Of a stretch of DNA of 64,000 nt, positions 1 to 64,000 are shown piece by piece. The stretch's first letter is position 1; each line of letters begins with the position of its first letter. The DNA lies in contig NZ_OY760916.1 in NCBI RefSeq assembly GCF_963664075.1, forward strand, positions 2,296,001 to 2,360,000. The letters run 5' to 3'. The notes beneath the pieces were generated by a model. That model was not told the DNA's origin and did no database searches. It worked only from the letters and a program-made list of their open reading frames with translations. The translations under genes were made by a program, and so were the position numbers. The stretch comes from an uncultured Desulfobulbus sp. Its GTDB lineage: Bacteria > Desulfobacterota > Desulfobulbia > Desulfobulbales > Desulfobulbaceae.

Positions 1-1602
1 CAGCCCAGCGGCGAGCAGGCCTCCCAGCTTGATCCGGATCGCTGGAAGGGCCCCTACCTGGTCTATCCCAGGGACTACAAACCCGAGGACAGCGATCACC
101 TGGCCACCGACGATGGTGGCTATCGGCTGCTGGCCCCGGTGTATAACCCGGGTCTTGGTGCCGAGGAATGGGAGGAAGGCGATTATGCCCCCGCTGATGG
201 CGACCTGGGCGAGCACTATGACCAAAAGGAAGACTTCCGCCTGAAACAGACCGATGGCCGCCTGGCCGACGCCTGGGACCGAGCCTTTCGTTTCTTCATC
301 ACAGAAGACCCGGACCATGCGGGGGAGACCCTGTTCTGGATCATCTCCGAAGGCGCGGATTACGAAGGAACCTACCCCACCAAGGGGGATTGCGGGACCG
401 GGAGCTGGACCGTGGACGCGGACGACCGCATGGGCACTAAATATGACGCCTCCGCCAGCGATCCCAAGGGCTACAACCCGGATGATCCCTACAACGAGGA
501 CAACATCGTCATGACCATCTCCTCAATTGAGTGGCGAGCGGTGTTTGCCGAGCGCAACCTGCGCAAAGCTCAGCAGATCGAGGCCCTGATGCTCCAGGTG
601 CGACGCGCCCTGATCGGTACGGCCACCGCCGGTGAAGACGGCTTCAACAGCGGCTACACCGGGGCGCTCTGCCGCTGGCCGGCCCTATTCCGCTGGGAGG
701 ACAACGGCACCACAGGTGACGAAAGCGACGACTTTTGGGACGATCAGAACGAGGATGCCACCCCGGAAAGCTACACCAAGGGCCAGCCGCGCGGGCTGTG
801 GAGTGACGCGCCCAACACCGGAGAGGATGCAAGCGCAGTCGAGTTTGACCGACTGCCTGCCCCGGCGCTGGTGATCAGCGATCCTTCGACCACCATCGGC
901 ACCGGCTCCGGACCAGGAATCGGCTGGCAGGGTCCCTATCTGCCGCCGCCGATCGCCCAGGGCAAGGACGAACAACTGATCGACGGCTGGGGCCGGGAGC
1001 TGCTCTTTTTCCTGGATGACGGCGTTGACGATCAGCTCAACACGGACGATGACCGGCTGCTGGTGCTCAGCCGGGGGGCGGACGGCAAATTTGATTTCGC
1101 CACCACCGATGCGGATTACCAGGAACCGGCCTCGTTTACGGAAGAGGTGGATGTCACCGCCTACGACCCCAATGACAGTGGCGGCTACAACGCGGACAAC
1201 CTGGTGATGATCCTGCGCGGCTCGGACTGGCTGCCCGGCTGGCTGACCCTGGAGACCCTGGTGGTGGAGAACGCCACCAGCGGAATCACCAAGGCCCGGT
1301 TCGTCTCTGGGATCGATGCTTCCGGCAACCTGCTCTCGAAGCTGTTCACCGCCGGAACAGACGGCAGCCTGAGCGGCACCACCTGGACCCTGGGCCCCAC
1401 GGCCCTGCAGTTTGACAGCACGGACTCGGCCTGCACCGGCACCCGTCAACTGGTGGTCTGGGAGGACAACGGCACAACCAACGATGCAGTGGACAGCGGC
1501 GAGCTGCAGACCACCATCAACTACAACCTTTACCCGCATAACGGGCACGAACCGAGAACCAATCTGAACCTGGATACGAACTTATTTATCGCCGCACCCT
1601 GA
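1..1602 (+). CDS. Partial Asp-rich protein with two G-pseudopilin-like modules
   Basis: The reading frame is open at the left edge, so the true start lies outside the window; the visible part is 534 residues. Two similar modules are seen. Each has a WxGPYL segment, an Asp-x-Trp-x-Arg stretch with FF and acidic residues, a GAD motif, and a YNxDNxVM segment ending in a Trp. These resemble the C-terminal calcium-binding region of GspG-type pseudopilins (DxWGxP...SxGxDG). An Asp/Gly-rich tail carries two WEDNGTT repeats. It lies 53 bp upstream of the pilus assembly operon, so it is probably a pilin-like or surface-exposed component. The prepilin signal, if there is one, is not visible. The exact role is unknown. 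Confidence 0.7.
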   Translation, partial: QPSGEQASQLDPDRWKGPYLVYPRDYKPEDSDHLATDDGGYRLLAPVYNPGLGAEEWEEGDYAPADGDLGEHYDQKEDFRLKQTDGRLADAWDRAFRFFITEDPDHAGETLFWIISEGADYEGTYPTKGDCGTGSWTVDADDRMGTKYDASASDPKGYNPDDPYNEDNIVMTISSIEWRAVFAERNLRKAQQIEALMLQVRRALIGTATAGEDGFNSGYTGALCRWPALFRWEDNGTTGDESDDFWDDQNEDATPESYTKGQPRGLWSDAPNTGEDASAVEFDRLPAPALVISDPSTTIGTGSGPGIGWQGPYLPPPIAQGKDEQLIDGWGRELLFFLDDGVDDQLNTDDDRLLVLSRGADGKFDFATTDADYQEPASFTEEVDVTAYDPNDSGGYNADNLVMILRGSDWLPGWLTLETLVVENATSGITKARFVSGIDASGNLLSKLFTAGTDGSLSGTTWTLGPTALQFDSTDSACTGTRQLVVWEDNGTTNDAVDSGELQTTINYNLYPHNGHEPRTNLNLDTNLFIAAP

Positions 1603-1655
1603 CTGAACAGCACATGTTTTTCACACTCTAACGCGGCGGTGGGCGCCGGATCATA

Positions 1656-3281
1656 ATGCAACTACCTTTCACATTCCCCAACATACCCCGCCCCAAACAA
1701 CTGGGCAGACGGATTGGCAAACTGCGCGGCAGGCTGGAGCGGCTCCTGCCCACCCGGCGAATGCTGGCGGTGGAGATCTGCGGTCAGCAGCTGATCGGCG
1801 CGGTTGCCGAAGGCAGGGGGCGGAAACTGACAGTACAGAACTTTGTCATTCTCGAACGCTCCAACCCCAACGATGATCTCCCGGATCCGGCCAACCTCAC
1901 AGAACTTTGCGAACGGCTGAACTATCCCTCAGGCCCCATGGTGCTGGTGACGCCCATGGCGCGCTCAGTCCAGATCACCATGAACCGCGACAAGGTCAAA
2001 AAGCTGCGCCAGTACCAACTCTGCGATGCCCTGCGCTGGGAGGTGGAACCCTATACCGGCATCTCCGGCACCCAGGCCCTGATCGGGGCTGAGCGGATCA
2101 ACCCGACAGAGCAGGAACATATGGTCCTGCTGACCGGAGCCGACCCGGAGATAGATGTCAATGTCTCGGTGATCGAGCAAAACGTCTACCGGGCCATGCG
2201 CCAGCTCTGCAAACGGGCCAAGCTGCGGCTGATCCGACTCTACCCGCCTGAAGTCTGCTTTTTCATGCCCCTGTTTCTTGACCAGCCGGAGGTGGCCCAG
2301 GCGGTGTTTGACATCGGCCAGGACTACGCCAACTTCACCGTACTCAAGGGCAAGCAGCCCAAACAGATCAACACCTACCCCCTGGGGCGGGAGGTGCTGC
2401 TGGAGATACTCGAGGGGGGGGAGGAAAGCGACGCCCTCCAGTCGCTTGATTTCCTGCTCAAGCAGGTTCCGGGCCCTGTACCACTGCTGCTGACCGGTGT
2501 GGGAGCCACCCAGAAAGCGATTGTCGAGTTTATCAACCAACGCTGCGAGTACGGGGCACAACCCATGGAGCTGCACCGGGCCGATAAGCTGGGCCGGGCA
2601 AGCCATGACGGCCAGAATGCCCTCTATAGCGTGGCTGTGGGCGCGGCCCTGCGGGAAATCACAGGTGCGGCCTGGCAGTTGATCGGCATCACCGACGCCA
2701 TCCCCCTGCCGGTACGCATTCGCCAGAGCGGCCACCTGGTGCCCATTGGCGCGGCAATCCTCATGGCCGGTGGTCTGCTGGCCCACTACGGCTATATGAA
2801 AAACTGCAAGGAACGCTACAAACAGCAGATCGTGGAACTGGAGAGCAAAACCGCTGCGCGCAAAAAAAAGTTTGATCAGTATGACAAGCTCGATACCCAG
2901 CTCAAGGAGCTGGAGCGCAAGACCAGCGAGCACAAAAAAAAAATCACCTTCCTCAAACAAGGGGCGGATGACAACCTGATCCATCTGGAGCAGGTACTGC
3001 TGGCTTTTTTCAGCCTGCCCGAGGCCATGCGGCTGGAATCGGTGAGCCAGCAGGAAAACGGTACCTACCTGGTGCAGGGGTTGACCGGGGATTCGGCCCT
3101 GGTCGGCCAGTTCTCCGTGGAGCTGCAAAAACACAGCTGGTGCCGCTCGGTACGTATCAAGGCCATGGAACAGAAGGGGGCAGAAGGGCTGCAGTTTACC
3201 CTGGAACTCAAAACCAGCGAGACCCCACCACAGGCAGCCACAAAAACCGTAGCCGCCGGCAAGGGGAAACAACGGCGATGA
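1656..3281 (+). CDS. PilM-PilN (MshI/GspL-like) fusion of pilus or secretion machine
   Basis: This 541-residue protein joins an actin-like PilM half (residues about 30-340) to a single membrane helix (about 360-380). A Lys/Glu-rich coiled coil and a PilN-like periplasmic domain follow. PilM and PilN are separate proteins in canonical type IVa pili, whereas MshI and GspL combine similar halves. The protein should anchor cytoplasmic ATPase contacts to the inner-membrane alignment complex. The stop overlaps the start of the next gene in ATGA, which indicates translational coupling with the PilO-like gene. The start at 1656 directly precedes a plausible amphipathic N-terminus, and I see no strong Shine-Dalgarno site before it. 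Confidence 0.8.
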   Translation: MQLPFTFPNIPRPKQLGRRIGKLRGRLERLLPTRRMLAVEICGQQLIGAVAEGRGRKLTVQNFVILERSNPNDDLPDPANLTELCERLNYPSGPMVLVTPMARSVQITMNRDKVKKLRQYQLCDALRWEVEPYTGISGTQALIGAERINPTEQEHMVLLTGADPEIDVNVSVIEQNVYRAMRQLCKRAKLRLIRLYPPEVCFFMPLFLDQPEVAQAVFDIGQDYANFTVLKGKQPKQINTYPLGREVLLEILEGGEESDALQSLDFLLKQVPGPVPLLLTGVGATQKAIVEFINQRCEYGAQPMELHRADKLGRASHDGQNALYSVAVGAALREITGAAWQLIGITDAIPLPVRIRQSGHLVPIGAAILMAGGLLAHYGYMKNCKERYKQQIVELESKTAARKKKFDQYDKLDTQLKELERKTSEHKKKITFLKQGADDNLIHLEQVLLAFFSLPEAMRLESVSQQENGTYLVQGLTGDSALVGQFSVELQKHSWCRSVRIKAMEQKGAEGLQFTLELKTSETPPQAATKTVAAGKGKQRR

Positions 3282-3820
3282 AGAAATTGACCAAGTTGGA
3301 GTCCTTTGGCCTGATCGCCGCCATCCTGGTGAGCGGCAGTTATTTTTACATGAAAAAGGTCTACGACCCCGAGGCCAAGGCCCTGAAAAAGACTATCTCC
3401 CGCCTCAATCAAAAAATCGGCGCCTATAACAAGTTACAGGAGCCTCCCAATCCGGCCGGTTTAAAAAAACGACTGGAGCGGAAAACCGCCGAAGAGAAGG
3501 AAATGGCAGCAGCCCTGCACGCTGCGGGTGGCCGAACCGATGCCGAGTCTGAGGTCACGGAAATACTGGCCGAGATCAGCCTCATGGCCCAGCGCGAAAA
3601 CATGCAGGTGCTCAAGCTGATTCCCGGGGACACCGTGGAAACGGATGTGTACAAGTGGCGCAAGGTCGAGCTGCAGTTGCGCGGTCAATTTTATAATTTT
3701 GTGGTCCTGATCGAGCGGTTGAAACTGATGGCCCAGCCCCTTGAATTGCGGCAGCTGGAGATCAAGCTCGTCCAGGGAGAATATGATGAAGTGCTTATTA
3801 CAGCAACCTTGCAGGTATAA
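3278..3820 (+). CDS. PilO/MshJ-like inner membrane alignment protein
   Basis: This 180-residue protein has an N-terminal membrane helix (about residues 10-26), a coiled coil rich in Lys and Glu, and a small C-terminal alpha/beta domain. That is the PilO/GspM architecture, and such proteins pair with PilN in the periplasm to connect the platform to the secretin. The start at 3278 overlaps the upstream stop (ATGA) and puts the membrane helix at the N-terminus. A longer frame begins at 3140 but would overlap the PilM-PilN gene by 142 bp, so I reject it. The assignment rests on architecture and gene order, because PilO sequences diverge strongly. Confidence 0.75.
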   Translation: MKKLTKLESFGLIAAILVSGSYFYMKKVYDPEAKALKKTISRLNQKIGAYNKLQEPPNPAGLKKRLERKTAEEKEMAAALHAAGGRTDAESEVTEILAEISLMAQRENMQVLKLIPGDTVETDVYKWRKVELQLRGQFYNFVVLIERLKLMAQPLELRQLEIKLVQGEYDEVLITATLQV

Positions 3821-3824
3821 CCCA

Positions 3825-4262
3825 ATGAATAGGAAGAGAAAAATCATCACCCTCAGGGGCCTGGGGCTGGTTCTGGCCTGGATGGCCAGCTCCTCTTCAG
3901 CCTGGGGGGTCGTTGAGCAACCCGCCCCCCTGGTGCCGGGCAGTCTGGTCGAATCGGCCCGCAATCCCTTCAGCACCCCAAAGAAACATCTTTCCAGCGC
4001 CAGTTACGGCAAGGTGGTCGAAGGATGCCAGCTGCGCGGCATCATCAAGGTGGGTGGGCAGCAGATAGGCCTGTTCGTGGTTCAGAGTCCAGAGGGGTCC
4101 CAGGCCAAAACCGAGGAAATCCAGCTGCGGAGGGTACGGGTCGGCGAGAAGATTCGGGTGCTGGGCAAAGACCAGGAACACCTCCTGACCCTGCTGCAAC
4201 TCGGTGAACGCTCAGCGGTGATCGTGGGGGAAAACAATCAGCAGTATAAGGTCTGGCTATGA
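3825..4262 (+). CDS. PilP/GspC-like periplasmic protein
   Basis: This 145-residue protein has a signal-like hydrophobic N-terminus ending near an Ala-Trp segment. After it come a RNPF motif and a small beta-rich domain containing GIIKVGGQ and a KVWL end. This is the layout of PilP and the HR domain of GspC, which link the inner-membrane complex to the secretin. It begins 4 bp after the PilO-like gene and overlaps the secretin gene through ATGA at 4259. The upstream in-frame extension to 3741 lies inside the PilO-like gene and is rejected. MshK is an alternative name for the same position in MSHA loci. Confidence 0.65.
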   Translation: MNRKRKIITLRGLGLVLAWMASSSSAWGVVEQPAPLVPGSLVESARNPFSTPKKHLSSASYGKVVEGCQLRGIIKVGGQQIGLFVVQSPEGSQAKTEEIQLRRVRVGEKIRVLGKDQEHLLTLLQLGERSAVIVGENNQQYKVWL

Positions 4263-6103
4263 AGGGGCGTTCTCCAATTATTTGTCTGGCAGCGATGCTC
4301 CTGCTCCACGGTTGCGGTTACAAGGAACGCGAGGGAGTCCTGCTGGACGGGCATCCCTTTTCCCAGCCGCCCCAGAAGGCCCGGCCCCAGCAGGAGAAGC
4401 CTCTACCGCCGATCCCTGTGGAAAAACCGATTGTGAAAATCATATCCGGAAGTCAGGTCTCCGGCATGGAGGAGGCCCAGGCCCTGATGCGCCAGCGCCA
4501 CCGCAGCCCCCTGGGGTTGCGCACGGTAGTGGAACAGCTGGCCGTCAACGAGGTGCCGCTGATACAGGTGGCTGCCACCCTCTCGGAGATGTCGGGCTTT
4601 AACATCGCGGTCTCGCGCAAGGCCGCCGACCTGCCCATCACCACCTATCTGCACGATATTCCCCTGCGCCAGGCCCTGGAGTCGATCTGCCGACTCAACG
4701 ATCTCTGGTACCGGGAAGATGAACGGATCATCACCCTCATGACCACCGGGGAGTATGCCAGCGAGATGGTGATTCGCCGCAACGAGAAGAGCCGGGCCTA
4801 CTGGCTGCGTTACACCAACGCCAACGATATGGCCAAGATCCTCCAGGCGGTGATGAGCGCCAAGATCCAGTTCAACGATATCGGCAGCGAAGAGGTCTAT
4901 GGCCATGTCAAGGAAGAGAAAGAGGCCGGTACCCAACTGACAGTAAGCGAGGAGACAAGCAAGCTGAGCACCATCGACAGCGCGGAGGTCAAGAAGCTGG
5001 TCAACCTGGGCGAGCTGGATCAGAGCGGCAACAACGCCCTGGCCCTGAGCAAGAAAATCGACAAGTCGGTGCCTGCGGTGATCACCGTGTTCAAGCGCAA
5101 CAACTCGATCATCGCCCGCTCCCTGGATGAATCCATCCTCGAGGATATCGGCCGCATCATCGAGCTGATGGACACCCCCACCAGCCAGGTGCTGCTGGAG
5201 ATCGCCATATTGCAGATCAATCTCACCGGTGGCTTCGAAAGTTTTTTTTCGGTGGATTACCCGGGCAACACCAACCTTTCCTTTGATAGCCTTATGAGTT
5301 CCTCCGGACCATCCGCTCCCACCTCCACCCTGCTCTTTGGCAATCAGAACATTCAGGCGCGGCTGGCGCTCTATGCCAAGGATGACCGGGTCAAGGTACT
5401 CTCCACCCCCTATCTGATGAGCGCCAACAACTCCAAGGTGGAGTTCTTCATCGGCCAGGAGGTGCCCCTGCGCGACGACGTAGAGAGCAAGGTGCTCTAC
5501 AACGATGACGGAGATGTCACCAGTACCATGTTCGAGGTCACGGTCAACCGGGAGGAGCTGGGCACGGATATCGAGATCTCCTCGTTCATCAACGAGGATG
5601 GGACCATCACCATGGACCTGGAGGCCGAAATCTCCTCGCCCCAGTACAACCTGACCACCATCGGCGTGGCCAACGAGGCCACCGGCGATGTGGTGGAATT
5701 TCCCCTGGATGGGAAGGAGACCAACGAGCTGACCTCGATCGTCACCGCGGCCTCGGGCCAGACCATTGCCCTGGGCGGCATCATCCGCGAGGAGCTGCAG
5801 GAGTATGAAAACAAGGTGCCGCTTTTGGGCGATATTCCTGGCCTGGGGTTCTTTTTCAAGGATATCAGCGACACCAAGGAAAAAACCGAGACGGTGATTC
5901 TGCTCACCCCGCATATCATCCGCCATCCGGAGCTTGCCGGTGCCGAGACCGAACGTTTTCTCGAACGCCGCAGTTCACACCCGGTGGCGACCCATGGGGT
6001 GGACACCATTCTCGATTTTCCAACCAAAGACAAGAACGAACAGGAGAACAATGATGCAGCCGCTGGAACAGATACACCAGGTTCATCCGCTCTCACAAAG
6101 TAA
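4259..6103 (+). CDS. Secretin lipoprotein (PilQ/MshL/GspD-like)
   Basis: This 614-residue outer-membrane secretin begins with a lipoprotein signal with lipobox LLHGC, giving a mature Cys near residue 19. An STN-like domain follows (about residues 90-165), then an N1-like domain around 270-320 and the C-terminal secretin barrel. The barrel is marked by STPYLM, IGQEVPL, VPLLGDIPGLGFFF and a VILLTPHII end. Secretins form the gated pore through which pili or substrates cross the outer membrane. The short length and STN domain resemble MshL more than multi-AMIN PilQ. Gene order after PilM/N, O and P is canonical. Confidence 0.88.
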   Translation: MKGRSPIICLAAMLLLHGCGYKEREGVLLDGHPFSQPPQKARPQQEKPLPPIPVEKPIVKIISGSQVSGMEEAQALMRQRHRSPLGLRTVVEQLAVNEVPLIQVAATLSEMSGFNIAVSRKAADLPITTYLHDIPLRQALESICRLNDLWYREDERIITLMTTGEYASEMVIRRNEKSRAYWLRYTNANDMAKILQAVMSAKIQFNDIGSEEVYGHVKEEKEAGTQLTVSEETSKLSTIDSAEVKKLVNLGELDQSGNNALALSKKIDKSVPAVITVFKRNNSIIARSLDESILEDIGRIIELMDTPTSQVLLEIAILQINLTGGFESFFSVDYPGNTNLSFDSLMSSSGPSAPTSTLLFGNQNIQARLALYAKDDRVKVLSTPYLMSANNSKVEFFIGQEVPLRDDVESKVLYNDDGDVTSTMFEVTVNREELGTDIEISSFINEDGTITMDLEAEISSPQYNLTTIGVANEATGDVVEFPLDGKETNELTSIVTAASGQTIALGGIIREELQEYENKVPLLGDIPGLGFFFKDISDTKEKTETVILLTPHIIRHPELAGAETERFLERRSSHPVATHGVDTILDFPTKDKNEQENNDAAAGTDTPGSSALTK

Positions 6104-7175
6104 ACCCGGCTCCATGGATGAGCTGCTGCGCCTGACAGGCCAACTGGGGGCGACCGATCTCCACCTCTCGGGCAATATGCCGCCCTCCTACCGGATTCGG
6201 GGCAAGATCACCCCCTACCCCTGCCCGCCGTTTACGCCCAGAGAGCTGGAAGAGCGGCTGGGGGAGATCATGTCTTCGCGCCATATGGAGCTTTTAAAGA
6301 GCAAATACTCGGTGGATCTGGGCTTGAACAAGCCCGGAGTGGGCCGCTTTCGGGTGATCATCTTTTACCAGCGCGGCTGCATGTCCGCAGCCATCCGTAT
6401 GCTGGCGGATGGCATGCCCGGATTCAAGGAGCTGGGGTTGCCGGAGAGTCTGTCCCAACTGCCCAGATTTCATGATGGCCTGGTTTTGGTGACCGGGGCC
6501 ACAGGCTCGGGTAAATCCACCACCCTGGCGACCATTATCGATGAAATCAACCGGACCAGCCAGCGCAACATCATCACCATCGAAGACCCCATCGAGTACG
6601 AACATGCCAATATCAAGTGCATCATCTCCCAACGGGAACTGTTCACGGATGTGGCCTCCTTTGCCGATGCCATCCGCGACAGTCTGCGCCAGGATCCCGA
6701 CGTGATCCTGGTTGGTGAGATGCGCGACCCGGAGACCATCCGCACCGCGATCACCGCCGCCGAAACCGGCCACCTGGTCTTCTCGACCCTGCACTCCCGG
6801 GATGCGACCAGTTCGATCAACCGTATTGTGGGCACCTTTCCAGCGGGCGAGCAGAGCCAGATCCGGCAGCAGTTGTCCACCTCGCTGCGGACGGTTGTCT
6901 CCCAGCGGCTACTGCCCAATACCGGCGGCACCGGCCGGGTCCCGGCGGTGGAGATCATGTTCATCAATACCGGCATCTCCAACCTGATCCGCAACGGTAA
7001 GGACGAGATGATCTACTCCTCCATTGAGACGGGCCTCAGGGAAGGGATGCAGACCATGGAACAGTCGCTGGTGCGGCTGGTGTACGAAGGCAAGATCTCG
7101 GTGGAGACGGCGCTCGGCGCGGCCCGGCGACCGGATCTGCTCCAGAAACGGTTGTCGGTGATGCGGTGTGTCTGA
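6051..7175 (+). CDS. pilT: PilT-like retraction ATPase
   Basis: This 374-residue hexameric secretion ATPase of the PilT type has the Walker A sequence GATGSGKST near residue 150, an EDPIEYEH Asp box, a Walker B region with ILVGEMRDPET, and a His box near ETGHLVFSTLHS. Length, the absence of a long N-terminal domain and the absence of a Cys4 zinc motif separate it from PilB/GspE. The start at 6051 (or 6054) overlaps the secretin end by about 53 bp. A start at 6114 would also keep the core. A dedicated PilT beside the secretin gene suggests a retractable pilus rather than pure type II secretion. Confidence 0.85.
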   Translation: MMQPLEQIHQVHPLSQSKPGSMDELLRLTGQLGATDLHLSGNMPPSYRIRGKITPYPCPPFTPRELEERLGEIMSSRHMELLKSKYSVDLGLNKPGVGRFRVIIFYQRGCMSAAIRMLADGMPGFKELGLPESLSQLPRFHDGLVLVTGATGSGKSTTLATIIDEINRTSQRNIITIEDPIEYEHANIKCIISQRELFTDVASFADAIRDSLRQDPDVILVGEMRDPETIRTAITAAETGHLVFSTLHSRDATSSINRIVGTFPAGEQSQIRQQLSTSLRTVVSQRLLPNTGGTGRVPAVEIMFINTGISNLIRNGKDEMIYSSIETGLREGMQTMEQSLVRLVYEGKISVETALGAARRPDLLQKRLSVMRCV

Positions 7176-7425
7176 TTTTTTTTCGGTGGACAATGTTTTT
7201 TGGTGGGCACGATACGGCCGTACCCACCCTTGAAATACCTTTGTATGTTGGGGTTCCTTCGTCACCACCAACCTACCATACACCGAAGACAGGGTAGGTT
7301 GGTGGTGAGGGACGAACCCCAACATTTTCTCTCCCAAACGACCCTTTGCTGAGTGACAACAGCGTAGGGTGGGCAGTCCTTTTTCTGCCCACCGAAAATA
7401 CGAAAAACAACGAAAAAGAAAGCAC
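7176..7425. repeat. REP-like intergenic repeat cluster
   Basis: This 250-bp spacer between the two ATPase genes is packed with inverted repeats. The main pair has arms of about 32 bases at 7246-7277 and 7292-7323, each containing GTTGGGGTT and ACCACCAACCTACC, with a few mismatches. Two smaller hairpins flank it: GGTGGG/CCCACC at 7202-7228, and GGTGGGCA/TGCCCACC around 7367-7392. Such GGTGGGCA and TAGGTTGG blocks look like REP/BIME sequences mobilised by TnpA-REP proteins. No transposase gene is present here. The structure could also attenuate transcription into the PilB-like gene. Confidence 0.6.
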
Positions 7426-9084
7426 ATGGCACGACAGCGATTCGGCGAATATCTGATTCAACACAAAATTCTGACCAAGGAGGCGGTCTCCTCTATCCTG
7501 GATGAGCAACGGGTGCTCCAGGACGAATTCGGGCAGCTGGCGGTACGCCGCGGGCTGATGAATGAGACGGAATTGGTTGGGCATCTTTCCAGTTTTCTCG
7601 GCATTCCCCTCTTCGATGCCGAGGTGGTCAAACCCGACCCGGAGCTGACTGGCAGGATCCCCAAAAAACTCGCCCTCAAGCTGGGCCTCTTCCCTGCCGG
7701 TTTCGGCGCAGGTGGAGAACTGGTCTGTGCCTGTGCCGGACCGATCAATATTGCCGCCTTGCAGTCGGTGGGACGGCTGGTCAACCGCACGGTGAGCCTG
7801 CAGCTGGTCTCTCGCAGGAGTCTGCGCAAAATGCAGACCGAACTCTACAGCCGCCAGTACGATACCTCGATCAAGATCAGCGCCGTGGCCTCCGCATCCG
7901 AGGACGATGTGCACCTGATCAGTGAACTGCTGGAAAAGCTGCTGTTGCGGGCCATCAATCTCGGCGCTTCGGATATCCATGTGGAACCGGCCTTCAACGA
8001 CCTGATCATTCGATTTCGGGTTGACGGCATGCTGATGGTAGCCGAGACCCTGCCGATCAAACTGGCGGGAAAGCTGCTGACGCGCATCAAGGTCCTGTCC
8101 CGGCTCAATATCGCGGAAAAACGTATGCCCCAGGATGGTGCCTTTTTCTTCAAGCCGGAGCGGTTGGATGTGGACATCGAGGGCACCAATATTCGAACCT
8201 CGATTCTACCGGTGGTCCACGGAGAAAAGGCGGTTATGCGTATTCTCCCCCCCCACGACTCAGCCATTGACCTGGAAACCATCGGCATGCAGGCCGACAC
8301 CCTGGAGCTGTTTCGCCAGATCGTCACCACCCCCTACGGCATCGTTTTGGTCACCGGCCCCACAGGCAGCGGTAAATCCACCACCCTCTATTCGGTGCTG
8401 CGCATGCTGCGCTCGGACACGATCAACCTGACCACCCTGGAAGATCCGGTGGAGGTCAAGATGGGGGGAGGCATCAACCAAACCCAGATCGACCCGGGCC
8501 CCAAGATCACCTTTGCCGGGGCCCTGCGCGCCATTCTCCGCCAGGACCCGGACGTGATCATGGTGGGTGAGATTCGCGACGGTGAAACCGTGCGCGTAGC
8601 GCTGCAGGCGGCTATCACCGGCCATCTGGTGCTCTCTACCCTCCATACCAATGACGCCCCATCGGCCTTTACCCGGCTGATGGACATGGGGGCGGAACCC
8701 TTTCTGGTGGCAAATTCAATCCGTGGGGTGCTGGCCCAGCGCCTGGTACGCCGCGTTTGCCCGGACTGCGCCGAGCAGGAATCGATTACAAAAAGCGAAC
8801 TGCGTATGCTCGGACTCCCTGAAAACGAAACGCTGATGGTCAGTCGAGGCCAGGGCTGTGAGGGCTGCAACTTCAAAGGCTATCGGGGACGTAGCGGCCT
8901 CTACGAGCTGCTGGCGGTGGATGATCAACTCCAGAAGATGGTGGCCGGCCAGGAGACCACGGACCGAATCAGGGACTACGCCATAACCGAGTTAGGGTTT
9001 CGCACCCTGCGCGATGAGGGCATCCTTAGAATTCGCCAGGGGGTGACCACGCCCGAAGAGGTCATGCGGGTCACAATGGGATAA
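7426..9084 (+). CDS. PilB/GspE/MshE-like assembly ATPase
   Basis: This 552-residue protein has an N-terminal MshEN/GspE-N domain (about residues 1-150), then the assembly ATPase core. The core has Walker A GPTGSGKSTT near residue 309, LEDPVE, and a Walker B region MVGEIRDGETV. A Cys4 zinc motif (CPDC near 444, CEGC near 478) is typical of extension ATPases. It powers pilin polymerisation at the platform protein. The start at 7426 gives the standard MARQRFGEYL beginning; an extension to 7369 lies in repeat DNA and is rejected. It is followed 17 bp later by the PilC-like gene. Confidence 0.87.
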   Translation: MARQRFGEYLIQHKILTKEAVSSILDEQRVLQDEFGQLAVRRGLMNETELVGHLSSFLGIPLFDAEVVKPDPELTGRIPKKLALKLGLFPAGFGAGGELVCACAGPINIAALQSVGRLVNRTVSLQLVSRRSLRKMQTELYSRQYDTSIKISAVASASEDDVHLISELLEKLLLRAINLGASDIHVEPAFNDLIIRFRVDGMLMVAETLPIKLAGKLLTRIKVLSRLNIAEKRMPQDGAFFFKPERLDVDIEGTNIRTSILPVVHGEKAVMRILPPHDSAIDLETIGMQADTLELFRQIVTTPYGIVLVTGPTGSGKSTTLYSVLRMLRSDTINLTTLEDPVEVKMGGGINQTQIDPGPKITFAGALRAILRQDPDVIMVGEIRDGETVRVALQAAITGHLVLSTLHTNDAPSAFTRLMDMGAEPFLVANSIRGVLAQRLVRRVCPDCAEQESITKSELRMLGLPENETLMVSRGQGCEGCNFKGYRGRSGLYELLAVDDQLQKMVAGQETTDRIRDYAITELGFRTLRDEGILRIRQGVTTPEEVMRVTMG

Positions 9085-9101
9085 CAAGGAGAGTTTGAAT
9101 T

Positions 9102-10307
9102 ATGCCCATGTACGCTTTTACCGCCATTGATGCCAAAGGAGAGCTGACACGTTCGACCCTGGTGGCCGCGAACCCGACGGCAGCGGCCAACGCCATCCTG
9201 GCCAAGGGAATGACCCCCATGGAGATTCGCGAGGCCGAAGAAGGCAGCGGCGGCGATCTCAACAGTCTCCTGCTCCAATTCGGCCGAATCAGGCTCCAGG
9301 AGATCCTGCTCTTTCTGCAGATGATGGCCGCTCTGCTCGGTTCGGGTATCACCATCACCGAGTCCATTGCGGTGCTGCATGAACAGATGCTCAACCGACG
9401 CTTCAGGCATGTGCTTGGTGAGGTCAAGATGCAGATTGAAGGCGGTGTCTCCTTCAGCGAATCCCTGGGCCGTTTCCCCACCGTCTTTCCCGAGGTGGTG
9501 ATCAACATGCTCAGGGCCGGAGAAGCGGGTGGTATCCTGGAGCGGGTCCTGAGCGATCTGGTGGTATATCTGGAAAAAAAAGCGGCCCTGCGCAAGATGC
9601 TCATTCGCAGTTTTCTCTACCCCTCGGTGGTGCTGGTGGTGGCCATTGGCGTGGTCATCTTTCTGGTGGTGTTTGTCATCCCCAAATTCACGACCTTGCT
9701 TCAGGGGTCCAAACTGCCCTGGAACACGCAGTTGATGCTGGATATTTCCGACTTCATCATCGCAAACGCCAATACCTTGATCATGGGCACCCTGGGAAGT
9801 ATCGCCCTGATCATCACCCTGTTCAACCTGGAGCAGAGTCGGCAGCTGATCGACCGGTACAAGGTGTATCTGCCGGTATTAGGGCCCATTGCCCGCATGG
9901 GAGTGATCGTTCAATTTACCCGTACCCTGGGTTCTCTGCTCAACAGCGGCATTCCCCTGGTGGAGGCCCTGGGTATTACCCGTGACACCCTGACCAACAA
10001 GGCGGCACGCACAGATGTGGACCAGGTAGCGGACAAGGTGGCTGAAGGAGAGCAGTTATCCGAGGTGCTGGCCAAAGGCTCCCTCTTCACCAGCCTGATG
10101 ATTGCCATGACCCGTATCGGGGAGCAGTCGGGCAACCTGGATAAGCAGGTGACCCTGGTGGCGGACCTCTACGAACAGCAACTCGAAGACCGGATCAAAT
10201 GGATGAGCAGCCTGATAGAGCCCATGCTGATCATCTTCTTGGGCGGCGTGGTTGGTTTTGTCGCCTGGTCCCTGGTGGCGGGCATGCTCGCGTTGTACAA
10301 GTCGTAA
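9102..10307 (+). CDS. PilC/GspF/MshG-like platform protein
   Basis: This 401-residue inner-membrane protein has the two T2SSF domains typical of the family. The N-terminus begins YAFTAIDAKGE, and predicted membrane segments lie near residues 165-190, 215-240 and at the C-terminal end. Conserved features include GVSFSESLG with a later paralogous GEQLSEVL, and the pair RAGEAGG and RIGEQSG. It is the platform on which the ATPases act to add or remove pilins. A good Shine-Dalgarno site (aaggag) precedes 9102. It ends the contiguous machine operon, and two repeat elements follow immediately. Confidence 0.88.
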   Translation: MPMYAFTAIDAKGELTRSTLVAANPTAAANAILAKGMTPMEIREAEEGSGGDLNSLLLQFGRIRLQEILLFLQMMAALLGSGITITESIAVLHEQMLNRRFRHVLGEVKMQIEGGVSFSESLGRFPTVFPEVVINMLRAGEAGGILERVLSDLVVYLEKKAALRKMLIRSFLYPSVVLVVAIGVVIFLVVFVIPKFTTLLQGSKLPWNTQLMLDISDFIIANANTLIMGTLGSIALIITLFNLEQSRQLIDRYKVYLPVLGPIARMGVIVQFTRTLGSLLNSGIPLVEALGITRDTLTNKAARTDVDQVADKVAEGEQLSEVLAKGSLFTSLMIAMTRIGEQSGNLDKQVTLVADLYEQQLEDRIKWMSSLIEPMLIIFLGGVVGFVAWSLVAGMLALYKS

Positions 10308-10315
10308 AATGCAGC

Positions 10316-10370
10316 ATGTTACGCAGATCGGAACGTCGTTCTCGGTGCTTTTTAAGAAAACGACAATCCT
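10316..10370 (+). repeat. Dispersed repeat, copy A (partial)
   Basis: This copy carries the core TTACGCAG-TCGGAACGTCGTTCTCGG, a short spacer and the degenerate right arm AGAAAACGAC. The core inverted repeat GTCGTTCTCG...CGAGAACGAC can form a hairpin. It lies 9 bp after the stop of the PilC-like gene and is followed directly by copy B, which suggests a terminator-like or mobile palindromic element. Confidence 0.7.
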
Positions 10371-10478
10371 TGATGGCATCGTAAAAAGTCAAAAGACAAA
10401 ATTTGGGCTCAATAAATTCAATATGTTACGAAGCTCGGAACGTCGTTCTCGAGGCTTTTTACGAGAACGACAATCCTT
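10371..10478 (+). repeat. Dispersed repeat, copy B (about 105 bp)
   Basis: The full unit begins TGATGGCATCGTAAAAAGTC and runs through an AATAAATTCA block. It ends in the core GCTCGGAACGTCGTTCTCG with its complementary arm CGAGAACGAC. Copy C at 17832-17940 has the same order of blocks with scattered substitutions. The unit contains no convincing gene of its own. Confidence 0.75.
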
Positions 10479-10509
10479 TACTTGTTTTTAAACAACACAT
10501 TTATCCGCC

Positions 10510-10944
10510 ATGAGTTCAGGAAAAATTTTAACATATACCATCATCCTCATAGCCTCTGCATTAATTTCATATGATTTCATAAAAACAGCTAAAATAAACA
10601 ATTTCATTCCAAGCAATTCAGCAATAGATCTATCAGCAGATATCACTATAGACGAAGCGACCTTAAAAATTATAAACACAAATAAAGATCTATGGTTTTG
10701 GAACAATGTAATTATAAAAATAAATGGCATCAACTCATCAGGTTACACAACAAAAATTGACAGAGTTACCTATCTCAACATATATAGCTTGCCATTATTT
10801 GATTTCACGAAATCAGATGGAGAAAGATTTAACCCTTTTACTCACAAAGTTCTAGAAGTTGAAATATTCTGCGATCTAATCAATTACAAAAATATAATTG
10901 ATAACAATAAGAAAGGATACTACCAAACAAAAATGATTAATTAA
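10510..10944 (+). CDS. AT-rich orphan protein with N-terminal membrane helix
   Basis: This 144-residue protein is of no family I recognise. It starts with a hydrophobic segment (about residues 7-22) and continues as a hydrophilic, Asn/Ile/Lys-rich domain, so it is probably membrane-anchored with an exported domain. The gene is markedly richer in A and T than the neighbours on either side and uses AT-ending codons, which suggests recent acquisition. It lies immediately downstream of two repeat copies. It could be a decayed cargo gene; the intact frame of 144 codons supports real coding. No clear Shine-Dalgarno site is seen. Confidence 0.5.
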   Translation: MSSGKILTYTIILIASALISYDFIKTAKINNFIPSNSAIDLSADITIDEATLKIINTNKDLWFWNNVIIKINGINSSGYTTKIDRVTYLNIYSLPLFDFTKSDGERFNPFTHKVLEVEIFCDLINYKNIIDNNKKGYYQTKMIN

Positions 10945-10996
10945 AACCCCATGCAACAAATCACATTCAAACAACTCATAAGGAGCAGCACATACC

Positions 10997-11938
10997 ATGA
11001 AACGAATTACCCTAACCTTTGCCTGCACCCTTGCCCTTTTGGTGGGCAGCGGTTGCGACCGGCAACCGGACAATGCCCTGGTCCAGTATAAGGGCGGCGT
11101 CCTGACCAGCGAAGATCTGCAGGCCCATTACCAAAGCCTGAAACGGAAAAACCAGTTTCGCTCCAAACCGGAGTTACTGACCCCGGAATTTGTTTTTGAT
11201 CATGCCCTGAACATGGAGATGATCATAGCCAAGGGCCTGGCCGAAGGGCTGCATCACGACCCGAGGATCAGGACTATCCTCCATGAGCATATGAGTGATC
11301 TCTTTCTCAAGATCATGGAAGAGAAGCTGATTACCCCCATTGACCGGGATTCGATCACCGAGGAAGAGATGCACGCCTTCTACGAACAGCACAAAGACCA
11401 GTACCAGGATAAATCCAGGTATACGCTTTCCGCCTTCAGCCTGGATCCAAACAAGGCGACAGAAGCGCTTGCGGCCGTCAAAAGCGGGCAACTTGATTTT
11501 GCGGCGGCTGCTGCCGACTACGCCCTTGAAGAACAGGCGCAAAAATCTGGGGGAAAAACCGGAACCCGTACCCTGCGCCGCTTTCAGCCCAACTGGCAGC
11601 CGGTTGTCGAGCAACTTGAGCCCGGGGTGGCCTCCGGGCCGATCCAACTGGACGGAAAAACCTGGATTATGCGACTGGAACGTAAAACCCCCTCGCATCA
11701 GTACAGCTTTGAAGAGAAAAAAACCTATATTCGCAATGATGTTCTCTATGCCCGCTACCGGGATCAGTGGCAAAGCGTCTATGACGGCTTGAAGAAACAG
11801 TTTGAGGTCCAGGTTGACCAGAAGCTGCTTGATGCATTCTATCAACAGGCAAAAGCTGCAGAGCAGCAGGCGCAACCGGAGATCCAAGCCCAGCAGACCG
11901 AGAAAACCGCGCAGGTCAGCCAAGGGGGGACCCCATGA
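10997..11938 (+). CDS. Parvulin-type peptidyl-prolyl isomerase lipoprotein
   Basis: This 313-residue protein has a signal peptide with lipobox VGSGC, giving a mature Cys near residue 20. A SurA-N-like helical region containing EFVFDHALNMEMI follows, then a PpiC/rotamase domain (about residues 125-230). The C-terminal tail is rich in Gln, Lys and Ala. Parvulin lipoproteins assist folding of exported proteins, here probably components or substrates of the assembly machine encoded upstream. An AGGAGC Shine-Dalgarno site precedes the start. It overlaps the next gene by 4 bp (ATGA), so the two are likely co-translated. Confidence 0.75.
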   Translation: MKRITLTFACTLALLVGSGCDRQPDNALVQYKGGVLTSEDLQAHYQSLKRKNQFRSKPELLTPEFVFDHALNMEMIIAKGLAEGLHHDPRIRTILHEHMSDLFLKIMEEKLITPIDRDSITEEEMHAFYEQHKDQYQDKSRYTLSAFSLDPNKATEALAAVKSGQLDFAAAAADYALEEQAQKSGGKTGTRTLRRFQPNWQPVVEQLEPGVASGPIQLDGKTWIMRLERKTPSHQYSFEEKKTYIRNDVLYARYRDQWQSVYDGLKKQFEVQVDQKLLDAFYQQAKAAEQQAQPEIQAQQTEKTAQVSQGGTP

Positions 11939-12540
11939 AGCGATCGTTCCTGCTGGCTCTGGTTCTGCTGCTCCTCCTGCTGAGCATGACGGAAGCGGCC
12001 CTGGCGCACTCGAACAAAGGCCGCAAAAAAATGGATCTGGACCTGGACCGGCCCACGGCGGACAACTTTGCCTATTTCATGGAAAGCTACGTGCACCGGG
12101 AGCTGTATCGGGGGCGAAACCCAAAGTGGGAAAACCGCTATTATGTACGAGAATTCAAAAATGTCGATATCAACGGCAACCAGGCAGTGGTTGATTTTAT
12201 CGCCCTGGATGCCAAGTCCAACGACACCTTTGACGACTCCATGACTTTTGTACGGGGAGAGGATGGAGTCTGGCAGCACCAGACACCCGACGGCACCAGG
12301 GTTACCGTCTACACCTATGTGCCCAAGCTCATCTACTATTCCAAGAAATTCTCCCGTATTGGCCCCATTGTCGGGGTGACAGGGGCGAGTGCAGGAATTT
12401 TAGCTCTGGTTGTTCTTCGACGACGGAGAGCAGCCGGGAAAAGTGCCCAGAACCTGAACGGTGCCGATGCGAGAGAACTCCCGGGAGCAGAGTTGAAGGG
12501 GACGGGTGAGTTCATGGACTCGAACAAAAACATCAGCTGA
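11935..12540 (+). CDS. Exported protein with C-terminal membrane anchor, unknown
   Basis: This 201-residue protein has a cleavable signal peptide (Leu-rich, ending ALA near residue 23). An extracytoplasmic domain has a DFIALDAKSNDTFDDSMTF segment and tyrosine-rich stretches. A hydrophobic segment near residues 140-162 is followed by a RRRR stop-transfer signal. I do not recognise the family. The topology suggests a periplasmic domain tethered to the inner membrane. It is coupled by overlap to the parvulin lipoprotein and followed 18 bp later by a pseudopilin-like gene, so a role in envelope assembly is inferred. Confidence 0.6.
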   Translation: MKRSFLLALVLLLLLLSMTEAALAHSNKGRKKMDLDLDRPTADNFAYFMESYVHRELYRGRNPKWENRYYVREFKNVDINGNQAVVDFIALDAKSNDTFDDSMTFVRGEDGVWQHQTPDGTRVTVYTYVPKLIYYSKKFSRIGPIVGVTGASAGILALVVLRRRRAAGKSAQNLNGADARELPGAELKGTGEFMDSNKNIS

Positions 12541-12558
12541 TAGCGGGATACCCTCTTC

Positions 12559-12936
12559 ATGGATAAATTCAGCCTGGCAGGTGTGCTCATCATCAGCTCG
12601 TTAATGGCCTTTACCGACGCACCCCAACAACTTCGAACCGTTATCGACGAATCCATCCGCACAGGACAACAACTGGCCACCGCAGGGGATCTGCGCTCCA
12701 TGTCGACCATGCTTGAGATGTATTATTTCAAGCATGGTCGCTATCCCCGTGCCGATCGTTTCGAGCCCTGGCTGGCTGCAAACTTCAAGGAAAACCATTT
12801 GAAAGACCTGGCCAACGATCACTGGGGACACCCCTATTTCTATAGCGATAACCAGGAAAAATCCTACAGTCTCAGCAGTCTGGGCGAAGATGGTATTCTG
12901 GGGACCGAAGATGACATGACGGTGACCGGACCATGA
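12559..12936 (+). CDS. GspG-like protein without a prepilin cleavage motif
   Basis: This 125-residue protein has an N-terminal hydrophobic stretch and a C-terminal region matching the GspG fold. It shows YYFKHGRYP, a DHWGHPYFY segment and SLGEDGILGTEDD, the last being the calcium-loop pattern of major pseudopilins. The usual leader peptidase signal (Gly followed by FTLxE) is absent, and the N-terminus reads MDKFSLAGVLIISSLMAF. It is either a non-processed minor component or a protein inserted through an ordinary signal anchor. The stop overlaps the prepilin peptidase gene by 4 bp. Confidence 0.7.
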   Translation: MDKFSLAGVLIISSLMAFTDAPQQLRTVIDESIRTGQQLATAGDLRSMSTMLEMYYFKHGRYPRADRFEPWLAANFKENHLKDLANDHWGHPYFYSDNQEKSYSLSSLGEDGILGTEDDMTVTGP

Positions 12937-13700
12937 ATACCGTGCAGGTTCTTCAAAACAGCTCCATCGCCCCTGTGCTGCTGAGCAGTTGCTTTGGCCT
13001 TGCCCTGGGGAGTTTTCTCAACGTGGTGATCCTTCGGCTTCCCGAGGGCTTCCAGGTCTTTTTTGGTTCGGTTTTTTCACGCTGCCCCCAATGTGAACGG
13101 CGCATTGGCTGGTACGACAATGTTCCGGTGGTCAGCTACCTGCTTCTGCGTGGGCGCTGCCGGGCTTGCGGCAGGAGGATTTCCATCCAGTACCCGCTGG
13201 TGGAACTGGCCATGGCAGCCATCACCACCTGGCTGTTTTACAGCTATGGCCCGACCCCGTACTTTTTCCTCTACACCCTCTTCTTCGCCCTCCTTCTGGC
13301 GGTGGCCGTGATTGACCTTCGCCTGAGAACCATTCCGGATTCTCTGGTTATTCTCGGCTGTTTTGCCGGTATCACGGGCAGCTTTTTCACCCCATTCCCT
13401 GGCTGGATCAACGCCCTGGCAGGGATGGTACTGGGCTTCCTGGTACCGCTGGTAGTCACCACCATCTATGAATGGCTACGCGATAAAACCATGATCGGCG
13501 GCGGAGATATCAAGCTGCTGGCCATGATCGGAGCCTTTGTCGGCTGGCAGCCCCTGGGGAGCATTCTCTTTTACAGTGCTCTTCTGGGCCTTCTGGTAGC
13601 GGTGGCCGCCAGAGTGACGGGGAAATCCGACCGGTTGCCTTTTGCTCCCTTTCTTGCTTTGGGCACACTCATTGCCATGTTTGCTCCGCTTTTTTTTTAA
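12933..13700 (+). CDS. pilD: Prepilin peptidase / N-methyltransferase (PilD/GspO)
   Basis: This 255-residue polytopic membrane protein has the N-terminal methyltransferase-associated domain. Its two zinc Cys pairs are CPQC near residue 50 and CRAC near 75. The aspartyl protease domain has catalytic Asp residues in DLRLRTIPD (about 127) and GGGDIKLL (about 189). It cleaves and N-methylates prepilins for the nearby machine. The start at 12933 overlaps the GspG-like gene in an ATGA context. About eight hydrophobic segments are visible. The family assignment is firm. Confidence 0.93.
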   Translation: MNTVQVLQNSSIAPVLLSSCFGLALGSFLNVVILRLPEGFQVFFGSVFSRCPQCERRIGWYDNVPVVSYLLLRGRCRACGRRISIQYPLVELAMAAITTWLFYSYGPTPYFFLYTLFFALLLAVAVIDLRLRTIPDSLVILGCFAGITGSFFTPFPGWINALAGMVLGFLVPLVVTTIYEWLRDKTMIGGGDIKLLAMIGAFVGWQPLGSILFYSALLGLLVAVAARVTGKSDRLPFAPFLALGTLIAMFAPLFF

Positions 13701-13716
13701 CTTTACAGGTAATGCC

Positions 13717-14094
13717 ATGAAACTGCTTCAGACTCTCAAAAAACTCAAACGGCTGCGTCTTACGACAATCAATGGAAAATCAGCCACCCTCTTTCTGCTT
13801 AATCGCAGGATACCCAAGCTGGGTGGGGGCAAGGCCCGTTTCGGCTCCATCACGGATCTGCACCTTGACCGTAAAAACAAAACCATCGCTTTTGAAATAA
13901 CCCGCGCGAAGGAGACCAACACCGTCACTGTTCAGGGGTATGGATTTGCCGCCCATAAGGGACAATCGGCCCTTGAGTGGAAATCCATGGAATTCAATGG
14001 TCCCTCGGGCGATATCTACCGCCAGGCCCTTGGTGAGCTCAAGCGTATCGAGATCCCCCGCACCTATATCACCCTTCTGGAGGCTATGCTGTGA
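13717..14094 (+). CDS. Small conserved-looking protein, unknown
   Basis: This 125-residue protein has no signal peptide. It begins with a basic segment (KLLQTLKKLKRLRL) followed by beta-rich sequence with ITDLHLDRKNKTIAFEI and EWKSMEFNGPSGDIYRQALG. I do not recognise the family. It starts 16 bp after the prepilin peptidase gene and overlaps the next gene by 4 bp (GTGA), so it belongs to the same transcription unit. The start at 13717 is chosen because the upstream extension lies inside the peptidase gene. Confidence 0.55.
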   Translation: MKLLQTLKKLKRLRLTTINGKSATLFLLNRRIPKLGGGKARFGSITDLHLDRKNKTIAFEITRAKETNTVTVQGYGFAAHKGQSALEWKSMEFNGPSGDIYRQALGELKRIEIPRTYITLLEAML

Positions 14095-14636
14095 GCACAA
14101 AACAACAGCGTCGACGCTTACTGATCGACACTCGTTATCAACTGCGACAGATGCTGGCTGTCCTGAGTATTAATCTGATCCTCATCCTGCTGAGCGCGGT
14201 TGTTGTCTCCTGGTTTTATCTGATGTTCTACAAAGGCAACATGGTTTGCGACCTCAACCGTATGTTCCCCTGGTATATGGGCGGTGTGGCCCTGATCGCC
14301 ATCTTGCTGCTCAGCCTGTGGAGCCTGAACCGCAGCCGTTCCGTGGCAGGCATGATGCGAAAAATTGAAACTGTTCTTGTCAAAGCTGCCCAGGGACAGC
14401 TGCCTGAGGCCCCCCTGGTGTTCAGAAAACACGACTATTTCAGCGCGCTTGCCACACCGATCAATACATGTATCGCGCGACTCCGACTGCAGGACCAGCA
14501 ACGGGATGCAACGGTGCAGGCCCTTAAGGAAATGCAGACGGTCATTGCCCAACACCCCCAGGAACAGGAAGTGCTCCAGGATAAAATCAATGCTCTTGTG
14601 ACCATGTTGAAAGGCCCCCATGCTCAGAATAAATAA
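14091..14636 (+). CDS. Membrane protein with two helices and HAMP-like linker
   Basis: This 181-residue protein has two membrane segments (about residues 22-45 and 62-80) separated by a short periplasmic loop. A cytoplasmic helical region with amphipathic repeats then resembles a HAMP linker and coiled coil. No catalytic domain is present. The GTG start at 14091 overlaps the upstream gene (GTGA). The end overlaps the thioredoxin-like lipoprotein gene by 17 bp. The function is unknown. It might be a scaffold or a methyl-accepting-like fragment of the locus. Confidence 0.55.
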   Translation: MSTKQQRRRLLIDTRYQLRQMLAVLSINLILILLSAVVVSWFYLMFYKGNMVCDLNRMFPWYMGGVALIAILLLSLWSLNRSRSVAGMMRKIETVLVKAAQGQLPEAPLVFRKHDYFSALATPINTCIARLRLQDQQRDATVQALKEMQTVIAQHPQEQEVLQDKINALVTMLKGPHAQNK

Positions 14637-15132
14637 GGTGCGCCATCTATCCCACCTTGCCATGCTCTGCCTGCTCACAGGCTGCCTTCTTCTCAATGGG
14701 TGCAACAATCCAAAGGCAGGAGGTCTCACCGGCCTTCCTGCGCCGGAATGCAGCCTGAACATGCTTGATGGTACCAGTATCAGCCTTGCCGACTTACGGG
14801 GAAAACCTGTACTGCTCGAGTTTTGGGCTCCGTGGTGCGAGGGCTGTCTGAAGAATATCAGCCCCTTAAAAAAATTGCATAAACGTTTGGGGACAGAACT
14901 GGCAATCATAGCACCCTCATCAGAAATCGGACCTGTGACGGTGCGCCGGTTCGCCCATGAACACTCCATCCCCTACCCCATTGCTCTTTCCAGTCAGCAC
15001 CTGCTCGAATCGTTTCAGGTACATGCCATTCCGGTGACCGTGCTCATCGATCGCCAGGGCATTATCCGCTATCATCATGCAGGCCAGTTCACCGCTGCGG
15101 CCCTGGAAAAACGTATCCGTGAGCTTCCCTGA
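14620..15132 (+). CDS. TlpA/ResA-like thioredoxin lipoprotein
   Basis: This 170-residue lipoprotein has lipobox LLNGC (mature Cys near residue 28) followed by a thioredoxin fold. It has the redox motif WCEGC near residue 71 in an FWAPWC context, a GKPVLLEF strand, and the cis-Pro segment HAIPVTVLID. Proteins of this type reduce or isomerise disulfides in the periplasm, for example on cytochromes or pilins. It lies at the end of the envelope assembly unit, overlapping the HAMP-like gene. The motif CEGC rather than CxPC fits a TlpA-like reductase. Confidence 0.82.
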   Translation: MLRINKVRHLSHLAMLCLLTGCLLLNGCNNPKAGGLTGLPAPECSLNMLDGTSISLADLRGKPVLLEFWAPWCEGCLKNISPLKKLHKRLGTELAIIAPSSEIGPVTVRRFAHEHSIPYPIALSSQHLLESFQVHAIPVTVLIDRQGIIRYHHAGQFTAAALEKRIRELP

Positions 15133-15147
15133 TATTCTGCGAAAATG

Positions 15148-15184
15148 CTAAAATAGTATCAAAAACAAATTGATACTATTTTAG
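15148..15184. terminator. AT-rich perfect hairpin after the thioredoxin gene
   Basis: Thirteen-base arms CTAAAATAGTATC and GATACTATTTTAG are perfectly complementary around an 11-base loop. It follows the last gene of the long operon by 16 bp. No U-tract follows, so it may be a weak terminator or a protein-binding palindrome. Confidence 0.5.
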
Positions 15185-15272
15185 GCCCGCCCTTTTCTTC
15201 TGCGCAACAGCCGCACCTGCGCTGATATGCTTGCGGCCTCACGAAACACGCGCACTAAAACTTTTTTAATCC

Positions 15273-15301
15273 TTGACAACTTTTTAAGGTAAAGCTAAAA
15301 G
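15273..15301 (+). promoter_or_regulatory. Promoter of the Crp/Fnr gene with overlapping operator
   Basis: TTGACA at 15273-15278 is separated by 17 bp from TAAAAG at 15296-15301. The 14-bp sequence TAAG-GTAAAG-CTAA at 15285-15298 sits 6 bp after the -35 box and overlaps the -10 box. It has two mismatches (positions 2 and 3 of the left half-site aside, TA for TT) relative to the exact TTAG-N6-CTAA motif found nearby. This position predicts repression, probably autorepression. Confidence 0.5.
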
Positions 15302-15334
15302 CGTGTATCACAGCTCCCCAATAGGGAGCAATTA

Positions 15335-16192
15335 TTGAGGCTTATTCTTCACTACGAACCTTATCGCCTGTATATCTCTGAACAAATGAAATCATCCCTA
15401 GCGCAGCTTCATCCCAGCACAATGGCGGATCGCTCGACAATGCAAGAACGCACAGGTTTACTCAAGAGCCCTCTATTACTGCGCTTGTCTCCAGAACTGC
15501 AGCAGCAACTGCAAACCATGGCTATCTTTCGCCCCCTCAAGCGCGGAGAACACCTGTTTTTTGAAGGTGAGCCAATCCACCACTTTCACTACCTGCTCAG
15601 CGGCCGCATCAAGGAATACTACCCCACCAGTGAAGGTGAACTATGCCTGCGGCATATCGCCTTGCCTGGTCACTACCTGAGCCTGCACCAACTGCTTTCC
15701 AAGCACATCAACTATAGTTACTCAGCTCAGGCCATTGCGGCCTGTCGCTGCTGGTCCTGGCCCATCAATTTTTTTTCGGACATGATGAGTCGTGAGCCCT
15801 CTGTCTCGATGCAGGTTGTCCGCCTGCTCTCAGAAAATGTGGAGCACTCCTGCCGACACACCTGCCTTTGCCGCAAGTCACGGGCTCTGGCAAAAGTCGC
15901 AGGCTACCTGTTGAGCAAAAAAGGCCATCTGACCCGGCAGGCCAGACTCATCGGCAACATAACGCCCTCAATCCAGATAGATCTCCGTCCCCTGGAGCTG
16001 GCTGCCGATGAAATCTGCCTGGCCAGAGAAACCTTTTCCCGAGCCCTCACAATTCTCACAGAACAGGAACTGGTGCAAGTCAGACATGGTGTAGTCGAGT
16101 TGCTCGATGAGCAAGGCTTGAGAGAAGTAAGCACGGTAGCCAATGGTCCTGGATGCGTCAAAGGGAGAAGACGTAAAAAACAGGGGTTGTGA
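15335..16192 (+). CDS. Crp/Fnr-family regulator with Cys-rich segment
   Basis: This 285-residue regulator has a cyclic-nucleotide-binding-like beta barrel (about residues 45-135), a dimerisation helix, and a C-terminal winged helix. The recognition segment ETFSRAL near residue 230 retains the E..SR pattern of Fnr-type proteins. Cysteines cluster in CRCW (about 138) and in SCRHTCLC (about 171-178), next to the dimer helix rather than at the N-terminus as in Fnr. The TTG start at 15335 has a GGGAG site 6 bp upstream; ATG codons at 15386 and 15422 lack one. It probably senses redox or iron through its cysteines, which is inference. Confidence 0.8.
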   Translation: MRLILHYEPYRLYISEQMKSSLAQLHPSTMADRSTMQERTGLLKSPLLLRLSPELQQQLQTMAIFRPLKRGEHLFFEGEPIHHFHYLLSGRIKEYYPTSEGELCLRHIALPGHYLSLHQLLSKHINYSYSAQAIAACRCWSWPINFFSDMMSREPSVSMQVVRLLSENVEHSCRHTCLCRKSRALAKVAGYLLSKKGHLTRQARLIGNITPSIQIDLRPLELAADEICLARETFSRALTILTEQELVQVRHGVVELLDEQGLREVSTVANGPGCVKGRRRKKQGL

Positions 16193-16222
16193 GTACCGGT
16201 CGATCAGGATGAGAACCTGGAT

Positions 16223-16813
16223 TCAGTAATCTTTACGCTGAAAAATTGAGATCTGCATCATCTGGCCGGTGATCCTGGAGACATGAACATCGCCTATCAG
16301 GGTATACGCTTCAGGATCTGCTGCGTCGGGATGGTCTGGATCGTTTTTCCTGACAAGCTCCAGGGTCTGAGCCTTAGGTTCAAAAAAGACTACGGAACCA
16401 CCGGGTTTGCTCACCCTGAAGGCTTCATGGAAAACATTTTGCCGCAGGGCTTCATCGATGTGGTGCAATACTCCAAAAAAGAAGACCGCATCAAATGATT
16501 GTTTAGAAAAGGGCATGTCGTCTGCCGCAAAAGGCTGAAAGTGTATCCGCTCTGCAACACCCAAACGTTTTGCCTTGTCATACCAATCCTTGCCCGCGTA
16601 GATGGACGTATCGTTCGCCGGTTCCCCGGTCACAACTGAAAAGCCCTCCAGCGCCAGTGAAAGGGCGCATTGCGCGGCCCCCGTCCCCACATCAAGAATG
16701 TTCGCCCCTGGTTTGAGCTCAAGTGTTGCAAGCGCCAGAGAAACATCACCTGCCACCGCAGTAAAAATTGGCCCCATTATCTCGAATGAAGTATCGCCGT
16801 CCAATTGTATCAC
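16223..16813 (-). CDS. Class I SAM-dependent methyltransferase
   Basis: This 196-residue Rossmann-fold methyltransferase has motif I ILDVGTGAAQ near residue 39, an acidic post-I segment, a DAVFFFGVLHHID segment (motif IV) and a KPGGSVVFFEP motif (post-IV). The substrate is not evident, although Methyltransf_11-type proteins often act on small molecules or lipids. It is encoded convergently to the Crp/Fnr regulator, ending 30 bp from its stop. The ATG at 16813 is the only good start, without a clear Shine-Dalgarno site. Confidence 0.75.
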   Translation of the reverse strand: MIQLDGDTSFEIMGPIFTAVAGDVSLALATLELKPGANILDVGTGAAQCALSLALEGFSVVTGEPANDTSIYAGKDWYDKAKRLGVAERIHFQPFAADDMPFSKQSFDAVFFFGVLHHIDEALRQNVFHEAFRVSKPGGSVVFFEPKAQTLELVRKNDPDHPDAADPEAYTLIGDVHVSRITGQMMQISIFQRKDY

Positions 16814-17275
16814 CTCTGTGAAAATGTTGTCTCATTAAAAATGATACCTGAATCTGTGACCGCCCGCCGCCACGGATCCAAGATTTCCTTTCGCAGTCCT
16901 GGTGAAGGGGTCACGTCGTCGTGGACTTCGACCAGAAATATTCGTTTTTGCACCAGGTTGGATCAAGAAAAACTGTGTATCCCCCGTTGCCTTCCCCCTC
17001 CACTTTTACTCGTTTTCGTTCCTTTATTGCAACAGCATATTTCAGCCCCTCCGTCTTTTATTAGACGCGTCTAATTTTACAGTTGACAGGAGCTCCTATC
17101 AAAGTTAGTCTCGCCTGAGTCAAATTCGTTATTCCCGTATACAGCCCCGTAAACGATATCGCGAACTTCGTACCATACCGATTTCATAATCGGAGATCTT
17201 AAGCGTTTTAACTCTTTACAAGGGTATCAATGTTCAAAATTTTTGCACTTTACACTTGATCAAAGGAGGCCTGAT
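16814..17275. other. Intergenic region with promoter for small membrane proteins
   Basis: This 462-bp region has no convincing gene. It contains the 16-bp palindrome at 17060, the candidate promoter at 17083-17111 and a 5' leader of about 160 bases before the first small gene. A CCGATT/AATCGG hairpin lies in the leader near 17178-17193. Short frames here lack coding character. Confidence 0.6.
17060..17111 (+). promoter_or_regulatory. TTAG-N6-CTAA palindrome and downstream promoter
   Basis: ATTAGACGCGTCTAAT at 17060-17075 is a perfect 16-bp palindrome. Its CTAA half-site ends 8 bp before TTGACA (17083-17088), which is followed after 17 bp by a weak -10, TAGTCT (17106-17111). The same 8-bp gap is found at the promoter near 18988. 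The position centred near -50 suggests an activator or co-regulator site. Confidence 0.5.
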
Positions 17276-17410
17276 ATGTTTGCATTTATACCAATAGCGT
17301 GCAGTGTAGCCACAGCCCTGACATGTGTCCTTGCCCTGCAGACCGGCAAAGGGACCATGCGAACCCTAGGACGAAGAAAGAGACGAAATGCCAGAAAAGC
17401 TCGATCGTGA
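17276..17410 (+). CDS. 44-residue membrane peptide with basic tail
   Basis: This short gene encodes a hydrophobic segment (residues 1-22) followed by a strongly basic C-terminus rich in Arg and Lys. A consensus AAAGGAGG ribosome site lies 7 bp before the ATG, which is the main support for translation. Its end overlaps the next gene by 23 bp, so the two are likely co-translated. The topology suggests a single-pass inner-membrane peptide with a cytoplasmic basic tail. No family is recognised. Confidence 0.55.
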   Translation: MFAFIPIACSVATALTCVLALQTGKGTMRTLGRRKRRNARKARS

Positions 17411-17678
17411 GACCAAAAAAGAAATTGCCAAGATTGGCATGACAGCCACCCTTGGCATTACGGTGATAACGGCGCCCTTTTTAAAGGGCAATCGGTTGAT
17501 GAAAAACCTGCACACAGGTGCGGGTGTGGCCCTGGTCGCTTTCAGTCTCTGGCATCAGTTTCTTTACCAGCCAGAAAAGCGGACAACCAAAGTGAAATCG
17601 CTAACTCCGAGAACAGATTTGTCCCCTGCTCCGGTTGCTGCATCAGATTCGGCAACCGACCTGCCCCCTTCTGCTTAG
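17388..17678 (+). CDS. Small membrane protein with two spaced histidines
   Basis: This 96-residue protein has two hydrophobic segments (about residues 15-30 and 43-60). The second contains His residues 14 apart (LHTG...LWHQF), a spacing also seen in b-type heme-binding helices such as DUF4405 or cytochrome b561-like proteins. A Pro/Ala-rich tail follows. It overlaps the 44-residue gene upstream. A heme-binding role is inference from two residues only. Confidence 0.55.
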   Translation: MPEKLDRETKKEIAKIGMTATLGITVITAPFLKGNRLMKNLHTGAGVALVAFSLWHQFLYQPEKRTTKVKSLTPRTDLSPAPVAASDSATDLPPSA

Positions 17679-17700
17679 ACATTTTCTCCGCCACATACCA

Positions 17701-17735
17701 ACACCCCGCACCGCATGATTTGTGGTGCGGGGTGT
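17701..17735 (+). terminator. GC-rich terminator-like hairpin
   Basis: Twelve-base perfect arms ACACCCCGCACC and GGTGCGGGGTGT flank an 11-base loop. The hairpin is 22 bp after the stop of the small membrane protein gene. The U-tract is poor, so termination efficiency is uncertain. Confidence 0.6.
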
Positions 17736-17831
17736 CTCGTATTGTCTAACGAGGGATGATTTCCTAGAAGAATTCGGGGTGAGGGGGCATCAATGACTGC
17801 TTACGATAACGTCACATGAATTATGTGAAAC

Positions 17832-17940
17832 TTGATGGCAACGTAAAAAGTCAAAAAACTATAATCTGGCCTTAATAAATTCAGCTTGTTACGCAGCTCG
17901 GAACGTCGTTCTCGGTGCTTTTTACGAGAACGACAGTCTT
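17832..17940 (+). repeat. Dispersed repeat, copy C
   Basis: This copy has the same block order as copy B: TTGATGGCAACGTAAAAAGTC, an AATAAATTCAG block, then GCAGCTCGGAACGTCGTTCTCGG-type core and CGAGAACGAC arm. It is fused to the 3' end of the gene on the minus strand, whose last 19 codons and stop are read from the repeat. Confidence 0.75.
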
Positions 17941-18747
17941 GGGTCTGACGGCATCCGCGCCCCTACAGCAGGTGCAACTTCCGATCCGCCGGGCAAGCTT
18001 CTCATACCAATCTGTATCATCCAATAGACGTAACACCGCCTGCATGAGTTTTTCCATGCTTTCGTGAGTTGTGACCCTTTCTTCTGCCCGCCGCAGGCAC
18101 ACCCAGGCCCCGCACCGATTGTTGATCAAGGTGACGAGCTCGTCTGCAGTGGCAATCAATGCCTCTGGTTCCGTGGCCAGGTCACCGGCCCGCAGAAGGA
18201 GCAGGTCCGCCAGCACTCTATCGCCGGTAATGGCAAGCACCTTACGCGCAAGAAAAAGACAGCTGCCATGATCGGTTGCTCGCCTTCTTGCCTGCTGCAA
18301 GATTTCGCGTCCGGCCTCCAGGTCGCCAAGCTCCTGCACGACCTGCTCTGCGATTCCTGCCAATTCCTTCACACACTCGCAAAAATTCGCTGCTGCTCGA
18401 TAGAGTCGCAGAGCAAGGGTTCTATCCCTGAGATATGTATGGCAATATCGAGCCATCTGCGCATGATCGCCACTTGATTTGAGCGTATATATCGTTTCGG
18501 AAGCTAGAATTTTTGCGATCTCACGATCATTCAGCAAGCTGACAACCGCACTGATCAGAATCTGGTAATCCTCAAGGGTGGCACAAGATCGCCGTGCGAT
18601 TTCCAGGGCCCTTGACATCCCCGCACTGTTGTTGGCAAGGGCAAAGTTCGCCGCAAGTTGCGTAAAGTCTGAAGTGGTACGACACTGCTCATAGCGCAGT
18701 AGCTTCAGGTCATCGCCTGCTTCGCTGTATGTTTGAGATAACGCCAT
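17881..18747 (-). CDS. Alpha-helical repeat protein, C-terminus supplied by a repeat
   Basis: This 288-residue protein is predicted almost wholly alpha-helical, with Ala/Leu-rich segments resembling TPR or HEAT repeats and scattered cysteines, including CTCC near the end. I do not recognise the family. Its last 19 residues, starting KTVVLVKSTENDV, are encoded inside dispersed repeat copy C, so the original terminus was probably replaced or extended by the insertion. An AGGAAAC site precedes the ATG. It is divergent from the DUF2325 gene, with three TTAG-N6-CTAA sites in between, so shared regulation is likely. Confidence 0.6.
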   Translation of the reverse strand: MALSQTYSEAGDDLKLLRYEQCRTTSDFTQLAANFALANNSAGMSRALEIARRSCATLEDYQILISAVVSLLNDREIAKILASETIYTLKSSGDHAQMARYCHTYLRDRTLALRLYRAAANFCECVKELAGIAEQVVQELGDLEAGREILQQARRRATDHGSCLFLARKVLAITGDRVLADLLLLRAGDLATEPEALIATADELVTLINNRCGAWVCLRRAEERVTTHESMEKLMQAVLRLLDDTDWYEKLARRIGSCTCCRGADAVRPKTVVLVKSTENDVPSCVTS

Positions 18748-19088
18748 CGCTCTGTTTCCTATTGAGGCTAGTAGTAAAAAAGTATCGTCCTATTCGCTCC
18801 ACAGGCAAACTCGGATCCAAACCGACGTACCTGAGCCAATAAAAGTTAGATTAAACTAATAATATTGTCAATTGAAAAATTGACCTGGAATTTTTCTCCC
18901 CCTCCATCTACAGACAAGCAAAAAAAATCATATTTTACAGTGTATTAGAATATAATATATACAAATTAGGTAACTCTAAAAAATTTATTGACATTTTCCC
19001 TCGCAACCGTCATGATAGCAAATATTAGACAACGCTAAAAAAGTAAAATCAACTTAACACTTTCCGATCGAGTCTTGAGGTGTGCTTT
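18748..19088. promoter_or_regulatory. Divergent control region with three TTAG-N6-CTAA sites
   Basis: Three exact motifs lie at 18846-18859, 18966-18979 and 19025-19038. A minus-strand promoter TTGACA (18871-18866) is followed after 6 bp by the first site, which overlaps the presumed -10. A plus-strand TTGACA (18988-18993), preceded by the second site with an 8-bp gap, pairs with CATGAT at 19011-19016. The third site lies near +8. The region is very AT-rich. Confidence 0.55.
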
Positions 19089-20345
19089 ATGAATACGATC
19101 ACCGTGGCTTCACGTCCCCTGGCCAAACGACCAATCTGGGAGATTGAACCTTGCTTCAAATGTGCCCTTGTCGGCACCTGTCTGAGCCGGGCGGAATTAC
19201 GAAAATTAGGCAAAGAAAAGGTCTACAAAACACCATCCAAGCTTGATGATTATCAGCTCCACACCCATTTCATCCAAATCTCGGACACTTCGGATGACTC
19301 AGGACGCGCCCTGCAGAAATACCTCTCAAAAAAATACCGCAGCCATCAGAAAAAATACCAGATGGTCAGGGATGAGTCAGAGGTTCTGGCGCTATGGAAA
19401 CAGGATCTGGCCGAGGGAAAAATTGATGCCGCCTGGTGGAGTGTGCTGGTGCACCCCTACGCCTCGGCCAGTCTTGTCAGCCGTTGTTATGGCGAGCTGC
19501 ATATGCTGAGTCATGACTGCACCAACAGCATGTATCGCACACGTAAACTCATCGCTGAGCTGCGTTCAAAGCTGGCGATGATCGAGGAGGTCATGGGATC
19601 TGAACGACAACAGTTTAGAAAGGATAGAAAGATACTCTTGGCTGAGAACACTGCCCTGCAAGAGGAGCTTACCGCCACCAGGACCGCCCTTGACAAAGCG
19701 GAGTCAGCACTGAAAGATCCCCGGGATAGAGCGACGGCAATCAACCAAAAGCTCGAACAGAAACAGGAGCTCATCGAGAGTATACGCCAGGACAACAACA
19801 TTCTGGTTGGCCAGCTCGATGCGCTGAGTGAAGAGGCGGATACCCTGCGCAGCAGGGTCGCCCGCCAGGACAGTCAGGTGCAACAGTTAAAAGAGGCGAA
19901 CAACTCCCTGGAACAACGCTGCCAGGAGCAGGCGCGGGAACTGGCCGTACTGGAGAGAGATTTCTTTGATCGATTGGGTGATGAGCAAAGCCCCTGTTCG
20001 GTTTGCGCCGACAAGGATACATCCAACTGCCCCGGACTGAATCTCTGTGGGAAAACCGTGCTCTATGTGGGCGGGTTGCACAAAATGGTCCCTCACTATC
20101 GCCAGTTGGTTGAACAGTCAGGGGGCCGTTTTCTCCACCACGATGGAGGGAAAGAGGCTTCTCGGAACATGCTGCCGAAGTTACTGAACACAGCGGACGC
20201 TGTTCTCTGCCCCATAGACTGTGTCAGTCATGACGCCTGCAAGTGTGTCAAAAAAATGTGTAAACGATACCAAAAACCTTTTGTTCCCATGCGCAGCTCC
20301 GGGCTCTCATCCCTGGCTCGGGGACTGAGTGACATTGTGCAATAA
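19089..20345 (+). CDS. DUF2325-domain coiled-coil protein, Cys-rich
   Basis: This 418-residue protein has an N-terminal Cys motif (PCFKCALVGTC, residues 21-31), a long coiled coil (about 150-300), and a CSVC...CPGLNLC cysteine cluster. A C-terminal DUF2325 domain begins with VLYVGGLHKMVPHYR and has CPIDCVSHDACKCVKKMCK. DUF2325 proteins have no established biochemical role that I can state. The cysteines suggest metal binding or redox sensing. The start at 19089 is chosen because GAGG lies 8 bp upstream; a GTG at 19080 would overlap it. It heads an operon with a small Cys protein and a flavodoxin. Confidence 0.75.
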   Translation: MNTITVASRPLAKRPIWEIEPCFKCALVGTCLSRAELRKLGKEKVYKTPSKLDDYQLHTHFIQISDTSDDSGRALQKYLSKKYRSHQKKYQMVRDESEVLALWKQDLAEGKIDAAWWSVLVHPYASASLVSRCYGELHMLSHDCTNSMYRTRKLIAELRSKLAMIEEVMGSERQQFRKDRKILLAENTALQEELTATRTALDKAESALKDPRDRATAINQKLEQKQELIESIRQDNNILVGQLDALSEEADTLRSRVARQDSQVQQLKEANNSLEQRCQEQARELAVLERDFFDRLGDEQSPCSVCADKDTSNCPGLNLCGKTVLYVGGLHKMVPHYRQLVEQSGGRFLHHDGGKEASRNMLPKLLNTADAVLCPIDCVSHDACKCVKKMCKRYQKPFVPMRSSGLSSLARGLSDIVQ

Positions 20346-20369
20346 CTATTACCAAGAACGGATTTCATC

Positions 20370-20723
20370 ATGGATATACAACCACTTCAGACAGTCTACC
20401 GGGACGGCAACCTCCATATCAGCCTTGATGGCCCCTTTACCTCGGAGACAGCCCTGCAGCTCTCCAATACCATTGCCACTGATTATTATGGAGAAGGCAA
20501 TATTTTCGTGCACACCGGTAGGGTATCAGCCATTTCCCCCCAAAGTCGGGTCACCTTTGAAGAAATGACGGAGATACTTGCTCTACCGCGCAAGAAGATC
20601 TATCTCACCGGCCAGAATGGGCTGAAGATAGGCCCCAACAAAGTTCGAGTCATCGTCTATGATCCCCTTGATAAGGGCTGCTGTGGCAACTGTCATGATG
20701 GTGAACATTCGGCTGACACCTGA
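20370..20723 (+). CDS. Small protein with CCGNCH C-terminal motif, unknown
   Basis: This 117-residue soluble protein has a beta/alpha pattern and ends in GCCGNCHDGEH, a cluster of Cys and His that could bind a metal or heme. No family is recognised with confidence. It follows the DUF2325 gene by 24 bp and precedes the flavodoxin gene by 75 bp on the same strand, implying a shared operon and a possible redox partnership. Whether CxxCH is a true heme c site is doubtful, because no signal peptide is present and the motif reads CGNCH. Confidence 0.6.
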   Translation: MDIQPLQTVYRDGNLHISLDGPFTSETALQLSNTIATDYYGEGNIFVHTGRVSAISPQSRVTFEEMTEILALPRKKIYLTGQNGLKIGPNKVRVIVYDPLDKGCCGNCHDGEHSADT

Positions 20724-20798
20724 GGGTCCGAACGCCTACACTCATCACATCACGTAACAGTGTAATTTTTATCCACACCAAGTAAGGAGACAAGCACC

Positions 20799-21245
20799 AT
20801 GGCAAAAACACTGATCGTCTATGGTTCAACCACAGGAAACACTGAAAACACCGCCATTGAAATCGGCAATGTACTCGGGAAAGAGGGGCATGAAGTCGTG
20901 ATTCAGGATGTCAGCAAAAGCAAGGTGGCAGACCTGGGAAATGGGTATGACCTCACCCTGCTGGGCTCATCGACCTGGGGCGATGACGAGATCGAGTTTC
21001 AGGAGGACTTTGCCTCCTTTTTTGAAGAGATGGACAACGCAGATCTCAAAGATAAAAAAGTGGCTGTCTTTGGATGTGGCGATTCCAGTTATACCTACTT
21101 CTGCGGTGCGGTTGACGAGCTCCAGGCCAAAGTTGAGAGCCTGGGGGGCAAGGTGGTGGTCGAGTCACTGAAAATTGATGGCGATCCGGGTGATGTCAAC
21201 GATGAGATCGTCGACTGGGCTAAGGAGGTGGCGGCGGCTCTGTAA
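20799..21245 (+). CDS. Flavodoxin
   Basis: This 148-residue protein is a short-chain flavodoxin. The FMN phosphate loop GSTTGNTENT lies near residues 8-17, a STWGDDEIEFQ loop near 58, and a CGDSSYTYFCGAVD segment around 90-103. It carries low-potential electrons in place of ferredoxin, often under iron limitation, which is known of the family. An AAGGAGA site precedes the ATG. Its position after the DUF2325 and Cys-motif genes suggests the cluster manages redox or iron stress. Confidence 0.93.
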   Translation: MAKTLIVYGSTTGNTENTAIEIGNVLGKEGHEVVIQDVSKSKVADLGNGYDLTLLGSSTWGDDEIEFQEDFASFFEEMDNADLKDKKVAVFGCGDSSYTYFCGAVDELQAKVESLGGKVVVESLKIDGDPGDVNDEIVDWAKEVAAAL

Positions 21246-21264
21246 GCTGCATTTTATTCTCCAG

Positions 21265-21296
21265 GAGGCGTTCTCGATTGTATTCGGGAACGCCTC
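21265..21296 (+). terminator. Hairpin between the flavodoxin and HU genes
   Basis: The arms GAGGCGTTCTCG and CGGGAACGCCTC (one mismatch) flank an 8-base loop, 20 bp after the flavodoxin stop. There is no strong U-tract. It probably separates the flavodoxin operon from the HU gene. Confidence 0.5.
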
Positions 21297-21326
21297 ACTT
21301 CTCTGCTCCACTATCCGGGATATACC

Positions 21327-21617
21327 ATGAACAAGGGTGAACTCATCACCATACTTGCAGGCGAATGCGGCATGAGTAAAGAGGCCACCGGCAAGGTGGT
21401 CAATTCGTTACTGACCATCATCTCTCAGGCGCTGGCAACAGAGGATAAGGTCAAACTGGTGGGGTTTGGAACATTTACTGTCTCACGACGACCAGCGCGC
21501 AGGGTCCGCCTTCCACAAACGGGAAAGCTGATCGAGATCCCCGCACGAAAGTCGGTCCGTTTCAAACCTGGCGCTCAGATTCGGGAGAGTGTTCAAGCTC
21601 AGGAGCTGGATCCATGA
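21327..21617 (+). CDS. HU-family DNA-binding protein
   Basis: This 96-residue protein has the HU/IHF fold. The N-terminal helices begin MNKGELITILA, followed by VKLVGFGTF and the DNA-clasping arm RPARRVRLPQTGKLIEIPARKS. A C-terminal extension FKPGAQIRESVQ completes the family pattern. It bends and compacts DNA as a dimer. It sits after the flavodoxin hairpin and before accessory DNA. Without a specific IHF signature, HU-like is the safest call. Confidence 0.92.
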   Translation: MNKGELITILAGECGMSKEATGKVVNSLLTIISQALATEDKVKLVGFGTFTVSRRPARRVRLPQTGKLIEIPARKSVRFKPGAQIRESVQAQELDP

Positions 21618-22002
21618 CCTGGTCCATTCGCTGCTCCCGTACCACGTGGCTTTCTCAGGCCTTGACCACCAGAATCTTCATTGCCATGCCGCCACCCAAA
21701 GCATAGCGGCTCCCATCTTTAGCCCGAATTTCATCTGCTGGTGCTCTGATAGAGCATGGATCGATTTGTACTCAGCCAACATTTTTTCTATCGCTCCCCA
21801 TGTCCGAACCAAAAACTGAATCAAAATAGTCGACATTCGACATGAGATAATATCGAGAGAAAAGCCCCCTTTTGGTTTTTTTCGTACTGATGTAAAAAGA
21901 CTCGTTCGGACTTGTCCGTAATAACATTGTTGACACTCAAAAAATAAAAACGTATACTTGTAAATGTAACAACAATGTTACCACTTTCATAGGGGTGAAA
22001 TT
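21618..22002. promoter_or_regulatory. mazEF control region with flanking 10-bp inverted repeat
   Basis: No gene is seen in this 385-bp stretch. Near its end a strong sigma-70 promoter, TTGACA (21930-21935), N17, TATACT (21953-21958), precedes mazE. The perfect arms TAACATTGTT (21922-21931) and AACAATGTTA (21971-21980) bracket it. One overlaps the -35 box and the other lies beyond the -10 box, as expected for an autoregulatory operator bound by MazE or MazEF. Confidence 0.6.
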
Positions 22003-22254
22003 ATGAGAACAACAGTAAGAAAAATTGGGAATAGCTTGGGAAGTATTATCCCCGCGCCAGTGGCGAGAGAGTTTGCGCTTGAAGCCGGCAGCGAGATTGA
22101 AATCTCAATGAAGGACGGCAAAATCATAATTGAACCAATTTCTGAGATAAAACGGTTACCGTTTTCCGAAAAGGATCTACTCAAGGGATTAACAGCTCAC
22201 ACGGCCCATGCGGATGAACTGTCTGAAATTTCACCGACAGAGTGGGGTGAATAG
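22003..22254 (+). CDS. mazE: MazE-like AbrB-fold antitoxin
   Basis: This 83-residue protein has an N-terminal SpoVT/AbrB swapped-hairpin domain (RKIGNSLGSIIPAPVAREFAL...GSEIEI) and an acidic C-terminal tail that would bind and block MazF. It probably represses its own promoter through the AbrB domain. A GGGGTG site lies upstream of the ATG. The stop TAG overlaps the GTG start of the toxin gene by one base, which couples synthesis. Confidence 0.9.
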   Translation: MRTTVRKIGNSLGSIIPAPVAREFALEAGSEIEISMKDGKIIIEPISEIKRLPFSEKDLLKGLTAHTAHADELSEISPTEWGE

Positions 22255-22604
22255 TGGCTCGTTACACTCCTGATCGAAACGATATTGTCTGGCTTGATTT
22301 TGAGCCAACAAAAGGCCGTGAGATAGGCAAATACCGGCCAGCTCTGGTTTTGTCGAGCAAAGCCTATAACCGGCAAACCGGCTTATTGATTTGCTGCCCT
22401 ATAAGCACCAGTATCAGAGGGGGGATAACGGAAGTTCCTATCCATAACCTTGATAAGCCCTCTGTTGTTGCGGCCAGCCTCATACAGACGCTGTCTTGGC
22501 AGAATCGAGCCGCCAAGAAAATTACGACCGCTGAGGCAGGGGTTCTGGATGATGTGCTTTATCGTCTGATTCCACTGATTGGTGGTGGAAACCTTCTAAA
22601 CTGA
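22254..22604 (+). CDS. mazF: MazF-like endoribonuclease toxin
   Basis: This 116-residue toxin of the MazF/PemK fold has RGDIVWLDF-like beginnings (NDIVWLDFEPTKGREIGKYRPALVLS), an LLICCPIST strand and an HNLDKPSVV segment. It also has the SLIQTLSWQNR segment that corresponds to the conserved DQ/Thr region of the dimer core. These toxins cleave mRNA at short sequences, and this one's specificity cannot be read here. It uses the GTG start overlapping the mazE stop. Confidence 0.9.
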   Translation: MARYTPDRNDIVWLDFEPTKGREIGKYRPALVLSSKAYNRQTGLLICCPISTSIRGGITEVPIHNLDKPSVVAASLIQTLSWQNRAAKKITTAEAGVLDDVLYRLIPLIGGGNLLN

Positions 22605-22611
22605 ACATGAA

Positions 22612-22779
22612 TCAAAATGTAAGCGATCAGGGGGAGCAACAAAAGTGCTGGCCTCCTCGGATTTGTAAGCGATTGTGGGGTGCCTTCGAAACTAGGCATC
22701 GGCCTGTGCAGCGTACACCTGTACGTAAATAGGCCGATAACACCGCAGATTCGGTGCCCCGTGATCGCTTACATCAAAA
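22612..22779. mobile_element. MITE-like element with nested inverted repeats
   Basis: The ends ATGTAAGCGATCA (22617-22629) and TGATCGCTTACAT (22762-22774) are perfect inverted repeats, extended by G/C-rich bases. A third related copy, TGTAAGCGAT-GTGGGG, begins at 22664. A central hairpin ATCGGCCT...AGGCCGAT closes the middle. The element is noncoding and about 160 bp. It separates mazF from a small gene, consistent with a miniature inverted-repeat element or REP cluster. Confidence 0.6.
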
Positions 22780-22796
22780 TAGCCGAGAGGCGAGCA

Positions 22797-23009
22797 ATGC
22801 ACAGAGACTGGACCAACGCCAAAAATGAAGACATCGAAATTCGCATAGATTTAGTGCGGCCAGAAACCAGTGTTGAATACAGGTTTATTGACGATTTTTC
22901 AAAAGCAGGATGGCAAGCCAACCCTTTTCAGAGCGTAAATTTTCGTTGCGGTGCTGGTGATGAGAAGGAAGCTCTTAAAGCCGTTGATAAATGGCTTGAG
23001 AACTCCTGA
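22797..23009 (+). CDS. Small protein of unknown function
   Basis: This 70-residue protein is unrecognised: acidic N-terminal half, then AGWQANPFQSVNFRCGAG and a helical end (EALKAVDKWLENS). The ATG at 22797 is preceded by GAGAGGCGAG. Upstream in-frame sequence to 22680 lies in the MITE-like element and is unlikely to be coding. It sits among accessory genes and may be a further small cargo gene. Confidence 0.45.
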   Translation: MHRDWTNAKNEDIEIRIDLVRPETSVEYRFIDDFSKAGWQANPFQSVNFRCGAGDEKEALKAVDKWLENS

Positions 23010-23120
23010 AAGTGAAACAAAACATTCGATCCAGATTGAGAAGGTACGTATAAATTTCAATTTTCTAATATCGAGGCTTACGAGTGTCTCTAATACAATC
23101 TTTGTCTTTTTTTCTCCTCT

Positions 23121-24437
23121 AGTAGTACCTCAGGGCAAGCGCACCAAAATGTCCTAACAAAGCCTGTTTAGCGACTGGGTTCGGCTAGCTTGGCGTTAAA
23201 AAGTGAATGAAATCGAATTATTATTCAATCTTGTTCGCATATCCTATATAAACTACCCTTCAAAAATTACTCAATTGGAGAAGGGGCATGAAATCACCGA
23301 AACCAGACATCGCTACCCATTTCGAGAACTTGAAAGATCCGAGAGTCGAAGGGAATAACCGACACCTGCTCATCGATATTATTACCATTGCCATCTGCGG
23401 GGTGGCATCTGGTGCCTCTGGCAGGGAACAAATAGTAATTTTCGGACAAGCCAAACAAGAATGGCTCGCAACGTTTCTTGAACTCCCTAATGGTATCCCT
23501 GGGCACGATACATTTCGACGAGTCATATCTCGTCTTAATACCAAAATTTTTCAAGAATGCTTTTTGAGTTGGGTGCACTCCGTGGTCGAGGTTACTGATG
23601 GCGAAATTATCCCTATCGACGGTAAGACCTTAAGGCGGTCGCACGACTCCAAGTCGGGGAAGTCAGCCATTCATATGGTCAGTGCCTGGGCCGCGAACAA
23701 TCGACTTATTTTAGGGCAAGTCAAAACCGAAGAAAAATCAAACGAAATCACCGCAATTCCTGAACTTTTAAAACTGCTGGAAATCAAAGGCTGCATCGTG
23801 ACTATTGACGCCATGGGGTGTCAAAAGAAGATAGCCGAACAGATCGTCCAACAAGGTGGTGATTACGTATTAGGCTTAAAAGGCAATCAGGGCTCATTGC
23901 TGAAAGCCGTTGAGACGATTTTCAGTCAAGCAGACGCAGAGACCTTTAACAGCGATAAATTTGATTTCTACCAAAGCGAGAGAAAGGGCCATGGCCGCCA
24001 TGAAATCCGCTCTCATTACACAACCGATGCCGCCGAGTTGCCAATGGCTGCACAGTGGAAGGGGCTCCGGACAATTGGTGTTGTCGTTGCAGAGCGGCAA
24101 GTAAAGAACAAAAAAACGACAGAATGCCGCTATTATATTTCGAGCCAAGAAAGCAAAGCTGAATTTTTTGCCAAAGCGGTTCGCTCCCATTGGGGCATAG
24201 AAAATTCTCTTCACTATGTACTTGATGTCACATTTCGAGAAGATGAATGCCGAATCCGAAAAGACGATGCCCCCGAAAATTTTGCCGTACTGCGACATAT
24301 TGCACGCAATCTTCTTCAGCGAGAGCAAACCAAAATGAGTATCAAGCAAAAACAGTTTCGATGTGCCTGCGATAATAACTTCCTCGCCAAGGTACTTGCT
24401 GGCTAGGATTTTCGTGCGCTTGCCCTGAGTAGTACCT
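23121..24437. mobile_element. Complete ISAs1-family insertion with 10-bp target duplications
   Basis: The element spans 23131-24427 (1,297 bp) and is bounded by inverted repeats beginning CAGGGCAAGCGCAC. The 10-bp target duplication AGTAGTACCT is perfect at 23121-23130 and 24428-24437. The intact ends and duplicate suggest a recent, potentially active insertion. The sole gene is the transposase at 23288. Confidence 0.92.
23288..24406 (+). CDS. ISAs1-family transposase
   Basis: This 372-residue DDE transposase has the family's N-terminal DUF4372-like/H-repeat segment (PRVEGNNRHLLIDII), catalytic Asp regions in PIDGKTLRRS and TIDAMGCQ, and the Glu region HWGIENSLHYVLDVTF. Length and motifs match ISAs1 transposases (360-400 residues), so the gene appears intact. 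An AGAAGGGGC site precedes the ATG. It resides in the element with matching termini, so mobility is plausible. Confidence 0.95.
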   Translation: MKSPKPDIATHFENLKDPRVEGNNRHLLIDIITIAICGVASGASGREQIVIFGQAKQEWLATFLELPNGIPGHDTFRRVISRLNTKIFQECFLSWVHSVVEVTDGEIIPIDGKTLRRSHDSKSGKSAIHMVSAWAANNRLILGQVKTEEKSNEITAIPELLKLLEIKGCIVTIDAMGCQKKIAEQIVQQGGDYVLGLKGNQGSLLKAVETIFSQADAETFNSDKFDFYQSERKGHGRHEIRSHYTTDAAELPMAAQWKGLRTIGVVVAERQVKNKKTTECRYYISSQESKAEFFAKAVRSHWGIENSLHYVLDVTFREDECRIRKDDAPENFAVLRHIARNLLQREQTKMSIKQKQFRCACDNNFLAKVLAG

Positions 24438-24826
24438 GCAGCACATTTACTCATTCTATTCATATATTCCATGTCTCGAAATTCTGGGTCAATCTGTATT
24501 CTATCCGATTTGTTCAACTATTTTACCATAAATAATTGAACGCATCTCTGATACAACTAATAAACTAAATTTTTTTCCCTTGATTCGCGAAGCTGCATTA
24601 CAGGAGTGCATATGAAAAAATCGTAGCTAACACTATCTTTCTTTCTGAATAAACACCTAATTCTGTTTAACCAGTCATGCCCCTTTTACTTGGGTATCAG
24701 GTGACAGTTTTACGTATACTATATCTGGCTGGAAGTTCACCCACTAAGGTTGCTGCTTATTTCCCGCAGGGCGAAACCTTAATGAGCGCCCAGCCTTTCT
24801 TATTTTAAACCAAAAAAGGAATACAT
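24438..24826. other. Intergenic region between IS and integrase module
   Basis: No gene is supported in this 389-bp AT-rich stretch. Near 24745-24785 a TAAGGTT/AACCTTA stem with an intervening GC-rich loop could form a hairpin close to the start of the integrase module. It may carry the promoter of that module, but I cannot place clear -35 and -10 boxes. Confidence 0.5.
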
Positions 24827-25090
24827 GTGGAAATTTTAGATCTTGAAGTATTACAACGCGCAACCGGGTATAAGACCTCTGCTGATATAGCATTGTGCTT
24901 ATCCAAACAAGGGATTAAATATGTACAAGGAAAACGCGGAAGACTATGGACAACGGTGTCTGCTGTTGATGCAGCCAGGGTATTCAGCCTAATGCGCTAC
25001 CGCCGACAGAAGAAGACGATGAAATCACCTTTGCAGAAATGGTCTATTCATGAAAAATCAAAACTGGCCTGCATACGTCAATCTTTCTAA
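24827..25090 (+). CDS. DUF4224-like protein preceding the integrase
   Basis: This 87-residue protein resembles DUF4224, a small winged-helix-like domain found next to phage-type integrases: LEVLQRATGYKTSADIALCLSKQGIKY followed by GRLWTTV. It is probably an excisionase-like or DNA-binding partner of the integrase. The GTG start at 24827 is supported by AAAAGGA 6 bp upstream. It overlaps the integrase frame by 41 bp, a standard arrangement. Confidence 0.65.
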   Translation: MEILDLEVLQRATGYKTSADIALCLSKQGIKYVQGKRGRLWTTVSAVDAARVFSLMRYRRQKKTMKSPLQKWSIHEKSKLACIRQSF

Positions 25091-26157
25091 CGGGCGTGTT
25101 GTGTACCGCCCACGGGTTAAGGGGGCTCCTCCATTTGGTTATGGTGTTGACTCAAGAGGTTTCCTCAAACCTCCGATTAAATTGGGTAAACCAAGTGACA
25201 GCGATGATCTGATCCTGGCCCGCTACCTGGAAGCAAGGCGAAACCTAAAAGTGGATGACGATGGTGTTCTGCACAAAAAGCATTCATTGTTCTGGATCCG
25301 AGACAAGTATATCAAGTCTCCCGGCTTCAAAGCACTGGACAAGCACCAAGGACTCCTACGAAGTCCATTTAAACGTGTTCCTGAACACGGAGATCCAGCT
25401 CAGAACTAAAACTGTGCCTCTTGGAATGTTCAAAGCAAACAATTTATCCCTTCCAGGATTAAATTCTTTGCGAGAACAGCTAATTTCAGAAGCACAAGCC
25501 AATGGAAAAACCGGGACCAGCTACGTAAACGGTCATATTCGCGTAGCAAGGGCAATGCTGACTTGGGCACTGAACCACATCGAAGGGCTTGGCTTACAAA
25601 GCAACCCATTCATGGGTATTTCTCTGGGAAAAGAACCTAGAAAAAACAGGTATGTAACTGATCAGGAATACGAAGAGCAGTATCTATTTGCTATAGATAA
25701 TGCACCCGGGTACTTGCCATTAGTGTTTGAGCATGCTTATCTTCTTGCATGCCGTTCGATAGAGGTGACCACGTTGACCGTACCGGACGCCAACGAAATT
25801 GGCTATCTGGTTCATCGAACCAAGGGAAGCAAAGATAATATCATCACTTATACAGAGAGGTTACGTGCCGCAAGGGAAGCTGCCATGGCTAACCGCGCGA
25901 CAACAAATTGTAAAAGTGATCTCCTACTTCCGTCAACGAGGGGGACCCAATTAACTAAGGACACCCTTCAGTCCGCCATGCAAAAACTGAAAAAAAAGAT
26001 GCACAAGGCGGGCAAATCTGATATATGCTGGGATCTTCACGATCTGAAACGGAAAGGAATTTCCGACGCAGAAAACGCCAAAATCGGCGGTCACAAATCG
26101 GAAAATATCCTCCAAAGGTATTTAGTAAAGCTGGAATCATATAAAGCGTCAGCTTGA
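25050..26157 (+). pseudogene. Frameshifted tyrosine recombinase (integrase)
   Basis: The gene is split by a +1 shift near 25350. The first frame (from 25050) carries the N-terminal Arm/core-binding part up to ALDKHQ, and the second continues from DSYEVHLNVF to 26157. The second part keeps the catalytic region: Arg in LLACRSIEVTTL, HDLKRKG, and GHKSENILQRYL with the candidate nucleophile Tyr nine residues after His. A single extra base accounts for the break. It ends 77 bp before tRNA-Leu and was probably the integrase of an element that inserted there. Confidence 0.75.
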
Positions 26158-26207
26158 CGCTTGTTCCTAACTTTAGGAACAAATGGCTTCCAGCCAATTA
26201 GGGATCA

Positions 26208-26227
26208 ACAGCTAAGCAGCTGTTTTT
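26208..26227 (+). terminator. Short terminator after the integrase
   Basis: ACAGCT, a 4-base loop, AGCTGT, then TTTT. A separate perfect palindrome, TTGTTCCTAA/TTAGGAACAA, is at 26161-26182. Both lie between the integrase pseudogene and the tRNA. Confidence 0.6.
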
Positions 26228-26234
26228 ACAACTT

Positions 26235-26320
26235 GCGAGCGTGGTGAAATTGGTAGACGCACTGGACTTAGGATCCAGCGAGCTTAGCTCATGGGGGTTC
26301 GACTCCCCCCGCTCGCACCA
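26235..26320 (+). tRNA. tRNA-Leu (anticodon UAG)
   Basis: This 86-base tRNA has the acceptor stem GCGAGCG pairing with CGCTCGC, anticodon loop CTTAGGA with anticodon TAG, a long variable arm and a terminal ACCA. The variable arm and anticodon identify leucine. It lies directly before the trigger factor gene and after an integrase remnant. Confidence 0.97.
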
Positions 26321-26440
26321 TCTTATCTGTTGTCTCTTTTCAAGAAATCCAGCACGCACACACGAGCTGTGCGCGAGCCCACAAATAATCTTGCCGCCGG
26401 GGTACCGCTGCGGAAACACGAACAAAAGGAACCGCTGTCC

Positions 26441-27763
26441 ATGGAAATCGTCGTCGAAAATCATTCAGAGCTGACAAGAAAACTGACCATCACCATCCCG
26501 AAGGAAACCGTTGCCCCGGCTCTGGAAAAAGCCTACGCCAAGATCAACAAAGAGGTCAAGCTTAAGGGTTTCCGCCGTGGCAAGGTTCCGCAAACCGTTC
26601 TTGTTAAAAATTTTAAAGACCAGGTTCAGGCTGAGGTTGGTGAAAAACTGGTTCAGGATACCTACTTTGATGCGGTTGAGCAGGAAAAACTGGACACCGT
26701 GGTTCATCCCGAAATCACCGAGCACAATTTTCCTGAAGATGGCACCTTTGTTTACGTTGCCATGGTTGATGTTAAACCGGAGTTTGACCTCAACGAGTAC
26801 AAAGAACTGGAGGTTGAGAAAGCCTCCATCGAAGTTACCGATGACGAGATTGCAAATGAGTTAAACCTCTTGCAGCGTCACCAGTCAGCTCTGCAGACTG
26901 CTGAAGAAGGACATGCGTTGGCCACAGATGATGTAGCGGTTGTCGATTTTCAGGGATTCCACAATGGCAAGGCCATGAAGGAAGTACAGAACGAGAACTT
27001 CAACGTTGACATCGGAATGAACCGGTTGGGCAAAGAATTCGAGGAAAAACTTATCGGGCTGAAAAAAGGCGATAAGACCCTCTATGAAATCACCTTTCCC
27101 GGCGACTACCCCAACCCCATGCTCGCGGGCAAAAATGTTGAGTTCAAAGTGGACATCAAAGACGTCAAAGTTCGAGTTAAACCCGAACTTGACGATGAAT
27201 TTGCCAAAGATATTAAACCAGAGCTGAATACCCTGGATGATCTCAAACAGGATATTCGCGATCGTCTGACCAAATCCAAAGAAGACGCGCAGCAGGGCGA
27301 CATTGATGACAAGATCATGAATAAGCTCATCGAGCTGAATCCGCTTGAGGTTCCGCAACGTCTGGTCAACTATGAAATTCAGGAAATGTTGAAACAGACT
27401 GAAGAAAATTTAAAGCGCAGTGGCTTGTCCTTTGAGTCTGCCGGTATTAATCTTGAAGAACTGGTCGAGAAAAATAGAGAAGTTGCTGAAAAACGAGTGA
27501 AGGGAGATTTCCTCCTGAAACGAATCGCTGAGGTTGAAGAGATTAAAATTGCTGACGAGGATATTCAGCGCGGCTATCAGCGTATCGCCGACCAGTACAA
27601 CATGAGCCTTGACGAGGTGAAAGGATATTTCAAACGTCGTGAAGAGATTCTGCCGTTCATGAACGAACTGCATAACGAGAAGGTGCTCAACTTCTTGCGT
27701 GACAACGCTAAATTTGTTGAAGTTGCTCCCACCGAGACCGAAGCTCCCGCAACCGAAGCCTGA
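26441..27763 (+). CDS. tig: Trigger factor
   Basis: This 440-residue ribosome-bound chaperone has the N-terminal ribosome-binding domain with GFRRGKVPQ near residue 46. The FKBP-type PPIase domain (about 150-245) has DFQGFHNG, and the long helical C-terminal domain follows. It receives nascent chains at the exit tunnel. An AAAAGGAA site lies 10 bp upstream of the ATG at 26441; a longer frame runs back through the tRNA and is rejected. It is first in the tig-clpP-clpX-lon cluster. Confidence 0.96.
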   Translation: MEIVVENHSELTRKLTITIPKETVAPALEKAYAKINKEVKLKGFRRGKVPQTVLVKNFKDQVQAEVGEKLVQDTYFDAVEQEKLDTVVHPEITEHNFPEDGTFVYVAMVDVKPEFDLNEYKELEVEKASIEVTDDEIANELNLLQRHQSALQTAEEGHALATDDVAVVDFQGFHNGKAMKEVQNENFNVDIGMNRLGKEFEEKLIGLKKGDKTLYEITFPGDYPNPMLAGKNVEFKVDIKDVKVRVKPELDDEFAKDIKPELNTLDDLKQDIRDRLTKSKEDAQQGDIDDKIMNKLIELNPLEVPQRLVNYEIQEMLKQTEENLKRSGLSFESAGINLEELVEKNREVAEKRVKGDFLLKRIAEVEEIKIADEDIQRGYQRIADQYNMSLDEVKGYFKRREEILPFMNELHNEKVLNFLRDNAKFVEVAPTETEAPATEA

Positions 27764-27795
27764 TCAGGCCCCTTTCCCCTTAGCCAGTTCCTTTC

Positions 27796-27821
27796 GGCGG
27801 CGAATCAGACGATTCGCCGCC
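27796..27821 (+). terminator. Hairpin in the tig-clpP spacer
   Basis: Eleven-base perfect arms GGCGGCGAATC and GATTCGCCGCC with a 4-base loop lie 27 bp before the clpP start. There is no U-tract after it, so it may reduce readthrough or stabilise mRNA ends. Confidence 0.55.
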
Positions 27822-27847
27822 ACAATGAGTTTTTCGGAGAAACACGC

Positions 27848-28450
27848 ATGAACTTAGTCCCCATGGTAGTTGAGCAAAGTCCGCGTGGCGAACGGGCTTT
27901 TGATATTTATTCCCGTTTGCTCAAGGAACGTATCATTTTCCTCGGCAGCCAGGTCAATGATGATGTCGCCAGTGTGATAGTCGCTCAGTTGCTCTTTCTT
28001 GAAGCCGATGATCCAGACAAAGACATCACCTTTTATATCAACTCACCGGGCGGTTCGGTAACCTCTGGCATGGCTATTTATGATACCATGCAATACATTC
28101 GTTGTGATGTAGCAACTCTCTGCATGGGTCAGGCTGCATCCATGGGTGCATTGCTTCTGGCCGCTGGTGCTGCAGGCAAACGTTTTGCCCTGCCCAACTC
28201 ACGGATTATGATTCATCAGCCGCTGGGAGGATTTCAGGGACAGGCCACGGATATCGATATTCATGCCAAAGAAATTCTGCGCACCCGCAATGATCTCAAC
28301 ACCATTCTTGCAAAACATACTGGAAAATCCATGAAGAAAATTCAGGCCGATACTGAGCGTGATAACTTTATGGGTGCCGTTGAGGCCTGCGAGTATGGTC
28401 TAGTCGATAAAGTTTTGTCCAGCCGGGAGGAACTCGGCGGGGAGAAGTAA
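27848..28450 (+). CDS. clpP: ATP-dependent Clp protease proteolytic subunit
   Basis: This 200-residue serine protease forms the tetradecameric chamber of ClpXP. It shows the N-terminal [21 protein letters not shown], the oxyanion GGSV, nucleophile Ser in GQAASMGA near residue 98, and catalytic His in IMIHQP near 123. The Asp follows in the C-terminal part. A CGGAGAAA site precedes the ATG. The clpX gene follows 2 bp later. Confidence 0.97.
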
Positions 28451-28452
28451 GA

Positions 28453-29730
28453 GTGAGCAACGATTTCCAAGACGAGCACAACATTGCCTGCGTTTGTTCA
28501 TTTTGCGGTAAAAGCCAGGAAGAAGTTGGCAAACTGATCGCTGGGCCTAATGTCTACATCTGTGATGAGTGCATTGGCTTGTGCAACGAGATCATGGCTG
28601 AATCAACGGATGAGGAAATCCCTCAGGCCGACTTCAACCAGCAGGTCCTCAAGCCTAAAGAAATCAACGCCTACCTCGATCAGTATGTTATCGGGCAGGA
28701 GCAGGCGAAACGGGTTCTTTCGGTGGCGGTTCACAATCATTACAAACGCATTAACGCTCCGGTTAACGCTGGTGATTCAGAGGATGAGGTTGAACTGCAG
28801 AAGTCGAACATCATTCTTATCGGCCCCACCGGTTCCGGAAAGACACTGGTTGCACAAACCCTGGCAAAATTACTCAACGTCCCCTTTACCATAGCCGATG
28901 CCACGACTCTAACAGAGGCTGGTTATGTTGGTGAAGATGTTGAAAATATTCTGGTCAGCCTGCTTCAGGCTGCTGACTACGATATTGAGCGAGCCCAACG
29001 CGGTATTATTTATATCGATGAGATCGACAAGATTGCTCGTAAATCTGATTCCGCCTCCCTGACCCGTGACGTTTCTGGTGAAGGTGTACAACAGGCCCTT
29101 TTAAAAATCATCGAAGGGACCATGGCTTCGGTTCCACCTAAGGGTGGAAGAAAACATCCCCAGCAGGAACTGGTTCGTATCGACACCAGCAACATCCTTT
29201 TTATTGTAGGCGGAGCTTTTGTTGGATTAGAGGGCGTGATCAAACGCCGAACCGGAACCAAAGCTATAGGTTTTGGGGCGAAGGTTGTGAGTCAGAAGGA
29301 GCGTACCCCCGGAGAACTCCTCGCCTCCATCCAGCCTGAGGACCTCCTCAAATTTGGCTTGATTCCTGAGTTAGTTGGTCGCTTGCCGGTCATCGCCACC
29401 ATGAAGGAATTAAACGAAGATGACCTCATTCGCATACTCAAAGAGCCCAAAAACGCACTGAGTAAACAGTATCAGAAACTTTTTGAGTACGAAGGAGTAA
29501 CGCTGAGTTTTACGGAAGGAGCGTTTAAGGCGATTGCCCAAAAATCCCTGGAACGCAAATCCGGTGCCCGTGGCCTGCGTTCGGTTATGGAAGAATGCAT
29601 GCTGGAGGTAATGTATGAGTTACCCTCCGATGACGGTGCGACTGAGTGTGTTATTAATGAGCAGGTAATCACCGAGGGTGAATATCCGGTTATCCTCTAC
29701 GATAACACTGAAACCAAAAAAATTGCCTGA
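28453..29730 (+). CDS. clpX: ATP-dependent Clp protease ATPase subunit
   Basis: This 425-residue AAA+ unfoldase begins with a zinc-binding domain (CSFC...CDEC). It then has Walker [11 protein letters not shown] near residue 120, Walker B YIDEIDKI, pore-loop region, and the IGF loop (KAIGFGAK) that docks ClpP. The GTG start at 28453 follows clpP by 2 bp and is preceded by GGAGAAG. Protein length is normal for the family. Confidence 0.97.
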
Positions 29731-29737
29731 GAAAGCT

Positions 29738-32155
29738 ATGAGCGAATTGACCGCTGAAACCTATCCGTTGATGCCCCTGCGGGATATCGTTCTCTTTCCT
29801 GGTATGGTTGCCCCCCTGGTCGTTGGCCGGAAAAAGTCCATCCAGGCGCTTGAGGTGGCCATGGAAAACCGATCCATGATCTTCCTGGTTACCCAGAAAG
29901 ATGCACGGATTGATGATCCTGAGCAGGACAACCTTTATACCCTTGGCACCTTGGCTTCGGTTATGCAGCTTCTCCGTCTGCCCGATGGAACGATCAAAGC
30001 ACTGGTCGAAGGGAAAAAACGAGCGATCATCGTCGGTGCTTTTGAAGGCGGTGAGACAGAGGAAAGCTACTATTCGGTTCGCCTGGTTGAAGCGCCGGAT
30101 GAAAATGTTGATCAAGCCGAGGTTCCCGCTTACCTGCGCGAAATGCGTAAGGCCTTTGATCTCTACTCCCAGGCAAACAAAAAATTGCCCCGTGAGGTGC
30201 ATAAATCCATCACTTCGCTGGAAGAACCAGCAAAGATGGTGGATTTAATTACCTCGCACATTCAACTCCGCACCGAAGAGAAACAGGAAATTCTTGAAAT
30301 TATTTCTCTCCCCCAGCGAATCTCCAAAGTTCTTGAAATTCTGTACCGGGAAATGGAACTCTCCGAGATGGAGCGTGATATCCACTCCAAGGTCAAAAAG
30401 AAGATGGGGGTCACCCAACGCAATTACTATCTCTCTGAAAAGATGCGCGTCATTCAGGACGAGATGGGCCAAAATGAGGGTGGTGACGACCTGAGCGAAC
30501 TCCAGGAAGGGATCGACAAAAAACGATTGCCCAAGCTGGTAAAGGATAAGGTTGTCAAAGAGTTTAAAAAACTGCGGCAAATGCCGCCCATGTCGGCTGA
30601 GACCACTGTGGTTCGTAACTATATAGACGCCATTCTTAGCCTGCCATGGAAGAAAAAATCTCGTTCCAAAATCAATATAGACAAAGCTGAGGCTGTGCTC
30701 AACGAAGACCACTTTGGTCTTGAAAAACCCAAGGAACGTATCCTCGAGTACCTGGCCGTTCAAGCGCAGGTCAAAAAGATTCGCGGACCGATTATCTGTC
30801 TCGTTGGCCCTCCTGGCGTGGGGAAGACCTCCGTCTGCAGATCAATCGCTCGGGCGATGGGACGTGAGTTTGTACGCCTTTCCCTTGGTGGAGTACGGGA
30901 TGAGGCTGAGATTCGTGGGCATCGCCGGACTTATATTGGTGCCATGCCTGGTAAAATCATCCACTCCATGCAAAAGGCAGGTGTCATTAATCCGGTTTTT
31001 TGTCTGGATGAAGTCGACAAGATGTCGGTTGACTTTCGCGGCGATCCCTCGGCAGCTTTGCTTGAAGTGCTTGATCCTGAACAGAACTACGCCTTCAATG
31101 ATCATTACCTGGATGTGGATTACGATCTTTCCGAGGTTTTCTTTATTACCACAGCCAACAACCTCCATGGAATACCCGGTCCTCTCCAGGATCGCATGGA
31201 AGTTATCCAATTGACCGGTTACACAGAGGAAGAAAAACTGCGTATCGGCCAGGATTTTCTGCTTCCTAAACAGCTCGAAGCCAACGGTTTTTCCGAGGGA
31301 GATATCACCCTGAACGATAAATCAATTCTGGAAGTTGTACGGCGCTACACTCGGGAAGCTGGGGTTCGTAATCTTGAACGGACTCTTGCCAGTATCTGCC
31401 GAAAGGTGGCCCGTGACCGGTTGAAAACCCAGGAGCCCAAGAAGAAGTACCGTATCTCTCCCCAGTCAATCGAACGCTACCTTGGCGTTCCTAAATACCG
31501 CTATGGTTTAGCCGAAGCGCGGGATGAAATCGGTCTTTCTACAGGCATGGCCTGGACTGAAGTAGGTGGTGAACTGCTGCAAATTGAGGCAACGGTCATG
31601 CCCGGTAATGGCAAACTGACCATCACCGGTAAACTGGGCGATGTCATGCAGGAGTCGGCCCAGGCAGCCATGACCTATGTTCGTTCTCGCGCAATTAAAC
31701 TTGGGCTGGAACCAGATTTTTATCAAAAAATCGATATCCATGTCCATGTTCCGGAGGGTGCTATCCCTAAAGACGGCCCCTCTGCTGGCATCACCATCGC
31801 GACCTCAATCGTCTCGGCGATTCTCAAACTCCCTGTTAATCGCCACCTGGCGATGACTGGTGAGATCACCCTTCGTGGTCGAGTTTTGCCCATTGGTGGG
31901 CTCACGGAAAAACTTTTGGCAGCCAAGCGAGGCAACATTACCCACGTTCTTATTCCTAAGGAGAACGAACGAAACCTTAAAGATGTGCCAGCTAAAATTC
32001 GCGGCAGTCTCTCCATTGATCTGGTGGATGATGTGGATAATGTACTCCAGCGGGCACTGAAAGTTAAAGGAGAGGAACCCCTGTTTAAGGACGTTCCTAT
32101 GGAGGCTGTCTATAAAGATTTCACTCTTTCCTCACATAATTCGCCAGCTCACTGA
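29738..32155 (+). CDS. lon: ATP-dependent protease La (Lon)
   Basis: This 805-residue protein has an N-terminal LON substrate domain ([20 protein letters not shown]), a AAA+ module with Walker [10 protein letters not shown] near residue 360, and an S16 protease domain. The domain has the Ser-Lys dyad in KDGPSAGI and in the [11 protein letters not shown] Lys region. It degrades misfolded and regulatory proteins in the cytoplasm. It starts 7 bp after clpX; the extension to 29678 overlaps clpX and is rejected. Confidence 0.97.
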
Positions 32156-32237
32156 ATTAGCGTTAAGTAGAGCCTGTGTCCAGCTCTGCGAGGGATGAAA
32201 GCCCTGGAAATTCTTCACAGTGGACATACTTTTTTAA

Positions 32238-32266
32238 TTGACGAAGGTGCCGGTCCCTGATATATA
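32238..32266 (+). promoter_or_regulatory. Promoter of the first tRNA-Val/Asp cassette
   Basis: TTGACG at 32238-32243, a 17-bp spacer, and TATATA at 32261-32266, ending 15 bp before the first tRNA base. Confidence 0.75.
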
Positions 32267-32281
32267 CACCCGCACACTTCA

Positions 32282-32357
32282 GGGCGAATAGCTCAGCTGG
32301 GAGAGCATCGGCCTTACAAGCCGAGGGTCACAGGTTCGAGCCCTGTTTCGCCCACCA
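32282..32357 (+). tRNA. tRNA-Val (anticodon UAC), copy 1
   Basis: This 76-base cloverleaf has acceptor GGGCGAA/TTCGCCC, anticodon loop CTTACAA and a CACCA end. The anticodon TAC identifies valine. It is identical to the copy at 32616. Confidence 0.97.
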
Positions 32358-32365
32358 TACATACT

Positions 32366-32442
32366 GGGGTCGTAGTTCAGTTGGTTAGAATGCCGGCCTG
32401 TCACGCCGGAGGTCGCGAGTTCGAGTCTCGTCGGCCCCGCCA
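32366..32442 (+). tRNA. tRNA-Asp (anticodon GUC), copy 1
   Basis: This 77-base cloverleaf has acceptor GGGGTCG pairing with CGGCCCC, anticodon loop CTGTCAC and GCCA end. The anticodon GTC identifies aspartate. It follows tRNA-Val by 8 bp and is identical to copy 2. Confidence 0.97.
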
Positions 32443-32451
32443 GTATACCGA

Positions 32452-32481
32452 GGGTAGTTGGAGCAATCCAACTACCCTTTT
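32452..32481 (+). terminator. Terminator after tRNA cassette copy 1
   Basis: GGGTAGTTGG, loop AGCAAT, CCAACTACCC, then TTTT: a typical rho-independent terminator. Confidence 0.9.
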
Positions 32482-32572
32482 CTCCCTCAAAGGGGGGAAA
32501 GAACAGATGGCGTGCATCATCATAACTTCTTGTGCAGACAGAAAGTTTTAGCAAGCCAAAGAAAAAAATAGA

Positions 32573-32601
32573 TTGACAAAGCGAGCAAGCTCAAGTATAA
32601 T
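32573..32601 (+). promoter_or_regulatory. Consensus promoter of tRNA cassette copy 2
   Basis: TTGACA at 32573-32578, exactly 17 bp, then TATAAT at 32596-32601: a full sigma-70 consensus, 15 bp before the tRNA-Val gene. Confidence 0.9.
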
Positions 32602-32615
32602 AGCTTTACTTGCTG

Positions 32616-32691
32616 GGGCGAATAGCTCAGCTGGGAGAGCATCGGCCTTACAAGCCGAGGGTCACAGGTTCGAGCCCTGTTTCGCCCACCA
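32616..32691 (+). tRNA. tRNA-Val (anticodon UAC), copy 2
   Basis: Identical in sequence to the first tRNA-Val, in a 334-bp-offset duplicate. The promoter upstream differs from that of copy 1. Confidence 0.97.
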
Positions 32692-32699
32692 TACATACT

Positions 32700-32776
32700 G
32701 GGGTCGTAGTTCAGTTGGTTAGAATGCCGGCCTGTCACGCCGGAGGTCGCGAGTTCGAGTCTCGTCGGCCCCGCCA
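32700..32776 (+). tRNA. tRNA-Asp (anticodon GUC), copy 2
   Basis: Identical to the first tRNA-Asp and in the same order after tRNA-Val, at the same 8-bp spacing. Confidence 0.97.
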
Positions 32777-32785
32777 GTATACCGA

Positions 32786-32818
32786 GGGTAGTTGGAGCAA
32801 TCCAACTACCCTTTTTTT
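32786..32818 (+). terminator. Terminator after tRNA cassette copy 2
   Basis: The same GGGTAGTTGG/CCAACTACCC stem as copy 1, with a longer T-run (seven Ts). Confidence 0.9.
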
Positions 32819-32947
32819 ATTGCACGGAATACCTGATTACTGCATAGCCTTTTTTAATCCCGACAACACATTTCAATTGTTGAAGATTTTAAAAAGGTGT
32901 AGAAGACATAGCAGAGGATCGCTCGACACGAGCACACCTCACCCAAC

Positions 32948-32994
32948 AACCCCTTTGCTGTGCTTGGTTCCCCCCAATTCGGCAAAGGGGTTTT
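32948..32994 (+). terminator. Rho-independent terminator upstream of hemerythrin gene
   Basis: AACCCCTTTGC and GCAAAGGGGTT pair across a 23-base loop and are followed by TTTTC. It lies 27 bp before the hemerythrin start and could act as a leader attenuator or terminate an upstream transcript. Confidence 0.6.
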
Positions 32995-33020
32995 CTTTTG
33001 CCCCACACATATTCTTTGTT

Positions 33021-33440
33021 ATGGAAACATTTGTCTGGAAAAAATCATATGTAACCGGCATAGCCCAAATTGACAGGGAGCATCATCACATGCTCGAACT
33101 GATCAACACTATGTATGCGGCCTTGAGAAGGGGTGCTCGCCCCCATGAAGTTATAGAGTACTGTCGTGAACTGGTCGCCTTTACCGAGCTGCACTTTCAA
33201 AATGAAGAAAAGTACATGGCTTCGATTGCCTACCAGTCCCTGGCTGACCACCATCAAACGCATCGAAGGCTCATGATGAAGTCACGCGCCTTTCTCCACG
33301 GGCTTGAACTCAATTTCCCCAAACAAAATACTGGTATATTTCATGTTTTACGGGAAATTTTTATTGATCACATCCAAAGCGATGACAGAGTCTTTGGCCA
33401 GGCCTATCACGACGCCGTTGTGCAGCAGGTGGCAGCTTAA
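33021..33440 (+). CDS. Bacteriohemerythrin
   Basis: This 139-residue four-helix diiron protein carries O2 reversibly. Its iron ligand motifs are seen in IDREHHHMLELIN (residues 17-29), HFQNEEKYM, HHQTHRRL and FIDHIQSDDR. Such proteins sense or deliver oxygen in anaerobes and microaerophiles. The start at 33021 gives the usual beginning with METFVWKKSYVTG; an extension from 32610 would run through tRNA genes. It is a stand-alone gene. Confidence 0.93.
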   Translation: METFVWKKSYVTGIAQIDREHHHMLELINTMYAALRRGARPHEVIEYCRELVAFTELHFQNEEKYMASIAYQSLADHHQTHRRLMMKSRAFLHGLELNFPKQNTGIFHVLREIFIDHIQSDDRVFGQAYHDAVVQQVAA

Positions 33441-33564
33441 ACGACGCGTACATTCATCCCCCCTTATTGAGCTTCCCCTTTCTTCACTACCTAGCTGTAC
33501 CTCGACACACTCCCCTCAAAACACCTCACATGCTCAGTGACGTTCAGCTGCGCTGCTGTGATAA

Positions 33565-34506
33565 TCAAAGTTCTTTTTCACTTCGCTTTGTTTTCCTTGG
33601 TTCTCGTGCATACCAGAGTAAACCAAGCGAGCACCCGATTATACCGGCTATTTCCCAGGGACTTAAATTTTCTTTGAGCACAATCCAGGCCAACAATGCC
33701 GTCGTTACCGGCACAAACGACATAAACAAAGCAACAGGAATGGTACCAAGCTGGCGAATGGCATAGGCCACACACATAAGCGCAATTACATTCACCACGC
33801 CCCCTTGATAAACAGCCTGAACTGCCATATCGTGGTACATATTAGTTGACATTCCCGAGGGGAAAACAAACCATAATGGTGTGAATATAAGGACATTCAC
33901 AACAGGTACAATCACCAGCACATCTTGCCAGTTCACTTGCCAGAGTCGAATCCCCGTCATGTGAAAGGTATAGCAGAGTGCGGCCGTTATCAGCAAAAGC
34001 ATTCCAATAGCTTGACTTGCTGAAACGCTAAAATTGCCTGTCATAATCAGATTAGAAAAAAAGATCAGACCAATGGCCCCGTAGCGATGCAGTGCTATTT
34101 TCTGGCGAAAAACCAGCCAGGCAACCACAGCTCCCATGACAGGAAGCATGCCATTGACCAGAACACCGGCATGGGCTGCGTTAATGACTTTCAACCCATA
34201 GAAGGAGAGCATGGTGTAGGGAAACCCTACGCCGAGTCCTATTACCAGATACTGAAAGAGGGTGTACCGTTTCCAGGGGTATCGGAACACTGCCGGAGAC
34301 ACTAATATAAATGCCGTCCAATAACGAAGCATCGTGATATCAGAGGGTTGCAACGCGGTGTGCACGCCAAAACGAGAGAGGGTAATCCAGCCGGACCAGA
34401 TAAAGACCACGGCAATACCAGCAATATAAGGTTTCAATGTATTCATGGGCTGTGGATTACCCGGAATAAACGGTACTGACAAGCTCTTCTCTTGAGGTGC
34501 ACGCAT
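33565..34506 (-). CDS. DMT superfamily (EamA) transporter
   Basis: This 313-residue inner-membrane protein has ten predicted membrane helices in two EamA halves. Conserved features include GVLVNGMLPVMGAVVAW in the first half and FMSFVPVTTALLAW in the second. EamA proteins export metabolites or amino acids; the substrate is unknown. The start at 34506 has GAGGGG 8 bp upstream; other starts are 34554 and 34446. It is divergent from the SelO gene. Confidence 0.85.
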   Translation of the reverse strand: MRAPQEKSLSVPFIPGNPQPMNTLKPYIAGIAVVFIWSGWITLSRFGVHTALQPSDITMLRYWTAFILVSPAVFRYPWKRYTLFQYLVIGLGVGFPYTMLSFYGLKVINAAHAGVLVNGMLPVMGAVVAWLVFRQKIALHRYGAIGLIFFSNLIMTGNFSVSASQAIGMLLLITAALCYTFHMTGIRLWQVNWQDVLVIVPVVNVLIFTPLWFVFPSGMSTNMYHDMAVQAVYQGGVVNVIALMCVAYAIRQLGTIPVALFMSFVPVTTALLAWIVLKENLSPWEIAGIIGCSLGLLWYAREPRKTKRSEKEL

Positions 34507-34583
34507 TTCATTGTCCCCTCGTTCAAGGGGATGCACTGTTGACTCCTCCACCATCGCACCTGAAACGCATTAAGGAGGTACCC

Positions 34584-36194
34584 ATGACTCGAGCACTTCA
34601 CCCATCCAATTTTTTTTCGAAGCAGCTCAACTTTGACAATCGCTTCACCCGGGAATTACCATCTGATCCCATCACCACGAATACCAGACGTCAGGTTGCA
34701 GGAGCATGCTATTCCAAAGTGCAGCCAACACCTGTGCGTGCACCTACATTGGTGGCCTATTCAAAAGAGGCTGCCGGATTACTTGATCTTCAACCTGAAG
34801 ATATCCAAAGAACAGGCTTTACCCAGGTTTTCTCAGGAAATGTGTTACTGCCTGGCATGGATCCTTATGCCATGTGCTATGGCGGCCATCAATTTGGAAA
34901 CTGGGCAGGGCAACTCGGTGATGGCCGCGCTATTAACCTGGGTGAGGTAGTGAATCAGCAAGGGCGCCATTGGATGCTGCAACTCAAAGGAGCTGGCCCG
35001 ACCCCCTATTCCCGCAGTGCAGACGGATTGGCGGTTCTGCGCTCTTCCCTTCGTGAGTTTATCTGCTCTGAAGCCATGTATCATCTGGGTGTACCGACAA
35101 CCCGTGCACTCAGCCTCATCCTTACTGGCGAGTCGGTTATGCGGGATATGTTCTACGATGGTAACCCTGCCCTGGAGCCAGGTGCTGTGGTTTGTCGACT
35201 TGCCCCTACCTTTATTCGCTTTGGCAATTTTGAAATTTTGGCTGCCCGGGGTGATCTCGCCACGCTCAAACAGTTGGTCGAATTTACCCTTACCCATCAT
35301 TTCCCTCAGTTTGCTCCTGCCACAACTGAGCACATTCTTGCTTGGTTTGAGCAAGTCTGTCGCCTCACAGTTCAGTTAATGGTTGAATGGCTTCGGGTTG
35401 GTTTTGTCCATGGCGTGATGAACACTGACAACATGTCAATTTTGGGACTCACCATTGATTATGGCCCCTACGGCTGGCTTGAGGATTATGATCCCACCTG
35501 GACCCCCAACACAACCGATAGCATGGGAAAAAGGTACTGCTTTGGCAGGCAGGCGCACATTGCCCATTGGAATCTGGCGCGGCTCGCAGGGGCTATTCAT
35601 CCCCTCATTGGGGAGGCCGCTCCTCTTGAAGAAATTCTTCAATCATACACCACGTGGTTCAATCAGTCCTGGCAGGAAATGATGGCAAAAAAACTGGGAT
35701 TACTCTCTTTTATTCCAGCTACCGATCAAAGGTTAGTGGATGACCTGCTCAGCCTTTTACCCCAGGTTGAAACGGATATGACCCTCTTTTTCCGTAACTT
35801 GGCCCAGATCCCCCTCATCGTCGATCGAGACCAGGATCGTCTTGTCCCTCTCATGGAGGCATTTTATCAACCCAGCGCATTGACCACCGATATTCGGGAA
35901 AAATTCAGCCATTGGTTAGCTGGTTATGCCCATCGTCTCTGTGAACAGCAGGATGAGCCCTCTGATCGTGCAAGTCGTATGCATCAGGTTAATCCACTCT
36001 ACGTTGCACGAAACTACCTGGCTCAACTCGCTGTCGATAAAGTTGAACAGGGTGATTTTTCCCTTGTGAACGAACTTCTTGAGGTGTTACGCCATCCTTA
36101 CGCGCAACAACCTGGCATGGAACGGTTTGCCCGTAAACGTCCGGAATGGGCCAGACATCGGCCCGGCTGTTCGATGCTTTCCTGCAGCTCGTAA
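34584..36194 (+). CDS. selO: SelO-family protein adenylyltransferase
   Basis: This 536-residue pseudokinase-fold enzyme of the SelO/YdiU family transfers AMP to protein Ser, Thr or Tyr residues, as known for the family. Signatures include YGGHQFGNWAGQLGDGRA, LKGAGPTPYSR, and HGVMNTDNMSI with the downstream DYGPYG, the metal-binding region. The C-terminus ends CSS after a GC, where some family members carry selenocysteine; here it is TGC (Cys). TAAGGAGGT is a perfect Shine-Dalgarno site 4 bp before the ATG. Confidence 0.95.
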   Translation: MTRALHPSNFFSKQLNFDNRFTRELPSDPITTNTRRQVAGACYSKVQPTPVRAPTLVAYSKEAAGLLDLQPEDIQRTGFTQVFSGNVLLPGMDPYAMCYGGHQFGNWAGQLGDGRAINLGEVVNQQGRHWMLQLKGAGPTPYSRSADGLAVLRSSLREFICSEAMYHLGVPTTRALSLILTGESVMRDMFYDGNPALEPGAVVCRLAPTFIRFGNFEILAARGDLATLKQLVEFTLTHHFPQFAPATTEHILAWFEQVCRLTVQLMVEWLRVGFVHGVMNTDNMSILGLTIDYGPYGWLEDYDPTWTPNTTDSMGKRYCFGRQAHIAHWNLARLAGAIHPLIGEAAPLEEILQSYTTWFNQSWQEMMAKKLGLLSFIPATDQRLVDDLLSLLPQVETDMTLFFRNLAQIPLIVDRDQDRLVPLMEAFYQPSALTTDIREKFSHWLAGYAHRLCEQQDEPSDRASRMHQVNPLYVARNYLAQLAVDKVEQGDFSLVNELLEVLRHPYAQQPGMERFARKRPEWARHRPGCSMLSCSS

Positions 36195-36236
36195 TTTTGC
36201 TATGACTTCATAGGTACATTCAAAGAAGGAGCACAT

Positions 36237-36884
36237 GTGGTACACAAAACAAACTGGCAGGCGGTATTGTTTGATTTTGATGGGGTGATTGCTGATTCCA
36301 CCGCAGTCAAAGTCGAGGCATTTCATACTCTTTTCACCTCTTTCGGCTCCATGATTCAGGAAGCTGTCGTTAACTATCATCTCGATAATGGTGGCATGCC
36401 CAGAATCGAAAAAATACGTCACTGCTATACCCAATTTGTTGGCCGTCCTATTTCTGACGCACACCTCACCCTTGAGTGTGAAAAATTTGCCGATATGGTT
36501 CGCGAGGCAGTGATTGCTTCTCCTTTAATCCCCGGAGCCCTTGAAACCCTCAAGAGTCTCAAAGAACAGGCCATCCCCTGCTTTGTTGTCTCAGGCACTC
36601 CGCATGAGGAGATGAACGCCATCGTTGAGGCCAAGGGGCTCAAAGAGTATTTTGTCGAGGTACATGGATCTCCCCGCACAAAGCCAGTGGTAGTGGCCGA
36701 TATTCTGCAACGATTTACACTTTTCCCCAGTTCCTGTCTTTTCGTCGGTGATGCCCTGGCAGATTACCAGGCTGCGCAGAAACACGGTTTAAACTTTCTC
36801 GGTATTGTCCCGGCAGGCAAGCCGTCTCTTTTTCCTGCCCAGACAACAACGGCCCCAAAGGTTGAGCTGCCATCCCCCCCATGA
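36237..36884 (+). CDS. HAD-superfamily hydrolase (phosphatase-like)
   Basis: This 215-residue protein has HAD motif I FDFDGVIADS near residue 11, motif II in VVSGTPHEE, motif III with Lys in SPRTKPVV, and motif IV in FVGDALADYQ. The cap is alpha-helical (subclass IA), as in beta-phosphoglucomutase-like or phosphoglycolate phosphatases. Substrate unknown. The GTG start at 36237 has AAGGAGC upstream and overlaps an out-of-frame ATG. Confidence 0.85.
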   Translation: MVHKTNWQAVLFDFDGVIADSTAVKVEAFHTLFTSFGSMIQEAVVNYHLDNGGMPRIEKIRHCYTQFVGRPISDAHLTLECEKFADMVREAVIASPLIPGALETLKSLKEQAIPCFVVSGTPHEEMNAIVEAKGLKEYFVEVHGSPRTKPVVVADILQRFTLFPSSCLFVGDALADYQAAQKHGLNFLGIVPAGKPSLFPAQTTTAPKVELPSPP

Positions 36885-36942
36885 ACGGAGTGGATATGAG
36901 GCTCAGCATGCGCTGGAAGCCTGGGAGAGAATGAGGTTCACC

Positions 36943-37131
36943 TTGACACTCGAGGTAAGTTTTTCTATACACAGAGATTAAGCTTTGCGGCAGAGGCCAG
37001 AACTATATACGTTTTCTTGTACCAGGCTTCTTGTCCTGGTGCGCTTATCCTGCCGCTCTATATCGTGCTGGGATGACTTGCGTGTTCTTTTCAAGTCTCC
37101 CTGTTTTTATTTTGACCGCCAGAGGCCAAAC
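36943..37131 (+). promoter_or_regulatory. thiM promoter and structured leader
   Basis: TTGACA at 36943-36948, 17 bp, TATACA at 36966-36971. The leader of about 150 bases has two nested stems: GCGGCAG (36987-36993) with CTGCCGC (37050-37056), and ACCAGG with CCTGGT inside. I find no THI-box (CUGAGA) or the conserved TPP-binding segments, so a TPP riboswitch is not supported. Confidence 0.55.
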
Positions 37132-37938
37132 ATGACTCAATTTGCCGGAAAAACCGCTGCCAATCTGCAAAAAATCAGGGAGACCAAACCCTTGATTCAC
37201 AACATCACCAATTTTGTCGTCATGAACTATACAGCCAATGTCTTATTGGCTGCCGGTGCATCCCCGGTCATGGCCCATGCAGACAGTGAAGTGGAAGAAA
37301 TGGTGGATCTGGCGGGTGCCCTGGTGCTTAATATCGGCACCCTGACCGATAGCTGGGTCAACACCATGATAAAAGCCGGTCGCCGTGCTGTGGAACTCGA
37401 CAAGCCGATTATCCTTGATCCCGTAGGTGCTGGTGCCACTCAGTTGCGAACCAACGCAGTCAAGGCAATTTTAGCCCAAACCTGGGTAAGCATTATTCGT
37501 GGTAATGCCTCGGAAATTCTGGCCCTGAGAGGACTGAATTTTGGATCAAAAGGGGTCGATAGTGTCAACAGTGTCGAAGAAAGCACTGCAGTCGTGATCG
37601 AAATTGCCCGCGAACTGGGAACAACCCTGGCAATTACTGGAAAAACCGATCTGGTTACCGATGGTGTAAGAAATTTTCGTGTCCACGGGGGACATGCGCT
37701 CATGCCCTACGTAACCGGAACAGGCTGTTCAGCCTCGGCACTGCTTGGCGCTTTTCATACAGTGGATAAGGATCCGGTCTCTGCAGCAGTAACCTGTCTG
37801 GCTTTCTTTGGCATCGCAGGAGAAACAGCAGGCCAAGAGGCAAAAGGCCCCGGCAGTTTTATGATCCATCTCCTCGATGCACTCTACAATCTCAGTCCGG
37901 CTGAGGTTGAATCCCGATGTCAAATTGAAAAAATCTGA
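37132..37938 (+). CDS. thiM: Hydroxyethylthiazole kinase
   Basis: This 268-residue ribokinase-fold enzyme phosphorylates thiazole alcohol in thiamin salvage. It shows PLIHNITNFVVMNYTANVLLA at the substrate site, ILDPVGAGAT, and the GTGCSASALLGAF nucleotide-binding stretch near residue 195. It begins 192 bp after the divergent-strand spacer, and a longer frame to 36985 reads through the leader and is rejected. It is first in an operon with thiE and thiD. Confidence 0.95.
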   Translation: MTQFAGKTAANLQKIRETKPLIHNITNFVVMNYTANVLLAAGASPVMAHADSEVEEMVDLAGALVLNIGTLTDSWVNTMIKAGRRAVELDKPIILDPVGAGATQLRTNAVKAILAQTWVSIIRGNASEILALRGLNFGSKGVDSVNSVEESTAVVIEIARELGTTLAITGKTDLVTDGVRNFRVHGGHALMPYVTGTGCSASALLGAFHTVDKDPVSAAVTCLAFFGIAGETAGQEAKGPGSFMIHLLDALYNLSPAEVESRCQIEKI

Positions 37939-37944
37939 TCGTCC

Positions 37945-38613
37945 ATGATCGATCTTTCACTCTACCTGGTGACCGACCGTGCCCTCTCTGCCGGTCGTGA
38001 CACGGTGAATGTGGTGGCCGCAGCCCTTCGCGGAGGCGTGAGTTGCGTACAACTTCGTGAAAAACAAGCCACTACCCGAGAATTCATGGAAGAAGCCCGG
38101 GCTGTGAAATCCCTGCTCGATACCCTGGACAAACCTGTTCCCCTGATTATCAATGACCGCTTAGATGTGGCCCTTGCCGTCCAGGCAGATGGGGTGCACC
38201 TGGGACAAAAAGACATGCCCATCTCCGATGCTCGCAGGATTGCAGGGAACACTATGATTATTGGCATCTCAGCCGAATGCCTTGACGATGCCCTTGCTGC
38301 TGAACGAGATGGTGCAGACTATGTCGGGGTCAGCCCAGTGTATGCAACCCCCACCAAAACCGATACGGCGCCACCTCTTGGCCTCTCAGGACTCCATCAA
38401 ATCAGACAGGCCGTCTCCTTACCCCTGGTAGGAATTGGCGGTATCAACGCCAATAACGCTCTTGATGTTCTCCGCGCCGGAGCAGACGGGGTCGCTGTGG
38501 TCTCGGCCATTGTCAGTGCTCCCTGTCCGCGCAGTGCGGCTGCCGCACTTTTGCAAGACATCAACCGATTTAAAGTAAAACACTCAAAAACACTGCACCT
38601 TACCCCCCAGTGA
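37945..38613 (+). CDS. thiE: Thiamin phosphate synthase
   Basis: This 222-residue TIM-barrel enzyme joins HMP-PP and HET-P to form thiamin phosphate. Family signatures are VQLREK, NDRLDVALAVQADGVHLGQ, and GVSPVYATPTK with PLGLSGL, followed by VGIGGI. It starts 6 bp after thiM and is followed 44 bp later by thiD. No odd features. Confidence 0.95.
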   Translation: MIDLSLYLVTDRALSAGRDTVNVVAAALRGGVSCVQLREKQATTREFMEEARAVKSLLDTLDKPVPLIINDRLDVALAVQADGVHLGQKDMPISDARRIAGNTMIIGISAECLDDALAAERDGADYVGVSPVYATPTKTDTAPPLGLSGLHQIRQAVSLPLVGIGGINANNALDVLRAGADGVAVVSAIVSAPCPRSAAAALLQDINRFKVKHSKTLHLTPQ

Positions 38614-38657
38614 GCACGGGGCCTCCTCCGCACAATCGTCCCCGTACAAAGGAATCC

Positions 38658-39476
38658 ATGAACGCCAAAAAAGTCTACAAAAGAGTTTTAACCATCGCCG
38701 GATCCGACAGCGGTGGTGGTGCCGGAATCCAGGCTGATTTAAAAACAATCAGCGCTAACGGCTGTTATGCCATGAGCGTTATTACCGCGCTCACCGCCCA
38801 AAATACCGTGGGTGTTAGTGGTATTCACGCTGTTCCTGTAGATTTCGTTGCCAGCCAGATGGAGGCAGTGCTCTCCGATATCGGTGTTGACGCCGTCAAG
38901 ATTGGCATGCTCTTCTCCCCTGAGCTCATCGAAACCATTGCCAGTCAGCTCAACAAATTCAACATCCAAACGATTATTCTCGATCCGGTCATGGTGGCCC
39001 AAAGCGGAGATAAACTGCTTCAGGATGAGGCCATTGAAGCCTTAAAACAGCACCTGATCCCCATGGCTGAGCTGATCACCCCAAACCTGCCAGAAGCCGC
39101 AGTACTCCTGGGGAGAGAAGAGTTCACCGACAGCAAAGCAATCGAAGAGGCAACGGTTGAACTCATTTCCATGGGCTGTCGTAATGTTCTCATCAAAGGG
39201 GGACACCTCGAAGGTGGAGCCAGTGATGATTGCCTCTACCTCGGAGCTGAAAAACGGTTAGTCATCCTGCCAGGTGAGCGCATTCCAACTCAAAATAACC
39301 ATGGGACAGGGTGCACCTTAAGTGCAGCCATTGCCTCATTTGTCGCCCGTGGTCAATCCATTGAAGAAGCTGTCCGCAGTGCCAAGGCCTACATCACAGG
39401 AGCTATTCGAGCTGGAGCCGAATACACCATCGGCCAGGGACATGGCCCAGTTCACCATTTTTATCAATTCTTCTGA
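38658..39476 (+). CDS. thiD: Hydroxymethylpyrimidine (phosphate) kinase
   Basis: This 272-residue ribokinase-fold kinase phosphorylates HMP and HMP-P. It has LTIAGSDSGGGAGIQADLKT near residue 12, LDPVMVAQSGDKLL, and NHGTGCTLSAAIAS near 215. It lies between thiE and the ABC transporter genes. The start at 38658 has AAAGGAAT upstream; extension to 38610 overlaps thiE. Confidence 0.95.
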   Translation: MNAKKVYKRVLTIAGSDSGGGAGIQADLKTISANGCYAMSVITALTAQNTVGVSGIHAVPVDFVASQMEAVLSDIGVDAVKIGMLFSPELIETIASQLNKFNIQTIILDPVMVAQSGDKLLQDEAIEALKQHLIPMAELITPNLPEAAVLLGREEFTDSKAIEEATVELISMGCRNVLIKGGHLEGGASDDCLYLGAEKRLVILPGERIPTQNNHGTGCTLSAAIASFVARGQSIEEAVRSAKAYITGAIRAGAEYTIGQGHGPVHHFYQFF

Positions 39477-39493
39477 GCAGGGGGAACAAGGGT

Positions 39494-40237
39494 TTGTCCC
39501 AGGAGGCCCCGGAAATCTCACTTGCGCGGATCGGTCTTGACTTCGCTGGCAAGCCTCTCTTTCACGATCTGAGTTTGCGCCTTGCAGGCGGGCAAACCAC
39601 CTGCATCCTCGGCCCCAGCGGTTGCGGTAAATCAACGCTCTTAAAGCTCATAGCAGGTGTTTCCCCCCTGCACTTTAGCGGAGAGATCACTTTTTCCTCT
39701 GGCCTGTCCCAGCACCCCGTTGCCTGGATGGGCCAGAACGATCTTCTCCTTCCCTGGCTGAGTCTTTTTGACAACGTACTCTTAGGCCCGAGGCTGCGTC
39801 GCCAATGCAGTTCAGAGCAACAAGCCAAGGCGCATGCCCTTATTCAACAGGCGGGACTCTCCGGTTACGAATCCGCCTTACCGGGCACGCTCTCCGGCGG
39901 CATGCGACAGCGCACCGCACTTCTGCGCACTCTGATGGAGGAGCGACAGATCCTCCTCATGGACGAACCCTTTACTGCCCTCGATGCACTGACCCGGGTC
40001 CGCCTTCAAAATCTCTCGGCCGAATTAACCCGGGGAGCAACGGTGATCCTGGTAACACACGACCCCATGGAAGCCTTACGTCTTGGTCATCGTATTATTG
40101 TCCTTGCCGGCAGTCCCATTGCAGTTGTGGAGGAACTTATCCCTGATACGCCTCCTCCCCGTGAAGCGGGCACAGCTCTGCTTAATACCCACTATGCCCA
40201 CCTCCTCTCCCTTTTGATGCAAGGGGGGGCACAATGA
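39494..40237 (+). CDS. thiZ: ABC transporter ATP-binding protein (ThiZ-like)
   Basis: This 247-residue ATPase has Walker A GPSGCGKST near residue 38, the signature LSGGMRQRTALL, and Walker B ILLMDEPFTALDA. It belongs to the nitrate/taurine/pyrimidine-type ABC family and would power uptake of a thiamin precursor with the two genes after it. A TTG start at 39494 is proposed, with a GGGGGAAC site upstream. The 3' end overlaps the permease gene (ATGA). Confidence 0.85.
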   Translation: MSQEAPEISLARIGLDFAGKPLFHDLSLRLAGGQTTCILGPSGCGKSTLLKLIAGVSPLHFSGEITFSSGLSQHPVAWMGQNDLLLPWLSLFDNVLLGPRLRRQCSSEQQAKAHALIQQAGLSGYESALPGTLSGGMRQRTALLRTLMEERQILLMDEPFTALDALTRVRLQNLSAELTRGATVILVTHDPMEALRLGHRIIVLAGSPIAVVEELIPDTPPPREAGTALLNTHYAHLLSLLMQGGAQ

Positions 40238-40986
40238 ACCAGCTGCGTGGGTTGATCCTTTGCTGTGGGCTGATTGTATGCTGGCAGATCCTGGTACTCA
40301 TTACCGATGTTCCTCCCTATATCCTCCCTGGCCCTTTTCCGGTGGCCACAGCTCTGGTTTCCCATTTTTCTCTTCTCGCTGGCCACCTGGGCACAACCTT
40401 TACAGAGATTCTCCTGGGATTAATCCTGGGGACCCTTTTGGGTACCTTTACAGCGCTATCCATGATCATCTCTCCGATGCTTAAACGGTGGATGTTGCCG
40501 GTCCTGGTAATCTCCCAGGCTATTCCTGTCTTTGCCCTGGCGCCGGTCCTGGTCCTCTGGTTTGGCTACGGCATGGCCTCCAAGGTGGCAATGGCAGTAC
40601 TGATCATCTACTTTCCAGTTACGGCTTCTTTCTATGGGGGGATGCAGCGCACAGAGCCTGAACTCTTGGAACTCGCTCGAATCATGGGAGCGGGCAGGCT
40701 TGAGATACTCCGCACTATTATCATCCCCTCCGCCCTTCCCGGCTTTGCCTCTGGCCTACGGGTAGCGACAGCAGTTGCTCCTATTGGTGCCGTGGTAGGA
40801 GAATGGGTCGGTTCCAGCGCGGGGCTGGGCTACTACATGCTGCACGCTAACGCTCGTATGCAAATCGACAACATGTTCGCAGCCCTCGCGCTTCTGGCCC
40901 TCGTCTCGCTCCTGCTCTATTTCTGTATTGATCGTCTGTTGGATAAACTTATATATTGGCAACCCAATCAAGGAACTTCATTATGA
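40234..40986 (+). CDS. thiX: ABC transporter permease (ThiX-like)
   Basis: This 250-residue polytopic permease of the BPD_transp_1 (SsuC/TauC) type has about six membrane segments. The EAA loop reads ELLELARIMGAGRLEILRTIIIPSALPGF, which docks to the ATPase. It overlaps the ATPase gene by 4 bp and the binding protein gene by 4 bp. Transport of the pyrimidine moiety of thiamin is inferred from operon position. Confidence 0.87.
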   Translation: MNQLRGLILCCGLIVCWQILVLITDVPPYILPGPFPVATALVSHFSLLAGHLGTTFTEILLGLILGTLLGTFTALSMIISPMLKRWMLPVLVISQAIPVFALAPVLVLWFGYGMASKVAMAVLIIYFPVTASFYGGMQRTEPELLELARIMGAGRLEILRTIIIPSALPGFASGLRVATAVAPIGAVVGEWVGSSAGLGYYMLHANARMQIDNMFAALALLALVSLLLYFCIDRLLDKLIYWQPNQGTSL

Positions 40987-41930
40987 AAAAATGTCTGCTG
41001 TTGCTGTCTTTGCTCTGTATAGCCCTGTTGCAGAGCATGCCTGCCCAGGCCGGTGAAAAACTCACTGTCCTTTTGGACTGGTTCGTCAATCCCGATCATG
41101 CGCCCCTGTTTGTGGCCAAGGAGAGGGGGTATTTTAAAGATAAAGGCCTCGATGTCGAGCTGATCGCCCCTTCAAACCCCAATGATCCCCCAAAACTAGT
41201 CGCCGCAGGTAAAGCCGACATTGCTGTCTCCTATCAACATCAGCATCAAATGCAAATTGATCAGGGGTTACCCCTGGTTCGTATCGCAACCCTGATCGCC
41301 ACCCCACTCAACTCTCTGGTGGTCCTGGATAACGGCAAGATCAACTCCATTAAAGACCTGAAGGGTAAAACCATCGGTTACTCTGTGGGGGGATTTGAAA
41401 CAGCCTTATTGAAGGTCATGCTAGAAAAGGAAGGACTCAGCATTGATGATGTCAAACTGGTCAACGTCAACTTCTCACTCTCCCCTTCCCTGCTCACCGG
41501 ACAGGCAGATGCAGTCATTGGCGCCTTTCGCAATTTTGAGCTGAACCAAATGGACATTGAAAAACATCCGGGCAAAGCTTTTCTGGTCGAAGAGTATGGT
41601 GTTCCTTCCTACGATGAACTCATTCTCGTGGCCAACAAGGCAAAGCTGGATGATCCCAGACTGCGCAAGTTCGTTGATGCCGTGGAAGAAGGGGTGCAAT
41701 ACCTGGTCAACCATCCTGATACAAGCTGGAAGCTCTTTGTCAGCAATGGCCGTGAATCACTTGATGACGAACTCAATCGCCGGGCCTGGAGGGACACTCT
41801 GCCCCGCTTTGCCTTGCGCCCCGGTGCCCTGGATAAAAAACGGTATCTCCGTTTTGCCCAGTTTCTTAAAGAGCAGAATATTGTCAGCAAAGTCCCCCAG
41901 CTTGACAGCTGGGCGGTAGAACTCAATTGA
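40983..41930 (+). CDS. thiY: Periplasmic thiamin-precursor binding protein (ThiY-like)
   Basis: This 315-residue NMT1/THI5-family solute-binding protein has a signal peptide (ends near QAG, residue 24). Its body has LDWFVNPDHAPLFVAKERGYF and ADIAVSYQHQHQMQ, which resemble ThiY that binds formylaminopyrimidine. It follows the permease gene. A GAAC-rich site precedes the ATG at 40983. It completes the transporter with ThiZ and ThiX. Confidence 0.88.
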   Translation: MKKCLLLLSLLCIALLQSMPAQAGEKLTVLLDWFVNPDHAPLFVAKERGYFKDKGLDVELIAPSNPNDPPKLVAAGKADIAVSYQHQHQMQIDQGLPLVRIATLIATPLNSLVVLDNGKINSIKDLKGKTIGYSVGGFETALLKVMLEKEGLSIDDVKLVNVNFSLSPSLLTGQADAVIGAFRNFELNQMDIEKHPGKAFLVEEYGVPSYDELILVANKAKLDDPRLRKFVDAVEEGVQYLVNHPDTSWKLFVSNGRESLDDELNRRAWRDTLPRFALRPGALDKKRYLRFAQFLKEQNIVSKVPQLDSWAVELN

Positions 41931-42399
41931 TCTTTTTCTTTTCTGAGGTCTATTCGTCAGCCTCAGAGATACAATGTGGTTGTGGCCGGGGAGCGTCTCC
42001 TTTGTTCCCCGGTCCCTTCCAGCTTTCCAGTATTTTTTGCAGATGATCCATGCCGCCCCTGTTCACAGGGACTTGCAACACGTTCATTCCTCTTGCAGTA
42101 CTTTTCGCTTCGATTTATTCAATTTTTTCCTGGACCTCTGCCGGGCTGACTTTTATATTGCACTTTGGCATAGAGTAACGCGGTGGGTATCCGGTTACAG
42201 AAATTGAGTCTCCATGCGTGATGATTCACGTAAACCACTGGGAGGAGCAACACTGGTATCTAGGTGTGCGCTAGTTATACTGCAGTCGCCCCATGTCTCA
42301 ATTCTTCTTTTATAACCAAAAGCTGCCCTCACCTTGGGAATTATCCCTGTCTGACCGGAATCCCATTCACCCAAAAAAACAACTGAAAAGGAGTTTTTT
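41931..42399. other. Intergenic region with two hairpins
   Basis: This 469-bp stretch has no convincing gene. Two hairpins follow thiY: TCTGAGG/CCTCAGA at 41942-41967 and CCGGGGA/TCCCCGG at 41986-42012. They may terminate the thiamin operon. The only notable frame, 41974-42207, has poor composition and no start site. Confidence 0.6.
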
Positions 42400-42861
42400 G
42401 TGCACCATCAAAACCTACTCTCCTCTCTTCGCGCCTGTCTTCTCATTGCTCCTCTGGTTCTCGGATTAAGCTGTACCCTGGAGGCTAAAAGTATCGGCAA
42501 AGATCAGGTCAACATACGTTCGAATCCCAGTACAAAAAGCAAAATTCTCTTTAGCGCCCCCTTGGGGTATCCCATTTCCATTGAGAAAGAATCCAAGGAC
42601 TGGGTCTTTTTCAAAGATTGGCAAAACAACAAGGGCTGGGTCTATAAACCTCTGGTTTCAAACATAGATACTGCTGTCATATTGGTGGAAAAAGCCAACG
42701 TCCGCAGCCAACCGACTGTTAAATCCAAGGCAATGGCTATTGCTGAAATGGGTGAAATTTATAAAATCTTGAGTAAAAGCGGCAACTGGGTCAAGCTGGG
42801 ATATTACCACGGTGGCTCCGAGGTTGGCTGGATTCGAGACGACCTGATTTTTGGTGAATAA
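42400..42861 (+). CDS. Exported SH3b-domain protein
   Basis: This 153-residue protein has a signal peptide with a Cys near the cleavage region (LGLSC), so it may be a lipoprotein. Two bacterial SH3 domains follow (about residues 32-85 and 95-150), each with V-N-I/V-R-S-x-P sequence and a W-V-x-K pattern. Such domains bind cell-wall peptides. The GTG start at 42400 has AAAAGGAG 6 bp upstream. Confidence 0.75.
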   Translation: MHHQNLLSSLRACLLIAPLVLGLSCTLEAKSIGKDQVNIRSNPSTKSKILFSAPLGYPISIEKESKDWVFFKDWQNNKGWVYKPLVSNIDTAVILVEKANVRSQPTVKSKAMAIAEMGEIYKILSKSGNWVKLGYYHGGSEVGWIRDDLIFGE

Positions 42862-43011
42862 TTTTTTTTTAACTGAATCTCTGAGCATGCATCAATGCGT
42901 CAGTTTCGTTGTTTACAACCTGCCGTTTAAAGTAAACTTTATCGGCTGGTTGTAAGCCAATCAATCAGCTCGTCGACTTCGAGCGATGTTGCCTTAGTGT
43001 CAGAGTTACAA

Positions 43012-43054
43012 ACAACAAAGGACCTGCTCACCATGGGTACAGGTCCTTTGTTGT
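43012..43054. terminator. Bidirectional terminator-like hairpin
   Basis: Fifteen-base perfect arms ACAACAAAGGACCTG and CAGGTCCTTTGTTGT flank a 13-base loop. It lies between the convergent SH3b gene and the minus-strand gene ending at 43083. Both sides are suited to terminate transcripts, though the U-tracts are short. Confidence 0.7.
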
Positions 43055-43082
43055 TGTGCTGAGCACTCTTGAGCGGGTGTAC

Positions 43083-43937
43083 TCAGGCCCCTTTTTGCTC
43101 AAATTTCTGCTTACCGAAATCCTGCATTGCCACCACAGAACGACGGATATTTTCACGCATTTCTTTCCAACTGGTGTAATCGCGGGAAACCTGCAAAGCA
43201 CCGTACAGCAGCAAGGAGTTTTCAAGGCCTACGGTTTCATCAATGGGCTCTGCTGGAAAACGATCATCTATTGCGGCGGGATTAGCCTCTTGCTGGTAAA
43301 ATGCAAGACGTCCAAAATAGGTCGCCATTTCTCCAAGCAGATCCCAAAAACCCTCACGCCATGCACCAATTCCTCCGGCCTGCACCAACTGGTAAAGGCA
43401 CTCCCCCACCGGCTCAACCGGAAACCCGACCTGAGAGAATTGATACCTTCCATCTTTTGGTGGCTCATCCCCGTTAACCTCATGCCAACTGAGCAGGGCA
43501 TGGGCACGGGTGGCTATTTTCATAGCCTGGAAGCGAGACCAGAGTAAAAATTCATAATAATAATCCGCTATGGCCTGTTCCGCTTCCATACGATAGATAT
43601 TGCCATTTTCCCGGTTATATTGATCCAGGTTGCCAAGGTGGACAATCTGGCTGATCACGGAGTAAATATAGGAGAGATCGACGATCGCCTCTTTGTTCAC
43701 CAGAATCTTGTGCGTGCCGTCAGCGCTGGTATTGAACGCGAGCCGTGCTGCGTTATCCTCCAGGCCAAGCCGTGCGAAATAGGCATCAAGCTGCGCACAT
43801 TCATCGGCATAGTTCTCTGTCTTGATCAGCAGGGTTCGTGCCAACAGATCTTTGAGCTCAATTTCCTTGGTCCCGATAAACCCAAGTGCCCGATTGATTT
43901 TCTTAGACTCAGCACTTGAAAAATTAAACATCTCCAT
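43083..43937 (-). CDS. Alpha-helical protein of unknown function
   Basis: This 284-residue soluble protein is predicted mainly helical, with no signal peptide or membrane segment. Distinctive segments are VGECLYQLVQAGGIGAWREGFWDLL and LLLYGALQVSRDYTSW. No catalytic motif and no family are recognised. It lies 114 bp upstream (in map order) of the C_GCAxxG_C_C gene on the same strand, so co-expression is likely. Confidence 0.6.
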   Translation of the reverse strand: MEMFNFSSAESKKINRALGFIGTKEIELKDLLARTLLIKTENYADECAQLDAYFARLGLEDNAARLAFNTSADGTHKILVNKEAIVDLSYIYSVISQIVHLGNLDQYNRENGNIYRMEAEQAIADYYYEFLLWSRFQAMKIATRAHALLSWHEVNGDEPPKDGRYQFSQVGFPVEPVGECLYQLVQAGGIGAWREGFWDLLGEMATYFGRLAFYQQEANPAAIDDRFPAEPIDETVGLENSLLLYGALQVSRDYTSWKEMRENIRRSVVAMQDFGKQKFEQKGA

Positions 43938-44051
43938 ATATTGCCCCTCACAAGCAAAAGGGCAGCTCTAAGCTGCCCCTGTTAAAACGCTGTGCTCCTC
44001 GCACCTGGTATCAAACCGGTATTGATGAATACTCACCGACTCAGGTTAAAG

Positions 44052-44558
44052 TTATTGCGCTTTCTTTTTCTCCGCCTCTTTTGCGGCCATAATCTCTGCT
44101 TCATTTTCCAGCAACTCACCAAGAAAGCGGGCTGTTTCCCCCACAACCTTAAGACAGTGTTGCCGCCTGCTCTCGGCGTTGCCGTAAAAATTTTTCACCT
44201 CATCACGGTCCATCCAGTCAACCCGGGCAATCTCGCCGCAGTTGATCCCACCGTACTCATCCGTGAGCTCTTTAAAGGATTTCATCACCTTTTTTGTGGC
44301 AGCCCACATACGAGGATTCTCTTTTTCCTCAAGGCTCGAACGACTATACAGGGTACCAATCACACTGGCAGCGCCAACTAAAGCCCCACAGACGTGGCCG
44401 GTTCCCCCGATACCCCCGCCAAAAGAACCAAGGGCTTTGATGACGGAAGGATCCTGCACTCCCAATTTCTCCTGGCCAACCATGGCCAATACCTGACTGC
44501 AATGCAAACGTTTTAAAAACAGATCTTGTGCCTTCTCCTGCATCTCATCGGGCCGCAT
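44052..44558 (-). CDS. C_GCAxxG_C_C family redox-like protein
   Basis: This 168-residue protein has the family signature of spaced cysteines: Cys in RLHCSQVL, then the GGIGGTGHVCGALVGAA segment, a GGINCGE Cys and a final RRQHCLKVV. Family members are common in anaerobes and often adjoin metal or redox proteins. Ligands to a metal or cluster are proposed. The start at 44558 has GGAGG 4 bases upstream, whereas 44573 has none. It is cytosolic because it lacks a signal. Confidence 0.78.
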   Translation of the reverse strand: MRPDEMQEKAQDLFLKRLHCSQVLAMVGQEKLGVQDPSVIKALGSFGGGIGGTGHVCGALVGAASVIGTLYSRSSLEEKENPRMWAATKKVMKSFKELTDEYGGINCGEIARVDWMDRDEVKNFYGNAESRRQHCLKVVGETARFLGELLENEAEIMAAKEAEKKKAQ

Positions 44559-44609
44559 GATTCCTCCATACATTGAATTTGATCAATAAGTAGTGTAAGA
44601 ACGAGGCCA

Positions 44610-45362
44610 ATGTACCTTAAACTCCAAGAAACCGCACCGCGTTTGTACGACAAAACCTTTGAAATTCTTCAGCTATACGTATCAACTTCTTCCTCAAATA
44701 GAGCTAGCACCGTGTCCCCCTCTTCTTCTCCTGTTATTGTTTTTGATTTCGAAACCACCGGCCAGGCCCCTAAATACGGAGATCGCCCCATTGAAGTGGG
44801 AGCCGTAAAAATTGAACGGGGATGCATAATCGATACATTCCAGTCGCTGATGAATCCCGGTTTTACCATAACCAGGTTCATCGAATCGTTGACCGGAATC
44901 AGCAATGATCTCTTACTCGATGCTCCCTCCTGTGAGGAAGTGATAGCTACATTTGCTGACTGGATTGAAGATTTGCCGCTGGCCGCTCACAATGTAGGCT
45001 TTGATCGCAGTTTTCTTGACGCTGAACTGGCACAGATTGGCCGCGAACGCACCAATCCCTTAGCCTGTACAGTCCTCACTTCCCGGCGAATTTTCCCAGG
45101 CTCTCCCAACTATAAACTGGCTACATTGGTTGATTTTTTGGGGCTAGCCAATGACGGCGTCTTTCACCGGGCATTGGCTGATGCTGAAATGACAGGTCAT
45201 CTCTGGATAGCCATGACCGAACTGATCAAAGATCGCTACGGACTTGATGAAGTGCCTTTTTATCTCATGCAAAATCTGATGAAGGTGGGAAAAGCCAAGG
45301 TAGATCGCTATCTGCGCAACTTTGCAGAACGACAACAGAATCAATCACTTTTTCATTCGTGA
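44610..45362 (+). CDS. DnaQ-like 3'-5' exonuclease
   Basis: This 250-residue protein has a DEDDh exonuclease domain: Exo I DFETTG near residue 47, Exo II NVGFDRSF, and Exo III HRALADAEMT. An N-terminal segment of about 40 residues is unusual. It could be a proofreading-like or RNase T-like nuclease. The gene is divergent from the C_GCAxxG protein. The start at 44610 is uncertain because in-frame ATG codons are few and no good Shine-Dalgarno site is seen. Confidence 0.85.
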   Translation: MYLKLQETAPRLYDKTFEILQLYVSTSSSNRASTVSPSSSPVIVFDFETTGQAPKYGDRPIEVGAVKIERGCIIDTFQSLMNPGFTITRFIESLTGISNDLLLDAPSCEEVIATFADWIEDLPLAAHNVGFDRSFLDAELAQIGRERTNPLACTVLTSRRIFPGSPNYKLATLVDFLGLANDGVFHRALADAEMTGHLWIAMTELIKDRYGLDEVPFYLMQNLMKVGKAKVDRYLRNFAERQQNQSLFHS

Positions 45363-45422
45363 TTGCACAACAGATGGAATTTTTTTTTGGGGGGGAGTCC
45401 TGACTACCAGCCTGGCTTTTTT

Positions 45423-46487
45423 TTAGCGCTCGGCAAGCATTAAGGCCACTTCTGTATAGACATCTGCACTGGTAATGAGTTTCATACACTGGAGATGTTT
45501 TTTGGGACAGCGGGGTTTGTTGCAGGGGCTGCAGGGAACCGGTTTATGCAAAACCACCGCGTTTTCTGAATACGGGCCAGTGAATAAAGGATCTGTGGCC
45601 CCAAAAAGAGCAACCAAAGGTACCTGCAGGGCTGTTGCCGCATGCATCAGACCGGAATCGCTGGTAACCAATACATCACATTCACAGAGCAACGCAATAG
45701 TCTCAATTAAGCGGGCCGTACCCGCCATGTTGAGCATCTTGGGTGCGGCTGCACCTGATTGAGCGATGATCTCGCTGCAGTTAGCCCGTTCCGCCTTGGA
45801 ACCAAAGAGAATGATTCGCGCCTGGGGATCACGGCAGATCAGCTGGGACAACTCGGCATAACGCTCCGCTGGCCAGCGTTTTGAAGGAGCATAGGTGGCT
45901 CCGGGAATGAATCCAACCAGTGGCTGTTCTCCGACTTTAATGTCGGCGAGCGAGCTCACCCGTGCTTTCATGGCATCAATCTGATCACCAAAAAGATACA
46001 ATTCGAGATCGTAGCTCCCCGAACGCATACCAAGACTCAGCATAAGACGCATATACATATCCACCTTATGCTTTTTCACGACAGCCAGCGTCTCGTGCAC
46101 CCCATGGGTTAACAAGGGGCCACGCCCTGCAGCAACAGCCCCGGCCCTGATTGGGATACCGGAAAGCCGGGTGACCAATGCCGGCATGAAGCGAGGTGTG
46201 AGCAGAATCACGGCATCAAAATTATACTGTCGCAGGTCCCGCACAAGCTGAAAAAATCCACGCACACCACTATGCTCACCATCTTTTTCATATACAAGAA
46301 GACGATCGATGCGGGGGCTGAATTGAAATATATCATGCACCCTGGGAGTTCCCAGAAGAGTGATTTCCGCCTCGGGATAATTTTCACGCAGGGTCCGCAC
46401 CGCAGGAGTGGACATGACAGCTTCGCCGATACGATCAGCAGACCAGATCAGGATTTTTTCAAGGGACTTTGGCAGCGGTTTCATCAC
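45423..46487 (-). CDS. waaF: Heptosyltransferase (glycosyltransferase 9 family, WaaF-like)
   Basis: This 354-residue enzyme adds heptose to the LPS core from ADP-heptose. Motifs are LIWSADRIGEAVMSTPAV at the N-terminus, GATYAPSKRWPAERYA, and VTSDSGLMHAATAL. A cysteine-rich C-terminal segment, CSPCNKPRCPKKHLQCMK, is present. The start abuts the YcaO gene stop, so the two are translationally adjacent. The WaaC alternative is possible, but the length and motifs favour WaaF. Confidence 0.87.
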   Translation of the reverse strand: MMKPLPKSLEKILIWSADRIGEAVMSTPAVRTLRENYPEAEITLLGTPRVHDIFQFSPRIDRLLVYEKDGEHSGVRGFFQLVRDLRQYNFDAVILLTPRFMPALVTRLSGIPIRAGAVAAGRGPLLTHGVHETLAVVKKHKVDMYMRLMLSLGMRSGSYDLELYLFGDQIDAMKARVSSLADIKVGEQPLVGFIPGATYAPSKRWPAERYAELSQLICRDPQARIILFGSKAERANCSEIIAQSGAAAPKMLNMAGTARLIETIALLCECDVLVTSDSGLMHAATALQVPLVALFGATDPLFTGPYSENAVVLHKPVPCSPCNKPRCPKKHLQCMKLITSADVYTEVALMLAER

Positions 46488-48248
46488 TTACTTGGCTACC
46501 TTTTCAATCAGACCTGCCAACCGCTCAGCGGCAAAGGTAATACAGGGATCCTGAGAGAGTGCAATTTCATAGTTGGCGATGGCTTCCTCTGTTTGCCCAA
46601 GACGCTCCTGATTCAGGGCGAGGTTGGCAAAGTCAATGGCCGATGCAGGGTTGAGCTCAACTGCCCTTGTGAAGCAGCGGACCGCCTCCACAAATTGCTC
46701 TAGCTTAAAGTGGCAGACGCCCATGGTATTATATATATCCGGGCGCTCTTCATCACTTTCCAGCCCCTTGGCAAGCACCACGATCGCCTCCTGGTACCGT
46801 TCGAGATCCCTCAAGCAACATCCGCTGTAGGAGTAAAGGTAGGGAAGATCTTCCTCATTGGGTACCAGTTGGAGTGCTTCCGCAAAACATTCCAGGGCCG
46901 CCTCTGCAAGACCGTGCTCATAGAGATGGCGGCCACGATAAAACGGCAGGGCGTAAGCACCAGGGACCAGGGCCTGCATCGCAGCAAGTTTAGCATCGAG
47001 CTCTTCACCTGCAAGCAGTTCAGCTGCGAGCTTGGCAGCGAAAAGTGGTGCATTCCCCCCCATGGCCCGCTCCCGAAAATGAGCGCCGGGAATAATAGTG
47101 TAGACCGCCGGTATCTGCAGCTGAGGATGCATCGTATCCAGGACAAAAACCTCCAGACCGATTTCCCCCAGTGCAGCGACACAATTCTGAACTTCCTGGT
47201 AGATATCTGCATCATGGAGATCAGCCACCTGGGAAAGGGTGATTGTGCCTGATGGCTCAACCACATGGGCAACCTCAGTCAGCGACAAAGGTTTTGGCAG
47301 ACCACTGGCAACATAGTTGGCGTTGGAATTAAAATCACCGGCCAGCTGAGCCACCTCGGTCAAGGCACGGATCAGAGCTTTATTGGCATCGGGGGTTGTC
47401 CCGGCGGTGTACACAATCTCACTTGTATCAGGAAAGGTGCTTGGATCCCAGGCGAGGGCTCCAATAGTCGGGATGCCTGTATCCAAGGAAAAATCGTTAA
47501 GATACACCTCAATACCGTTACGACGAAACTTCTCTACCAGCTCGACAGCCACTGGATCGGTGATAGATTGGAGATCAATCTGGGGAGTTGGTATTTTTTC
47601 ACGCGTGATCAAAGCACAGACATGACGCTCGACCACCTCACTGATCCCCTGCATCACCGCCTCCTCATAGGTATTGCCAGCGGAGGGACCATTGAACTCG
47701 TTAATGGCATAAAACCAGGAGAAAGGTATAAGCACCTCACTGTTATTGCTCAGCTTCCGTGCCCAGGTCCATTGCAAGGGTAAACCTGTCAACAGTTCCC
47801 TGAGAGTAGCAGGTGCAAGCGTCGTATCGTGCACCGATTCAAGCAGCGTTTCGATGGGCAGTACAGGGTACCCCTCTGCCTCCATCGAGGCATAGTCGCC
47901 CCGGATAAAGTTGTCTTCATTTTGCAAAAAACTAAAAAAACTATACCGCTCACCGAGCTCCATACAGGCACTTGCCCGCGACTGCTCTGGGGTGGAGCCT
48001 TTGCCCATCTGTTTCTTGTTGCCGATGACTCTGCGGGCATCTTCGCCACATACACTGAAATAGACCGGGATATCGAGGCGTCCGTTATCAATACGGCGAA
48101 TCTCTTTGAGTACATCCAGATTGCTTGCTTCAAGCCGCTTCTGAAAACGGGCGACCGTCTCTTCCGGGCTGCAGGCCTTATCCTGGTCGAGGGTATATTT
48201 TTTGCTACAGGGCTGCAGGCTGATCAGTCGTTTTTCCATAAATCTCAT
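46488..48248 (-). CDS. YcaO-domain protein with C-terminal TPR repeats
   Basis: This 586-residue protein has a YcaO ATP-grasp-like cyclodehydratase fold in the N-terminal two thirds (AMELGERYSFF, QGISEVVERHVCAL, and a PxPxSLTEVAHV region) and at least four TPR-like repeats after about residue 430. YcaO enzymes activate amide backbones in thiopeptides or modify ribosomal protein S12; the substrate here is unknown. The gene directly precedes waaF. A second start at 48239 is possible. The fusion with TPR suggests a protein substrate. Confidence 0.8.
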   Translation of the reverse strand: MRFMEKRLISLQPCSKKYTLDQDKACSPEETVARFQKRLEASNLDVLKEIRRIDNGRLDIPVYFSVCGEDARRVIGNKKQMGKGSTPEQSRASACMELGERYSFFSFLQNEDNFIRGDYASMEAEGYPVLPIETLLESVHDTTLAPATLRELLTGLPLQWTWARKLSNNSEVLIPFSWFYAINEFNGPSAGNTYEEAVMQGISEVVERHVCALITREKIPTPQIDLQSITDPVAVELVEKFRRNGIEVYLNDFSLDTGIPTIGALAWDPSTFPDTSEIVYTAGTTPDANKALIRALTEVAQLAGDFNSNANYVASGLPKPLSLTEVAHVVEPSGTITLSQVADLHDADIYQEVQNCVAALGEIGLEVFVLDTMHPQLQIPAVYTIIPGAHFRERAMGGNAPLFAAKLAAELLAGEELDAKLAAMQALVPGAYALPFYRGRHLYEHGLAEAALECFAEALQLVPNEEDLPYLYSYSGCCLRDLERYQEAIVVLAKGLESDEERPDIYNTMGVCHFKLEQFVEAVRCFTRAVELNPASAIDFANLALNQERLGQTEEAIANYEIALSQDPCITFAAERLAGLIEKVAK

Positions 48249-48338
48249 TTGGGGGCATGCACGTGGGCATTGATCTCATGATTTTTCCTGAATGCACACC
48301 GATTCAGGATTCGTGTAACTTCGGGGGGCTCCCCCTCC

Positions 48339-48869
48339 TCAAGCAAGTAACTGAACTCCGGCTGTCTTGGCCAACTGGGCTTTCAATTCTGACAATCGCT
48401 TTTTCCAGCCTTCTCCTCGGGCGAGCAGTTGCATGTGCCGCAGGTCATCATCTTTTGGTTCCAGAACAATTTCCAACCGACTCTCAGGCATCAGATCGCC
48501 GAGCCGCTCTGGCCATTCGATAATGCTGACACCATCATAGTCAAGATACTCAGCAAGACCGGAGGCCTCAATATCATCCTCATCTGCCAGACGATAGAGA
48601 TCCATATGGGCGATGGGCAGGCGCCCTTGATACTCGTGCAAAAGGGAAAAGGACGGGCTGGAAACATACTGTTCCTCGCCAACGGCAAGCCCACGGGCAA
48701 GCGCCTGGGTCAAGGTTGTTTTCCCTGCCCCCAAAGGACCATAGAGTAAAAGAATATCCCCTTTTTGCAGCTTGTTACAGAGAACATAAGCTATTGGTAC
48801 CAACGACTCAGGGCCTTGGCAAACGAGGATAAGCCCATCTATATTTGATAATTTTGTATCCTCTGTCAC
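48339..48869 (-). CDS. tsaE: tRNA N6-adenosine threonylcarbamoyltransferase ATPase TsaE
   Basis: This 176-residue P-loop protein supports TsaD/TsaB in making t6A in tRNA. Its Walker A is LLYGPLGAGKTTLTQALARGL near residue 43, and YVSSPSFSLLHEYQ and HMDLYRL are family motifs. The GTG start at 48869 is chosen by length; an upstream GTG at 48923 extends the N-terminus with hydrophobic sequence. It precedes the YcaO gene by 90 bp and follows rlmH. Confidence 0.85.
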   Translation of the reverse strand: MTEDTKLSNIDGLILVCQGPESLVPIAYVLCNKLQKGDILLLYGPLGAGKTTLTQALARGLAVGEEQYVSSPSFSLLHEYQGRLPIAHMDLYRLADEDDIEASGLAEYLDYDGVSIIEWPERLGDLMPESRLEIVLEPKDDDLRHMQLLARGEGWKKRLSELKAQLAKTAGVQLLA

Positions 48870-48966
48870 GATTATCTGGAAAATCAAAAGAATGGGATAA
48901 ACAATACGATGTTTACCTACCACAGGTGTAAACTTATAGGAAGCCCGAAGCGGATAAGCATAGCGG

Positions 48967-49434
48967 CTATTTGTGATATTTATGACCAGCTTTTATGGTC
49001 CAGGCACGGTACAACTGCTCAAGCAAGATAAGACGGGTCATCTCATGGGTAAAGGTAAGCCTGGAAAGAGAGATGGTCTGCTGGGCATGGTCAAGCACCG
49101 ATTGATGAAGACCTAAAAAACCACCGATACAAAAGCAGATCTGTGAAGCTCCCTGCACCTCCCATTTACTCAGGAGCTTGGCAAGCTCAAGGGAATCGAT
49201 TTCTTTCCCAAGAGGATCCAGGGCAACACAAACATGGGCTGTCTGTGCCTGTTCGAGAAGAAGACCGGACTCAGTGAGCTTTATGGTTTCATCAGAATCG
49301 TTTTTTTTATGCTTCTCCCGAAGAACTGGCAAATCTACCTGGGCAAAGCGGCCCAGACGTCCGGAATAATCGCGTATGCCTGCATCCAGATAGGATTCCT
49401 TGGTCTTACCGAGAAAGGGGATGAGAAACTTCAT
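48967..49434 (-). CDS. rlmH: 23S rRNA pseudouridine1915 N3-methyltransferase
   Basis: This 155-residue SPOUT methyltransferase has the trefoil-knot region CIGGFLGLH and a C-terminal SRLTFTHEMTRLILLEQLYRAWTI. It methylates pseudouridine 1915 in helix 69 of 23S rRNA. The start overlaps the end of the adjacent gene by 4 bp, so they are co-translated. No unusual features. Confidence 0.95.
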   Translation of the reverse strand: MKFLIPFLGKTKESYLDAGIRDYSGRLGRFAQVDLPVLREKHKKNDSDETIKLTESGLLLEQAQTAHVCVALDPLGKEIDSLELAKLLSKWEVQGASQICFCIGGFLGLHQSVLDHAQQTISLSRLTFTHEMTRLILLEQLYRAWTIKAGHKYHK

Positions 49435-49859
49435 CGAGAAAATTTATCCACATCTCCCTGGTCGCTCAGAGCTTGAAAGATACGGCAAAATTCTTGGTAG
49501 CTGATCTCTTTGTTGAAGCCTGGGCAAGACTCGGTAATCGTGATGTAGTTGTTTTCGTCGGCCAGCATGCTGGGATGCAACGGCCATTGCCGACAACGCC
49601 AGGGACGACCTTCGTGTACCGTACATCCGGTATCCTGATCATAAAAAATGCAGTGTCCATCCCGAATCTGCATCTGCACCACAGAACCGGTGATCCGCCA
49701 ATATTTTTTTTCGACCTCTGCCCGACTTAATCCGAGCGCGTTAACCATGCGCTCCTGGTCATGCTCGTCCAAAGAGACCGTGGTTTCTCCATGGCAACAG
49801 AATCCACAGAGACTACAGGTATAAATATCAGAAATAGTTGGGATAGATTCAGAACTCAT
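49431..49859 (-). CDS. YkgJ-family cysteine cluster protein
   Basis: This 142-residue protein has the CxxCGxCC pattern (TCSLCGFCC, residues 14-22), a DGHCIFYD and GCTVHEGRPWRCRQWP region and a final Cys in ESCPGF, a CxxCxxCC-type cluster probably coordinating Zn or an Fe-S cluster. The family has no well-defined reaction. It is co-transcribed with rlmH through overlapping start and stop. Confidence 0.85.
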   Translation of the reverse strand: MSSESIPTISDIYTCSLCGFCCHGETTVSLDEHDQERMVNALGLSRAEVEKKYWRITGSVVQMQIRDGHCIFYDQDTGCTVHEGRPWRCRQWPLHPSMLADENNYITITESCPGFNKEISYQEFCRIFQALSDQGDVDKFSR

Positions 49860-49945
49860 AGCAGGTCATGTGTTGGTTGAGTCAAATAGAAGAGTTGGAA
49901 AAAAGCTCTCAAGGAAAACAGTGAACGCAGGCATGTCAAATACGC

Positions 49946-49983
49946 AAAAAAAAACGCCGGGCCTTTTGCAACAAAGGCCGACG
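49946..49983 (-). terminator. Rho-independent terminator for the AlgH-family gene
   Basis: On the minus strand, GGCCTTT, loop, AAAGGCC and then CGGCGTTTTTTTTT form a strong terminator, 27 bp after the gene at 50011. Confidence 0.75.
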
Positions 49984-50010
49984 TCAAACCAAGCTTGAAT
50001 CAAAAGAGCC

Positions 50011-50562
50011 TTAAGCGTACCCGATGATATCACCAAAGATCGAAATATCAACCCCGAATTTCTGCGCAGCTAGGCGCCATTTCTGCTCCACAGGTGTGTT
50101 AAAAAGTACTTCAAGGTCAGCGGGGACAGTGAGCCAACTGTTATCCATCAGTTCGTTTTCCAGCTGTCCGGCCCCCCAGCCCGCGTAGCCAAGCATAAAA
50201 AGATACTTTTTAGGCCCACGTCCCAGAGAGATATCCTCAAGTAGACGGGTATCGCGACTGAGATGAATCCCCGGTTGCACTTCAACCGAATACCTATCCT
50301 CCACGTCAGTGGTGTAGAGAATAAAGCCTGCATCTACCTCAACCGGACCACCCATGTAGACCGGTTCCATAGGTCCGTCAGGGATGGGAAGGCTTGAGCC
50401 ATGGAAGACATCAAGCAGGGTAATTTCAGGGTTGGGATTATTCACCACCAGCCCCATGGCCCCTTCCTCATTATGCGCACAGAGATAAATCACCTGCTCC
50501 TGAAAGCGCGGATCAGGCATTTGGGGTGTGGATATGAGAAAATTTCCAGCCAGACTTTCCAT
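50011..50562 (-). CDS. AlgH/YqgE-family protein (DUF179)
   Basis: This 183-residue protein belongs to the AlgH/YqgE family, whose members start MxSLAGxFL and contain MPDPRFQEQVIYLCAH, GGPVEVDAGFILY and GYAGWGAGQLENE. The biochemical role is not firmly known. The start at 50562 is chosen because it begins MESLAGNFL with GAGG upstream; a longer frame reaches 50616. The gene has its own terminator. Confidence 0.9.
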   Translation of the reverse strand: MESLAGNFLISTPQMPDPRFQEQVIYLCAHNEEGAMGLVVNNPNPEITLLDVFHGSSLPIPDGPMEPVYMGGPVEVDAGFILYTTDVEDRYSVEVQPGIHLSRDTRLLEDISLGRGPKKYLFMLGYAGWGAGQLENELMDNSWLTVPADLEVLFNTPVEQKWRLAAQKFGVDISIFGDIIGYA

Positions 50563-50839
50563 GAGGGGTCCTCGTTGAACTCTTTGTTTCAACTGTATGC
50601 TACCATCTGAGTTCAAACAGGGTCAAGGAGTGTTTTTTGCTGCATTCCGTGACAGAGCATGCTTGCCGCGAACTCCGCTTTTTTGTACGTTATAATCGTA
50701 ACAAGGTTTTCAAGCAACTGCTGGGTGTCCTGAATAATTAGATTTTTCAATCAATATCGGGAAAAAACCGTCTTCTGCTGATTGAAAAATACCACAATGA
50801 TTCAAAAGCCCCAGCCTATCTAGAAGATACGGGTCCACC

Positions 50840-51031
50840 ATGAGCGAACAATCTCCTCTCAACTGTCAGTCCACTAAACTTAAAAATGCCATAACCTGGA
50901 TGGCGGACAGCATCCAGAATAACCCGGAAAAAGCGCGGCACCTCGTTGTCCAGGAGGCAGAACTGCGCTTTGACCTAACCCCGGTTGAATGTGAATTTTT
51001 AGATAAACATTTTACCAAGGCGACTGTCTAA
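50840..51031 (+). CDS. Small helical protein, unknown
   Basis: This 63-residue protein is predicted helical, with AITWMADSIQNNPEKARHLVVQEAELRFDLTPVECEFL. The coherent amphipathic pattern and the well-formed start support coding. No family is assigned. No Shine-Dalgarno site stands out, and it stands alone downstream of a noncoding region. Confidence 0.55.
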   Translation: MSEQSPLNCQSTKLKNAITWMADSIQNNPEKARHLVVQEAELRFDLTPVECEFLDKHFTKATV

Positions 51032-51073
51032 GATCTATTTTTGCCCTTGTTAACCGCTACGCAAACTAGTCCC

Positions 51074-51268
51074 TTAGAATAACCGGAATGTCGTGCTTCG
51101 TTTTTTCAGCAGCACGACATTTTTTACGCCCTGTAGCGATGCAGCAAGAGGGAACCATTCAGAATAAATCCCATCATTAAGACTGATAACAATCTTTGTC
51201 GATGCACTCTCGGGTCCTCTGTTCATTTTTAGAACGACCTTAACAGCTCCATAATCCCCCTCTGTCAT
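51074..51268 (-). CDS. Possible small protein overlapping a terminator
   Basis: This 64-residue frame has protein-like composition (STKIVISLNDGIYSEWFPLAA), but its last third runs through the hairpin at 51087-51121. It may be a real gene or a remnant. Start at 51268; GAGGGG lies upstream on the minus strand. Evidence is weak. Confidence 0.3.
   Translation of the reverse strand: MTEGDYGAVKVVLKMNRGPESASTKIVISLNDGIYSEWFPLAASLQGVKNVVLLKKRSTTFRLF
51087..51125 (+). terminator. Hairpin with T-run downstream of 50840 gene
   Basis: AATGTCGTGCT and AGCACGACATT flank a 13-base loop, followed by TTTT: a plausible terminator for the small gene at 50840. Confidence 0.7.
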
Positions 51269-51552
51269 TCACCGCCTGTTAGCTCCCCTCTCTCTTTTCT
51301 TTGCATACTTTCTACAATCCGCCCCAAAAAAACCTGGCACATATCAACCTGATTTATCACTAAAAAAAAAACGATCTACTTTTCTTCACCTCCCTTTTTT
51401 CCAGACTGGCCGCTCTCTTGCCTTAACTGAGGTGATGGCAGTATCCAAGGCAGATTCTCATCAGGAGCACCCATGATATTGCAAATCTATCATGCGTGCT
51501 CACGGATTGCGTCTGCAGAACTTTTTTTCCTTTTACAAGAGAGGTGTGTGTG
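51269..51552. other. Intergenic region before SDR gene
   Basis: This pyrimidine-rich 284-bp stretch includes a poly-A tract near 51361-51371. No promoter with clear -35/-10 boxes and no gene is identified. Confidence 0.5.
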
Positions 51553-52332
51553 ATGAAGCTTCAAGGTCGGGTCGCATTGGTAACAGGAGGAGGACGAGGT
51601 ATAGGCCGGGGAATCGCTCTGGAACTTGCAAAAGAGGGCTGCAGCGTTGCGGTTGCTGATCTTAATCTCGATGATGCCAAGGCAGTTGCTGCAGAAATTC
51701 AGGCCCTTGATCGAAAATCTCTTGCGATTCAGGTCAATGTCACCGATTGGGAAGATGTGCAAAAAATGGTGAAAACTACCGTTGATGAACTTGGAAAATT
51801 GGACATCATCTGCAATAACGCAGGTGTGATCAGTATTAAATCCGTGGAAGAACTCACCCCTGAAGACTGGGATTTTGTTCTGGGGGTTAACGCCAAAGGC
51901 GTCTTTATGTGTTGTAAAGCAGCAATCCCCGAGCTGAAAAAAAACGGATGGGGCCGCATTATCAACACAGCCTCAATCGCTGGCAAAGAGGGATTCCCCC
52001 AACTTTCGCATTATACTGCATCTAAATTTGCTGTGGTTGGCTTTACCGTCTCGCTGGCAAAAGAGTTACAACGCGATAATATCACTGTAAATTCTATATG
52101 CCCAGGCATTGTCCCCACCCAAATGTGGTACGGCCCCAATGGGCTTGCTGACAAATGGAAACTCGAGGGGGAAACCATGGAGGAATCATGGAAGCGACAT
52201 CAGGATATCCTCATTCCGCAAGGGGAAGGTCAGACACCTAAAGACATGGGCCAGTTGGCTGTTTTTTTTGCAACCCAGGATCATATTACGGCCCAAAACA
52301 TCAATGTTGACGGCGGATTTACCTGGCACTAG
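51553..52332 (+). CDS. Short-chain dehydrogenase/reductase
   Basis: This 259-residue Rossmann-fold oxidoreductase has the cofactor motif TGGGRGIG near residue 12, NNAGV, the catalytic Ser in NTASIAG, and YTASK (Tyr-x3-Lys) near 158. The classical SDR motifs make it NAD(P)-dependent; FabG-like or sorbitol-like substrates cannot be told apart. GAGGTG lies upstream of 51553. It forms a single-gene unit with no close neighbour on the same strand. Confidence 0.93.
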   Translation: MKLQGRVALVTGGGRGIGRGIALELAKEGCSVAVADLNLDDAKAVAAEIQALDRKSLAIQVNVTDWEDVQKMVKTTVDELGKLDIICNNAGVISIKSVEELTPEDWDFVLGVNAKGVFMCCKAAIPELKKNGWGRIINTASIAGKEGFPQLSHYTASKFAVVGFTVSLAKELQRDNITVNSICPGIVPTQMWYGPNGLADKWKLEGETMEESWKRHQDILIPQGEGQTPKDMGQLAVFFATQDHITAQNINVDGGFTWH

Positions 52333-52691
52333 GAACATGCTGACCAAGACATCAGCTTTGTATGTTTAATCCTCATCGTTACAAGGTCTTAATCAGAGTA
52401 CAGCTGCCCCGTGACTGCCAGGTGAGCGACCCGACGGTTAAGGCCTTGTATTCCTGTATCATTTTCGAACAATTCCCCAAGCGTTTTCTCTCTACAGAAA
52501 AAACTTCTCCCAGGCTGCGTCAGACATGATGAAAGACGATTTGAATGAAGCCCTTGCAGTGACTGACTCAGGGGCTGCATGGTCCATCCCTCCGGAGGCT
52601 CTTTATCCTCTCATACTCGTGTTCATTATTTGAACACAGCAAATCAGTTACAACGAAATAAGGGCTTGATGACAACACAGGATCAGGCAGT
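52333..52691. other. Intergenic region after SDR gene
   Basis: This 359-bp stretch has no gene I can support. Only a small weak minus-strand frame (52389-52580) is open. No terminators of note. Confidence 0.5.
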
Positions 52692-53210
52692 TTAAATCCA
52701 ACCCAGGCCTTTTTTCCAAACTCGCAATCGTAGAAGATCTCCTCCGTATAAAGCAATGACATGCTCTAGAACAAGTTCAGCAAGATTTTGACTGTTCTTT
52801 GTAACAGGTTTTTTTAGCCGCTCATCCTGCAACTGGATGATACACTCCACAAGTTCTTGGTGCGCAACTCGAAATTTGTGACAAATGCCCTTAAAATTAA
52901 ATTCTGGATATTGCTCATACATCCACAGAGTAAGAGGCTTAAGCTCCTTCCAGGTAAACCCCTCTTTGGGGCCTGTCAACTCCTGTTGGCAACATGCTGT
53001 ATGGACGAACTGACACCACTGTATTCCTAATTGAGTCCAGCCCAGCGCGTGAGCAACAAGCTCGGTACCGGTCAGCTTCTTCCCAGCAATATGGCCTGGA
53101 ATCGTCCCTATGTTCACCATAACTGGTGGCATAGCTTCCAGTTCGAGCATAAGTCGGGAAAAATGGATATGCACATCTATGTGGAGCTGTTCTACGCTTG
53201 TGTCTGCCAT
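52692..53210 (-). CDS. DfsB/ClbS-like helical protein
   Basis: This 172-residue protein resembles the DfsB/ClbS (DUF1706) four-helix family: LTGTELVAHALGWTQLGIQWCQF, then PEFNFKGICHKFRVAHQELVECI and a C-terminal helical region. Some members (ClbS) inactivate genotoxins, but the role here is not known. The start at 53210 is chosen as MADTSVEQL; an extension overlaps the kinase gene. It is 16 bp from the end of the histidine kinase gene, where a response regulator is often found. Confidence 0.65.
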   Translation of the reverse strand: MADTSVEQLHIDVHIHFSRLMLELEAMPPVMVNIGTIPGHIAGKKLTGTELVAHALGWTQLGIQWCQFVHTACCQQELTGPKEGFTWKELKPLTLWMYEQYPEFNFKGICHKFRVAHQELVECIIQLQDERLKKPVTKNSQNLAELVLEHVIALYGGDLLRLRVWKKGLGWI

Positions 53211-53226
53211 TGTCTTTTCGAACACC

Positions 53227-55092
53227 TCAATGCTCTTTGCCGTGCCAGAGAGGTAATTGAATGATGACAGTGGTCCCGTTTCCAGATTCACTTTCCATCT
53301 CGATGGTGCCTCCATGATCGGCGATAATTTTCTGAGAGATGGCTAGTCCCAGACCGGTACCAGCCTGCTTGGTGGTGAAGTAAGGATAAAACACCTGTGA
53401 CAAGAGTTCTGGCTCGATTCCAGGACCGGTATCATGAACCTTTAACTCCACTTTTTCAGCCTCTTCCAAGTTGTTGAGGGTTATAACGAGTTCTCCCCCT
53501 TCATCCATCACCTGCATGGCATTGATGAGCACGTTCATCAATACTTGCTGAATGCGATCCCTATCTGCAATAATTGGCAGAAGATCGGGCGCACATTCAA
53601 GCGTAATATCAATGTTGTTGTCTGTTGCTTCAGCATATATGAGAGTCATGCTGGTTTCCACCAGTGACCTCAGATCAATTCGCTCTAAATTAAGCACCGA
53701 AGGCCGGGTAAAACTGAGCATTTCGGTGATGGTACGGTTCATTCGCTCGGTTTCCTGAATCAGTAACTCTGCTGTTGCCTGCTCTTGACTGCCTACCGGA
53801 AACTTATTTTTTAAAAGCAGGGCTAACCCCTTGATCGAGCTGAGAGGGTTACGCACCTCATGAGCAACGCCACCTGCCATTCGCCCAACCGCTGCAAGAC
53901 GTTCATTCTCGCGCATTCTTTGTTCCAAACTGCGAATTTCTGTTACGTCAGAGATTAAAAGCACTCGCCCCATATACTGAGCTTGTGAATTAACAATGGT
54001 CAAAGGATGACAAAGAAGTGAACAACGGCGCTCGCCAAAACGGATCTGTACTCCTACCTGATGTCGTGGATCTTCCTCACTTGACGGTGCAGGTTCGCTA
54101 TTAAAAAAACTGAAAAGTTGTTCGGGCAAGATGTCCTCAGGACGCCTTCCTGTTGCCCGATGGCGCTTGATACCGGTGAGACGGCTAATGGCGTGGTTCC
54201 ATGTTGTGATGTAGCCATGCTCGTTGGTGGCAATCACACCAACAGGGAGTTTGGTAATCAAAAGTGAAGTGAAGGCCTGAATGGTATCCAGAGTCTTTTG
54301 CGAGATACGAAAGCCCTGAACCGCAGAAAGAGAGAACCACCCCCCCAAACCAACGAACAACATGGCAAGTGAAAGCATAAAAATCTGCATTCGCAATCGC
54401 CTGAGAGTTCGATCAAACTCCTGCATATCAAGGCCAACCACCACAACATGAGGATTATTTTTTTGAATCTTGTCAGGAACCAGACGAAACAGAGAATGTT
54501 TACCGGGGGAGGGTGTTTGAAAAAATAACGAGCCCTGCTGCTGTGCTAACGGGGCGATGGGGAGCGGAAGTATCGAGGGGAGAATCAGGTTGAAAGGGCG
54601 AAAGGTTTCAAAAACGCGCCCAAATTCTTTAACCTGCTGAATCTTAAAGATCAGCTTATGGGCCCCCTGCTTTTGACCGGGAACCAGCTCTAACTCTGGA
54701 ATTGTTGCGACCTGACCGACCTTCGCATGATTGTCATGGGCGATAATGTGCCCATTTTTATCAACCACCATCATAAATCGAAGATCTGGATCTTCGGCAA
54801 GATGATCAATAACCCGTTGCACATGAACTGCCCAGGACTCGTTATTCCAGTAATCTTTTCGTAGGTCAGTTAAGTAGGAAGCGCGAGCGCCTGAGTGCAG
54901 TACTCGAATCAGAGTCGAAGCCTTCTGTAGCATGGCATTGGTCATGAGCCGCTCTTCCAGACGCAGATTATGAAAGGCAAAGGTTACCACAATCATAATC
55001 AACAGGCCACCTGCTGCTGCCAGTAACCAGGGAGAAGAAAAAATATAGGAAGGTCGTTTTAAAACCATGGTGATTTTGGTTGTCTCCACCAC
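53227..55092 (-). CDS. Sensor histidine kinase, ZraS-like
   Basis: This 621-residue membrane kinase has a first helix near residues 20-40, a periplasmic sensor of about 200 residues, a second helix near 230-255, and a PAS-like domain (GYITTWNHAISRLTG). The H box GGVAHEVRNPLSSI follows near 405, with an ATP-binding domain (NVLINAMQVM, HDTGPGIEPE, TTKQAGTGLGLAI). The type resembles ZraS/NtrB kinases of sigma-54 systems. No response regulator is adjacent. It is divergent from the ZraP-like gene. Confidence 0.85.
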   Translation of the reverse strand: MVETTKITMVLKRPSYIFSSPWLLAAAGGLLIMIVVTFAFHNLRLEERLMTNAMLQKASTLIRVLHSGARASYLTDLRKDYWNNESWAVHVQRVIDHLAEDPDLRFMMVVDKNGHIIAHDNHAKVGQVATIPELELVPGQKQGAHKLIFKIQQVKEFGRVFETFRPFNLILPSILPLPIAPLAQQQGSLFFQTPSPGKHSLFRLVPDKIQKNNPHVVVVGLDMQEFDRTLRRLRMQIFMLSLAMLFVGLGGWFSLSAVQGFRISQKTLDTIQAFTSLLITKLPVGVIATNEHGYITTWNHAISRLTGIKRHRATGRRPEDILPEQLFSFFNSEPAPSSEEDPRHQVGVQIRFGERRCSLLCHPLTIVNSQAQYMGRVLLISDVTEIRSLEQRMRENERLAAVGRMAGGVAHEVRNPLSSIKGLALLLKNKFPVGSQEQATAELLIQETERMNRTITEMLSFTRPSVLNLERIDLRSLVETSMTLIYAEATDNNIDITLECAPDLLPIIADRDRIQQVLMNVLINAMQVMDEGGELVITLNNLEEAEKVELKVHDTGPGIEPELLSQVFYPYFTTKQAGTGLGLAISQKIIADHGGTIEMESESGNGTTVIIQLPLWHGKEH

Positions 55093-55478
55093 TTCTCAAA
55101 AATTCACAAATACAAAAGACGAGCTGATCACAGATTCAGTGATCTTCCTTGCAAGCGATACTCCAATCGCAGGTGAGCTGAACGGCTCCCTTCTTCATGG
55201 GACTACTCAATGAGCGGAACCATACGATGCACGGAGGCCTTCTCGGTACCGTCGGGCAGACTGGATACTTTTTACACACCCAAAAAAAGAAAATTGGATA
55301 AAAAGGTGACAGTTCCTGCCAGGCGGGGTGCTCTGGAATGTACTCCCCCGGGAGACAAATCTCGATAAGCACACTAAATCGGCATGTTAGATGAAAATTT
55401 TTTTTCTGGCACACAACTCGCAAATAAGAGGGCACAACAGGCAATAATTCAACCTCATGGACTCAGGAGTATGAAACC
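55093..55478. promoter_or_regulatory. Divergent kinase-ZraP control region with sigma-54 site
   Basis: The sequence TGGCACACAACTCGCA at 55407-55422 fits the -24/-12 consensus (TGGCAC-N5-TTGC) with one mismatch, TCGC, and has the exact GG-N10-GC spacing. It lies 56 bp before the ATG. An inverted repeat GATCAC/GTGATC at 55126-55144 is near the kinase start. These fit control by an NtrC/ZraR-type activator. Confidence 0.7.
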
Positions 55479-55919
55479 ATGACAACAACCAACACCAAAA
55501 AGAAACTCATGATGGCTGCCATCCTGACCAGCGGGCTGACATTGGCAATCAGCCAGGCGGCAATGGCGCAGCCGAGTCAAGGCGGTGGGAACAGCACCAA
55601 AGGCGCTCAGGTTGACATGCCTTGTCACTATCAGATGAACGGCGAGTATACCAAAGCTCGAGAAGCATTTCTGCAAAACACCACAGCTGAGCGCAAGTTA
55701 CTGGCGCAAAAAAAAGCAGAGATGCAGGCAATCATGAAAGCAGGAACACCAGACACGGTTAAAGCCTCTGCAGTAGCCGGAGAGCTCTTTGAAATTCGCG
55801 AACAACTTCGCCTCAAAGCGCTCGAAACAGGAATGCCACTTTCCATGCTTCTTATGGACAGTGGACAACATGGCATGAGCCATAAAAAATACCATACAGG
55901 TGGTATGAATCGACAGTAA
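55479..55919 (+). CDS. zraP: ZraP-like periplasmic zinc-responsive protein
   Basis: This 146-residue exported protein has a signal peptide (ends near AMA, residue 30), a Spy/CpxP/ZraP-like helical region with AREAFLQNTTAERKLLAQKKAEM and IREQLRLKA, and a His/Met-rich tail (HGMSHKKYHTGGM) for metal binding. ZraP chaperones under zinc stress and regulates ZraSR, as known for the family. A sigma-54-like promoter precedes it, and the ZraS-like kinase gene is divergent. Confidence 0.85.
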   Translation: MTTTNTKKKLMMAAILTSGLTLAISQAAMAQPSQGGGNSTKGAQVDMPCHYQMNGEYTKAREAFLQNTTAERKLLAQKKAEMQAIMKAGTPDTVKASAVAGELFEIREQLRLKALETGMPLSMLLMDSGQHGMSHKKYHTGGMNRQ

Positions 55920-55957
55920 GCCAAACCTATAATCTTTTTCTTTCCAAGCCCTCCTGT

Positions 55958-56001
55958 CGCCCCGGCGGTTCCCTCCCTCCTTTCCGCTGGGGCGTTTTTT
56001 T
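55958..56001 (+). terminator. Rho-independent terminator after zraP
   Basis: CGCCCCGGCGG pairs with CCGCTGGGGCG (one mismatch) around a 15-base loop, followed by TTTTTTT. Confidence 0.8.
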
Positions 56002-56010
56002 CCCTGGAAC

Positions 56011-58302
56011 TCACATCATATTCTCCGGATCAACATCCACACTCAGCCGCACGCTTGAAGGCCAGAGCTTTCCCTTTTGTTCGAGAACTGCTGAACATAC
56101 CGCATGCAAGACCTGCTGATTACTGCTTTTTAAAAGCAGTTGCCAGCGCGTCTTATCCCGTATCTTGACCAGCGGGGCAGGAGTAGGCCCCAAAAGATCC
56201 ATGCTGGATGCCCATTTATGGGCACGAATAAATCCTGCCACCTGCTGCGCCGCCTGCTGTACCTGCTGTTCACGGACACCAGAAAAGCGAATGTTGACCA
56301 GGCGAGTGAACGGTGGGTAGGCAAGCGGTGCCCGCACAGCAATTTCTCGAGCAAAAAAGGCCGGGTAATCATGCTGTTGGGCAAGTTCCAGCGCATAATG
56401 ATGGGGCTGGTAGGTCTGGATAATGACCACTCCGGGATCCTCGCCTCGTCCTGCTCTGCCTGTCACCTGGGAAAGCAGACAAAAGGTGCGCTCGGAAGCC
56501 TTGTAATCAGGCACACTCAGGCCGGAATCCGCCCAGATTACCCCCACCAGGCGAATACCTGGGAAATGGAGTCCCTTGGCAATCATCTGGGTACCAATGA
56601 GGATATCAACCTCCCCTTCACGCATGGCCTTTAAGGTGGCCAGGTAATGTTTTCGATTGGCAGTGGTATCACTGTCTAAACGGGCGACACGTGCCTGGGG
56701 GAAGAGCTGTTGCACCTCCTCTTCAATTCGCTCCGATCCGATGCCGACGCCACGCACTCTCGTCGAGCCACAAGCAGCACAGACAATCTTGGGGCTTCGG
56801 CTATACCCACAGTAATGACAGAGTAACAGATTGCGACTGCGATGGAGCGTCAGGGACACCTCGCAGTGACGACACTGGGCAATGGCTCCGCAGTCTCGGC
56901 AGAGCATTGAGGAGGAAAATCCTCGCCGATTGACAAAGAGCAAACTTTGCTTGCCCATCTCCAAGGTATCGGCAAGAGCGTTCATCAGAGGATCGGAAAA
57001 GGTTAAATCAGGACGAGAGCGCTCGGTTTCAGTCAAATCGACAATCTGTACCTGGGGCAGCGGCTGATTGGCCACCCGCTTTTGCATCTGCAAAAGTTTA
57101 TATTTCCCTTCTTTGCAGTGATGAAAACTGATAACCGATGGCGTGGCAGATCCGAGGACGACCGGGCACTTGGCCATATTTGCCCGAAGCACGGCGAGAT
57201 CACGGCCGTTATAATGCAGCCCATCCTCCTGTTTATAGGCTGGTTCATGTTCTTCATCCACAACAACCAGCCCCAAATTACTCAGGGGAGCGAAGACAGC
57301 TGACCTGGCTCCCAAGACTACATTCGCCTTGCCCTCTAAGACCCGTTGCCACTGATCAAAACGTTCGCCATCGCTGAGCCCACTGTGAAGGACGGCAAGC
57401 TGTTCACCAAATCGTGAAAAAAAATGGGCCTCAAGCTGAGAGGCCAAGGCAATCTCAGGGACCAGTACCAGGGCTGTTTTTCCAGCCGCAAGGGTGTGAT
57501 GGACAGCTTGAAGGTAGACCTCTGTCTTGCCACAACCGGTCACACCGAAAAGAAGAAAAGGCGCAAAAGCTTCACTCTCGATGGCAGGAAAAATCTCAGC
57601 AAGCACTCGCTCCTGCTCAGTGGTCAAGCTCTCTGGCTCAGGAAAAAGTGGCGGCGGCTCCCCAAAAGGATCACGATACACCCGTTGCTCAGCAAGTGCT
57701 AGCATTCCGGCTGAAGCCAAATCTCTGATTCGAGGGCCAGCTCCGCTATAGACCTTATTTATTTGAGAGCGTAAAACCGGTTGCTGCCCCTGGGCAAAAA
57801 ATATCTCTAAGAAAATCCCCAAGGTTTTCAGCGCTGCTTTTTTAAGTTGCAGCGTCGAATCATCCGCCAACGTGGCGAGTATCTCAGTCTCTTCTTTATC
57901 TGTTATCAGCTCAAGGAGCTGTTCACCCGGTACAACAACGGTCTGAAGCTTCTCTTTAACCCGCTCTGTACCCCGGCTGGTAGGCTGGAGTGGCAGCGCT
58001 GTTCGCAAGACTTCACCTAGCGGGTGGAGATAATAACGGGCAATCCATCGATAAAAGGGAAGCAGCTCAGCGGGAAAAGCAGGTTGCTGATTGAAAACCT
58101 GGAGAATGGGTTTAATCACAAAATGAGATTTCCCCTCCTCTTGCACTGCCGGTCCCAACACATAGCCCACGGCCTTACGGTTCCCCAGGGGGACACGAAC
58201 ACAACAGCCCACCGGAAGAGGATCAGAGCTTCCGCTGGGCTGTGCGTAGGTCAGAGAGTAAGGCAAGGGGGCGTCAACTGCTACTTCGTATAAACACTCC
58301 AC
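56011..58302 (-). CDS. priA: Primosomal protein N' (replication restart helicase)
   Basis: This 763-residue helicase has an N-terminal DNA-binding domain, Walker A LLFGVTGCGKTEVYLQA near residue 245, and the DEEH box (VVDEEHEPAYKQ). Eight zinc cysteines lie in CRDCGAIAQCRHC and CHYCGYSRSPKIVCAACGS. It recognises stalled forks and recruits the replicative helicase. The ATG at 58302 gives a MECLYEVAVDAPLPY start, typical of the family. Length is normal. Confidence 0.95.
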   Translation of the reverse strand: MECLYEVAVDAPLPYSLTYAQPSGSSDPLPVGCCVRVPLGNRKAVGYVLGPAVQEEGKSHFVIKPILQVFNQQPAFPAELLPFYRWIARYYLHPLGEVLRTALPLQPTSRGTERVKEKLQTVVVPGEQLLELITDKEETEILATLADDSTLQLKKAALKTLGIFLEIFFAQGQQPVLRSQINKVYSGAGPRIRDLASAGMLALAEQRVYRDPFGEPPPLFPEPESLTTEQERVLAEIFPAIESEAFAPFLLFGVTGCGKTEVYLQAVHHTLAAGKTALVLVPEIALASQLEAHFFSRFGEQLAVLHSGLSDGERFDQWQRVLEGKANVVLGARSAVFAPLSNLGLVVVDEEHEPAYKQEDGLHYNGRDLAVLRANMAKCPVVLGSATPSVISFHHCKEGKYKLLQMQKRVANQPLPQVQIVDLTETERSRPDLTFSDPLMNALADTLEMGKQSLLFVNRRGFSSSMLCRDCGAIAQCRHCEVSLTLHRSRNLLLCHYCGYSRSPKIVCAACGSTRVRGVGIGSERIEEEVQQLFPQARVARLDSDTTANRKHYLATLKAMREGEVDILIGTQMIAKGLHFPGIRLVGVIWADSGLSVPDYKASERTFCLLSQVTGRAGRGEDPGVVIIQTYQPHHYALELAQQHDYPAFFAREIAVRAPLAYPPFTRLVNIRFSGVREQQVQQAAQQVAGFIRAHKWASSMDLLGPTPAPLVKIRDKTRWQLLLKSSNQQVLHAVCSAVLEQKGKLWPSSVRLSVDVDPENMM

Positions 58303-58328
58303 CTCTATTCAGTCTGGTATCGAAAGCA

Positions 58329-59204
58329 TTACAGATCTGCGCAGATAGTACGCAGATATTCACGGAAAGGACCGCCCAGCTCGCGGTTGCCTAAAGAAAA
58401 GTCGACAATGGCCTTGAGGTATCCGAGTTTATCACCGGCATCATAACGCTTGCCTTGAAATTCGTAGGCGTACATACCACGTCGGTTGGATAAGGCCAGC
58501 AAGGCATCAGTCAGCTGGATCTCGCCACCGTGCCCAGGCGTGGTTTTTTCTAGCAGGTCAAAAATCTCCGGCATCAACAGGTATCGACCGATAATGGCCA
58601 TATCTGAATTACAGGTCCCTGGAGCCGGTTTTTCCACCATACGGTCAACCTTAAAGGTTCGTTCCTGCTCTATGGCCAGCCCTTCGACAATGCCGTACTG
58701 ATAGGTATCTTCCATGGGAACCCGCTGCACAGCCACTATGGATTCGCCGACCTGATTATAGAGATCTATCATCTGCTTGCAACAGGCCGTCTTACTCATG
58801 ACCAAGTCATCGCCCAGCAACACCATAAATGGTTCGTCGCCAACAACATTACGAGCCATCCAGATTGCATGACCAAGCCCCAGCGGCTCTTTTTGACGAA
58901 CCGAAATAATATCGATCAGGTTGGAAATATTGTTGAGTTCTTCACGTAATTTATGTTTTTTACGATCCTTAAGTACGGTGTCGAGTTGAAAATCATAGTC
59001 AAAATGATTTTCAATGGCTGACTTTCCGGAGCTGGTTACAAGAATAACCTGCTCTATACCTGAAGCCACCGCCTCCTCGACAATATACTGAATGGTGGGA
59101 CGGTCAACAATGGTCAGCATTTCTTTGGGAATGGCCTTGGTGGCCGGTAAAAAGCGAGTCCCCAATCCCGCCACTGGAATGACGGCCTTTCTGATCGTTT
59201 TCAT
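58329..59204 (-). CDS. galU: UTP-glucose-1-phosphate uridylyltransferase
   Basis: This 291-residue nucleotidyltransferase makes UDP-glucose. Signatures are KAVIPVAGLGTRFLPATKAIPKEM, VDRPTIQYIVEEA, and the loop VMLLGDDLV, with KPAPGTCNSDMAIIGRY. The start at 59204 is chosen because the family starts with MKTIRKAVIP; a frame to 59417 extends upstream into unrelated sequence. It lies 26 bp from priA. Confidence 0.95.
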   Translation of the reverse strand: MKTIRKAVIPVAGLGTRFLPATKAIPKEMLTIVDRPTIQYIVEEAVASGIEQVILVTSSGKSAIENHFDYDFQLDTVLKDRKKHKLREELNNISNLIDIISVRQKEPLGLGHAIWMARNVVGDEPFMVLLGDDLVMSKTACCKQMIDLYNQVGESIVAVQRVPMEDTYQYGIVEGLAIEQERTFKVDRMVEKPAPGTCNSDMAIIGRYLLMPEIFDLLEKTTPGHGGEIQLTDALLALSNRRGMYAYEFQGKRYDAGDKLGYLKAIVDFSLGNRELGGPFREYLRTICADL

Positions 59205-59482
59205 GCAGTCCTCGTAATCAATAGACGCTATATGTTCGTCCTTTAAAAAAAGTATTTGTCCTGTTCTTGCTCGTTTTGCACCGCATAGGCTACGTTTTTC
59301 CTGGGAGGGAGCAAGGAAAAAAATCGGGTTGAGGTTTTCACCTTTGTATTTGCTTCCAGGACAAAGCTTTGGTATCAAAGGCTTCCCCTTCAAAGGGGAA
59401 ACCAGCTGAATACACATTACACCTAAAGTGTATTATTGTATCCTGAAGCCTGTCAGAGACTCAAGAAAAATTCTTTAATTTC

Positions 59483-62400
59483 ATGCATCTTTCTTATCCT
59501 TCCCAGCTCCCGGTGAGTGAGCAGCGTGAGCTGATTGTCTCCACCATTGCCCAACACCAGATTTTAATCATCATTGGTGACACCGGCTCCGGTAAAACCA
59601 CCCAGTTACCCAAAATGTGCCTCGAAGCCGGGTGTGGCCAAAACGGCCTGATCGGTTGTACCCAGCCTCGCCGCATTGCGGCCATCTCCGTTGCCGAGCG
59701 GGTTGCAGAAGAGATGCGCGCGCCAGATAAGGTGGGCTACAAGATCCGGTTTCATGACAAGACCTCCCAGGACACCGTCATTAAATTTATGACCGACGGT
59801 GTGCTCCTGGCCGAAACCCGGCAAGACCAGCAGCTCGCCCAGTACGACACCATTATCGTGGACGAGGCCCACGAACGCAGTCTCAATATCGACTTTCTTT
59901 TGGGCTACCTCAAGAATTTGCTGCCCGCGCGCCCAGATCTCAAGCTCATCATCTCCAGCGCCACCATTGATACGGAAAAATTCAGCAAACACTTCGACAC
60001 TGCTCCGGTCATCTCGGTCTCCGGGCGCACCTACCCAATCACCACGGAATATTTCGAACCAGAGACGGAGGATGAAGACGAGCGCTCCTATGTGGATCAG
60101 GCGATCATGGCAGTGGAAGACCTGGCCACCAGGCCCCAGGGGGGCGATATACTGGTCTTCATGCCCACAGAGCGTGACATTAACGATACTCTGGATGGCC
60201 TGAAGTCGCTTTCTGACTCCCACCTGCTGTTGCCCCTTTTTGGTCGGCTTCCTGCTGCGGACCAGCGTAAAATATTTCGTCCGGCCAAAAAACGAAAAAT
60301 CATCGTTGCCACTAACGTGGCCGAGACCTCGGTTACTGTCCCAGGCATTCGTTTTGTGGTGGATACGGGCCTGGCCCGCATTGCCCGCTATAATCCACGC
60401 AGCGGCACCACCAGCCTCAAAGTCAGCCGCGTCTCCCAGGCCAGCTGCCAGCAGCGCCAGGGCCGATGCGGACGAACCGGCCCCGGTATCTGTATCCGCC
60501 TCTACAGTGAGGATGATTTTTTAAGCCGCGATGCCTACACCCTACCGGAGATTCAGCGTTCCAACCTAGCTGAGGTTATTTTGCAGATGATCAATCTCAA
60601 ACTTGGCGATCCGGCACGATTCCCCTTTATTGACGCCCCGCTTTCCACCGCCATCCGGGAAGGCTATAAGCAGTTGCGGGAACTCGGGGCCATCAGCGAC
60701 CAGCACCACCTGACCGCCAACGGCAGGCTCATGGCCCGCTTGCCTCTTGATCCCCGCATCTCCCGCATTATCATCGAGGGCATCAATCTGGGTGCCAGCG
60801 AAGAGGTAACTATTCTGGCGGCGGCGCTCTCGATTCAAGATCCCCGGGTTCGCCCACCGGAAAAGGAGTTTAAGGCGGATGAGGTCCACCGTCAGTTTGT
60901 CGATAAACGATCGGATTTTCTGACCCTGCTCAATATCTGGAAGGCATTTTTTGTCCCCGGTGAACCTGCACCTTCAAAATCCAGACTCTCCAAATTCTGC
61001 AAGGCTAACTTTCTTTCCTGGCAACGAATGCGGGAGTGGATGGATGTCCATGAACAGATCACCCGGCTTTTACGTAAAACCAAAGGCTATGAGAAAGCCA
61101 AGGAACCAGCGAGCTACGAGGCCATCCACCAGGCCTTGACCAGCGGATTTTTGCGCAACATCTGCCTTAAAAAAGAAAAAAATCTCTACCTGGCCAGCGG
61201 CAACCGGGAGGTGGTGCTCTTTCCCGGCTCCGGTCTCTACAACAAGGGCCCGCAATGGGCAGTGGCCAGCGAGTTTGTCGAAACCACCCAACTCTTTGCC
61301 CGGGGACTGGCCGAGATCAATGTGGATTGGCTGGAAGCTCTGGGCGGGAGTCTTTGTAAGCGATCCTGGTCCGAACCCCACTGGGAGAAACGCAGCGGCA
61401 AGGTGATCGCCTTTGAACGGGTCACCCTCTTTGGCCTCACCATCGTGGCCGGGCGCAAGGTGGAATATGGTCGAATTAATGAGACCACTCTGGCCGAAGC
61501 GCGGGAGATCTTTATCCGCCAGGCGCTGATCGAGCATCAGTTACCAGGTACATACGAATTTCTTACCCACAACAAAGAACTGGTTGAAAGCTTCCAAGAG
61601 ATGGAAGAGCGAACCCGCCGCCGTGATATTCTGGTGGATGACGAGGTCCTCTTCAGCTTTTACGATGCCCGCTTAGGTAAGGTCTATGATCGTTTTACTT
61701 TAAACCGCTTTTTGCGGCGTAAACGGGATGATCAGTTTCTGCGGATGAGCAAAGAAGACATTTCTCTGGGAATGCCGGATGCCGAAGAGCTCTATCGTTT
61801 TCCAGCCACCCTCCACTGTGGCGAGTTTGAGCTGGAGCTGAATTATGCCTTTGCCCCGGGTGATCCGGCAGATGGTGTCACCGTACGCATTCCCCAGAAC
61901 CTTTGTGGGCACCTTAATCCGCAAGTCTTTGAATGGCTGGTTCCCGGCATGCTGCCGGATAAACTTCTGTTGCTCTTAAAACGACTGCCAAAACAACTGC
62001 GCCGCAGACTGGTCCCCCTACCCGATGCCGTGGACAGGATCATGGACAGTATCAATCTCTACCATGGCTCCCTCTATCAAGAGCTGGAGCGCATCCTCCT
62101 GCGCAGCTATCAGGTGCGTATCGATCGCAGCGACTGGCAGATCGACACCCTGCCACTCCATCTGCGCATGCGCTTTGTCCTGGTTGATGGCGAGAACAAG
62201 CCGCTGAGCGAAAACCGCTCCTTTGATGCCCTGGAGCAGCAGGCGCAGCAGCAGCTCAGCCCTCCATCGACCAAGGCCCAGGCCAGCAAACTCCCCAACA
62301 AAAGGGAAATCACCGCCCAGGATCTCGATTCAATTGATCCTAAAATCCCCCTGACCGACAAACAGGGCCGTATCATTGGGCTCTTCTTCCCCCTGCTTGC

Positions 62401-63223
62401 ATTCGACGCTGCCCAAAAAATACTGACGCTCTCCTACACCGAGGATGAACAACAAAGCAGAGATTCGATTCGCTTGGGCGTGCAGTTTCTCTACACCCTT
62501 GAATTTTCCAAGGAGATGAGCAGCCTGCGTAAACTCTGCAAGACCTCTCTCACCAGCCACTCCGCCTCCTGGCTCAGCCTGGGAGCCAGGTTATCTGCAG
62601 CAACCCTGCGCAGTGCACTGGAGGCCTATCTGCTTGACGGCGTCTTTGCCACGGATGGCAGCCTGCCAAGCGTCGCCGAGTTTGAGCAAACCCTGCAGCA
62701 GGTCAGACAAAAGGGACTACTGCGCACCGCCACCAGCCTGCTTGACCAGGTGCAGCAAACCCTGCAGCAACGGCGGGTGGTGCACCAAAAAATCAACGAC
62801 TGGAAAACCCGGTCTCGCACCAACCGATCTTTTCAGGAAAGCCGCTACCTCCAATACCAGACGGCCCTTGAGCAGATCGTTTCCGAAAATTTCCTCCACA
62901 ATCTCCCCCCCGACCAACTCACCCATAAACCACGCTATCTCCAGGCATTGGCACTTCGCATCGAACGGGCTGAGCATGATCCGCTCAAAGACGATAAAAA
63001 GGCTCAACGTCTGATTAAGCCGCTGGCAAGGCTTGCGCAGATGGCCACGTTCACCAGCCCCACCATGGCTTGCAGAACCTGTCAGGAGGAATACCTGCAA
63101 CTGCTTGAAGAGTTTCGCGTTTCCATCTTCGCCCCAGAGCTGGGGACGGCGCAGCAGGTCTCAGAGAAACGACTGACCCAGAAGTGGAAGGAGGTGGAGG
63201 ATATCTGCCGCAGGGTGGAATAA
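59483..63223 (+). CDS. hrpA: ATP-dependent RNA helicase HrpA
   Basis: This 1246-residue DEAH-box helicase has Walker A IGDTGSGKTTQL near residue 32, DEAHER (VDEAHERSLN), SAT (ISSATID), and QRQGRCGRTGPG. A helicase-associated domain, OB-fold and a long C-terminal DUF3418-like region follow. It unwinds RNA and can rescue ribosomes in E. coli, as known of the family. The start at 59483 begins MHLSYPSQLPV. No operon partners are seen. Confidence 0.95.
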   Translation: MHLSYPSQLPVSEQRELIVSTIAQHQILIIIGDTGSGKTTQLPKMCLEAGCGQNGLIGCTQPRRIAAISVAERVAEEMRAPDKVGYKIRFHDKTSQDTVIKFMTDGVLLAETRQDQQLAQYDTIIVDEAHERSLNIDFLLGYLKNLLPARPDLKLIISSATIDTEKFSKHFDTAPVISVSGRTYPITTEYFEPETEDEDERSYVDQAIMAVEDLATRPQGGDILVFMPTERDINDTLDGLKSLSDSHLLLPLFGRLPAADQRKIFRPAKKRKIIVATNVAETSVTVPGIRFVVDTGLARIARYNPRSGTTSLKVSRVSQASCQQRQGRCGRTGPGICIRLYSEDDFLSRDAYTLPEIQRSNLAEVILQMINLKLGDPARFPFIDAPLSTAIREGYKQLRELGAISDQHHLTANGRLMARLPLDPRISRIIIEGINLGASEEVTILAAALSIQDPRVRPPEKEFKADEVHRQFVDKRSDFLTLLNIWKAFFVPGEPAPSKSRLSKFCKANFLSWQRMREWMDVHEQITRLLRKTKGYEKAKEPASYEAIHQALTSGFLRNICLKKEKNLYLASGNREVVLFPGSGLYNKGPQWAVASEFVETTQLFARGLAEINVDWLEALGGSLCKRSWSEPHWEKRSGKVIAFERVTLFGLTIVAGRKVEYGRINETTLAEAREIFIRQALIEHQLPGTYEFLTHNKELVESFQEMEERTRRRDILVDDEVLFSFYDARLGKVYDRFTLNRFLRRKRDDQFLRMSKEDISLGMPDAEELYRFPATLHCGEFELELNYAFAPGDPADGVTVRIPQNLCGHLNPQVFEWLVPGMLPDKLLLLLKRLPKQLRRRLVPLPDAVDRIMDSINLYHGSLYQELERILLRSYQVRIDRSDWQIDTLPLHLRMRFVLVDGENKPLSENRSFDALEQQAQQQLSPPSTKAQASKLPNKREITAQDLDSIDPKIPLTDKQGRIIGLFFPLLAFDAAQKILTLSYTEDEQQSRDSIRLGVQFLYTLEFSKEMSSLRKLCKTSLTSHSASWLSLGARLSAATLRSALEAYLLDGVFATDGSLPSVAEFEQTLQQVRQKGLLRTATSLLDQVQQTLQQRRVVHQKINDWKTRSRTNRSFQESRYLQYQTALEQIVSENFLHNLPPDQLTHKPRYLQALALRIERAEHDPLKDDKKAQRLIKPLARLAQMATFTSPTMACRTCQEEYLQLLEEFRVSIFAPELGTAQQVSEKRLTQKWKEVEDICRRVE

Positions 63224-63316
63224 GAACGAGTTGCACTTACCCATGTAATCTCGTAGAGTTAAAAGAGGATGTTTGAAAGATGGTCCCTTGCGTTTCTTCT
63301 CTCAAATTGGTGACTC

Positions 63317-63442
63317 TCCAGAAATGAGGATTTTTGTTCAAGTTCAAGGCATGCGAAAAATTTTACCGCAGGCATATAAAAATATTCCGAGGATAAAATT
63401 TTTCGCATAACGCCGAAATTGGGCAAAAATACCATTTCTGGA
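63317..63442. repeat. Large imperfect palindrome (126 bp)
   Basis: Outer arms TCCAGAAATG (63317-63326) and CATTTCTGGA (63433-63442) and further ATTTTTG/CAAAAAT blocks enclose inner perfect 14-base arms TGCGAAAAATTTTA (63352-63365) and TAAAATTTTTCGCA (63394-63407). The whole folds as one long hairpin upstream of the small gene at 63464 and could be a MITE or regulatory RNA. Confidence 0.65.
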
Positions 63443-63463
63443 TAGACAAAGGAGGTGCAGACC

Positions 63464-63730
63464 ATGGAAACAACTAGTATCACCTACCAATCCTTACGCG
63501 ATCTCGCGGTTTTTCAGGACCAGTACGATCGACTCACCCACGAAATTCAGCAGGTACGGGTCCAACTCGACAGTAGCCCTGCCCTTGCCGATGATGATCC
63601 CAATGCTGAAAAACGGGAAGAGTGGCGTTCCTGGCTGCAGGTACAGATCAAAAGTAAATGCAGAGAACGTAAAGAACTGCTGAAATTCATTCACGACAAG
63701 GGATTTCAAATTACTGAATTACCCGAGTAA
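63464..63730 (+). CDS. Small coiled-coil protein, unknown
   Basis: This 88-residue protein is predicted to be alpha-helical with heptad-like spacing, for example QDQYDRLTHEIQQVRVQL and WLQVQIKSKCRERKELLKFI. No family is recognised. AAAGGAGG 8 bp upstream of the ATG at 63464 is a strong ribosome site; a GTG at 63455 is an alternative. It is the first gene after the long palindrome. Confidence 0.65.
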   Translation: METTSITYQSLRDLAVFQDQYDRLTHEIQQVRVQLDSSPALADDDPNAEKREEWRSWLQVQIKSKCRERKELLKFIHDKGFQITELPE

Positions 63731-63772
63731 ACCTCGCCATATTCCTCAAAATCTCTCACTGGTACTGATCCC

Positions 63773-64000
63773 ATGCGCTCTTTGTCGGCCGTTTTGCTGG
63801 GCCTTGTTCTGGTTCTTTGTACGCTCGTATCCTCTGCGCAAGCCAGACAATCCCGTTTTTTCGTGATGGGCAGCGGAACCATGCATCTGCTCAATCATCG
63901 CAATGAACGGGAAGCCACCGTCCATCTGCTCAAACCAGATGGTTCACTCAACCAAAAGGGACTCGACACTGTCGACTGGGTCTTTGGTTACCCAACCAAG
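63773..64000 (+). CDS. Exported DUF882-like protein, 5' part only
   Basis: The first 76 residues are seen; the gene runs off the right edge. It begins with a signal peptide (LLGLVLVLCTLVSSAQA), then FFVMGSGTMHLLNHRNEREATVHLLKPDGSLNQKGLDTVDWVFGYP. This matches the N-terminal region of DUF882/YcbK-like peptidase M15 family proteins, probably involved in cell-wall metabolism. It starts 42 bp after the previous small gene. The active site would lie beyond the window. Confidence 0.65.
   Translation, partial: MRSLSAVLLGLVLVLCTLVSSAQARQSRFFVMGSGTMHLLNHRNEREATVHLLKPDGSLNQKGLDTVDWVFGYPTK

Follow-up and report, generated by a model that had tools for sequence, protein, structure and literature searches.

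The window, by which we mean the whole 64,000-nucleotide stretch of DNA analysed here, contains four exact copies of the palindrome TTAG-N6-CTAA and one near match, all in promoters. These sites very probably belong to a DtxR-type iron regulon, the targets of which would include a Crp/Fnr-family regulator gene and a DUF2325-flavodoxin gene cluster. This reading is based on the sites themselves, on their positions and conservation, on gene linkage and on their covariation with the type of repressor. For iron control in the Desulfobulbales, which are sulfate reducers of sediments, it offers candidates for both the operator and the regulator family. Among the matches listed from the open-licence full-text literature, no title dealt with a DtxR iron regulon in this order.

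Palindromic sites and genes of the window

Dinucleotide shuffles of the window lead one to expect 0.45 exact sites per 64 kb, where four are seen (maximum of two in 100 shuffles, none reaching four); matches with one mismatch number seven, with 14.2 expected. It is their exactness and position, and not the one-mismatch count, which make these sites unusual. The near match, TAAGGTAAAGCTAA (15285..15298, plus strand; one mismatch), overlaps the -10 region of the Crp/Fnr gene and is preceded by 6 bp and a -35-like TTGACA box (15273..15278, plus strand), identified from the sequence and a genome pattern scan. The exact palindromes, to which no strand is assigned, are the putative operators TTAGACGCGTCTAA (17061..17074), which ends 8 bp before the TTGACA at 17083; TTAGATTAAACTAA (18846..18859), lying over the -10 region of a TPR-like gene, 6 bp after a minus-strand TTGACA (18871-18866); TTAGGTAACTCTAA (18966..18979), the upstream operator of the DUF2325 promoter, ending 8 bp before the TTGACA at 18988; and TTAGACAACGCTAA (19025..19038), the second operator of that promoter, 59 bp downstream and near the presumed transcription start. 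A weak additional match to the motif is present at 17105.

Read from the sequence, two geometries recur among the putative promoter boxes. In the first, TTGACA (15273; minus-strand 18871) is followed after 6 bp by the motif; in the second, the motif (17061; 18966) is followed after 8 bp by TTGACA. An earlier note on this DNA had described four exact palindromes and one near match in promoter regions, which the sequence and the shuffles bear out, and two recurring promoter geometries, the spacings of which are confirmed and are repeated exactly elsewhere in the genome.

The Crp/Fnr-family gene (15335..16192, plus strand; Pfam cNMP_binding and HTH_Crp_2; helix RETFSR) is a probable target. A methyltransferase-like gene, assigned by Pfam (16223..16813, minus strand), diverges from the promoter at 17061, downstream of which lie a small ORF for 44 residues (17276..17410, plus strand; no Pfam match) and a gene for a 96-residue membrane-like protein (17388..17678, plus strand; weak DUF4405 match, E 0.078). 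Homologues of the latter occur near DtxR-type genes in two relatives (L098, L103) and near DUF2325 in a third (L097). The TPR-like protein (17881..18747, minus strand; TPR match below cut-off only) has 288 residues, and its Desulfobulbus rhabdoformis counterpart 527. The DUF2325 gene (19089..20345, plus strand; PF10087, E 2.8e-29) is followed, as in relatives, by a gene for a 117-residue protein to which no family is assigned (20370..20723, plus strand), and the cluster ends with a flavodoxin gene (20799..21245, plus strand; Flavodoxin_1, E 1e-30). The same gene order through flavodoxin is found in L098, L099 and L105; the neighbourhoods compared were chosen partly for close DtxR, feoB or DUF2325 matches, and are illustrative rather than a count. 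The DUF2325 family is placed in a predicted iron-regulated cluster. The Campylobacter DUF2325 protein Cj1384c is described as encoded beside katA and as rising 352-fold under violet-blue light.

The palindrome in the genome and in related bacteria

TTAG-N6-CTAA is also found upstream of two feoAB ferrous-iron uptake loci, a flavodoxin gene and a gene for a DUF2325 paralogue in the same genome, the FeoA, FeoB and flavodoxin products being identified by Pfam. The whole genome holds 19 exact sites, compared with 126 for the reversed control pattern, and six pairs of them lie no more than 200 bp apart, where about 0.014 would be expected for 19 random places; the motif is clustered, not abundant. 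Six to eight of the 19 are inside genes or beside genes without an evident iron role. From this genome, 12 sites were entered in the list used for comparison, the near match at 15285 among them; the exact palindromes in L003, L004 (two), L005 and L008-L011 were omitted as intragenic or of unclear target.

Scanning the genome for the first geometry gives two exact matches (1544859, at the second feo locus, and 2314846, in the window) and for the second geometry three (2268351, at the DUF2325 paralogue, and 2313061 and 2314966, in the window). Once as many as two mismatches are allowed, the reversed control patterns give no fewer matches in either scan (10+7 vs 14+26; 6+7 vs 13+20), so that only exact or near-exact matches carry weight. 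In other genomes the two promoter spacings are barely enriched and were not counted as support: across 93 sites, the 6-bp offset occurs 6 times and the 8-bp offset 3 times, where the mean per offset is 1.4, and three further offsets also reach 6.

In D. rhabdoformis (L001), each of the five sites of the window has a counterpart with at most one mismatch at the homologous place: 5933 for the near match, 7981 for the palindrome at 17061, 10525 for that at 18846, and 10645 and 10705 for the DUF2325 pair. Their N6 cores differ from those of the window. The bare count in this sequence is not significant (5 vs 2.65 expected; 26/200 shuffles reach it), and the evidence from D. rhabdoformis consists of site positions, not of site number. 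Lack of the motif upstream of orthologues was the result on which the earlier note would have given up its proposal; the comparison was run, and the motif is conserved there. Together with the recurring spacings, this fits that note's view of the sites as the operators of a small regulon.

When all tetramer inverted repeats with gaps of 0-20 (256 x 21) were ranked, TTAG-N6-CTAA was the commonest upstream of feoB, present in 33 of 52 other genomes of the family (shuffle mean 0.68, maximum 4), and it again ranked first in other families (21/35). The family test covers 52 of 58 other genomes, G008, G019, G032, G045, G049 and G050 having been set aside for a weak, partial or contig-edge feoB match, and G035 contributes 340 bases only; the second covers 35 of 40, with G060, G062, G084, G086 and G091 set aside for the same reasons. 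In one of the other families (f3) a DtxR-type protein is present and the site is found at the best feoB match in 0/7 cases. These frequencies bear on the notion that the sites are chance palindromes in A+T-rich promoter DNA. The 19 exact genome sites are indeed fewer than the approximately 34 scaled from the window shuffles, and fewer than the reversed control, but the clustering, the positions kept in D. rhabdoformis and the excess upstream of feoB in this and other families leave chance a negligible probability.

Crp/Fnr and Fur proteins as proposed readers of the sites

The earlier note had proposed that the Crp/Fnr protein encoded at 15335 binds TTAG-N6-CTAA and controls itself together with the cluster. 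The site in the promoter of its own gene is confirmed, as the near match at 15285; the 14-bp two-fold layout is that of FNR and DNR sites; and for its paralogue at 2483826 (78% identity) a near match is located about 40 bp ahead of the matched region. The half-site, however, is TTAG here and TTGA there, and the protein shares the recognition helix E-T-F-S-R with DNR. A DNR-type E..SR helix would be expected to read TTGA. The one TTGA-N6-TCAA match in the window (1.7 expected) is at 44573, far from the cluster. Although the motif is widespread upstream of feoB, a close orthologue was found in only 1/58 other family genomes and is missing from nearly all that carry the sites; moreover, the clearest genome targets are iron genes, the sites fit the DtxR box, and their letters go with the DtxR type. 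We consider it very unlikely that this protein reads the sites, and rejected it on its helix, its rare orthologue, the widespread feoB motif and the DtxR covariation. Its gene is probably controlled rather than the controller.

Iron genes are classical Fur targets, and the genome encodes four Fur-family proteins (PF01475), one of which might read the sites. In the comparative study of Rodionov et al. 2004 (PMC545781), every delta-proteobacterium covered has a Fur orthologue, with Fur boxes at feoAB, except Desulfotalea psychrophila, for which the iron section of that paper names no iron regulator; this species is in the same order as the genome studied here. The regulon as presented there resembles ours in its feoAB and flavodoxin targets and in sometimes having two boxes per promoter, and differs in its protein family and its box, WTGAAAATNATTTTCAW, which is unlike TTAG-N6-CTAA. 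With up to two mismatches this box is absent from 51 feo loci of the family, and it was found in 1/35 genomes of other families (G074). All four Fur-family proteins score best to a PerR model and none reaches any NCBIfam cut-off, whether Fur or PerR. Fur was rejected for want of a model over cut-off and of a Fur box in the family feo loci, and is an even more improbable reader than the Crp/Fnr protein.

DtxR-type proteins and the predicted iron regulon

The 14-mer is contained in the DtxR consensus TTAGGTTAG(G/C)CTAACCTAA, as quoted in PMC1382209 and PMC7762939, and has its TTAG(G)...(C)CTAA half-sites. As in the DtxR/IdeR systems of Corynebacterium glutamicum and C. diphtheriae, the targets include iron-uptake genes (feoAB), some sites lie over promoters, and the genome encodes regulators with the same two Pfam domains: three PF01325 genes exceed the cut-off, each with PF02742 as well. 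The actinobacterial box, in contrast, is 19 bp long and accommodates two dimers, whereas most sites here are single 14-mers, or paired ones. Tandem 14-mers 15 bp apart occur in G051 and G054, and a 19-bp form of the box precedes DUF2325 in G031, which also contributes one overlapping non-exact 14-mer to the DUF2325 site list. The actinobacterial protein also has a C-terminal SH3-like domain; our three proteins L012, L013 and L014 (lengths, in ascending order, 165, 174 and 181 residues) gave no Pfam match to SH3, and their DtxR structure matches stop by residue 139. The SH3-less DtxR proteins covered in a review are described as not Fe2+-responsive in vivo so far (PMC7762939), and our findings bear on the question of whether short DtxR proteins can regulate iron.

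Short DtxR-family proteins were found in 52/59 family genomes and, across the sampled genomes of the order, in 58/58, one match (G074) being weak; of the 7/59 family genomes with no DtxR match, two are more than 90% complete. In at least 10/59 family genomes, a DtxR-type gene is found no more than about 5 kb from feoB. Mere presence of such a protein does not distinguish the family genomes that have the site at feoB from those without it (32/47 vs 2/6, Fisher p 0.17), and was not counted as support. Its type does correlate with the site. Among site-positive genomes with a single DtxR match, G5 occurs in 56/70 half-sites where only the L013 type is present and in 2/20 where it is the L012 type alone (p 1.6e-8; by genera, 20 vs 3, p 0.008), although each palindrome contributes two half-sites that are not independent of each other, and 7/9 of the L012-type-only genomes are from one genus. 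G075, left out at first for its two DtxR matches, has a site without G5 on either side, which runs counter to the proposed reading; its inclusion gives 56/72 (p 4.5e-8). In the sequences compared, then, base 5 of the site tracks the DtxR protein type.

These proteins might instead respond to manganese or another metal. The nearest NCBIfam models are those of MntR, MntR structures rank high, and the MntR proteins of Bacillus subtilis and Escherichia coli share with ours the short length, the SH3-less domain layout, and the N-terminal EDY and E-H metal-site residues. All three, however, score below the MntR cut-offs; Cys replaces the first Glu of the MntR E-x-x-E-H, Cys-x-x-Glu-His being present in 77/77 aligned DtxR-type sequences (two genomes counted twice); and the targets are feoAB and flavodoxin. 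Manganese or another metal as co-repressor is therefore unlikely, if less so than a Crp/Fnr or Fur reader.

We consider it very probable that TTAG-N6-CTAA is the operator through which short, SH3-less, metal-dependent repressors of the DtxR family serve iron homeostasis in the Desulfobulbales. The Fe(II)-loaded dimer would occupy the palindrome. At one type of promoter (Crp/Fnr, TPR-like and second feo) it would lie over the -10 box; at the other (feoAAB, DUF2325) it would sit on two sites about 60 bp apart that flank the promoter. Scarcity of iron would release the repressor and turn on the uptake of ferrous iron, the flavodoxin gene and the DUF2325 cluster, along with the Crp/Fnr regulator as a subordinate.

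We lean somewhat towards a broader proposal, that short SH3-less DtxR paralogues, each with its own dialect of one 14-bp operator, have taken over iron control from Fur in the Desulfobulbales. A helix with Glu (SVTEA) would go with TTAGG-N4-CCTAA, and one with Gly, Asn or Ser (SVT[G/N/S]A) with TTAG-N6-CTAA lacking G5; the second paralogue would govern an iron-scarcity module of feoAAB, DUF2325, the 117-residue protein and flavodoxin, with the Crp/Fnr regulator beneath it. Such specificity lends itself to a simple test that sets a single helix residue against a single base pair. Of the three proteins, the one encoded at 1006825-1007346 (L012) is the most likely to bind the sites in the window. 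The gene of another, L014, adjoins one for a P-type ATPase, and a link to ferrosomes was considered.

TTAG-N6-CTAA sites in the window and across the genome

The four exact palindromes (17061, 18846, 18966 and 19025) and the near match (15285) described in the earlier note were recovered by a pattern search of the window, and both promoter spacings it had proposed, TTGACA followed after 6 bp by the motif and the motif followed after 8 bp by TTGACA, proved exact when read from the sequence. Four exact sites compare with 0.45 expected per window; with up to one mismatch, seven matches were observed and 14.2 expected, so that the signal comes from the exact matches and from where they lie. Desulfobulbus rhabdoformis (L001, Desulfobulbaceae) has matches at homologous places for all five, with six central bases that are not the same as in the window. 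At 17105-17118 a one-mismatch site, TTAGTCTCGCCTGA, covers the -10 region of the promoter at 17083, and D. rhabdoformis retains a similar stretch, AAAGTTAG.

The complete genome (4.78 Mb) contains 19 exact sites versus 126 for the reversed control pattern. Six pairs lie less than 200 bp apart, where about 0.014 are expected. The pairs occupy four loci, one being the window cluster. At a feoA-feoA-feoB operon the distance between sites is 61 bp; at a second feoA-feoB locus, which diverges from a NikL-like/DUF4198 operon, it is 113 bp and a near match lies in between; at a DUF2325 paralogue it is 62 bp. FeoA and FeoB were identified by Pfam. Single sites precede genes for a flavodoxin (L006:9767), an outer-membrane-protein-like product (L008) and a DUF5320 protein (L005). 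Of the 19 sites, three or more are intragenic or at a gene end (one in L003, two in L004), and three (L009, L010 and L011) have no evident target. The DUF2325 paralogue (L007:2725-5468) is divergent from katG; Campylobacter Cj1384c, also a DUF2325 protein, likewise neighbours katA (PMC9426514).

Genome scans for the two geometries gave no exact match outside the window, the second feo locus and the DUF2325 paralogue; once up to two mismatches were allowed, the reversed control was exceeded in neither case. One-mismatch matches away from known targets occur at 900099, 3201837 and 4472360. The first lies within an ammonium-transporter-like gene and the last between pgk- and tpi-like genes, as judged by eye, and because of these settings both may be due to chance. 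Among the 23 exact sites of this genome and D. rhabdoformis, the 8-bp spacing occurs at five and the 6-bp spacing at three (mean 0.45 per offset); among 93 sites of other genomes the counts are three and six (mean 1.43), and the spacings hardly stand out.

Sites upstream of feoB and DUF2325 in the Desulfobulbales

Every tetramer inverted repeat with a gap of 0-20 was surveyed up to 1.5 kb upstream of the best feoB match per genome, in 52 of the 58 other Desulfobulbaceae genomes and 35 of 40 genomes from other families of the order. In the family TTAG-N6-CTAA was the commonest repeat (33 of 52 genomes, 44 sites), followed by TTTT-N3-AAAA (19 genomes); shuffled upstream DNA yielded it in a mean of 0.68 and a maximum of four genomes. 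It ranked first again in the other families (21/35), where the runner-up, TAGG-N4-CCTA (14 genomes), forms the inner portion of this box. The site was present in 18/21 genomes of f4, 3/6 of f2, 0/7 of f3 and 0/1 of f5; f3 possesses a DtxR-type protein, but at the feoB copy analysed its seven genomes all lack the site. At feoB in G001, G014, G026 and G031 sites are paired at a distance of 58-67 bp, as in the present genome.

The DUF2325 protein was found in seven of 40 family genomes, this one counted. The site lies directly upstream of its gene in G001, G026, G031, G033, G038 and G054 (L099); G012 has none directly upstream, the nearest being about 1.8 kb off. A protein of the type encoded at L006:8449-9660, which is porin-like by eye with no supporting Pfam match, adjoins DUF2325 in L097, L099, L105 and L108, and feoB as well in L097 and L099, an arrangement that makes up a recurring gene neighbourhood.

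Candidate readers of the site

The Crp/Fnr protein encoded at 15335, previously proposed as the reader, could not be upheld in that role, and its gene is taken instead as a target of the predicted regulon. The protein carries ETFSR when aligned with DNR. A close relative (51%) exists in one of the 58 other family genomes, the remaining matches being generic Crp/Fnr proteins of 21-33% identity. A second Crp/Fnr gene (L104:3327-4119; G000:C1:2483826-2484618), 78% identical and split into two frames by a frameshift, has a near-match site, TTAAGGTCTAGCTAA, about 40 bp ahead of the matched region.

Four Fur-family genes are present, their best models being PerR, under cut-off; the Fur box of Rodionov et al. 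2004 (PMC545781) was found at none of 51 family feo loci with up to two mismatches allowed.

The genome also encodes three short DtxR-family proteins: L012 (1006825-1007346), L013 and L014. The DtxR consensus given in PMC1382209 and PMC7762939, TTAGGTTAG(G/C)CTAACCTAA, includes the 14-mer, and a 19-bp form, TTAGTTTAGGCTAGACTAA, occurs upstream of DUF2325 in G031. By coordinates, at least 10 of 59 family genomes have a DtxR-type gene no more than about 5 kb from feoB, and maps of chosen loci illustrate this. Seven of these 59 gave no DtxR match, and within the family the presence of DtxR does not distinguish genomes with the site from those without it. G074, from another family, combines a weak DtxR match, no feoB site and the sole Fur-like box among the 35 other-family genomes, which, as one genome only, is in line with a DtxR-type reader.

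The 77 extracted DtxR-type sequences (two genomes counted twice) fall by best identity into three types, with helices mostly VSxxSVTEA (L013-like), mostly VRASSVT[G/N/S/T/V]A (L012-like) and VTGPSVTEA (L014-like); the differing residue would correspond to DtxR residue 43, which contacts bases. Where only the L013 type occurs (34 genomes, 35 distinct feoB sites), G at base 5 or its partner C is found in 56/70 half-sites and 23/35 sites are TTAGG-N4-CCTAA; where only the L012 type occurs (nine genomes, seven of one genus; 10 distinct sites), the counts are 2/20 and 0/10 (p 1.6e-8 and 2e-4, respectively). Adding G075, left out at first, gives 56/72 for the L013 type (p 4.5e-8 and 6e-4), and testing by genus, 20 versus 3, gives p 0.008. 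The 12 regulatory sites of the present genome have G5 or its partner in 8/24 half-sites and include no TTAGG-N4-CCTAA, pointing to the L012 protein as candidate reader. At L002:6502-9471 the L014 gene precedes those of a small protein and of a heavy-metal P-type ATPase (HMA_2 match weak, under cut-off), possibly for metal efflux or storage.

Probable metal sensed and neighbouring genes

All 77 aligned DtxR-type sequences (two genomes counted twice) possess Cys-x-x-Glu-His where Bacillus subtilis MntR has Glu-x-x-Glu-His. Cys at that metal-site position in DtxR accompanies iron sensing, and the clearest targets of the predicted regulon are iron genes. Known SH3-less DtxR proteins show no in vivo response to Fe2+ according to a review (PMC7762939), a statement that the short proteins described here would contradict if iron-responsive.

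The TPR-like gene of the window (17881-18747) has 288 codons versus 527 in D. rhabdoformis (L001:8877-10460); the C-terminal half of the window copy has apparently been lost. Two small overlapping ORFs at 22003-22604 resemble, by eye and from translation only, a MazE/MazF-type toxin-antitoxin pair.
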